Part shown: positions 1 to 36,727 of the stretch, piece by piece
Layout: each line of letters starts with the position of its first letter
Position numbering within the stretch: the stretch's first letter is position 1
Source: Planctomycetota bacterium
Lineage (GTDB): Bacteria > Planctomycetota > Brocadiia > SM23-32
DNA length: 36,727 nt
Assembly: GCA_030628375.1 (NCBI GenBank)
Contig: DAOVRD010000003.1
Location: 1 to 36,727 of the forward strand
Direction: 5' to 3'
Translations under genes and position numbers: made by a program
The notes under the pieces: model-generated
The model's input: only the letters and a program-made list of their open reading frames with translations
Databases searched by the model: none
Told to the model about the DNA's origin: nothing

Positions 1-1236
1 CGCGAAGGGCTGGCCCTGTGCATCAATCACCTGACGGAAGGGGGAGTGCTGGCCGCCACGCGCGGCCGACAGCTTCCTCCCCGGGACAACGTCAAGCTCT
101 TCGCGACGATGTGCGCGGCACTGGAGGACCTGGGATACGCAGATCCCGGACGGCAGATGGTCCAGTTGCGGGATCATCAGGCCGCTGCCACGCTTGCCTT
201 CCGCACTCCCGTCTCCTCAGAACGGTGCGGCCTGCTCAAATCCGACGCCGCGCGCCTCGCCCTCGACATAGAGTGGTGCCCCTGCCCCGGCGTCCGCTAC
301 GACGAACAGACCCACCAGGTCGAAGGACCTGAAGGCAAGCCCTACTCCTATTTCCACCACGCGGCCGTGCAGATACTTTCGGAGCGGCGCGAACCGTTCT
401 TCCGGGATTGGATTTACAACGTGCGCCCCGCGACGGACGGCAGGCCCTACTTCTACGACTTCTTCCGCTGGAAATCGCTGCCCCGGTTCGTGGAGAGCTA
501 TGGCCATGAATGGCTCAGGCGCCTGGAACTGGGCTACGTAGTCCTGGTGTTCGCCCTCGTGCAGGCGGTCGTTGTGGGCGGCGTGCTGGTCCTCCTTCCG
601 CTGCTGCGGCTGCGGCGGGGGCGCGGCGTCTCGGGCGGTCGGGCGGCAACGGGCGCGTACTTCCTCCTGCTGGGGCTCGGCTACCTGATGCTGGAGATCG
701 TATTCCTTCTGAAGTTCACGTACTTCCTGGGCGATCCGATCTACGCGGCGGCCGGCGTGATCGGCGCGTTCCTGGTGTTCAGCGGCCTGGGAAGCGCGTC
801 GAGCCGTCGGCTCTGCTCCTCTCCGCAACGTGCGATCTGCGTGGCTGCGCTGGGGATCGCGGTGATGGCAACGTTGTACGCCGCCGGCCTGGACGCCGTG
901 TTCCGCACGCTGATCGGATGGCCGCTGGCCGCGCGTGTCGTCGCGTCGGCACTCCTGACGGCGCCACTGGCGTTTCTGATGGGATGGCCTTTCCCCAACG
1001 GCCTGACGCTGGTCCAGAGGACCAACCCGCCGCTGGCGCCCTGGGCCTGGGGGATGAACGGGTTCGCCTCGGTGGCGGCTTCGCCGCTGGCCGTCATCAT
1101 CGCCATCGGCGCAGGCTTCAACACCGTCCTCCTGGTAGCCTCAGCGCTCTACGTCACCGCCGCTGCCGTATCTTTCGCCCTGCGTGAGGGCGGAGCCGCA
1201 GGAGCGCCGGCCACCGGAAGCGTCCCACCGACGTGA
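1..1236 (+). CDS. Spermidine-synthase-like integral membrane protein, 5'-truncated at window edge
   Basis: Frame +1 is open from base 1 (REGLALCINHLTEGGVLAATRG...). The N-terminal part resembles the end of a SAM-dependent/spermidine synthase domain, followed by several hydrophobic TM segments. Stop at 1236. Confidence 0.65.
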   Translation, partial: REGLALCINHLTEGGVLAATRGRQLPPRDNVKLFATMCAALEDLGYADPGRQMVQLRDHQAAATLAFRTPVSSERCGLLKSDAARLALDIEWCPCPGVRYDEQTHQVEGPEGKPYSYFHHAAVQILSERREPFFRDWIYNVRPATDGRPYFYDFFRWKSLPRFVESYGHEWLRRLELGYVVLVFALVQAVVVGGVLVLLPLLRLRRGRGVSGGRAATGAYFLLLGLGYLMLEIVFLLKFTYFLGDPIYAAAGVIGAFLVFSGLGSASSRRLCSSPQRAICVAALGIAVMATLYAAGLDAVFRTLIGWPLAARVVASALLTAPLAFLMGWPFPNGLTLVQRTNPPLAPWAWGMNGFASVAASPLAVIIAIGAGFNTVLLVASALYVTAAAVSFALREGGAAGAPATGSVPPT

Positions 1237-1329
1237 GGACGGGCATCCGCAGAAGAATTGAGGGGAGTTTACAGATCCGCCGCCGCCTCTCACGACTCAT
1301 CTTGCTCTGTAAAAACCTTTGTGTGGGTA

Positions 1330-1352
1330 GCCCCCGGCGTCTCGCCGGGGGC
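1330..1352. terminator. Perfect 10-bp hairpin GCCCCCGGCG-TCT-CGCCGGGGGC between convergent genes; possible bidirectional terminator or REP-like element
   Basis: Inverted repeat read directly. A second smaller hairpin (GGGCGagaCGCCC) follows at about 1375-1395. No U-tract. Confidence 0.5.
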
Positions 1353-1432
1353 GGCATCAGTCCTCCAGCGCCGGGCGAGACGCCCAGGCAGAGACCGCTC
1401 GGATGTGTGCGTCGAGGCGTCGCACAACCCGG

Positions 1433-3718
1433 TCATTCCAGTGCCTCCAGCAGCTCCACGGCTTGTTCCAGAGTCCGCTTGTCCCACCACTCGACGGTCT
1501 GGGGTGCCGGCCCGAACGGTGCGGACTTTCTGCCGGAGGACTTTTCGAGGTTGCTCTTGAGGGCCCGAATGGCCGGAAGGCTGTCTCTGTCGCCCAACTT
1601 CGCCAGCAGAAGGGCTGCACACGCTTGCTCGGTAGCTCCCCCTGGAAGCTCCGGTGCCCACGGGATGTAGATATTGCCTGCCAGGGGGGCGTAAGAACCC
1701 ACCATCGCCGGCCTGTCGAGGGCCTTCTCAATCGCCTCGATTACCTCTGGGCGCAACTGCCTCTTGGGCGGGTACTCGGGCGGCTTGTCCATTACGCCCC
1801 TAAGAGCCTGGATCGCCGCGTCCGTCCCCATCCTTCCCAGAGCGGCAATGGTCTCCCTTCTGTTCCTGGGGGAGGGACCGGCCAGGGCCTCACGGACCAC
1901 GCGGAGCAGGACGCGCTTGGGCGTAGCGTCACCCATCAACTCCCCCCGGCCAACGCTGAAGAGCCAGATGGCGACACCGTTGAGACTTTCAAGATCGTCT
2001 CCCACCATCTCGACCGCCGCGTTCACGTCCGCCTCGTCGAGCCGAAGCAAGGTGGCAACCACGAGGTTCGCCGCCAGCTCTCCCACTTCCCATCCCCGCC
2101 TGCGGATACCGAGGAGCCTGAAGCAAAGCTGCGCCCTGGCTACGGGGTCGGGCACGCTCCTGGCAAGGGCCTGGAGCACTTCATCTCTGGACGCGTCATC
2201 CTGCATCAGTTCGCGGACCTGCGGCGGTAGCAAATCCCAATATTGCCGCCACCCTGACCACATCTGCGTGGCTTTCCTTCCATACTGCTTTCGCTCATTC
2301 TGGGGACCCTCCAGACCATGGTCGGCAAGCCATCTGCACAGGTAATCCGCGCTCCCGGCGGTCAGCCCTCCATCGCCAGGCCACCCGCCGGGCCAGCGCA
2401 AGTTCTTGCCATGGTGGAAGCTGAGCGAGGCAGTCAACTCGTCGCCCCTGTAGAACTCGAACGTCGGATTGCCATGGCACGCGCACATGGCACCAGGCCG
2501 CTCCATCACCCGGATGTTCCCGATGACCTCGCGGACCTTCGCCGCGTTCGCTTCCTCCAAGAGCGTTTGCTGCTCATCCACGTTCTGTATGCCGGTACCG
2601 CCCGAACGCACACGGATACGCGTCGTCCCCTCCAAGGCACCGTACAGCGCCTCGTCCCACCGATGCAGGACACGGCAGCGAGGATTGGCTTCCGAGAAAG
2701 CGGCGACCTCATCCGCGGTGAGTAGAGTAGACATTACGTCCAGCTCGCGAAGTGCTGGCAGCTCCCCTGTCGGCAGCTTGCAGGCCCACGACGAATGCGC
2801 GTCAACCCATGTGAGGGCGTCGCACCGCGTTAGGGGTGACAGATCTCTCACACGCGTCCACGCGACAGTCAACCGCTTGAGGGAATCCAGCTTGGGAACC
2901 ATCGAGATGTCATAGAGTGAATCGCACATGGAAAGATCCAGGTGGCGCAACGCACCCAAAGAAGCCATCGCCTCGGTGTTGTCCAGCCGCGCGTCCTGCA
3001 GGCATAAGCACCTGATGCCACTCGAGCTAATGAGCCCCACGTCGAAAGGCACACTCCCAACGCTGTCCAACCTGAAGAACGCCAGGTTCTGCAGCGCCCG
3101 CAGGGACGAGTAATCCTGGAACCCTCCGCCCTCGCCCTCAATGCACAGATATCGGAGCTCGGCAGGCAGCTCAGGGAACTTGCCTGGCGGGAAATCCGCC
3201 GCCTGCATCGTTATTGTTACGCAAAGGCGGTCCAGATCGGCGCGCTCGATGCTACGCGCTACCTCCTCGTCCCAGTGGTCCAGGCGGACACCCCAAAGGC
3301 CCTTCATCTCCTCGTCGGAGAGTTGCAGCAAAGGGTTGGATACCTCCCTGCGGAGGCCTCCGGCAGTCATGCGCCCGGTCGGGCCAAGTTCACCGAAGCT
3401 CCACGAAACCGTGGCAGCCACTACGCGTTCCGTGTCGAGACCTTCCCGGAGCAGCAGGCGGCCGTCCTCATGTGCCGTAGTCTTGAAGTGGTACGTGCCT
3501 GGCGCCCCGAGGGTGAGGAACGTGTAGTCAATGCGGATGACGTCGCCCGGTTGCGGATCATCCGGCGTGCCGTTAAGAGACATCACGTACGGGTGGATGG
3601 GCTTGCCGTCCAGGGTAAACGTGTAGCCCTCCTGCGATTGGTTGCCCACAGCGGGCATGGACATGGCAACAACGAGCGCTGCAATGCAGACCGCGACACA
3701 ACAGGTATCCCTATTCAT
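1433..3718 (-). CDS. Secreted protein with leucine-rich-repeat-like and HEAT-like segments
   Basis: 761-aa ORF with signal peptide MNRDTCCVAVCIAALVVAMSMPAVG. LRR-like segments (LRYLCIEGEG..LRALQNLAFFRLDSV..LRHLDLSMCDSL..LKRLTVAWTRVRDLSPL). C-terminal HEAT-like helices (RRETIAALGRMGTDAAIQALRGVM; ACAALLLAKLGDRDSLPAIRAL). Confidence 0.75.
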   Translation of the reverse strand: MNRDTCCVAVCIAALVVAMSMPAVGNQSQEGYTFTLDGKPIHPYVMSLNGTPDDPQPGDVIRIDYTFLTLGAPGTYHFKTTAHEDGRLLLREGLDTERVVAATVSWSFGELGPTGRMTAGGLRREVSNPLLQLSDEEMKGLWGVRLDHWDEEVARSIERADLDRLCVTITMQAADFPPGKFPELPAELRYLCIEGEGGGFQDYSSLRALQNLAFFRLDSVGSVPFDVGLISSSGIRCLCLQDARLDNTEAMASLGALRHLDLSMCDSLYDISMVPKLDSLKRLTVAWTRVRDLSPLTRCDALTWVDAHSSWACKLPTGELPALRELDVMSTLLTADEVAAFSEANPRCRVLHRWDEALYGALEGTTRIRVRSGGTGIQNVDEQQTLLEEANAAKVREVIGNIRVMERPGAMCACHGNPTFEFYRGDELTASLSFHHGKNLRWPGGWPGDGGLTAGSADYLCRWLADHGLEGPQNERKQYGRKATQMWSGWRQYWDLLPPQVRELMQDDASRDEVLQALARSVPDPVARAQLCFRLLGIRRRGWEVGELAANLVVATLLRLDEADVNAAVEMVGDDLESLNGVAIWLFSVGRGELMGDATPKRVLLRVVREALAGPSPRNRRETIAALGRMGTDAAIQALRGVMDKPPEYPPKRQLRPEVIEAIEKALDRPAMVGSYAPLAGNIYIPWAPELPGGATEQACAALLLAKLGDRDSLPAIRALKSNLEKSSGRKSAPFGPAPQTVEWWDKRTLEQAVELLEALE

Positions 3719-3765
3719 CCCTGCACCCTCTCCTTCGCAGCAGAAGTCGGCAGGCGCTTGGAAAC

Positions 3766-4977
3766 CTAGTCCCGGCGGGCTACCCGCAGAATCCCCTCCG
3801 CATCCATGGGGACCAGCCGCGGCATCGGCGCTTGAGCACGGTCCCCGCTGCGCGTTTGGGGGACCAACTGGCCATCAATAATGATGTTCTCCGCCCTGCC
3901 GATCCGATACTTCTCGGGCTCTGCGCCCTGGCTGACGAAAACACTGCCCTGAACTTCGACGTCGTGCGGCATGCAGCCTTCGACCGGTATGCCGTTGTGC
4001 TCGCCGTAGCTGATGGAGATGCCAACGGGCCGGCGGCCGGAAAGGTTGCGGAACAGGTTGCCTCGGATGATGCCGGAGCCGTCCCGTATCCCGACGCCGT
4101 GACGAACGTTCTCGAAGATGTTGTTCTCGACCACGAACGTGCCGTCCATGCCCGGATGGGTGTCCACGGCGCAAAGCCGGTACCGCGTCCGATCGTCGCC
4201 ATTGACGCGATTGTGCGTGAACTCCCAGTGTGTCTTTCGAAAACCGGGCTTGTGGACGTACCTTCCCAGCCGCCTGGGACTGCCCCAGTCAAGCGACCCG
4301 TTGGAGGCCAGGCAGTGTCGGCATTGGCTGAACTCGTTGTCCATCACCAGCACGTAGGCCCCCGAGTAGACCGCCACACCGTACCCCAGGCCGTCGCGCG
4401 GACAGTCGTGGATGTAACAATGGTCCACTTGAGCCGTGGCCTCACTGGCGAAATTGGTGGCATAGCTGAAGCCCAGAAGCTCGCAGTGGTCTATGCGGAT
4501 GTTCTGCTTGCCGGATACGTTGATGCCGTAGGTGTTGTTGGTTTTGCTTTGGCTCGTGTCCGCGCCCTGGAGCTTCAGGCGCGTGAAGCGCACCCCGTCC
4601 CCGTCGACGCGAAACAGGTGAGTGTCCCGGCCTTCGGTCTGACATAGCGTCGTGGGTCCTTCGCCGAACAGGGTCAGCCCGCCGGGCACGCGCACCTCCT
4701 TCTGGAACACGTATCGGCCGGCGGGCAGGAACACCGCGTCGGTGCCTTCCTCGAGCGCCCGCTCACACGCCGCTTGCACCGCGCCGTCGGTCCGCCCCTC
4801 CACGGTGACACGCGTGGCGAACTCCCTCTCCTCAGCGTCGCTCAACGGCACGTCCGCACCGACAGCGCCGCGTGGCCCCACGGCCGGCATCTCTGCGCCC
4901 GGCTCCCGGTCCGCCGGCGCCCCGATCCCATGAACGACAAGCAGCATCAGCACCGCCGACACCATTGCTCCACTCAT
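3766..4977 (-). CDS. Secreted right-handed parallel beta-helix protein (pectate-lyase-like fold)
   Basis: 403 aa. N-terminal hydrophobic signal. Repeating INVSGKQNIRIDHCELLGFSY..AQVDHCYIHDC..VLVMDNEFSQC..FVVENNIFENV..GIIRGNLFRNLSG pattern typical of beta-helix rungs. Confidence 0.8.
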   Translation of the reverse strand: MSGAMVSAVLMLLVVHGIGAPADREPGAEMPAVGPRGAVGADVPLSDAEEREFATRVTVEGRTDGAVQAACERALEEGTDAVFLPAGRYVFQKEVRVPGGLTLFGEGPTTLCQTEGRDTHLFRVDGDGVRFTRLKLQGADTSQSKTNNTYGINVSGKQNIRIDHCELLGFSYATNFASEATAQVDHCYIHDCPRDGLGYGVAVYSGAYVLVMDNEFSQCRHCLASNGSLDWGSPRRLGRYVHKPGFRKTHWEFTHNRVNGDDRTRYRLCAVDTHPGMDGTFVVENNIFENVRHGVGIRDGSGIIRGNLFRNLSGRRPVGISISYGEHNGIPVEGCMPHDVEVQGSVFVSQGAEPEKYRIGRAENIIIDGQLVPQTRSGDRAQAPMPRLVPMDAEGILRVARRD

Positions 4978-5051
4978 CGCCCTGTCACCTCCTGATAGAT
5001 GCCCATCGGCGTCCAGACATGCGCCGGCGGCCCCCCGAGCGGCTGCCGGAC

Positions 5052-6119
5052 TCAGTCCCCCTGGCTCTTCACGGGGCCGATGTAGGTCGCAGCGACCACG
5101 ATGTCGTCGAACAGAACCCGGTTCGTCGGATTTGGATACCTTACTCTGTTCCGGCGCACTGAGTTCTCGGTGACGTAGTGCAGCAGCCAGAAGAAGTTGA
5201 CTTTCAACTCATCGCTTGTGCGCCAGCGGAATCCTTCGAACGCCTCGCCGTTGTCATCCAGAAGGCGGAATCCCATCCCCGTCCACTGGGAGCGCGGCGC
5301 GCCGCGCAAGAAGTGGGCCGTCAGTTCCCCGTCCAGCCAGAGGGCCAGCTCGCCGTCGGGGCGATCCGGCTCGGAATTGCACTTGAGCATGATTTCCACG
5401 CACTGCCACCGGTTGCGGGGCACCGGAGCGGGCCGCGCCGGACGCAGGCCGTTGCCCCAGTACTTACCGTCGGCCGAGACCTTCATTTCGTGCCAGTAGA
5501 CGTAGAAGCCCCAGGCGCCCGGCGGGGGGAAGCGACCGTTCCCGCCGAAGGGCTCGATGCCCGCCGTCATCCGATCGTCCCCGCGCGGACGTTCGCCGGC
5601 ACCGCCCTGCGGCCAGGGGGTCGAGGGATTGTAGCCGCCCAGATGCACGAAGTGATGGATGTAGCCCGCATCCGGCGGGAACTTCACGTAGAAGCGGGCG
5701 AACGCCCTGTCCACACCGCGCCGCAAGCGGGTGTAGAGATGCCCGCCCGTGTCCTTGCCCAGGGTGGCGGTCACTTCAAGCGAGCGCCTGCCCGAGCTGG
5801 CCGGCGGCACGTCGCTGCTGAAGGCCATCACCTGGCCGTCCCTGTTGCTGATGTCGCTCCAGCGTTCGGCCAGGTCCCCTATGGTTCCCGTCTCGAAGCT
5901 CTCGGCCAGAAGGACGGCCGGGTCCGCGTCTATGCCGATGTCGCCGGGATAGTTCCCGGCAAGGCCCGTCCCCTCCGGCTTGCCCGAGGGGACGGGCAAG
6001 CCGGAGGGCTGGCCGTCCGGACCCTGCGCGTCGGCCGCCGACGGGCTGCACCCGAGCGGCAGCATGAGGCCCACGACCATCGCAAGCGCCATACCCGTGA
6101 CGGCGAACCACCTTCTCAT
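5052..6119 (-). CDS. Lipoprotein with concanavalin-like/polysaccharide-lyase-like domain
   Basis: Start chosen at MRRWFAVTGMALAMVVGLMLPLGCS (lipobox LPLGC) with AGGAGAGG upstream. Body (ARFYVKFPPDAGYIHHFVHLGGY...WQCVEIMLKCN...LALWLDGEL..LFDDIVVAATYIGPV) resembles lectin-fold polysaccharide-binding or lyase domains. Confidence 0.65.
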   Translation of the reverse strand: MRRWFAVTGMALAMVVGLMLPLGCSPSAADAQGPDGQPSGLPVPSGKPEGTGLAGNYPGDIGIDADPAVLLAESFETGTIGDLAERWSDISNRDGQVMAFSSDVPPASSGRRSLEVTATLGKDTGGHLYTRLRRGVDRAFARFYVKFPPDAGYIHHFVHLGGYNPSTPWPQGGAGERPRGDDRMTAGIEPFGGNGRFPPPGAWGFYVYWHEMKVSADGKYWGNGLRPARPAPVPRNRWQCVEIMLKCNSEPDRPDGELALWLDGELTAHFLRGAPRSQWTGMGFRLLDDNGEAFEGFRWRTSDELKVNFFWLLHYVTENSVRRNRVRYPNPTNRVLFDDIVVAATYIGPVKSQGD

Positions 6120-6263
6120 TCGCCTCTCCTGATCCCCAATTTGACCAGCCCCCGCATGAGACCGTCGCGCCCGCCGGCCGCCGCGGGAATCATAGGCGAC
6201 GGGCCCACAATTGGCAAACGCCCGGTCCGCTTCGTGGGAACGGCGCAACGGCCCGAATGCGCC

Positions 6264-7064
6264 TCACTGCGAGTTCAGCAGGTCAACGATGCTGGTGGGG
6301 TGCTCGCGCTCCTCCGTGTGCGGCGGCTTGTCCCCGACCTGGCGATAGCGCACCACCAGTTTGTAGGGCGGCTGGATGTCAATGCGGCCGAAGCTCGACG
6401 GGTCTTCGGCAAAACGCCGGGCGACCCGCCGTGCCGCCTCCTCGATCTCCTGCCGCACCACCTCGGGATGGCGATGAATGGCCGCTTCGTGGGAACGGCC
6501 GTAGGCGTCCCTCTCCAACTCGTCGCCCTTGCCGGCCAGCGTTCCCTCCTTGCCGGCCACAGTCTCCACCCACGGCGTCAGCTCCTTCGCCTCGCGGCAG
6601 AAGGCCGCGTCCCCGGACGCGAAGATGATGGGCACGTCCAGTTCGTTCGCGCACAGGACCATCTGACCGTACTCGCCGATCGAGATGCCGTTGATACTCA
6701 TGTCAATGATGCCGAACCACTGCGTATGGGGGATGTGGGCATGAGGCGTGCCGGCCTTGGCGTGCTGGCCCACGAAGGCCAGGGCGTCGTAGGACGCGTC
6801 GAGCACGGACGGCCAGCCCATCCGGCCTCGCATCATCCGCGCCCGCCTGTCCAGCAGCTCGATGTCCATCGCCCCGCTCCCGTGTCCGTCGGCCACGACG
6901 ATGTCGTCGAAGCCGGCGTCGGCAAAGCCGCGCACGGCGGCGTTCACCTCCTCCGTGACCAGCCGGCGTGCCTTCTCATGGTAGCGCCCGGACGGCGAAA
7001 GGTAGTCCTCCACGTTGACGATGCCGGCCACGCCTTCCATGTCCGTCTCCACGTACATCTTCAT
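6264..7064 (-). CDS. M55 family D-aminopeptidase (DppA-like)
   Basis: MKMYVETDMEGVAGIVNVEDY...VADGHGSGAMDIELLDRRARMMRG...FVGQHAKAGTPHAHIPHT motifs are characteristic of DppA/M55 peptidases. Confidence 0.88.
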   Translation of the reverse strand: MKMYVETDMEGVAGIVNVEDYLSPSGRYHEKARRLVTEEVNAAVRGFADAGFDDIVVADGHGSGAMDIELLDRRARMMRGRMGWPSVLDASYDALAFVGQHAKAGTPHAHIPHTQWFGIIDMSINGISIGEYGQMVLCANELDVPIIFASGDAAFCREAKELTPWVETVAGKEGTLAGKGDELERDAYGRSHEAAIHRHPEVVRQEIEEAARRVARRFAEDPSSFGRIDIQPPYKLVVRYRQVGDKPPHTEEREHPTSIVDLLNSQ

Positions 7065-7121
7065 CTGACACTCCCTTCCGTTCTGGCACGACGCCTCCGC
7101 ACCGAGCGCGCGCACACCGGA

Positions 7122-8486
7122 TCACCCAACCCGCTGTCGCAGAGCGCCCGGCGCCGGCTGGAACACGAACACGTTCTCAGTCCGAGGAACCCGCCGCGAC
7201 TTGTAGAAGCCCGTATCGAGGGCGTGCGTTATCGCCTCGACGCGGTCGCGGTGCGCAAGGGCGATGGCAAAACCGCCGAAGCCCGCCCCCGTCAGGCGCG
7301 CACCCAGCGCTCCGGCCCCCCGCATGAGGGCCACCAATTGGTCCAGCTCGTAGCAACTGATCTCGTAGTCATCCGCGCAACTCCGGTGCGACTCGTCCAT
7401 CAGGCGGCCGAACTCCTCGAGGTCGCCGCACGCGAGACACTCCGCAGCCCGCTCGGTCCGCGCCGCTTCGCTCAGGACGTGTCGGCATCGCTGGACCACC
7501 TTGAGGCCGTCGCCCGGCATGGGCAGCAGCCGGCCGTTCGCCATCCGCAGGAACCGCTGCGCGAACTGGCCCGGCTGGATGCCGAACAGCGCCGAAGCTC
7601 GGCCCAGCGAAAGGCCCTCGCGCCGTCCGAGCACACGCTTCAGCAGGCCGACCATCCCCTCCGGCGCCACGTCGGGCCGCGCCGACGCCAGGTCGGCCAG
7701 GCGCTCGGGGGGCTCGACGCCAAGTTCACGCGCCAGCAGGCACACGGCCATTCGACACTCCAGGACGCGGCGGTTGTAGGCGAGAAGCGACTCGCCCGTC
7801 TTCTGCGCCCTGACCGTGCTGTGGGCGGCCACTATCCTGTAGTCCCGCGGAAACGCGACCCGCGTCACCCGCAGCGGGAAGAAGTCAATCTTCAGGACCT
7901 CCCCCTCTCGCGCGAGCAGGCAGACGGCCTGGTCCATGCCTCCTCCCTGTGTGCCGACGTAGTGTTCGGCCTCGGCCATCCGCTCCGCCATGGCCCGTCT
8001 GTCCGGTTCCATATCGTTCACAGCACTGAAGGCAAGCGCCGATGCCACAACCAGCGCGGTAGACGATGAAAGGCCCGCCGCCGGCGGAATGTCCCCTGCC
8101 ACCAGGCACGACATCCCCTTCAATTCGCCTACAGCCCTGCCCTGACTCAGGGCAAGTTCGACCAGGGATTGCACGCCCGCCTTGACGTAATTCCCCCAAT
8201 CTGCGGCGGCGTACGGAGCAATCGGGTCGGACAGCGCGAACCGGCGGTCTCCGTAAAGGGAACCGTCGGCGTTCTTCAGTTCGACCAGGCCGTCGTCGCG
8301 CGGCGCGACGGCCATCCGGATGGCCCGGTTGATGGCCATCGGCATGACGGGGAAGCCGTTGTAGTCGGTGTGCTCGCCGATCAGGTTAATGCGGCCGGGC
8401 GCTCGGACGAGCCAGGCGGGCCGCCGGTTGCCGAACCCCGCACTGAACTGCTCGGCAAGACCCTGGAATTCGTCGCAAACCGCCAC
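7122..8486 (-). CDS. galK: Galactokinase (GHMP kinase family)
   Basis: RAPGRINLIGEHTDYNGFPVMPMAI, PPAAGLSSSTALVVASAL and GARLTGAGFGGFAIAL motifs. GTG start at 8486 is preferred over the 8624 ORF start, which lies in a repeat. Confidence 0.9.
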   Translation of the reverse strand: MAVCDEFQGLAEQFSAGFGNRRPAWLVRAPGRINLIGEHTDYNGFPVMPMAINRAIRMAVAPRDDGLVELKNADGSLYGDRRFALSDPIAPYAAADWGNYVKAGVQSLVELALSQGRAVGELKGMSCLVAGDIPPAAGLSSSTALVVASALAFSAVNDMEPDRRAMAERMAEAEHYVGTQGGGMDQAVCLLAREGEVLKIDFFPLRVTRVAFPRDYRIVAAHSTVRAQKTGESLLAYNRRVLECRMAVCLLARELGVEPPERLADLASARPDVAPEGMVGLLKRVLGRREGLSLGRASALFGIQPGQFAQRFLRMANGRLLPMPGDGLKVVQRCRHVLSEAARTERAAECLACGDLEEFGRLMDESHRSCADDYEISCYELDQLVALMRGAGALGARLTGAGFGGFAIALAHRDRVEAITHALDTGFYKSRRVPRTENVFVFQPAPGALRQRVG

Positions 8487-8522
8487 CTGAGTGTCCTCAT
8501 CCCGAAGCGGGCCTCGGATTCT

Positions 8523-8710
8523 ACCCGACCCGGCAGGTCTTGCCAACGTTCGCACACAGGCGCACTCCCTCGGCAGCCGTAGGGGCGGTTCGGGAACTTT
8601 AGCCGCCTTGGCGGCCGCCCCCACACTCGGAGGCTACGGCCCAAGGATGAGCGTGCCCTTCCGCACAGAGAAGTCATCGTCCCCGGAGAACACCAGGTAG
8701 ACGGTCCGGC
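8523..8710. repeat. Direct repeat R1 (~188 bp): galK upstream region plus 3' end of the adjacent hydrolase gene
   Basis: Near-identical to 10749-10926. Shared ACCCGACCCGGCAGGTCTTGCCAACG ... GGATGAGCGTGCCCTTCCGCACAGAGAAGTCATCGTCCCCGGAGAACACCAG.TAGACGGTCCGGC. Confidence 0.92.
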
Positions 8711-10772
8711 CGTCCCCACTCATCCACTTCGTGGGGAATGCCCCGGTCTCCCCGGGACCGACATCCCACAACTCGGTGTAGTAGACGGCCGTCCACGGGC
8801 CCCACGGCTTCGGAGCATCGTAGACTGCAAAGCCCCCCGAGAATCGCGTGCGGGGTTCACGCGGGTGATTGGGAATCTGCTGCCACCAGAGGTAGCGGCC
8901 CAGCCCTGCGTTGTAACTGACGCTTGAGCGGAGGCACCGGTGCCTGTGCGTGAACACCGCCGCACGCTGACTGATGTCGGTGCGCCACATGGGACTGCCC
9001 TTCTTATCGAGGCCGGCGAAGAACTCGTAGGCATCTCGCCCCCTGATCGCGTTCCTGGGCACGCGGGCCAGGATCATCCGGTCCGCAGCGCAATAGGCGC
9101 TGGGGTCGTCGTGGGAGTACACGTAGACGTAATCGTCCGGAGCGCCGGCATAGTTGCGCCCGAAGTTGAGGAACGTGCAGTACCCCAACTCCCGGAATCT
9201 CCAGTCGCTCCAGGTCCAGGTCTCCGCACGGTCGTCTGACCAGGCCAGTTGAGAATGCGCCCCGTCCTCGTTCGCGTTGCGGACCCAGGCGTAGAGAACG
9301 CCCTCGACCATCAGCATTCCGCTGACCTTCTTGCCGGACCTGCCCGGCCCTTTCCTCTCCCCATCGGAGCGGACGTTTTCCCCCACGAGATCGGGCGGCA
9401 TGCCCGTGACCCTGGCGAATCCCATGCTGAGCTTTTCGGGCAGGGGCGGATCGAATCCCCAGCCATCGCCGTAAGCCGTGTAGAGCTTGCCGTCGTCCGC
9501 CCAGGTGACGGGCCAGTTGTCAGAGCCGTCATGCTCCTTCTTGTATGCCTTCCGGACGATGGCGGACGCCGGCGCCCACTGCATGGCCTCTACGACGGGG
9601 CTCTGCGGACATGGCGGAAGCACAGCCCCCGCCAGAGGCCTGAACAGGTGGCTGTCCACGCCTGCCCAGAAGGTGTCCCCGAGTTGTGAACCGTTGCGCA
9701 CAACGATCAGATCGAGGCTGGGAACCACGAGCAGGATCTGGTTGCCCGCTCCGGCGCCGGCGAACGCGTCGCGGGGCAGAGAGGGCCAGACGCCATCGGA
9801 GTTCACCCACCAGCCCAGGCCCGAGGCCGGGGCCGGGTTGTCGGCAGACCGCTCCGGCAGCGGCGTGCCGGCCTGCGTCGTTGCCTTCTCGACCCACTGG
9901 GGCGAAAGGATTTGCTGGCCCTGCCAGTCCCCCTGGCGGAGCATCAGTCGGCCCACCCGCGCCACGGCCCGGGGCGTGTAACTCCCGCCACCCCAGTTAG
10001 CCACAAGGGCGAGCCCATCGGTCTCGTACCGGGTGCCGTAGCCGATGGACCACTCACCGTCCGGCGTGCCAATTGGACGCATCACGCGCTCGCGCAGCAG
10101 CGTGCGGATGTCCGCGTGAGAAGTCCCCCGCAGGGCCGCCGTCACCGCGTAGGCAAGCATTCCCATACCGGGATTGCTGTAGGCATAGCCCGAACCGGGC
10201 GGAAACACAACGGGCGCCTGATCGCGCGCGATGGTGAACGGATTGGGGTCCCGCCGCCAGAAAGCCCCCTTCCAGCCCGGCAATTGGTCGTGGGGCAGGC
10301 CGGCCTCCGCGGCGTCTTCGATGCCCGAACTGTGCGTGGCCAGATGCCGGATCGTGATCCGCGACTTCTCAGGGTGGCCTTGCCACTGTGGGACGTACTT
10401 CCAGGCCGGATCATCCACACGCAGAAGCCCATCCTGCAGGACCAACGTGAGCGAGACCCCGCCCACAAGGGCCTTGGCAAGTGAAGCCGTGTAGTGCGTG
10501 ACCGCCGGGCCGTGCTCCGCGGCGTACCACTCGTAGATGATGCGGTCGTTGCGGATGACCAACAGCGCCTTGGTTCCGCGCCGTTCCAGCTCGCGACACA
10601 TCGCGCCTAAATGCTCGCCCGACATGCCCTGACTCTCGGGCGAGGAAGTCTGCCATTCGAACACATCGCCCACCGCGCGACCCTCCCTGACCAATGCGAA
10701 CGGCAGCATGATAGAGTCACACCGCGGCAGGGCAAAGGACACGGCCTCACCCGACCCGGCAGGTCTTGCCAA
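8634..10772 (-). CDS. Beta-lactamase-family serine hydrolase with C-terminal DUF4185-like/five-bladed-propeller-like domain
   Basis: N-terminal half: HYTASLAKALVGG (SxxK), YAYSNPGMGMLAY (YxN). C-terminal half: DNWPVTWADDGKLYTAYGDGWGF...WSDDRAETWTWSDWRF...GRYLWWQQIP resembles sialidase/DUF4185-like propellers. Start may be the ATG at MLPFALVREG (further in) rather than the TTG at 10772. Confidence 0.75.
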   Translation of the reverse strand: MARPAGSGEAVSFALPRCDSIMLPFALVREGRAVGDVFEWQTSSPESQGMSGEHLGAMCRELERRGTKALLVIRNDRIIYEWYAAEHGPAVTHYTASLAKALVGGVSLTLVLQDGLLRVDDPAWKYVPQWQGHPEKSRITIRHLATHSSGIEDAAEAGLPHDQLPGWKGAFWRRDPNPFTIARDQAPVVFPPGSGYAYSNPGMGMLAYAVTAALRGTSHADIRTLLRERVMRPIGTPDGEWSIGYGTRYETDGLALVANWGGGSYTPRAVARVGRLMLRQGDWQGQQILSPQWVEKATTQAGTPLPERSADNPAPASGLGWWVNSDGVWPSLPRDAFAGAGAGNQILLVVPSLDLIVVRNGSQLGDTFWAGVDSHLFRPLAGAVLPPCPQSPVVEAMQWAPASAIVRKAYKKEHDGSDNWPVTWADDGKLYTAYGDGWGFDPPLPEKLSMGFARVTGMPPDLVGENVRSDGERKGPGRSGKKVSGMLMVEGVLYAWVRNANEDGAHSQLAWSDDRAETWTWSDWRFRELGYCTFLNFGRNYAGAPDDYVYVYSHDDPSAYCAADRMILARVPRNAIRGRDAYEFFAGLDKKGSPMWRTDISQRAAVFTHRHRCLRSSVSYNAGLGRYLWWQQIPNHPREPRTRFSGGFAVYDAPKPWGPWTAVYYTELWDVGPGETGAFPTKWMSGDGRTVYLVFSGDDDFSVRKGTLILGP

Positions 10773-10804
10773 CGCTCACACATAGGCGCACTCCCTCGGC
10801 AGTC

Positions 10805-10850
10805 GTAGGGGCGGTTCGCGAACTTTAGCCGCCTTGGCGGCCGCCCCTAC
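10805..10850. repeat. REP-like palindrome GTAGGGGCGG...GCCGCCttGGCGGC...CCGCCCCTAC
   Basis: Perfect 10-bp outer arms (10805-10814 and 10841-10850) and an inner hairpin. A degenerate copy lies in R1 at about 8578-8627. Confidence 0.7.
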
Positions 10851-10852
10851 TA

Positions 10853-10926
10853 CGGCCCAAGGATGAGCGTGCCCTTCCGCACAGAGAAGTCATCGTCCCC
10901 GGAGAACACCAGCTAGACGGTCCGGC
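10853..10926 (-). pseudogene. 3' remnant of a second copy of the hydrolase gene, with in-frame TAG
   Basis: Minus-strand reading RTV*LVFSGDDDFSVRKGTLILGP* matches the C-terminus of the 8634-10772 product (RTVYLVFSGDDDFSVRKGTLILGP*). TAC became TAG. Confidence 0.85.
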
Positions 10927-10937
10927 TCCAGACACGG

Positions 10938-11477
10938 TCAATGCGCGGTGACCCGTTCGAGCGCCGCTGCGTAGACGTCGTAGTCGGCGGCAGTGAAGAG
11001 CACGAAGCGCACCACCTCAAAGCAGCCCGGGTTCTGCCCAAGGAACTCCGCCACGGTGCTCAGCGCCACACCCGCCGCCTCCTCAATGGGGTAGCTGTAG
11101 ACGCCGGTGCTGATGGAGGGAAAGGCCACCGAACGCAAGCCGTTGTCCACCGCCACCTGCAGGCTGGAGCGGTAGGCGCCGGAGAGCAGTTCCGCCTCCC
11201 CGCGGGACCCTCCGCTCCAGCGCGGCCCCACGGCGTGTATGACGCGGCGTGCCGGCAGGTTGCCGCCCGTCGTGATCACGGCACTGCCGGTGGGGCACCC
11301 GCCAATGCGGCGGCATTCCTCCATGATGGCCGGCCCGCCCGCGCGGTGGATCGCACCGTCCACGCCCCCGCCGCCGCGCAGTCCGCTGTTGGCGGCGTTC
11401 ACAATGGCATCCACCTCCTGCCGGGTGATATCCCCCCGGACCAGTTCCACAGCGGCGCCACCGATATCTTTCCGCAT
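10938..11477 (-). CDS. Macro domain protein (ADP-ribose-binding/O-acetyl-ADP-ribose deacetylase-like)
   Basis: VELVRGDITRQEVDAIVNAANSGLRGGGGVDGAIHRAGGP...AFPSISTGVYSYP are canonical macro-domain motifs. Confidence 0.92.
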   Translation of the reverse strand: MRKDIGGAAVELVRGDITRQEVDAIVNAANSGLRGGGGVDGAIHRAGGPAIMEECRRIGGCPTGSAVITTGGNLPARRVIHAVGPRWSGGSRGEAELLSGAYRSSLQVAVDNGLRSVAFPSISTGVYSYPIEEAAGVALSTVAEFLGQNPGCFEVVRFVLFTAADYDVYAAALERVTAH

Positions 11478-11580
11478 CTTCCCCGCCTCCTTTTTGACGG
11501 ACTTAAACCGTTGCTACGCGCTAACTTACAGGACGCTTCTGCGTTCGCGTCGGCGGCCGGCCTATACTCTCAGAGAAGAC

Positions 11581-11600
11581 CACAGGCGAGGGCGCCTGTG
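11581..11600. repeat. Perfect palindrome CACAGGCG-AGGG-CGCCTGTG upstream of the J-domain gene
   Basis: Inverted repeat read directly, about 44 nt upstream of the ATG at 11644. Confidence 0.75.
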
Positions 11601-11643
11601 CTACATAAATACGACAGGATTCCGGAGGCCGGGAAGCGCCGCG

Positions 11644-12009
11644 ATGTCAGACCCGCACGAACCGCAAAGCTATTACGACCTGCTCGGCATCAAGCCCGGC
11701 GCCGCGCTCGAAGAAATCAAACGTGCCTACCGCCGCAAGGTCCGCACGTGCCACCCGGACCTGAACCGGGCCGCGGACCCCGCCCACTTCAAGCGCGTGC
11801 AGCGGGCCTACGAGGTGCTCCGCGACCCGGCCCGGCGCAAGCGCTACGACGCTGCCGCCGGGGTGGCAACGCAGAACGACTTCGCCGCGCCCGACCGCAG
11901 CAGCTTCAATCGGCTGCTCAACAACCTCTGCTCGTCCCTGCAAACCGCCCTCGACAACACCCAAAGCACGTCCCGCAAACGCCAAGGCAAGAGCCGCAGG
12001 GCGGGTTGA
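11644..12009 (+). CDS. Small J-domain (DnaJ-like) protein
   Basis: SYYDLLGIKPGAALEEIKRAYRRKVRTCHPDLNRAADPAHFKRVQRAYEVLRDPARRKRYD. The expected HPD motif is present (CHPDLN). About 121 aa. Confidence 0.88.
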   Translation: MSDPHEPQSYYDLLGIKPGAALEEIKRAYRRKVRTCHPDLNRAADPAHFKRVQRAYEVLRDPARRKRYDAAAGVATQNDFAAPDRSSFNRLLNNLCSSLQTALDNTQSTSRKRQGKSRRAG

Positions 12010-12084
12010 CGCTCGGCGGAGCCGGTCCGCCGCCTCACTCACCCCCCGCAAAGCCGGATAACGGACCCGCCCTCGCCCAGGCCG

Positions 12085-12588
12085 TCACTCAATCCACATG
12101 AACCAGGACTTCGGAGCCCCGCAGATGGGACACTTGTCCGGGGCCTCGTCCTCGACGGTGTTCCCGCAGCCCCTGCAGACGAACATCTTCTTTTCGGGCA
12201 GGTCCTCGCCCTTCTCCAGACTTTCGACAGCCCCGGCGTAGAGGCCGTGGTGGATCTCTTCGACCTTCAAGGCGTAATCGAAGGTGCGCTCGGCGTCCTT
12301 GTGTCCCTCTTCGCGCGCGGCGGCAACGAAGGCAGGATACATGGACTTGAACTCCTCCGCCTCACCGGCCATGGCCACCCTCAGGTTCGCCAGCGTGTCG
12401 GCGACGCCCCGCATAGCATCCAGGTGGTTCTGGGCGTGAACGGTCTCCGCCGCCGCCACAGCCCTGAACAGCCTGCCGATCATCGCGAGGCCATCTTCCT
12501 GGGCTTTCTTGCCAAAGCGCAGATACCTCTGGTTCGCCTGGCTTTCCCCCGCAAACGCCGCGTTGAGGTTGTCCTCACTGTTGGCCAT
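12085..12588 (-). CDS. rbr: Rubrerythrin
   Basis: NLNAAFAGESQANQRYLRF N-terminus, diiron ExxH motifs, and C-terminal rubredoxin-like FVCRGCGNTVEDEAPDKCPICGAPKSWF. Confidence 0.94.
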   Translation of the reverse strand: MANSEDNLNAAFAGESQANQRYLRFGKKAQEDGLAMIGRLFRAVAAAETVHAQNHLDAMRGVADTLANLRVAMAGEAEEFKSMYPAFVAAAREEGHKDAERTFDYALKVEEIHHGLYAGAVESLEKGEDLPEKKMFVCRGCGNTVEDEAPDKCPICGAPKSWFMWIE

Positions 12589-12759
12589 CGTACATGTCCT
12601 TCCAATCGAATAGAACGAAACAATCAGAAACAGCCCCCTGACCCGTCACCGTTCCCAGGCTAACACGCCACAGCCTGCCGTGCAAGGAACGCGTGCGCCC
12701 CCTCCGACGGCCCTCCGCGGCCTACCCGCTGAGGACCGCGCGGTTCGTGCGCGCGTGCC

Positions 12760-13407
12760 TCAGGCCGGGCGGATGTCCAGGAAGAGGTTCTCCGGCTCTT
12801 CGTGGATGCCGTGCGTGGTGAAACGAAGCGGCTTGTCGAAGCACGGGCCGTCGTGAACAAGGGAGTGATACTCGCCATTCTCCCCGCAGGGGTCTATGCC
12901 TTCCAGGCGAGTGATGTCGGCCACGAATTGCCGGTCTATGCTGCGGCCAAGGTATTCGCGGCCCAGGTGTTTCAGCCACACGGAAGTCACGACCGCCCGG
13001 AAGCCCTCTTCGACGAACTCCTCCAGCACGGCGGCGGTGTCCTGCTGCCAGAGCACGTCGAGGTACTGAAGACCCACGGCCTCCACGCGCTCGCGGTAGT
13101 ACTGGCTGACGTCCTCCAGAAGGATGTTGCCGAAGATGACGCCGCGCAGACCCGCCTCCTTCACCTTCTCCAGCGCACGGGCGAAGTCCTCGTCGAACTG
13201 ATCCGCCCGCGTGGACTCGATTATGATTTCGAGGCCCAGCGCCTCCGCCTGAGCAGAGAGCATTTCCGGGCGGTATCCATGGAACCGGACGCGGCCGTAC
13301 TCGGTCCCGTATACGTGGAAGAGGTGCGTCACACGGAGTCCCTGCGCCAGCGCTCTGTGCAGAGCCAGCGTGCTGTCCTTGCCGCCGCTAGAGGCTACGG
13401 CGTACAT
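12760..13407 (-). CDS. Dph6/MJ0570-like PP-loop ATP-pyrophosphatase
   Basis: MYAVASSGGKDSTLALHRAL (PP-loop SGGKDS), GVIFGNIL, GENGEYHSLVHDGPCF motif of the diphthine-ammonia-ligase-like family. Confidence 0.87.
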   Translation of the reverse strand: MYAVASSGGKDSTLALHRALAQGLRVTHLFHVYGTEYGRVRFHGYRPEMLSAQAEALGLEIIIESTRADQFDEDFARALEKVKEAGLRGVIFGNILLEDVSQYYRERVEAVGLQYLDVLWQQDTAAVLEEFVEEGFRAVVTSVWLKHLGREYLGRSIDRQFVADITRLEGIDPCGENGEYHSLVHDGPCFDKPLRFTTHGIHEEPENLFLDIRPA

Positions 13408-13445
13408 GGGCCCCGACCCCCGAAACGAGACCGGCCCGATCGCGG

Positions 13446-14531
13446 CTAACACTCCCCCACGGCGTCGTACATGGCCACAACGTTCTCAAGCGGTATCTCC
13501 TTGAAGATGACGTTGGAAGGGCCGAGGCACAATCCCCCGCCCATGCTGCAATGCTCGATCAGATGCCGAATCTCCGCTCTGACGTCCTCGGGAGTGCCGA
13601 AGGGGAGCGTCTTCTGCAGACTCACGCATCCGTGCATGACCAGGCGGTCGCCGTGGTCCCTTTTGAACTCCGCGGGGTCCATGCACTCCGGCTGAATGGG
13701 ATTGAGGACGTCCAGGCCGCACTCGATCAGGTCCGGGACGATAGCCCGTGAATCGCCGTCGGTGTGCATCATGACGTAAGCGGCGGGATTGGCCGCCTTC
13801 AGGCCGGATATGAGGGCCTTCAACCTCCCCTTATCGAACCGACGCCAGGCGTCGGGCGACATGATCATGCTGTTCTGCATGGCCAGGTCGCCCGTGATTT
13901 GCACCATGTCCACGCCGGCCTCAACCAGCCGCACGCCCACGGCCCTCGCCCACCCATAGAGGATGTCGTAGAGGCGGTCGAGCAGCCCCGGGCGGATGGC
14001 ATAATCCATCAGGACGTTGTCCATGCCCCGCACCAGCCAGGCCGCCTTGAAGGGCTGCGTCAGCTCGCCGATCACCACCGCTCCCTCGTCCTTCAGGGCC
14101 TGGATCCTGTCCGGCAGGTCTTCGGGGACCGTGATCCATTCCTCGCGCGGGAACGGATAGAAGTCCAGGTCCTCAGGCCTCTCGGCCTCCGCCAGCGGGA
14201 GCCAGACGACGTCCTCCAGGTAGTCGCTGCCTGGATGGACCCTGACGACGCGGCCGCCGGACATAACGCGATACTGCTCGTCGTCCCTGTACTCGTCAGG
14301 CACGAGCGAGTCTATCAGTGCCTGGCACTCGTCCGGCCAGCGCACCTGCAGGCCGACCGATTCCCAGCGGTCTATCCGCAGGCGTTCGTGCGCCTCCCTG
14401 TCGGAATTGAGCCCGAGGTGCGCGAGCAACCCGTCCATGGCATCCCGGTTGATCCAGATGAAGGTCGGCACGCGGTCGGGACTGCGATGCTCAAAACAGG
14501 TGAGAATCCTTTCGCGACTCGTCATTGCCAT
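13446..14531 (-). CDS. Uroporphyrinogen decarboxylase (URO-D) family protein, likely methyltransferase-type
   Basis: MTSRERILTCFEHRSPDRVPTFIW...VDMVQITGDLAMQNSMIMSPDAWRRF...HTDGDSRAIVPDLIECGLDVLNPIQPECMDP pattern. Confidence 0.85.
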   Translation of the reverse strand: MAMTSRERILTCFEHRSPDRVPTFIWINRDAMDGLLAHLGLNSDREAHERLRIDRWESVGLQVRWPDECQALIDSLVPDEYRDDEQYRVMSGGRVVRVHPGSDYLEDVVWLPLAEAERPEDLDFYPFPREEWITVPEDLPDRIQALKDEGAVVIGELTQPFKAAWLVRGMDNVLMDYAIRPGLLDRLYDILYGWARAVGVRLVEAGVDMVQITGDLAMQNSMIMSPDAWRRFDKGRLKALISGLKAANPAAYVMMHTDGDSRAIVPDLIECGLDVLNPIQPECMDPAEFKRDHGDRLVMHGCVSLQKTLPFGTPEDVRAEIRHLIEHCSMGGGLCLGPSNVIFKEIPLENVVAMYDAVGEC

Positions 14532-14594
14532 GATAGCTCCGCGGCAGCTTGTCCGGACCCGATCATGTCGCCGATGCTGGAGAACCCGGACAAA

Positions 14595-14720
14595 GGTGGC
14601 GCATCGTAAGGTAGCGCATCGTAGTGCGCCGAAGGTGGCGCATCGTAGTGCGCCGAAGGTGGCGCATCGTAAGGTAGCGCATCGTAGTGCGCCGAAGGTG
14701 GCGCATTGTAGTGCGCCGGA
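14595..14720. repeat. Nested tandem repeat: (15+24+24 bp) x 2, each 24-mer forming a hairpin GGCGCA-tcgtag-TGCGCC
   Basis: Units read directly: GGTGGCGCATCGTAA / GGTAGCGCATCGTAGTGCGCCGAA / GGTGGCGCATCGTAGTGCGCCGAA, repeated once, the last copy ending GGTGGCGCATTGTAGTGCGCCGGA. Confidence 0.95.
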
Positions 14721-14774
14721 GGATGGAACTGCAACGGCGGGACGCGGACCGCCCAGACAGCGCTTCAGCCCGAC

Positions 14775-15719
14775 TCAGGGACCCGACTCCACGATCACGC
14801 AGTTGCGGCCGGCCTTCTTGCTGCGGTACATCAGTTCGTCCGCCCTGTCCACCACCGTCTCCAAGGTATCATCCGGGCGTGCCAGCACCGCACCGATAGA
14901 AACGGTCACGCGCACAACGTCCTCGTCTGGCTGAAGGCTGGAACTCTCCACAAGCGCGCGGCAGCGCTCTGCCACGGAGCGCAGCGTGCCCTCGTTGACG
15001 TTGACGATGAGGGCCACGAACTCCTCGCCGCCCCAGCGACCCAGGAAGTCGAACGGCCTGAGGCTCCCGACCATGGTCCTCGCGACCATCTTCAGCACTT
15101 CGTCCCCGGTATCATGGCCGTATTTGTCGTTGATCGCTTTGAAGTGATCTATGTCAACAAAGAGGACTCCGAACACCCAGCCATACCGGCGGACCTCGTC
15201 GAGCTTGCCACGGATGTTCATCTCGGTGTAGCGTCTGTTCCCCACCTCGGTCAAGGCGTCAAGGAAAGCCACCCTTTCCAGTTCGTTGATGCGCTCGACG
15301 GCGGCGATCTTCGAGCTGTTGTCGCTGAAGACCTGCACAACGCCGCTGACGACGCCATCGGATTCCAGGATGGGGGAGACACGGACCAGAACCGGCACTC
15401 GGTGCCCCTTCTTGTGGTGCAGGTAGGCTTCGAGTTCCCTGGACTGGCCGTCAGCCAGGGTTGCGGCCACCGGACACAGTCCTTCGCACAAGTTGGTCCC
15501 CTGCTCGTCCACGTGCATGAGGATGTTGTCCATGCAGCGATTTCCGAGGACCTCAGTGGCCGTGAAACCGGTGATCCGCTCCGCGCCGCGATTCCAGAAG
15601 ATAACCCGCCGGTCCCGGTCCAGGAAGTACACACCATCATAGAGATGGTTCAGCACATCGCGGTAGAACTCGTCGCCCGTTCTCAAGTCCGACCAGCTGA
15701 CCAGATGCGACCCCGACAT
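14775..15719 (-). CDS. PAS-GGDEF diguanylate cyclase (GGEEF signature)
   Basis: PAS: LYDGVYFLDRDRRVIFWNRGAERITGFTATEVLG. GGDEF: LFVDIDHFKAINDKYGHDTGDEVLKMVA...RWGGEEFVAL. Confidence 0.93.
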   Translation of the reverse strand: MSGSHLVSWSDLRTGDEFYRDVLNHLYDGVYFLDRDRRVIFWNRGAERITGFTATEVLGNRCMDNILMHVDEQGTNLCEGLCPVAATLADGQSRELEAYLHHKKGHRVPVLVRVSPILESDGVVSGVVQVFSDNSSKIAAVERINELERVAFLDALTEVGNRRYTEMNIRGKLDEVRRYGWVFGVLFVDIDHFKAINDKYGHDTGDEVLKMVARTMVGSLRPFDFLGRWGGEEFVALIVNVNEGTLRSVAERCRALVESSSLQPDEDVVRVTVSIGAVLARPDDTLETVVDRADELMYRSKKAGRNCVIVESGP

Positions 15720-15808
15720 TTCCGGTGACCACACTCCACTCACTGCACAATACCTCGAGCCAAATCCGTGCGTCCCCGCCCACAAAGCTCGCGGGATCCA
15801 GGCGCGCG

Positions 15809-16717
15809 CTACGCGCCGGATTCCACTATCACGCAGTTACGTCCCGCCTCTTTGCTCCGGTACATGAGTTCGTCCGCCCGGCCCATCAACGTTTCCAACC
15901 TGTCGTCAAGACGAGCCAGCGCCCCGCCGATGGAGACCGTAACCTGCACCAGGTCCTCACCGACCGGCAGGCCGGCCTGCTCGACAAGTCTGCAGCACCG
16001 CTCCGCCACCGATCCCAACGCCCCTTCGGGGACGTTGAGAACAATCGCAACAAATTCCTCGCCTCCCCACCGGCCCAGCAGGTCGAAGGGCCTCAGGCCT
16101 TTAGTCAGGGTTCTCACCACCATCTTCAGCGCTTCGTCGCCCGTCCCATGACCGTACCTGTCATTGACCCTCTTGAAGTGGTCTATATCAACGAAAAGCA
16201 GTCCGAACACCCAGCCGTAGCGGCGCATCTCTTCGAGCCTGGCACGAACGGTCTTCTCGATATGACGCCTGTTTCCCAGGCCCGTGAGGGAATCCAGCAG
16301 CGCCATCCCCTCCAGATCCCTGATCCTTCTCATCGCCTCCACCTTGGAGGCGTCGTTGCTGAAGACCTCGACGGCCCCGCTGATCGCGCCGTCCGGCTCG
16401 GTGACGGCACTCACCCGCACCGAGACAGGCACCCGGTGCCCCTCTTTGTGACGAATGTAGGTATCCATCCGGCGGGAGAGGCCATCGGCCAGGGTCGCCG
16501 CCACCAGTGAAAGCTCCTCCCCCACCGCCGCGCCCTGGCCATCCCGGCTGCTCAAGGCATCGTCCCAACGAGCCCCGACGATCTCTGCCGCAGTTACCCC
16601 GGTGATCCTTTCCGCCCCTTTGCTCCAGAAAAGGACCTTCCGGTCCCGGTCAACGAAGTAGACGCCGTGGCGGAGGTCATCCAACACGTTGCGATAGAAA
16701 CCGCCCTCGGTTCTCAT
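15809..16717 (-). CDS. PAS-GGDEF diguanylate cyclase, tandem paralogue of the preceding gene
   Basis: LRHGVYFVDRDRKVLFWSKGAERITGVTAAEIVG...LFVDIDHFKRVNDRYGHGTGDEALKMVV...RWGGEEFVAI. Start taken at MRTEGGFYRN; the ORF extends to 16879, so the start is uncertain. Confidence 0.9.
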   Translation of the reverse strand: MRTEGGFYRNVLDDLRHGVYFVDRDRKVLFWSKGAERITGVTAAEIVGARWDDALSSRDGQGAAVGEELSLVAATLADGLSRRMDTYIRHKEGHRVPVSVRVSAVTEPDGAISGAVEVFSNDASKVEAMRRIRDLEGMALLDSLTGLGNRRHIEKTVRARLEEMRRYGWVFGLLFVDIDHFKRVNDRYGHGTGDEALKMVVRTLTKGLRPFDLLGRWGGEEFVAIVLNVPEGALGSVAERCCRLVEQAGLPVGEDLVQVTVSIGGALARLDDRLETLMGRADELMYRSKEAGRNCVIVESGA

Positions 16718-16766
16718 TCCGTATCCCCACGCCGATACCTTCTCTCCCCACCCCGTCAAGCCGTTG

Positions 16767-16803
16767 CACGACACGTTCCCAGAACACGACACGTTCCCAG
16801 AAA
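16767..16803. repeat. Two tandem copies of an 18-bp unit (CACGACACGTTCCCAGAA) upstream of the second GGDEF gene
   Basis: Read directly: ...tgCACGACACGTTCCCAGAACACGACACGTTCCCAGAAacgg. Confidence 0.8.
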
Positions 16804-16969
16804 CGGAACAGGCGGTTATGATACAGGTTCTGGCAACGTTGCGCACGTCCCCATTGCCGAATACAGCGTCACTCTGCACGCGGGGCCACTATGCGTGCGT
16901 TCACGGGGCGGACAGCCAGCATCCCCTCCTGCCCGTGGAATGGGTCCGAGCAGGCCCGAGCCCACCACC

Positions 16970-17326
16970 TCAGCCCGGTGATTGCTGGACAGCCTCGAGC
17001 GCCTCCTCCTCGGTCGCATAGATCCTGAAGAGCTTGCTCACACGCGTGACGTCGAAGACCTCCCTGATCTGCGCATCGAGTCCGAACAGCACAAGTCTGC
17101 CGCCGTACTTCTCGACCTTGAGTTGCGCCTCAATCAAGGTGGCCAGGCCGCTGGTATCCATGAACTTGAGGCCGGTGAGGTCCAACATAAGGTTCTGCTC
17201 GCCCTTCTTGACGTACTTCATCAGCAGCCGGCGCAGATCCGGGGCGGTATGGATGTTCAGTTCGCCGGTGAGTCCAACAGCAGACACCCCTTCAACCGTC
17301 CGTTCCGTCAGGTCCATTTCCGACAT
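16970..17326 (-). CDS. STAS-domain anti-anti-sigma factor (SpoIIAA-like)
   Basis: GVSAVGLTGELNIHTAPDLRRLLMKYVKKGEQNLMLDLTGLKFMDTSGLATLIEA (DTSGL phosphorylation-site motif). Confidence 0.92.
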   Translation of the reverse strand: MSEMDLTERTVEGVSAVGLTGELNIHTAPDLRRLLMKYVKKGEQNLMLDLTGLKFMDTSGLATLIEAQLKVEKYGGRLVLFGLDAQIREVFDVTRVSKLFRIYATEEEALEAVQQSPG

Positions 17327-17372
17327 GCGCACCGTCCTCTCGCACACAGACAGCAACGTCGCCGCTTCAGAG

Positions 17373-19547
17373 CTACATTGACAACTCCTGGGCGTTCTGG
17401 ACCAGATACGCCTTCCACGCGACGGCCGTGAATACACCTTCCTGCGGTTCGACGGGTTTGCTGGCCATTACGTCGAACATCTCTGCCCGCTGCCCCACAT
17501 CCCAGGCGAATTCCTTGTAGGCCCACAAGACCCTCACGTCGGGATCGGCTCCATCCCACAGCACACCCAGGTCGTCCGGCAGCAGGCGGGAATGCTCCAT
17601 GTAGTCCCTCACGGCGTGGTAAGCCTTATTGATAGCGGCATATTCGGGGCGCCACCAGCCTTCCAACCTGCCGTCCAGGCCGCGGGCCACGCTGTAGCGC
17701 GCGGCGTAACTGAGTCTGTTAGCACAGCCGCGGAAATACACCTCCAGCGGATCCGCACCGCTTTCGATGATCTGATCGTAGGGAAATCCCAGAACGCGGT
17801 CTCGAAACATGAACTCCCTGCCCTGCAGCACATCGTAATCCAGACTAACCCCCGGCACGACCATCCCGCCGGCGCTGGCCAGGGGGCACTTATAACCCAT
17901 GCTCTGCAGGGCCGCGATAAGGGAGACGCGCGCTCCGGCAAGCGCGCGTATCTGGCCTGCGTCCTCGTCGAAGCCCGGATCCCCTTTGGCGCCCGAGGCC
18001 GCATCCTCACCGGCCGGCAGAACCCAGTCGAACTGGTCGGCGATCTCGTCCAGTATGCTGTCCACAAAGAGCGCATCCACGCCGAGTCCTTTCCTGACCT
18101 TGCGCAGATGATCCAGCAACAGTTGGCGCGCGTCCCCATCGCGCAGCGCACGGGCCACCAGCCCGTTGCCGTCCCGGCCCTGCAAACGCCGCCAAAGATC
18201 CGGATTCTCCTCCCCCATGCTGGCGGCCACCACCCACGCCAGACAGCAGTCCCGAAGGGCAAGGGCCACCTCCATGCCCCGATGGTGGGCGTGTTGGACG
18301 AACCCCTGAGCCTGCCGAAAGGCCTTCTGCAATGACGTAGGCCGGCCCTTGCGCGGCTCCTCCGAGTCCGCCGGCGGCGTCAGAATCCTCATCAGGCCGG
18401 GCACGTGAACCCGTTTGCAGCCGCTATGGGCGACCTCGTCCAGACCCCGTTCCAGGCTCTCCAGGCACGACCCGTTGCCGCCCACCAGCCGGGTGCCCAC
18501 AACTACCCGCTCCCGCACCAGTCCGGACTGCTCGCAGTAGTCACGCTGCAACTCCTCCCGAATGGCACAGTACTGGTTGGCCCTCTCGATATCGCTCTGG
18601 GCAGCGCCCTCCGCTGTGAGCACCTGCAACGCCGGGAACTCAAGGCAGTTCCCCAGGTCGCCGCACAACTGATGCCAATGGATCACGTAATTCTGTCCGG
18701 GGTTCTTCTGGAAAAGCGACCTGCAGTGGAACGGCGCCTCGAAGGCGGTCACCAGTAGACTCTGGGGGTCGAACTGGAACGTAAACCCTTGCAGCACGCT
18801 CAACAACGGCAGGAACTGCTGCAACTGCACCGCCCGGCGGCTAGATCGGCACCACGAAGTTGTGAACCCCTCACTCTTGTTACGGAACGTCTTCTGCACT
18901 GTGTTGAACGGCCCCTGCATCCAGAAGGAATTGCCCGTAGCCCTGCCTCCCAGCTCCCACGTGGCGCGGTCGTGAATGCGATAGATGCGGTACTTGCGAG
19001 AACGGAACTTGTAGGAGTAAGAGAATCCGACGAAATCCACGCCGCCGATCGTGCGCTCGATCCCCCGGATGCGGAGGCGCAGGACGCCGCCTCTGTCCCT
19101 TTCGGCTTCCCGCTCCCAGGGACCGACGTTCCATCGGTCCTGCCCGTCGTAGCAGACCCACTCCATGCGCGCGCAACGCCTCACGTAAGGGGTCAATGAA
19201 ATAGTGAGCGAATCGGCGCCCCTGCGCATGGCCGCGAACCGGAGGCTGGTGACCTCGTACCCGTCGGGAGTCCGGATAAGGGGCATGATGGGCAGCTCGG
19301 CAGAACGCAGCTTTCGCCGCCTGATCTTGACGTTTCCCAAGCCCTGAAACGTGCTGCCCTGCTTGAGGATCTCAAGGGAGATGCCGTTGTCGAAGCTCAG
19401 TCTGTAGCTTCTTTCATGCTCTTTCAGCCGCATCCCGAACCTCGTCGGTTGTGTGCCCCCAGCCAACGGCATCCCCTTTATAGGGGGTGAGAGTCGGCTT
19501 TGCAAGAACCTTTTCGCTTTTCTACCGAACAGGCATCGCCAACTCAC
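17373..19547 (-). CDS. Hypothetical protein, possible distant glycoside-hydrolase-like TIM-barrel protein
   Basis: Long ORF (724 aa; likely start MPLAGGTQPTRFGM or MRLKEHERSY). N-terminal beta-rich region, and a GLGVDALFVDSILDEIADQFDW segment reminiscent of GH catalytic barrels. No confident family. Confidence 0.6.
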   Translation of the reverse strand: MSWRCLFGRKAKRFLQSRLSPPIKGMPLAGGTQPTRFGMRLKEHERSYRLSFDNGISLEILKQGSTFQGLGNVKIRRRKLRSAELPIMPLIRTPDGYEVTSLRFAAMRRGADSLTISLTPYVRRCARMEWVCYDGQDRWNVGPWEREAERDRGGVLRLRIRGIERTIGGVDFVGFSYSYKFRSRKYRIYRIHDRATWELGGRATGNSFWMQGPFNTVQKTFRNKSEGFTTSWCRSSRRAVQLQQFLPLLSVLQGFTFQFDPQSLLVTAFEAPFHCRSLFQKNPGQNYVIHWHQLCGDLGNCLEFPALQVLTAEGAAQSDIERANQYCAIREELQRDYCEQSGLVRERVVVGTRLVGGNGSCLESLERGLDEVAHSGCKRVHVPGLMRILTPPADSEEPRKGRPTSLQKAFRQAQGFVQHAHHRGMEVALALRDCCLAWVVAASMGEENPDLWRRLQGRDGNGLVARALRDGDARQLLLDHLRKVRKGLGVDALFVDSILDEIADQFDWVLPAGEDAASGAKGDPGFDEDAGQIRALAGARVSLIAALQSMGYKCPLASAGGMVVPGVSLDYDVLQGREFMFRDRVLGFPYDQIIESGADPLEVYFRGCANRLSYAARYSVARGLDGRLEGWWRPEYAAINKAYHAVRDYMEHSRLLPDDLGVLWDGADPDVRVLWAYKEFAWDVGQRAEMFDVMASKPVEPQEGVFTAVAWKAYLVQNAQELSM

Positions 19548-19588
19548 CCCGCCTGGCCACGATCGCCGACCGGCACGCGCACGTGCCC

Positions 19589-21595
19589 TCAGAAATCGAA
19601 CGGCGGGACGTAAGCGCCGTACCGCCCTCTCGCTGCCAGCAGTCGCTGCCGTTGAGCTTGCAGCAGTTCGAACACGATCTCCGGAGTGTCGGGCACCTGC
19701 CGACGGTAGACACTCTCGATGCGGTCTATCTTGGCCAGGTGCTCGGGGATGCGGAGCATGAACTGCCGCGCGTAGTCCTCTGCCTCGTAGTCTTTGCCCA
19801 GATGCTCGTGGAATATGTGGCGCAGGTCACGGTAAAGGGGAATCAAGCCGGTCGGCGTCTCGATGGCCCGGACCTCGCCGTGGACCCGGAGCCCCATCCA
19901 TTTCAGCCACACCTTCTTGTCCTGGGGGGCGTTCAGATAGCCACCGTCGGCCCCCTTGATGAAGTAGTTGACGCCGAACACCTTGGGCGGCTCGGCCACG
20001 TCAGCCACGAAGTCCAGGTTGGTCTGGATGTACTGCCCGATGGGGATCGAAATGAAGTCCAGATTCGACATGGGATCGAATCGGCGCACCCCCTCCGCGC
20101 CGACCGTGGCGGCGGTGGACTCCGACTCGAGGCTGGCACCCTTTGTGACGATGCCGTGCGCCCAGTCGAAGCACTCCTCCACCGGGACCCAGGTATCGGA
20201 GTCCCGCCCGCCGTAGATGATGCCGCTGACGGGCACCCCCGCGGGATCGTTGTGACGCGGATCGTAGTTGTCCAGGTGCTCCAGCCGGATCGTGTAGCGT
20301 GCATTCCTGTGGGACATGTCCACGGGATTGCTCGCCTCGTCCTCTTTTTCGGGCCACCATTCGCCGCTGTGATTGATGCCGCGCTCGGGTGCCGGCCGGC
20401 CGTTACCCAACCAGTGGGGGGCGCCCTCGTCGTCCACGAGCACGTTGGAGAATATGACCTCTCCGGGGGAAGTCAGCGCCTGCCAGATCAAGGGGTCGTC
20501 CTGGGCGTTGACATCCCTGATGATGCCGAAGATCCCGTTCTCCACATTGACGGCGCGCACCTCGCCCTCGATCTCGCGCAGATAGGCGATGTCGTCGCCC
20601 ACTATGCTCTCGCCCGGCACCATCGCAGTGGACGTCTTGCCGCAATAGCTGGGGAAGGCTCCGGTGAAGTAGGTGATGCGCCCCCCCGGCCCGTGCACTC
20701 CCATGACGAGCATGTGCTCGGCCAGCCAGCCTTCGCCGGCCGCCTTGCGGACGCACAACCGCAGGGCCAGTTTCTTCAGCCCGACCGTGTTGCCCGCGTA
20801 CTGCGTGTTCGTGCTGTAGATGATGTTGCTTTCGATATCAATGTAGATGCGGCGCTTGTCCACGTCGGCGCTGACGCCGTCCTCCAGGCGTCCTTGCGCG
20901 TGGACGAACCGGAAGAACTCCGCTGACGGACCCAGGTCCCGCAGGTTCTCATAGCCGGGGCGGTACAGGATGTCCTCGCTGTGCGCCACGTAGGAGGAGT
21001 CGGTGAGCTGCACGGCGGCAATCGAGAATACCGAACCCGCAGGCCCGAGGGTGTAGAAGCGCACGAAAAGCTCCTTGCCCGCCATACTGTTGCGCAGATA
21101 GCCGAGCACCTCCCCCAGACCTTCTTCCTTGTCAATGGACCTGACTCGCTCCCCCAGGTCCGTGCCGGGGCGAAGGAGGTACTTCGTGTTCGCCGGATCT
21201 CTTCCCTGGTCGTGGTAGCTGTCGAAGTGCAGCGTGTGCCCCGGCACGGCCAGCTCCCGCTCCTCGCCGTTCGCAATGGCAACGCGGCGTACGTAGGCCC
21301 TGTCTTCCTCGGAGTCGGTGCTCACGAATACCGACGCAGGATCGCAGAGCTTTATGAACTCAGCGACGAACTCGTCAACCCCGGGATTGCCCAGAGCGAC
21401 GAGCTTACGATAGCTGGTCTCGCCCAGCCTCTCCTGTAGCATTCGATCCGGTTCCGCCATGATCTCCAGGTTCCCTTCACGGGTGCCGTGCACGTCTGGC
21501 AGCGGGAAGCCGTACACTTCCCAAGCAAACGCCTCGGCCTCTTGCCCTCGGGGCCAGGCGCCTGCGGCGGGACGCCACGGCACGTTCTCGACCAC
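19589..21595 (-). CDS. pckG: Phosphoenolpyruvate carboxykinase (GTP-type)
   Basis: LFVRFYTLGPAGSVFSIAAVQLTDSSYVAHSEDILYR, FTGAFPSYCGKTSTAMVPGESIVGDDIAYLR, NPAG-like P(R)HNDPAGVPVSGIIYGGR, GVNYFIKGADGGYLNAPQDKKVWLKWM. Start may be internal. Confidence 0.9.
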   Translation of the reverse strand: MVENVPWRPAAGAWPRGQEAEAFAWEVYGFPLPDVHGTREGNLEIMAEPDRMLQERLGETSYRKLVALGNPGVDEFVAEFIKLCDPASVFVSTDSEEDRAYVRRVAIANGEERELAVPGHTLHFDSYHDQGRDPANTKYLLRPGTDLGERVRSIDKEEGLGEVLGYLRNSMAGKELFVRFYTLGPAGSVFSIAAVQLTDSSYVAHSEDILYRPGYENLRDLGPSAEFFRFVHAQGRLEDGVSADVDKRRIYIDIESNIIYSTNTQYAGNTVGLKKLALRLCVRKAAGEGWLAEHMLVMGVHGPGGRITYFTGAFPSYCGKTSTAMVPGESIVGDDIAYLREIEGEVRAVNVENGIFGIIRDVNAQDDPLIWQALTSPGEVIFSNVLVDDEGAPHWLGNGRPAPERGINHSGEWWPEKEDEASNPVDMSHRNARYTIRLEHLDNYDPRHNDPAGVPVSGIIYGGRDSDTWVPVEECFDWAHGIVTKGASLESESTAATVGAEGVRRFDPMSNLDFISIPIGQYIQTNLDFVADVAEPPKVFGVNYFIKGADGGYLNAPQDKKVWLKWMGLRVHGEVRAIETPTGLIPLYRDLRHIFHEHLGKDYEAEDYARQFMLRIPEHLAKIDRIESVYRRQVPDTPEIVFELLQAQRQRLLAARGRYGAYVPPFDF

Positions 21596-21844
21596 GAGCC
21601 GTGCAATGCGGGGATTCTACAGGATTTGCGGCAGCGGTCAAGTGCGTGGAAGTGGCCGCGGGGGCGGCGATGCCGGCCGGTTCGCCCGTCACGCAGCATT
21701 TCCGAGCCGGGTCCGGCAGCGACAGGCCGCTCAAAACGCATCGAGGAGGAGCTTTTGCGTTTTAGCTTTACTTCCGGTCTCCCGTTATGTCTACAATCAA
21801 GGGGTTGTTGTCACTCTCGCCAGCGACCGGGCTCCGGGCACCAG

Positions 21845-22753
21845 ATGACGTCGGACGGCGGGGACAAACAGTGGACGGTGCTGGAACTGCTTAACTGGAC
21901 CGCTGACTACTTCAAAGGGAAGGGCATCGAGAATCCCCGGCTGAACGCCGAAGTCCTGCTGAGCAAGGTGCTGGGGCTCGAAAGGATCATGCTCTACGCC
22001 CGGTTCGAGCAGCCGGTGGCGGCGGCAGAACGAGAGGCGTTCCGCCAGATGGTCAGAAGGCGGGCCGCCCGTCAGCCCCTGCAGTACCTGGTGGGAAGGT
22101 GCGAGTTTCACGGGAGGGAGTTCGAAGTGACCCCGGCCGTCATGGTACCCAGGCAGGAGACGGAACTGGTGGTTGCGAAGTGCCTTGAGAAGATGCCGAA
22201 CGGCCGGGGCGAGCCATGGGCCGCCGACATAGGCACCGGCAGCGGCGCAATCGCCGTCACGCTGGCGGCAGAGCGCCCCCCGCTGCGGCTCGTTGCCACC
22301 GACAGCAGCGAACAGGCACTGGCAGTAGCAGCCCGCAACGCCGCGCGACACGGCGTCCAGGACCGGATCCGGTTCGCCAAGGGGGACCTGGCAGGGCCGG
22401 TCCCCGGGCACCTGCCGGCGGGCCGGGAAGGTGTTGACTTCATGGTGTGCAACCCGCCGTACGTCCCTACGGCCCAGATTGACCGCCTCCAGCCAGAGGT
22501 GCGGGATTACGAGCCCCGTGCGGCCCTCGACGGCGGCAGCGACGGGCTGGACGTCGTCCGCCGCCTCCTTCCCCAGGCGGCGCATCTCCTGATGCCCGAG
22601 GCCTGGCTCGTGCTTGAACTGGGGGAGGGGCAGGCAGAGGTCGTCAGGCAGATGCTCGGGCAGGACGCCGCCTTCGCGACGGAAAGCGTTGAGACCGCAA
22701 AGGACGCGTCAGGCTGCGAGAGGGTCCTGTGCGTTCGCAAATCCGGCCGGTGA
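21845..22753 (+). CDS. prmC: Peptide chain release factor N5-glutamine methyltransferase
   Basis: QPLQYLVGRCEFHGREFEVTPAVMVPRQETELVV, ADIGTGSGAIAVTLA, FMVCNPPYVP (NPPY), EPRAALDGGSDGLD. Confidence 0.94.
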   Translation: MTSDGGDKQWTVLELLNWTADYFKGKGIENPRLNAEVLLSKVLGLERIMLYARFEQPVAAAEREAFRQMVRRRAARQPLQYLVGRCEFHGREFEVTPAVMVPRQETELVVAKCLEKMPNGRGEPWAADIGTGSGAIAVTLAAERPPLRLVATDSSEQALAVAARNAARHGVQDRIRFAKGDLAGPVPGHLPAGREGVDFMVCNPPYVPTAQIDRLQPEVRDYEPRAALDGGSDGLDVVRRLLPQAAHLLMPEAWLVLELGEGQAEVVRQMLGQDAAFATESVETAKDASGCERVLCVRKSGR

Positions 22754-22766
22754 GGAGACGCCCCGA

Positions 22767-24065
22767 ATGGAACGTATCGTAGTGCGCGGCGGTAGGCCCC
22801 TCATCGGGACGGTCCGCATAAGCGGCGCGAAGAACGCTGCCCTGCCCATCATGGCTGCCGCCATCCTGACCGACAGCCCCTCCGTCCTGCACCGCGTCCC
22901 CCGTCTGACCGACGTGGCGACCATCAGCACAATACTGCGCGCCCTGGGCGTCTCGGCGGAATGGATAGGCCCGGACAGCCTGCGGCTGGTACCATCCCGG
23001 AACGGTCCTGTCGAGGCCCCCTCTCACCTGGTGCGCCAGATGCGAAGCAGCATCTGCGTGCTGGGCCCGCTGCTGGCGATGCGGGGAGCAGCCAGAATGG
23101 CGACGCCCGGAGGCTGCGTCATCGGCGACCGTCCCATAGATCTGCACCTGAAAGGGCTCAACGCGCTGGGGGCGCGCATCGAGATCAACGGAGCGCACAT
23201 CAGCGGCCGAGCGGACCGCCTGCGTGGCACGAGCATCGACCTGAAGGGGCCCTACGGTTCAACCGTGCTGGGGACGGCAAACGTCTTGATGGCGGCTGCC
23301 CTGGCGGAAGGCCGGACGCTGATCAAACACGCCGCCTGCGAACCCGAGGTCCAGGACCTGGCCAGGTTCCTCAACGGCTGCGGCGCCCACATCAGGGGCA
23401 TCGGCACCCCTACGCTGGTCATTGAGGGCGTCAAAAGCCTCCATGGAACGGAGCACACTATCATCCCGGACCGCATCGAGGCCGGGACCTTCCTCGCGGC
23501 CGCAGCAAGCACGGGCGGCGAGATAACGTTGGAAGGACTTCGTGCCGACCACTTGCGAGCCGTCATCGAAGCCATGGGACGGATGGGCGTGGAATTCCAC
23601 GAAGCAGAGGACGCCCTGACCGTCAGGCGGCCCGGGCCGCTGCAAGCCATTGGTTTGGCCACGTCGCCCTACCCCGGCCTGCCCACGGACATGCAGCCAC
23701 AGCTCAGTGCTCTGCTCTGCCTTACGCGGGGCATAAGCACCGTGCGAGAAGGCGTTCATCCCTGCCGGTTCACCCACGTCGGCGAGCTGCAGCGCATGGG
23801 CGCCCGCATCGTGCAGGGCGACGGGCAGACCATCATAGAGGGGGTCGGCCAACTCCACGGGGCGCACGTCACGGCCGCCGATCTGCGCGGGGGAGCGGCG
23901 CTGATGGTGGCCGCGCTCGCAGCCGACGGGGAAACAACCATCTCCGGGGTGGACCAGATAGACCGCGGGTATCAGACGCTGGAAGAGCGGCTCACAATGC
24001 TTGGGGCAGACATATCCCGCTCGGAAGCCCCGCCGGCGGAGCAGCGGCACAGGAAATCGGCCTGA
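22767..24065 (+). CDS. murA: UDP-N-acetylglucosamine 1-carboxyvinyltransferase
   Basis: MERIVVRGGRPLIGTVRISGAKNAALPIMAA, PGGCVIGDRPIDLHLKGLNALGA (conserved active-site Cys loop), IIPDRIEAGTFL, YPGLPTDMQPQL. Confidence 0.96.
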   Translation: MERIVVRGGRPLIGTVRISGAKNAALPIMAAAILTDSPSVLHRVPRLTDVATISTILRALGVSAEWIGPDSLRLVPSRNGPVEAPSHLVRQMRSSICVLGPLLAMRGAARMATPGGCVIGDRPIDLHLKGLNALGARIEINGAHISGRADRLRGTSIDLKGPYGSTVLGTANVLMAAALAEGRTLIKHAACEPEVQDLARFLNGCGAHIRGIGTPTLVIEGVKSLHGTEHTIIPDRIEAGTFLAAAASTGGEITLEGLRADHLRAVIEAMGRMGVEFHEAEDALTVRRPGPLQAIGLATSPYPGLPTDMQPQLSALLCLTRGISTVREGVHPCRFTHVGELQRMGARIVQGDGQTIIEGVGQLHGAHVTAADLRGGAALMVAALAADGETTISGVDQIDRGYQTLEERLTMLGADISRSEAPPAEQRHRKSA

Positions 24066-24135
24066 TACCCGATCGGCTCTCCCCAAGAGGTCTGGCGTAA
24101 CTCTTCTACTGCTTCCTAACGACCACCGAGGACGA

Positions 24136-24279
24136 ACCACGAAGTTCGCGAAGCTTGCCCGCCCCTGGCGGGCTTGCCCGCCTGCGGCGGGCTGACAAAG
24201 AGCACGAAGAACGGCAACAAAGCCTTTGTGGGGCGTCTTTCTGCCTGCCGTTCTTCGTGTCCTTCGTGCCCTTCGTGGT
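24136..24279. repeat. Nested hairpin element between murA and the S55-like gene
   Basis: Outer ACCACGAAG (24136-24144)/CTTCGTGGT (24271-24279). Hairpins GCCCGCC-cct-GGCGGGC (24157-24173) and GCCCGCC-tgc-GGCGGGC (24176-24192). Perfect 14-bp CACGAAGAACGGCA (24203-24216)/TGCCGTTCTTCGTG (24246-24259). Confidence 0.88.
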
Positions 24280-24537
24280 GACGGAAACGTTGGACGACTC
24301 TTGCCGTTCGGCTTAGGCCCCGGGCCCGCCCCGCCAGGCACACAAGACGCAGGGGCAAGGGCCCTGCGCATTCCCTCCGCGGGCTTCCAGTCTACGCTGC
24401 TGTCAATGCACCGCAAGCGGCTGAAGCCATTGCATTTTCGGCCGGGACGCCTTAAAGTAACTGAGGGCTGTGCTCGGGACCGCTGTCAAGAGAGCAGCGC
24501 AGCCGCCTTTCCTTTTCTGAGGCGCCCAAGAAAAGCC

Positions 24538-26481
24538 ATGACAAGAAGCCGAATCGCGGTAGCCCGCTTCCTCCCGATCCTGCTGGCCGGACTGCTGACT
24601 GCGGGCGCAGTCCACGGCGCTCAGGAGCGGCCGCAGATCATACCTGTCTCGGAGATCAAGGCGGGCATGACGGGCTACGGCCTGACCTGCCTGGAGAGCA
24701 GTCGCCCTCAGAAGTTCCAGGTGGAGGTCCTGGGAAACCTGAGGGGCTGGACCCCCAAGGGCGACGTCATCCTGATACGCATGAGCGGCCCCGTCATTGA
24801 CGACTGCGGCGTGATCTCCGGAATGAGCGGCAGCCCGATCTACATTGAGGGCAAGTTGGCGGGCGCGGTGGCGTATGGGTGGCGCTACTGCAAGATCCCC
24901 CTGGCCGGAGTGACACCTGCCGGCGAAATGATGCGGGTGCAGGAGATCCAGGCCCGCGCCGGCCAGGAGCAAAAAAAGGCGGCAAGGGAGGTCACCCGGC
25001 ATGCACTGCGCAATCGCAGCCGGGAACTTGCCAGGCTGCTCACCAGCGGCCCGCGGACCGAGGAGTCCAACGCACGACTGCGCCAGAGCGTGCTGCGAAT
25101 GGCCGGGCCAGCGACGCTTAGGGCCCCTCAGTTGAGTTTCGGTCCACACGCCGTCCCTCCCACCGTCAGCAGCCTGCTGCCCGGTGGGGTCGGCCAGGAA
25201 CTGCGGCCGCTGCTCATCCCGATGGCCATCAACGGCCTGAGCAGCGCCGGCGCTCCGCTGCTCTCGCTCTTGGACGGCACCGGATTCATGCCGGTGCAGG
25301 GAGCGGCCATCGCCGCAAGGGGAGCGCCGGAAGAGGAGGTGATCCTTGAGCCGGGAGTCACGGTCGGCGCGGCTTTCGTGTGCGGGGACATGGACATAGC
25401 CGGCATGGGCACGCTCACATGGATCGAGGGAGACAACGCCGTGGCCTTCGGCCATCCGATGTTCGGCTCAGGGGAGACCGACATCCCTCTGGCGGTCGGA
25501 CACGTCCAGACGATCGTGCCCTCCATATACAGTTCCTTCAAGCTCGCCAGCACGGGCAAGCTAGTCGGCCGCATCACGCAGGACCGTTCCAGCGGCGTCC
25601 TGGCGAAGATAGGCGAGAAAGCGCCCATGTTCCCCTGCAAGGTGCGGGTCAGGGGCACGGTGGACGACCAGTACAGCTACCAGGTGGCCGGCTACTGGGA
25701 AACCGCCCCCCTGTTCACCCTCTACGCTCTGGCGGACAGCAGCGCCCGCTGGGAAGGACTGGGCAATCGCTACTTCCTGAAGGCAAAGGCCACGATATCC
25801 TTCAGCGGGCAAGAGGAACCCTTGATCCAGGAGAACGTCTACAACAGCTATTCGGTGGTTCCGCCGAGCATGGATCTGGTCGTCATACCGATGGAGGAAC
25901 TGCTGCTGAACCCCCACCGCGAGGTCGAGATTGAGGGGATAGACTACGAACTGGAGGTGCAGCCGGGCTTCCAGGCGGCCCTGATCGAGTCGGTCTGGGC
26001 CGACCGGGTAATGGCCGAGCCGGGCTCGGAGGTGACGGTGTACGTGCGTCTGCTGGAGTTCCGCGGCGAGCGCCTGACCAAGAAGCTGAAGCTGCAAGTG
26101 CCCGAGACCGCTCGGCCCGGCTCCCGGGTGGATATCCTGGTCTGCGATGCCCTGGCCGACCGCATGATCAGGAGAGGCATGGACCCGGGGTCCTTCGCAC
26201 CCCCAAACTTCGAGAGCCTGCTGGATTATCTGAAAGAGACGGAGTCCAACAAGAGCCTCATCCTGCGGGCCTCGTTCGTCGAACGGGGCGTGCGCTACGA
26301 CGGCGACGCTATGCCATCGCTGCCCCCGTCGGCATTGAGCATCCTCCAGTTCAAGGGGTCCGGGGGCCAGACCACGCCCCTGGTCACCGACACCAGGGAG
26401 ACCGTGGAAACCCCCTGGGTGCTGGAAGGCGCCCAGTCCCTGTCCATAATCATAAAAGAACGCGACCCCTACAACCCCTGA
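24538..26481 (+). CDS. SpoIVB/S55-peptidase-like secreted protein
   Basis: Signal peptide MTRSRIAVARFLPILLAGLLTAGAVHG. PVSEIKAGMTGYGLTCLESSRPQKFQVEVLG; PVIDDCGVISGMSGSPIYIEGKLAGAVAYGW (GMSGSPI serine motif); AFGHPMFGSGETDIPLAVGHV. Confidence 0.82.
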   Translation: MTRSRIAVARFLPILLAGLLTAGAVHGAQERPQIIPVSEIKAGMTGYGLTCLESSRPQKFQVEVLGNLRGWTPKGDVILIRMSGPVIDDCGVISGMSGSPIYIEGKLAGAVAYGWRYCKIPLAGVTPAGEMMRVQEIQARAGQEQKKAAREVTRHALRNRSRELARLLTSGPRTEESNARLRQSVLRMAGPATLRAPQLSFGPHAVPPTVSSLLPGGVGQELRPLLIPMAINGLSSAGAPLLSLLDGTGFMPVQGAAIAARGAPEEEVILEPGVTVGAAFVCGDMDIAGMGTLTWIEGDNAVAFGHPMFGSGETDIPLAVGHVQTIVPSIYSSFKLASTGKLVGRITQDRSSGVLAKIGEKAPMFPCKVRVRGTVDDQYSYQVAGYWETAPLFTLYALADSSARWEGLGNRYFLKAKATISFSGQEEPLIQENVYNSYSVVPPSMDLVVIPMEELLLNPHREVEIEGIDYELEVQPGFQAALIESVWADRVMAEPGSEVTVYVRLLEFRGERLTKKLKLQVPETARPGSRVDILVCDALADRMIRRGMDPGSFAPPNFESLLDYLKETESNKSLILRASFVERGVRYDGDAMPSLPPSALSILQFKGSGGQTTPLVTDTRETVETPWVLEGAQSLSIIIKERDPYNP

Positions 26482-26541
26482 CCCCGCGCTCGCCGGGCCG
26501 GCGACGCCGGCAACTCGCTACACGGAGTATTGGAGATAACG

Positions 26542-28674
26542 ATGTTGAAGAAGACGATCGGGCTTCTGGCAGTCCTGGTACTGGTGCTGGGCCACCCGAC
26601 CCTTGCGGCGGTCGGAAAGACGTGGAAGACCAGCGGCAGCCAGCAGTTCGCAGCCGGCAAGCTTGAAGGTGTCGCAGTCTTCTCGACCGGCGAGGTCGAA
26701 CTCGCTCCCGATACCGAGGAGATAGAGGGCCTGGAAGCCGAGATCGTCTGGGACATGGAGGCGGCGGCCGATGGCACGGTCTACGTCGCTACCGGGTCGC
26801 CCGCCGCTGTCTACACCATCAAGGGCGACAAGGCGGAACTGCTCCATAAGAGCGAGGACAAGCACGTGCTGAGCGTCCTGCCCCTTCCCGACGGGTCGGT
26901 CCTGGCCGGCACGGCCCCGAAGGGCATAGTCTACCGCATAGACCGCCGGGGGGATGTGAGCGTGCTGGCCGACCTGGAAGGATCCTACATATGGGACATG
27001 GCCCTGAGCCCCTTCAACGAGATCTACTGCGCCACCGGGCCCGAGGGGAAGCTGATCCAACTGAATCGCGCGGGCAAAGCCACCGAGCGTCTAAAGGCCA
27101 AGCAGAAGAACCTGATGTGCGTGGCGGTAGACAAGGATGGGACGGCTTACGTCGGCACCTCCGGGGACGGCTACATCTATCGGCTTGAACGGGGCGACCA
27201 GGCTACCGTGCTCTACGACGCGAGCGAGAGCGAGATCCACGACCTGGTCGTTGACGCCCAGGGCGTGGTTTACGCGTGCACGGCCCAGAGCGAGCGGTCG
27301 CGTCAGGCCCCGAGCGGGCCGTCCCGACCACCAGGCAGCCCGTCGGCCCCGGGTCCCGCTCTGCCCTTGCCAACACTCGTGCAGGGCGCCCCCGCCGCAC
27401 ACAACAGCATCTACCGCGTCGTGCCCGGCGAGGGAGGCACGCTCCTGGCCCGATTTGACAAGATGTTCGTGCTGAGCCTTGCACTGGTAGAGGACAAGCT
27501 CTTTGTCGGCACAGGTACCAACGGCCGGCTGATGACCGTCAGGCCCGACACCGTCTACACAATCCTTGCCGAGTTCGACGCGGCCCACATCACCGCCATG
27601 GCGGTGGACAGCGAGGGCGACATCGTCATCGGGACGTCCAACGCCGGCAGCGTCAGACGCCTCAAGAAGGGCTACCGCTCGGAGGGCGCCTTCATCAGCA
27701 AACCCTTCGACGGGGGCTACCTTTCCCGCTGGGGCAGAGTCTGGTGGCGGGACAAGGTCGAAACCGGGCAAAGGACGCGCATCAAACTGCGCACGGGCAA
27801 CTCCGGGGAGCCGGATGAGCACTGGAGCCCCTGGTCACGTTGGGCGACGGACTCCGCCGGGGAAATCCTGGACGTGCCGATGGGCAGGTTCGGACAGTTC
27901 AGCGCCGAACTCAGCACGCGGCCCAGGACGGGAAGCCCGCTGCTGCACGAAGTCATGGTCAGCTACCGGCAAGTCAATCGGCGGCCCCGAATCGACGACC
28001 TGAAGGTGGATGGCCAGTCGTTGCTCAACAAGCCGGAGCGCCGCGGGCCGTCGGGCGCCGCCCGGTCGCAGGCGTCGGCCTCATCCGCCGCCAGGCGTCC
28101 CCGCGGCGAGCCCGCTCTGAGGACCCTCACGTGGAAGGCCACCGACCCCAACGGAGACGAGATCTTCTTCGAACTCTTCTACAGGGGAGTCGAGGAGAGC
28201 GAGTGGAAACAGGTGAGCAAAGACCTGCGTGGGGAAACATCCTACAAGTGGGACACATCCCGCGTGGCCGACGGGTACTACGTGCTGAAGCTGGTTGCGC
28301 GTGACGATGCAGTGCGGCCGGAAGCGGAGGCCCTGGCCGACGAGCGCGTCAGCAACCCGCTGCTGATAGACAACCGCCGACCCGCCGTGGAGAAGCTGAC
28401 GGCCCGCCTCGGGCCGGACGACACCTACCGGATAAGCGGCGTGGCCCGGGACCAGCACGGCGCCATCACGAGAATCGAAGTCAGCCACAACTCCGGCGAT
28501 TGGATGCCCGTCTTCCCGTCCGATGGAATCCTCGATTCGCGCGAGGAGGCGTTCTCCCACACGACCGAGACCCTGGAGCCGGGCGAACACGTGTTCGTCT
28601 TCGCTGCCACCGACAGCAACGAGAACACCGGCAGCGGCAAGGTGGTCCTAAAAGTAAGAGCGACACGCGAGTAA
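26542..28674 (+). CDS. Secreted beta-propeller protein with C-terminal Ig/FN3-like region
   Basis: Signal peptide MLKKTIGLLAVLVLVLGHPTLAA. Repeated blades (WDMEAAADGTVYVATGSPAAVYTI; HVLSVLPLPDGSVLAGTAPKGIVYRI; YIWDMALSPFNEIYCATGPEGKLIQL; CVAVDKDGTAYVGTSGDGYIYRL). Confidence 0.8.
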   Translation: MLKKTIGLLAVLVLVLGHPTLAAVGKTWKTSGSQQFAAGKLEGVAVFSTGEVELAPDTEEIEGLEAEIVWDMEAAADGTVYVATGSPAAVYTIKGDKAELLHKSEDKHVLSVLPLPDGSVLAGTAPKGIVYRIDRRGDVSVLADLEGSYIWDMALSPFNEIYCATGPEGKLIQLNRAGKATERLKAKQKNLMCVAVDKDGTAYVGTSGDGYIYRLERGDQATVLYDASESEIHDLVVDAQGVVYACTAQSERSRQAPSGPSRPPGSPSAPGPALPLPTLVQGAPAAHNSIYRVVPGEGGTLLARFDKMFVLSLALVEDKLFVGTGTNGRLMTVRPDTVYTILAEFDAAHITAMAVDSEGDIVIGTSNAGSVRRLKKGYRSEGAFISKPFDGGYLSRWGRVWWRDKVETGQRTRIKLRTGNSGEPDEHWSPWSRWATDSAGEILDVPMGRFGQFSAELSTRPRTGSPLLHEVMVSYRQVNRRPRIDDLKVDGQSLLNKPERRGPSGAARSQASASSAARRPRGEPALRTLTWKATDPNGDEIFFELFYRGVEESEWKQVSKDLRGETSYKWDTSRVADGYYVLKLVARDDAVRPEAEALADERVSNPLLIDNRRPAVEKLTARLGPDDTYRISGVARDQHGAITRIEVSHNSGDWMPVFPSDGILDSREEAFSHTTETLEPGEHVFVFAATDSNENTGSGKVVLKVRATRE

Positions 28675-28678
28675 TCTC

Positions 28679-31594
28679 GTGGATGGCCCCGGCCTGTCAC
28701 AGAAGCTCCACCAACAAATCCTGTCGCGGCCAGTGGCGGAAAGAGCGGCCCCCTGGCGCGAGGCTGCCGCCATGCTCGTGCTGGCCGTGGTCTGCTGCGC
28801 GTTCTTCTGGGAAGCGGTGAGCCTGCGCGGCGTCTTCTTCCACTACGACCACGCCATCCAGAACTTCCCCTACCGGCTGTTCTTCGCCCGGGGGCTGCGG
28901 GCGGGACACCTGCCCCTGTGGACACCCGACATATTCTGCGGCTTCCCCCTCTTCGCCGAAAGCCAGGGCAACGCGCTCTACCCGCCCTTCCTGCTCCTGT
29001 TCAGATTTCTGGAGCCCTGGATAGCGTACAACTACTACCACGTCCTGCACTTCCTGCTGGCCGGTCTGTTCACGTACACGCTGGCTCGCGTCATGCACGT
29101 GGGCCGGGCGGGCTCGCTTCTGGCCGGCATCTGCTACATGCTGAGCGGGCCGGTGCTCTTCCACGCCCACCACACCAACATTGTGGTCGGCGCATGCTGG
29201 CTGCCGATCTTGCTGGCGTTGATGGAACTGGCCTGCCGGAGGCACTCAGTCCTGCCGCTGCTGGGCTTCGCTGCTGCAACCGCCGCCCTGCTGCTGGGAG
29301 CCCAGCCACAATACACGCTCTACTGCGGACTGGTTTGCGGGCTGTACCTTGTGTGGCGGCTGCGGCTCATTCAGTTGACCGGCGGCAGGCGGCGCCGGGT
29401 GGTCGCCCTGGTCGCGGCGTTCGGCCTGGCGGCGGCGTTGGCGGGAGTGCTGGCATCGGTTCAAGTGCTGCCGCTTATGGAACTCGTTGGCCACAGCAGT
29501 CGCGCCGCCGAGGCGGTTGCGCTGCCACGCATCAGCCAAGGCGTCCCGGCGAACTTGATGACCCTTTTCCTGCCCCACTACTTCGGCTCCCCGGGCCTGG
29601 GCAGTTACTGGGGCCATTTTGACGAAGGGCCTTACGCGGAACTCACTCTTTTCCTGGGCGTGGTGCCGCTGCTGCTGGCCCTGGTCGGCGCATTGAGCGA
29701 GCGCAGCCGCAAGACCCTGTTCTTTGCCGCACTCGGGACCTTCGCCTTCATCTTCTCCCTGGGTCTGAGCGGCTCGCTTTACAACGCCTTCTGGCCGCTG
29801 CCGGTGTTCCAGTCGGCGCGTTTCCCGAGCCGGTTTGCGTTCGTCACGGGGCTGTGCGTGGCAATCCTGGCGGGCACGGGATTGGACCAACTTCTGCGGG
29901 CCTCCAACAGGGCTCGGGTCAGGAGGGCGGCGTTCGCCTCGGCAGCCGTTGTCCTACTCCTGTCCACGCTGTGCCTGGCGGCGACCGCCGCCTATCATGC
30001 GGACCTGATGTCCCTCGGCCGCGAGCGCCTGGCCTTGGTTCTGCCGCTGAAGCCTTTCCCACTGGAGGTCATGTGGCGACACCTTCACGACACCTTGCCC
30101 GCCGACATCTGGCGCCTGGTGGCAGTGGCGGGGGCCGGCAGCTTGCTGCTGCTCATGTCCCCCCGGCACATTCTGCCGGGCCGCGTCGCCGCCGCCATCT
30201 GGTGCGTGTTGGTCTTCGGCGAGCTGGCACTTGCGGGACGCGAGTTCGCTGCCGTCACCGACCCCTCCGTCTACGGCGAGGCGCCCGAACTGGTGCAAGT
30301 CCTGCGCGAACTGCCCCCCGGCAGGATATTCCGCTACCGCTACTACGATTCCCGACTGCCGTCTTCCACCGGCGACTTCCCCCATACGCGGGGATGGGCC
30401 CTGCGACCCGGTGACTATGCGCGCTCCCTGGACAGACTGCCACACAACGCCAACATGATATGGGGAATCCCATCCGTCAACGGCTTTTCGCCTTTGCAGA
30501 CAAGAGCCTTGAAGTCTCTGCTGGGACAGCCCGAGGTGAGAGCGACGCTCGTTGAGTACAAGATCACCCCTGCCCTGAATCTGCTGGGCGCCCGCTACAT
30601 ACTGAGCCCTCACGACGAGATCCCCGGCGAGTTCGAGCACATCAAGAAAGTGGGCGCTGTCAACATCTTCCGCAACCCGGACGCCCTCCCCCGCGCCTTC
30701 ATCGTGCACCGGGCTACGTCCGCCGCCGACTCCCCCGCGACACTGCGGGGCCTCAGGGACGGAGAGTTCGACTACGGGCGCGAGGTACTGGTGCACGATT
30801 CGTCGGCGCGGCTTCTGTCGGGCGAGCCGGGCGAGTCCGACCCCTCAGAATCGGCCGAGATAAGAAAGGACACCGGCGACGGAATCGTCGTCCGGGCGCG
30901 TCTCGAACGGCCCGGCTATCTGGTGCTCGCGGACCAGCACTACCCCGGCTGGCGTGTGACAGTGGACGGCGAGGCGCGGGAGCTGCTGCGAGTGGACTAC
31001 CTCCTCAAAGGAGTCGAGCTGGACGCAGGCGAGCACACTGTCGAGTTCGCTTTCCGTCCAACCAGTTTCCGGGTGGGGGCTGTGCTCAGCGCCTGCGGTC
31101 TGGCATTGCTGGTGGGCGCGACGTTCCTCTGTCTCCTGACCAAGCGCAGCGTGCCCTGGCGTGCAGGTGGGGAGCAGGAAGGCCTGCTAGGGGCCTCCTA
31201 TACCCGCAGAATGGCCTGCTTCGCGGTGTTGGCGGGCGCGATCTTTCTGGCTTTGGGACCGGTTATCCGGCCCGGCGTCTGGGCGGAGGCCCGCTTCCGA
31301 CTCGACCCCCGCCAATACGTCGCCATCAACGCCCTCTGCACTGCCTCGTACGCGCACTTCGACGAACAGTATCAGGAAAGCTACGTCACGATACGAGAAG
31401 CCTGCCGATGGTGGCCGGAGAACCCGCGCCTCCGCCAGTTCTTGGTCGGCCAGGGATGCTCGGCCGTCGTGGAACTGCTGAACCAAGGAGACGTGGAAGG
31501 CGCGCGCACCATGGCTGCCGAGATCAACGCCCTCGCGCCCGAGGAAACGCAGGCCATGGCCCCCGCGCTGGCCGCAATGGCCAGGAGCCAGTAG
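28679..31594 (+). CDS. Large multi-pass membrane protein, YfhO/glycosyltransferase-C-like
   Basis: About 971 aa. FHYDHAIQNFPYRLFFARGLRAGHLPLWTPDIFCGFPLFAESQGNALYPPFLLLF motif, many TM helices, and C-terminal ARLERPGYLVLADQHYPGWRVTVDGEARELLRVDYLLKGVELDAGEHTVEFAFRP typical of YfhO proteins. Confidence 0.85.
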   Translation: MDGPGLSQKLHQQILSRPVAERAAPWREAAAMLVLAVVCCAFFWEAVSLRGVFFHYDHAIQNFPYRLFFARGLRAGHLPLWTPDIFCGFPLFAESQGNALYPPFLLLFRFLEPWIAYNYYHVLHFLLAGLFTYTLARVMHVGRAGSLLAGICYMLSGPVLFHAHHTNIVVGACWLPILLALMELACRRHSVLPLLGFAAATAALLLGAQPQYTLYCGLVCGLYLVWRLRLIQLTGGRRRRVVALVAAFGLAAALAGVLASVQVLPLMELVGHSSRAAEAVALPRISQGVPANLMTLFLPHYFGSPGLGSYWGHFDEGPYAELTLFLGVVPLLLALVGALSERSRKTLFFAALGTFAFIFSLGLSGSLYNAFWPLPVFQSARFPSRFAFVTGLCVAILAGTGLDQLLRASNRARVRRAAFASAAVVLLLSTLCLAATAAYHADLMSLGRERLALVLPLKPFPLEVMWRHLHDTLPADIWRLVAVAGAGSLLLLMSPRHILPGRVAAAIWCVLVFGELALAGREFAAVTDPSVYGEAPELVQVLRELPPGRIFRYRYYDSRLPSSTGDFPHTRGWALRPGDYARSLDRLPHNANMIWGIPSVNGFSPLQTRALKSLLGQPEVRATLVEYKITPALNLLGARYILSPHDEIPGEFEHIKKVGAVNIFRNPDALPRAFIVHRATSAADSPATLRGLRDGEFDYGREVLVHDSSARLLSGEPGESDPSESAEIRKDTGDGIVVRARLERPGYLVLADQHYPGWRVTVDGEARELLRVDYLLKGVELDAGEHTVEFAFRPTSFRVGAVLSACGLALLVGATFLCLLTKRSVPWRAGGEQEGLLGASYTRRMACFAVLAGAIFLALGPVIRPGVWAEARFRLDPRQYVAINALCTASYAHFDEQYQESYVTIREACRWWPENPRLRQFLVGQGCSAVVELLNQGDVEGARTMAAEINALAPEETQAMAPALAAMARSQ

Positions 31595-31602
31595 GGGCGA
31601 CA

Positions 31603-33540
31603 ATGAACCGCCACGATCAACGCTCCACACAATCCGGTGGCTCGCCCCCCGGCCACGCCCCACGAAGCGAGAGCAGTGCAGCCACGGGGCCGCGCCCACG
31701 TTGGACGTTCCTGTGTGAGCCCTACGTGGTTGTCCCGCTCGTCAACACGCTGGCCTCGCTGATTTACGTGTGGGGCGACATTGGCAGGATAAGCGCCGCG
31801 GGCGCGTTGTCCCTGCTGGTTTCGTGCCTTGCAGGCATCGGCCTCTTCTACCTGATCCTCGGGATGGTGCCGCCGCGGCGCGTGTTTGCCCTCCCGATCG
31901 CTGCGCTGCTCGCCGTAATGCTTGCCGCCATGCACGTTGCGCAGTTCATTTACTACCAGGTGTTCAAATCCCTGATCCCCGTCAGCGTCGTGGACTACAC
32001 GCGTCAACTTCCCCGGCACGGCGTCGCCACGGCGCACGAGTATTTGACCTTCTGGCACGGGGCAGCGCTCGCCGCTGCGGTGGTCGGACTCACCTGGTAC
32101 TTCCAGCGGACCATCAGGCGCATCGGGGGCACGCTGACCTGGCGCCGGGCCGTCATCGCGCTGCTTCCCTGGGCGATACTGCCGCTGGCAGGCCAGCGCC
32201 CGCACCTGAGTCTGGATCAGTATGCTCTAAGCACCCTGTCGCTGTCCTTGCGCGGACTGGGCAGAACGAACGTCCCATTCGTCCCGGATCGCATTGACCT
32301 GCCCCCACTCCACGTGGAGCATCCCATCAACGTTGTGTTCTTCGAACTTGAGTCGGTCGCGCCGGACGCGCTTCAGATCTACAACCCGGAACTGCCGACG
32401 GCCCCCCGCTGGACGGACTTCATCCGCCAGCACCCGGATGAGGTCTTCGTGGCCCTGAAGCATTTTTCGAACTCCTCGGCGAGCGACATCGCGATGGTCC
32501 TGATATACACCGGCACCGCCGCCGATGACCCCTTCGCTCTGCACAAGACGGCACCCCTCCTATGGGACTACGCCAAGAGCGCCGGCTACGACACTTCCCT
32601 CTTCATGGCGGCAGCCCTGAGTTGGGGGGATTTCGACACCAGGTACCAACACCACCACGGGCACACGAACCTGGACCACATCGCACATGCCTTCAACGCA
32701 GGCAAGCCCCTCGTGCACGACCTGAGCATGAACGACGCGGACGTCATGGGGCTCCTGGTCGAATACCTCGAGGGACGGAACTGGCAACAACCGTTCCTCA
32801 CTTGCGTCAGCCTCAAGATGCCCCACTTCCTCGGACAGGGCGCGAAGCTGAACGGATTCAGATTCCTCAACGACAGGCTGCCCAACGACCGGCTCATCAA
32901 CTACTACAATGCCATATATCACGACGATCAGTTGATGGTGGATTTCATCGAACAGATGCCGGCGGAGGTGCGGCGTAACACCGTGGTCGCCGTGCTCTGC
33001 GACCATGGAGAGGACCTGTACGGACGCGGCGTGCGGCTGGAGAACTACCATGAGGAGATCGCTCGGATTCCGTGCTGGTTCTACATCCCCAAGAACGTGC
33101 AAGAACGCCTGCGGCCGGACGCCATCGAGAACCTGCGCCACAACTGCCGCAACGTGGCGACCAGCAACCTGGATGCGCTTCCGACACTGTTGGACCTGAT
33201 GGGCCTGGCGGAGAAGGAACCGGTGGCGGACATCCTCGCCGGCCTCCAGGGCCAGACGCTGCTCAGAAAGAAGGACCCTCCCGAGTGCATCGTCATGCTC
33301 AACACCAACGACCTGCGCTCCTGGGACCGGGAGGGCTTCGCCCTGACGATGGACAACGGCACCGTGCGCTACATCTACAACATGGGGCAAGAGGGCCTGT
33401 ACGACCTGGAACGCGATCCCCGGGAAGAGCACGACCTCATGGCCGATCCCGCGTACGCCACGTACGTGGAGCGCGTCCGGCAGAAGGTGAAGTCGAACCC
33501 CTACCTGCTGCGGATCGCCGTCAAGTACGGCACGATGTAG
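31603..33540 (+). CDS. Membrane-anchored sulfatase/LTA-synthase-like protein (alkaline phosphatase superfamily)
   Basis: N-terminal TM helices then INVVFFELESVAPDAL, KHFSNSSASDIAMVLIYTG, MPHFLGQG, VVAVLCDHGEDLYGRG and GLYDLERDPREEHDLM motifs. Confidence 0.85.
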   Translation: MNRHDQRSTQSGGSPPGHAPRSESSAATGPRPRWTFLCEPYVVVPLVNTLASLIYVWGDIGRISAAGALSLLVSCLAGIGLFYLILGMVPPRRVFALPIAALLAVMLAAMHVAQFIYYQVFKSLIPVSVVDYTRQLPRHGVATAHEYLTFWHGAALAAAVVGLTWYFQRTIRRIGGTLTWRRAVIALLPWAILPLAGQRPHLSLDQYALSTLSLSLRGLGRTNVPFVPDRIDLPPLHVEHPINVVFFELESVAPDALQIYNPELPTAPRWTDFIRQHPDEVFVALKHFSNSSASDIAMVLIYTGTAADDPFALHKTAPLLWDYAKSAGYDTSLFMAAALSWGDFDTRYQHHHGHTNLDHIAHAFNAGKPLVHDLSMNDADVMGLLVEYLEGRNWQQPFLTCVSLKMPHFLGQGAKLNGFRFLNDRLPNDRLINYYNAIYHDDQLMVDFIEQMPAEVRRNTVVAVLCDHGEDLYGRGVRLENYHEEIARIPCWFYIPKNVQERLRPDAIENLRHNCRNVATSNLDALPTLLDLMGLAEKEPVADILAGLQGQTLLRKKDPPECIVMLNTNDLRSWDREGFALTMDNGTVRYIYNMGQEGLYDLERDPREEHDLMADPAYATYVERVRQKVKSNPYLLRIAVKYGTM

Positions 33541-33568
33541 GGCAGGGGGCTGCTGCGGTTGCGGCGGT

Positions 33569-33597
33569 TTGAATGTGCGGGGGCAGTGTGATATAGT
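33569..33597 (+). promoter_or_regulatory. Sigma70-type promoter for the tRNA-Gln/tRNA-Glu pair
   Basis: TTGAAT (33569-33574), 17-nt spacer, TATAGT (33592-33597), 11 nt before the tRNA-Gln 5' end. Confidence 0.65.
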
Positions 33598-33608
33598 GGC
33601 AAAGCGCT

Positions 33609-33682
33609 TGAGGATTGGTGTAACGGTAACACACCTGACTCTGGATCAGGCATTCCAGGTTCGAATCCTGGATCCTCAGCCA
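33609..33682 (+). tRNA. tRNA-Gln(CTG)
   Basis: Acceptor TGAGGAT/ATCCTCA, D stem GTGT/ACAC, anticodon arm CCTGA-CTCTGGA-TCAGG (CTG), T arm CCAGG-TTCGAATC-CTGG, encoded GCCA end. Confidence 0.95.
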
Positions 33683-33696
33683 CATTTGTGACCCGT

Positions 33697-33774
33697 GGCC
33701 CCATCGTCTAGCCCGGTCCAGGACCTCGGACTCTCATTCCGGAAACAGGGGTTCGAATCCCCTTGGGGCTACCA
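33697..33774 (+). tRNA. tRNA-Glu(CTC)
   Basis: Acceptor GGCCCCA/TGGGGCT, anticodon arm TCGGA-CTCTCAT-TCCGG (CTC), T arm AGGGG-TTCGAAT-CCCCT, encoded ACCA. Confidence 0.93.
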
Positions 33775-33908
33775 GCCTTCGCCCCTCGGTCCGCCGTACG
33801 GCGGACCCGGGGCTTCGGCCGGCAGGCCAGCTATGCCTGCACGATGAGTGCTCAACCTTGTAAGAACACAAGGGCGAAGGCTGGGCGCCGAAGCTGGCGC
33901 GCCAGCTT
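33773..33908. repeat. Palindrome cluster between tRNA-Glu and the GIY-YIG gene
   Basis: 12-bp IR CAGCCTTCGCCC (33773-33784)/GGGCGAAGGCTG (33872-33883). Hairpin GCCCCtcGGTCCGCC-GTAC-GGCGGACCcGGGGC (33781-33813). 18-bp perfect palindrome AAGCTGGCGCGCCAGCTT (33891-33908). Confidence 0.9.
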
Positions 33909-33928
33909 GGCTCGATGCGAAGGCGGCC

Positions 33929-34171
33929 ATGCGTTACGTCTACCTATTGCGTAGTCGTTCCCATCCTAAGCAGACCTATGTTGGTTCCACAGCCGACCTG
34001 GATGGGCGCCTTCAAGCCCACAACGAAGGCAAGTCGCCGCACACCGCGAAGCACTGCCCGTGGCGACTCGTCGTCGCTGTGGCATTCAGCAACGAGGAAA
34101 AAGCCCTGCGATTCGAGCATTACCTGAAGAGCGGATCTGGCCGAGCCTTCGCCTTGCGGCACTTCTGGTAA
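33929..34171 (+). CDS. Small GIY-YIG nuclease-family protein
   Basis: MRYVYLLRSRSHPKQTYVGSTADLDGRLQAHNEGKSPHTAKHCPWRLVVAVAFSNEEKALRFEHYLKSGSGRAFALRHFW. YVYLL/TYVGST core, conserved R, H, E positions and GSGRAFALRHFW tail. Confidence 0.9.
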   Translation: MRYVYLLRSRSHPKQTYVGSTADLDGRLQAHNEGKSPHTAKHCPWRLVVAVAFSNEEKALRFEHYLKSGSGRAFALRHFW

Positions 34172-34194
34172 TCCTGCCTGCGGTCACATTTGCG

Positions 34195-34223
34195 TTGTCA
34201 ATTCAAGAAGATTGTGCTATACT
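34195..34223 (+). promoter_or_regulatory. Strong sigma70-type promoter upstream of the orphan membrane protein
   Basis: TTGTCA (34195-34200), 17-nt spacer, extended -10 TGC-TATACT (34218-34223). About 180-nt leader to the likely ATG at 34406. Confidence 0.65.
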
Positions 34224-34405
34224 CCTGTATGTTCGGCTCTGTGTGTATCCGCTTCGCATTGGAAGCGCCAACCTGCGGGGGAACGATGCGGATACCTCTT
34301 GCCGACCGCGGGAACACCACAGGAACCGGCGCCATGCGCTCATGCGGTATCCGGCGTTCCTTGTGCAGAACAGGGCAGGCGAACTATGTGAAAGGGGCGG
34401 GGACC

Positions 34406-35278
34406 ATGCCTAAGCGTAAGTTACGGTGCATTGGTGCCACTCTAGTTGACATAACCATCTTTCATCCCGCAGGCCGCCTGGTCCTGCTAGCCGCAGCCCT
34501 CTTGGTCTGCGTGGGCGTCATCCTCGGTATCTTGCTTGTTCGCTCTACCTACATGCAGCGAGAGCATGATCAACAGCCTTCTCCGGCTGCCGCCGAGCCG
34601 CTGGCGGCCTTTCCCCCTGCGTGGGCTACCGGAACAGACTATGGAGACCAATTGGGACACACAATTGACCGAGCCGGGCTTCACATTACAAGAAGCTATC
34701 CGATGGATCCAAACGGAGCGTGTAGTTTCTCAGCTAACAACCGGGTTTTGTTCCGCGTGCCTGACCCGGCTACATCTGCTCAGGTTTCAGCGTTCTTCAT
34801 TTCCGGGCTGGGCGAAGGCGAGACGGTCGCTGATGTTATTGAGATATGGTTTGCCACATGCGCCATCTTGGCCAGTTATATAGAACCATCGCACCAAGCC
34901 GAGTTTATGGGCTGGTTGCAAGAGGGATTCGAGAGCTTTGAGTTAACAAAGGTCACAGGCCTGCGATCTCAGGAGCGCTGGTTTGGCTCTCGGGCCCTGC
35001 GTGTTGAACATCGCTATTCAGAATTCTTGGGCTATACGATTTCTGTTGAGCTTAACGACAGGTTTCCCCCTCTCCATGACCTCAACGGGGGTGAGACTGC
35101 CAAGAGCTGGGCGGACATGCGGCTGGGCTTGACATTGGAAGAGGTTGAGGCCTTTGCGGGGCCAGGCCGCCTTCAATCAAGTATGGGCGAGAGCCGCCAG
35201 TACCATTTTGGAGAAGGTTACGCACTCGGATGGGTGACATTCATTAATGGCCGCGCTGAGACGTGGATGGCTCCCTAA
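34406..35278 (+). CDS. Hypothetical single-TM protein, C-terminus loosely SmpA/BamE-like
   Basis: MPKRKLRCIGATLVDITIFHPAGRLVLLAAALLVCVGVILGILLVRS (TM), then a soluble domain ending MRLGLTLEEVEAFAGPGRLQSSMGESRQYHFGEGYALGWVTFINGRAETWMAP. Start inferred; the ORF is open from 34190. Confidence 0.65.
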   Translation: MPKRKLRCIGATLVDITIFHPAGRLVLLAAALLVCVGVILGILLVRSTYMQREHDQQPSPAAAEPLAAFPPAWATGTDYGDQLGHTIDRAGLHITRSYPMDPNGACSFSANNRVLFRVPDPATSAQVSAFFISGLGEGETVADVIEIWFATCAILASYIEPSHQAEFMGWLQEGFESFELTKVTGLRSQERWFGSRALRVEHRYSEFLGYTISVELNDRFPPLHDLNGGETAKSWADMRLGLTLEEVEAFAGPGRLQSSMGESRQYHFGEGYALGWVTFINGRAETWMAP

Positions 35279-35433
35279 GCCTCTTTTGACAACATTACTG
35301 CCAACGAAACCCGGCCCGGCGTGACAACCCTTGCAAAACATGCAAAACCCCGCTTGCGGCACAAGTCTTGGCTGCTGCGAGCCTTATATCACAAATACGC
35401 CCAGGCACCACACTTCCGGCGAATGCCCCGCCC

Positions 35434-35480
35434 AGACTCTCATTCCAAAAACACCGGTTCAAATCCGGTTGGGGCTACCA
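35434..35480 (+). pseudogene. tRNA-Glu 3'-half fragment (anticodon loop to CCA)
   Basis: AGACTCTCATTCCAAAAACACCGGTTCAAATCCGGTTGGGGCTACCA aligns to the 3' half of tRNA-Glu 33727-33774. The T arm ACCGG-TTCAAAT-CCGGT is intact, but no D arm is visible upstream. Confidence 0.85.
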
Positions 35481-35483
35481 CAC

Positions 35484-35520
35484 AGGGCGCAAGGCCTTGC
35501 ACTGGAACGCTTTGCGCCCT
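35484..35520. terminator. Inverted repeat AGGGCGCAA...TTGCGCCCT just after the tRNA fragment
   Basis: 9-bp perfect arms (35484-35492 / 35512-35520) followed by TCTTCTC. Confidence 0.5.
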
Positions 35521-35590
35521 TCTTCTCATCCTGCGGGGCCGGTGCCGACCAGTGCGGACGCAGCCGGGCCGGGTGGCACCTCTCAGTCTC

Positions 35591-36169
35591 TTATTCGCCT
35601 AATGGGGCCAGTTTGACGGCGGTGCCGTAGGCCAGTAGCTCGGCGGCGGTTCCGACCACACTGGTGGTCATGAATCGGACGTTGACAACGGCGTCAGCCC
35701 CCAACTCGGCGGCCTGCTCAAGCATCCTCTGCAACGCGATGGATCGGGCCTTGCCCATCATCTCCGTGTACTCGGTCAGCTCGCCGCCAAGGATCAGCCT
35801 TACGAGCGCGGAGATGTCTTTGCCCAGCCAGATGGCGTAGATGGTGTGCCCCTTCACTAACCCGAGCGCTTCGGTCACCTCCCGTCCTGGAACACGGTCG
35901 GTGTTCCCCATCATGATACCGGGCATGTCCCCCACATCCGGTTCGGCCCCCTTCGGCGCGTAGAGGCGCTGCTCGATGGCCACCGTAACGAGCACAACGA
36001 CGATGCCGCCCAGCAGCAGGTAGACTGCCGCCTTGATCCACAACGGCAGCCGCCCGCCTATGGTGGGGTCATTGAGCTCTGTAACGAGCCAGGGCATCGC
36101 CACGAAAATGAGGCCAAAGAACCCCAACACAAACGCCAACGATCCCAGACACCTGATCCCTTTGAGCAT
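35591..36169 (-). CDS. YbjQ/UPF0145-like heavy-metal-binding-domain protein with N-terminal TM segments
   Basis: Two TM helices, then PGIMMGNTDRVPGREVTEALGLVKGHTIYA...ARSIALQRMLEQAAELGADAVVNVRFMTTSVVGTAAELLAYGTAVKL, typical of the YbjQ family. Confidence 0.85.
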   Translation of the reverse strand: MLKGIRCLGSLAFVLGFFGLIFVAMPWLVTELNDPTIGGRLPLWIKAAVYLLLGGIVVVLVTVAIEQRLYAPKGAEPDVGDMPGIMMGNTDRVPGREVTEALGLVKGHTIYAIWLGKDISALVRLILGGELTEYTEMMGKARSIALQRMLEQAAELGADAVVNVRFMTTSVVGTAAELLAYGTAVKLAPLGE

Positions 36170-36222
36170 TTCCTCCCCCTTTCCTGCACGCGGGAAGTTC
36201 CTCTCTTGCGGCCTCCGCAGTG

Positions 36223-36263
36223 GTAGGGCACGGTCCGCCAGTACGGCAGGCGGATGCCCCTAC
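36223..36263. repeat. REP-like palindrome GTAGGGcaCGGTCCGCC...GGCGGATGCCCCTAC
   Basis: Imperfect inverted repeat with the same GTAGGGG.../...CCCCTAC ends as the 10805-10850 element. Confidence 0.6.
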
Positions 36264-36502
36264 GAAAACGGATCGGGCCTACCGGGATGGCCGACGCCCA
36301 ATGGCCACCCGGCGAGCCACACGGCGGTCGCTCGAGGACAACACAATACACTGTGCTGGTGGGCGTTACAAGACGCTCGGGCCGATTGACGGCGCGGCGC
36401 GCGAGGACTATGCTGATGGCCCAGGCGCATGGTCCGCCGCTCTGCGCGGCGCCCTCTGCGCGCGCGTCACCGTGCGCTCAAGTCCAGCAGGAGGCACAGA
36501 GA

Positions 36503-36610
36503 ATGCCTGATACCGTTACGCGGCCGGAAGAGCCCGATGTGCCCGTTCTGCACGACGTGGACGTGATAGTGGTCGGCGGCGGTCCCGGAGGCATCGGGGC
36601 GGCCGTCGCC
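36503..36610 (+). CDS. FAD-dependent oxidoreductase, N-terminal fragment only
   Basis: SD-like AGGAGG upstream of ATG at 36503. [38 protein letters not shown] has the GxGxxG dinucleotide-binding start. Continuation is implausible (see findings). Confidence 0.7.
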
Positions 36611-36727
36611 GTCGCTATCGGCCTGGTCGGGGTTGGGTTCGGTTGGGCAGTTGTCGCACAGATCGCCGATGTTGTCGCCGTCGGTATCGGCCTGGCCGGG
36701 GTTGGATTGGGTTGGGCAGTTATCGCA
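36605..36727 (-). CDS. Thrombospondin type-3-like calcium-binding repeats, fragment
   Basis: Minus-strand reading from the window edge: [42 protein letters not shown], two ~23-aa TSP3 units. It then loses all similarity. Confidence 0.75.

Follow-up and report, generated by a model that had tools for sequence, protein, structure and literature searches.

Genes for tRNAs and tmRNA are classic docking sites for mobile DNA, a role credited to integrases. Islands inserted by tyrosine integrases take the 3′ end of the RNA gene as target, keep the RNA intact and carry a copy of its 3′ end at the far side. The element described here, found in a 36,727-nucleotide stretch of DNA from a Planctomycetota bacterium (the window), has the first two of these features; a second copy of the RNA 3′ end is present in the window and at a minority of loci and is absent from most. 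Unlike integrase islands, its units measure ~330-470 bp, lack an integrase, open with covarying palindromes anchored in the CCA of the target, and share one nuclease gene throughout.

Three further kinds of mobile DNA invite comparison. Free-standing GIY-YIG homing endonuclease genes (I-TevI/I-BmoI type) likewise have a nuclease as sole gene, a fixed site in a conserved gene, turnover by decay and reinvasion, and purifying selection while mobile. Unlike these, our element encodes a protein with no DNA-binding module beyond its 80-residue domain, Slx1/UPF0213-like rather than of the homing endonuclease group, and it has covarying palindromes that start from the CCA of many tRNA and tmRNA targets. 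With REP sequences and their associated tyrosine transposases (REP/RAYT) it shares palindromes linked to a nuclease gene beside them, a match between palindrome and protein types, and solo palindromes. It differs in its enzyme, which is a hydrolytic GIY-YIG nuclease and not an HUH/Y1 protein, in lacking a GTAG tag, and in being single-copy at a tRNA end, not dispersed, with gene and palindrome moving together; the GIY-YIG gene is its only gene, and a Y1/HUH transposase is absent from it. Like IS200/IS605 it has subterminal DNA hairpins, and the pairing of CCA in the target with TGG in the element is reminiscent of target recognition in that family; unlike IS200/IS605 it has neither TnpA nor TnpB and its target is tRNA-specific.

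The protein shares fold and sequence group with the Slx1-cluster/UPF0213 nucleases. A 2006 survey of the GIY-YIG superfamily attributes mainly vertical inheritance to the prokaryotic Slx1-like proteins, in passages that make no mention of tRNA-gene neighbours (PMC1564403); unlike the proteins as described in those passages, the genes studied here appear mobile and bound to tRNAs. Within the open-access full-text literature searched, we found no description of the element. Since it lacks a hallmark of homing genes (a further DNA-binding domain), of REP/RAYT (dispersed copies and an HUH enzyme) and of integrase islands (room for an integrase, in its short units), we file it under none of them. 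By analogy, its pattern of invasion, decay and reinvasion recalls a homing gene, its palindrome partner recalls REP/RAYT, and its tRNA repeats recall integrase islands; it keeps to specific sites, more in the manner of a homing element than of REP/RAYT.

The tRNA-Glu locus and its nuclease

In the window, the element directly follows the second gene of a tRNA pair (Table 1). A preliminary description of this DNA had pointed to a 12-bp inverted repeat starting in the CCA, a GC hairpin inside it and an 18-bp palindrome shortly before the nuclease gene, and had judged their density unusual. All three structures are present: the inverted repeat (CAGCCTTCGCCC/GGGCGAAGGCTG) is exact and grows to 13 bp once C74 of the CCA is included (33772-33784/33872-33884), the GC hairpin lies within this CCA-anchored repeat (33783-33812), and the 18-bp palindrome (33891-33908), 20 bp ahead of the ATG, is perfect. 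The CCA-anchored stem exceeds chance expectation, scoring 13 where 30 shuffled sequences reached at most 8.3. In the general form of the module, C74-C75-A76-NNN pairs with NNN-TGG to form stem A, whose 3′ arm ends ~25 nt on, and stem B forms when the same 5′ arm pairs with another 3′ arm, 35-200 nt further down. The stem A 3′ arm and stem C of the window were read by comparison with the consensus of relatives.

Table 1. Features of the element and its surroundings, in window positions.
Feature	Position	Strand	Remarks
tRNA-Gln	33609-33682		Upstream partner of tRNA-Glu in the tRNA pair
tRNA-Glu (CTC), occupied target	33697-33774	+	CCA (33772-33774) opens stems A and B
5′ arm common to stems A and B, CCAGCCTTCGCCC	33772-33784	+	First three bases are the CCA of the tRNA
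GC palindrome, loop of stem A	33783-33797/33798-33812		15-nt arms, 87% complementary
Stem A 3′ arm, GGCCGG	33817-33822	+	One A.C mismatch against CCAGCC; conserved GGCAGGCCAG follows
Stem B 3′ arm, GGGCGAAGGCTGG	33872-33884	+	Pairs with the 5′ arm over 13 bp without mismatch
Stem C	33886-33925	+	CGCC (33886-33889) with GGCG (33922-33925); inner GAAGC/GCGAA, as in relatives
Perfect palindrome in stem C, AAGCTGGCGCGCCAGCTT	33891-33908		18 bp; ends 20 bp upstream of the ATG
GIY-YIG nuclease gene	33929-34171	+	80 aa
ORF without Pfam match	34406-35278	+	Between the two tRNA-Glu 3′ ends
Displaced tRNA-Glu 3′ half	35435-35480	+	Anticodon arm to CCA; 46 nt, 85% identity to the intact gene, E=2e-11
Terminator-like hairpin, GGGCGCAAG..CTTTGCGCCC	35484-35526	+	Followed by pyrimidines

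The span first given for the unit, 33773-34171, omits its right side. There, 1.7 kb downstream, lies the displaced 3′ half of tRNA-Glu, in which the T-stem differs from the intact gene yet still pairs. The ORF between the two tRNA-Glu 3′ ends is possibly a passenger, and the hairpin behind the displaced half stands where sister genomes have a terminator-like hairpin behind an intact tRNA-Glu. Elsewhere in the window, ARAGORN calls a 97-nt tRNA-Ser (gga) at 12596-12692 on the minus strand that falls below the gathering score of the Rfam tRNA model, possibly a false call.

The protein matches PF01541 over residues 2-70 (E=6e-14), the only Pfam family found, and 1zg2 by phmmer (E=9e-8); it has no NCBIfam match. 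AlphaFold2 models it as one confident domain (pLDDT 97), for which Foldseek returned At-HIGLE, UPF0213 BH0048 and Slx1 as the nearest solved folds, At-HIGLE and Slx1 being enzymes of branched DNA. Motif residues and fold both place it in the Slx1/UPF0213 group of the GIY-YIG superfamily. Residues Y17, R27 and H31 are invariant in 28 relatives, with Y5, N32, E63 and the tail KSGSGRAF nearly so. A separate C-terminal DNA-binding module (NUMOD and the like) is absent by both Pfam and the AlphaFold2 model. Purifying selection acts on the gene (median dN/dS 0.05-0.11), alongside broken and missing genes. Conservation of the GRAFA codons as a repeat of the palindrome GCCTTCGCC was considered and dropped, as AT-richer relatives change the codons and keep the peptide.

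Layout and arm covariation across bacteria

From a scan that took a single genome for each GTDB species we obtained 80 relatives with 53-66% identity. Those with a named phylum span at least 11 NCBI phyla, including Pseudomonadota, Thermodesulfobacteriota, Myxococcota, Verrucomicrobiota, Acidobacteriota, Planctomycetota, Armatimonadota and Actinomycetota, among others. KSGSGRAF served as one of the search peptides, and the motif is therefore over-represented in this set. The relatives follow one order, in which a tRNA or tmRNA ending in CCA is succeeded by hairpins A, B and C and then by the GIY-YIG gene; the CCA is joined directly to GCCTTCGCC..TTCGGCTGGCAAGCC, then come GGCGAAGGCTG, CCGCCGAAGCC..GGCGAAGGCGG and the ATG. 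The CCA boundary is defined at 67 loci, some with the tRNA end recognised from its T-arm alone; 24 lie behind tmRNA and the others behind tRNAs for Ala, Ser, Gly, Glu, Pro, Gln, Arg, Asn and Tyr. Over the 500 bp ahead of the GIY-YIG gene, the density of tRNA/tmRNA genes reaches 1.44 per kb on its own strand and 0.02 per kb on the other; the remainder of these loci has 0.013 per kb.

As an unselected check, a profile search of 246 genomes of the window's phylum gave 18 close homologues, with any match at E<=1e-6 in 55 of the genomes. Seventeen of the close homologues had enough upstream sequence, and 14 of these have a tRNA or tmRNA directly upstream on the same strand (13 ARAGORN calls and one T-arm..CCA motif); the other three are without an upstream tRNA. 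Downstream, none of the 17 has a tRNA or tmRNA. In the same phylum set, none of 14 UPF0213-like GIY-YIG genes, defined by a GP[FYW]..R motif and counted by eye, has one upstream. The four distinct GIY-YIG genes found in the window's genome each follow a tRNA (Glu, Pro, Met, Asn). The preliminary description had noted short GIY-YIG genes of this kind beside tRNAs in diverse bacteria, had suggested that palindromes and gene may form one unit, and had proposed comparing the DNA upstream of homologues. In that comparison most homologues keep both palindromes and tRNA neighbours, those of at least 11 phyla keep the layout, and the common layout, with palindrome type tracking protein type, supports the single unit.

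The arms of the palindromes covary, a point that the preliminary description had wanted checked: both change jointly across loci, with compensatory pairs GCC/GGC, GAC/GTC, GCT/AGC, ACC/GGT and CGC/GCG, and long private arms do the same (for example CATTCGCCTACG/CGTAGGCGAATG). We judged covariation by counts of pair types in place of arm swaps between loci, which are uninformative because most arms have the consensus sequence. The 105 distinct arm pairs, which include related sequences and are not all independent, contain 16 G.T and 22 A.C mismatches, against 33 G.T and 4 A.C in the tRNA acceptor stems of the same loci (Fisher P = 2e-5). Since G.U is favoured in an RNA helix and G.T is here no commoner than A.C, the palindromes appear, on sequence grounds, to be maintained as DNA; an RNA structure, such as a processing signal or guide RNA, is disfavoured by the near equality of the two mismatches. 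A stem of at least 8 bp starting from C74/C75 is present at 62% of tRNAs with the gene downstream, against 14% of the other tRNAs of the genome.

At some loci the pairing runs further into the tRNA. The 3′ arm behind a tRNA-Pro (L245) also complements the bases ahead of the CCA (TGGTCGG for CCGACCA), as do those behind three tRNA-Gly genes (L034, L037 and L046; TGGAGC for GCTCCA), as if these arms were fitted to their particular tRNA. Palindromes that start from a CCA also occur without a GIY-YIG gene: CCACGCACCGC..GCGGTGCGTG behind a tRNA-Leu of the window's genome (L231), and the near-identical CCAGCCCGCC..GGCGGGCTGGTAGAGCAG behind two tRNA-Pro genes (L233, L017). All three are possible solo modules.

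Turnover at single sites and the right side of the element

Within Bradyrhizobium, a single tRNA-Ala site holds a type-1 element (CCAGCC hairpin), a type-2 element (CCACGC..GCGTGG hairpin and MWYVY..KSHSGRAFA protein), broken genes or gene-less hairpins. Pairs of these loci with flanks 97-99% (upstream) and 89-95% (downstream) identical carry elements whose proteins share only 53-58% identity. Rhizobium likewise has both types at tRNA-Ala. Overall, the proteins of the two exchanged types are 53-61% identical, between flanks 89-99% identical. The protein tree requires one change of hairpin type although both genera have both types, which argues that the hairpin travels with the gene and not with the host. 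Where the two could be compared, palindrome type follows protein phylogeny, a relation whose absence would have told against the preliminary description. The family tree, built from 80 columns and with few forks resolved, implies at least 23 changes of adjoining RNA gene and likewise at least 23 changes of phylum.

The site also exists unoccupied. Three sister genomes of the same family (L329-L331) have the tRNA-Gln/tRNA-Glu pair at 90-92% identity without the element, and there ordinary flank begins directly behind the CCA; the insertion site is fixed, with occupied and unoccupied alleles. Genes are lost or decayed while the tRNA stays intact, and solo hairpins are found at L184, L199, L187, L191 and L139. 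In Bradyrhizobium no exact empty site was found, and the gene-less loci there all kept at least hairpin remnants.

In many Bradyrhizobium loci the native flank is back no more than ~30 bp past the stop codon, which reduces the unit there to hairpins, gene and little else. An exact second copy of a tRNA 3′ end lies downstream in 13 cases (12-26 nt), some not enclosing the GIY-YIG gene and most in subfamilies other than the window's; tRNA 5′ ends gave none. Eleven of the 13 repeats stop exactly at the tRNA terminus, and the other limit varies. The repeats lie 334-467 bp apart at six loci (L267, L319, L018, L275, L005, L006), units with room for the nuclease only and not for an integrase gene. 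Most close homologues have no second tRNA 3′ end within the flanking sequence examined, and a general target-site duplication was for that reason dropped for them. The right boundary of the element is not fixed to a single base.

Several loci depart from the usual arrangement. Like the window, L049 has extra sequence past the GIY-YIG gene. At L005 and L006 the gene appears to lie between hairpin A and the stem B 3′ arm and not behind hairpin C, which suggests that the palindrome module and the gene are open to rearrangement. A second hairpin module stands behind the gene at L182, L190, L097 and L049, leaving the gene between two module copies, and at L058, L073 and L076 a second GIY-YIG copy, whole or partial, adjoins the first. 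The window's genome and its relatives also contain extra tRNA T-arm copies interrupted at about nt 60/61 (L017, tRNA-Pro; L020 and L008, tRNA-Met; L018) by hairpins of ~20-35 nt that lie directly ahead of a copy of nt 61-76.

A candidate minimal mobile element and its alternatives

In our reading the locus is a minimal mobile element, site-specific for tRNA and tmRNA genes and composed of a noncoding palindrome module and the gene of a single-domain GIY-YIG nuclease; we put the probability of this reading at roughly 0.6. We infer hairpin cleavage, the use of host repair and a basis for target choice along the following lines. The nuclease would recognise branched DNA formed by extrusion of the CCA-anchored arms, as A and B hairpins or as a cruciform, and would make its cut at the tRNA 3′ end or close to it, whether in cis at the element, in trans at unoccupied ends, or both. 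Repair through the homology common to tRNA 3′ ends would copy the element in directly behind the CCA, so that the tRNA stays functional, and would sometimes leave a second tRNA 3′-end copy at the far side. Copies would spread, become fixed and decay to broken genes and solo hairpins, after which the site could be retaken. It is plausible that the protein acts directly on the palindromes; as hairpin and gene are adjacent, their co-inheritance alone is no proof that one recognises the other. Copies on plasmids or phages were not found by tblastn, nor did PADLOC or PHROGs return a match to a defence system or phage family.

The locus might instead be an ordinary tRNA-gene islet, with nuclease gene and palindromes as the cargo of a tyrosine integrase that was lost or acts in trans. 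The direct repeats of tRNA 3′ ends do look like att sites, the one in the window being 46 nt long and reaching into the anticodon arm, and the sequence past the gene in the window and L049 would suit such an islet. We consider it unlikely, because the 334-467 bp units between repeats hold no other gene of integrase length, most loci lack a second tRNA end, palindromes and GIY-YIG gene are the sole constant contents across phyla, and integrases do not explain covarying arms that start in the CCA. A retroelement-like route, in which the nuclease would nick the tRNA 3′ end and a host reverse transcriptase would copy the element's RNA there, is suggested by the 11 of 13 repeats with one end at the tRNA terminus and a variable other limit, as in target-primed insertion. 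GIY-YIG domains also serve Penelope-like retroelements. The short units between repeats encode no reverse transcriptase and the palindromes seem kept as DNA, not RNA, which leaves this route highly improbable.

A host role in tRNA/tmRNA expression, with the hairpins as terminators or 3′-processing signals and the nuclease trimming transcripts or repairing the locus, would account for the fixed position directly behind the RNA gene and for the strong purifying selection, and a fusion of an Slx1-like domain to a tRNA methyltransferase is reported for Erythrobacter in the 2006 survey (PMC1564403). It sits poorly with mismatches that show no G.U preference, patchy presence (55 of 246 genomes at E<=1e-6), gene loss or decay beside intact tRNAs and sister genomes without the element, and is in our view very unlikely. 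The preliminary description had suggested, on the model of REP/RAYT, that the nuclease might mobilise or maintain the palindromes that it recognises; in such a system it would mobilise dispersed palindrome copies in trans. Palindromes are indeed paired with a nuclease gene, hairpin type follows protein type and solo hairpins exist. The distribution speaks against dispersal: the 19 Rhizobium genomes with the type-2 palindrome have exactly one copy each, in every case at the 3′ end of tRNA-Ala, and the suggested search for orphan palindromes in the window's genome showed that exact copies of the palindrome start found elsewhere lie in unrelated sequence without a tRNA, and gave no extra exact tRNA-linked copy. 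The HUH transposase of that model is missing. A hydrolytic GIY-YIG nuclease, moreover, is not known to rejoin strands alone. Of the explanations weighed here, this one has the slightest chance of being right.

Our preferred reading, that of a minimal mobile element at tRNA ends, can be extended. More tentatively, and with odds that we set somewhat short of even, the element may represent a class of mobile DNA not described before and present in at least 11 bacterial phyla. A structure-specific Slx1-type GIY-YIG nuclease would recognise the palindromes anchored in the CCA and would move them, or copies of them, to the 3′ ends of tRNA and tmRNA genes; pairing of the tRNA end with the complementary arm of the element would help to select the target. 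If so, it would be among the smallest mobile DNA to encode its own enzyme, at roughly 330-470 bp, and a separate, minimal and very widespread parasite of tRNA ends for which one 80-residue nuclease and a palindrome suffice. It would account for the short 'GIY-YIG nuclease' genes beside tRNAs across bacteria and give a function to a protein group regarded as repair enzymes of vertical descent. The element offers a small system for studying DNA mobility driven by a structure-specific nuclease.

More distant GIY-YIG subfamilies are multi-copy, with 4-9 copies per genome (G198, G247, G282, G353 and G396), and are frequently found immediately before or behind tRNAs of many types (loci L258-L260, L273-L296, L302, L313 and L319); the link to tRNAs may be wider than the window's GIY-YIG subfamily.
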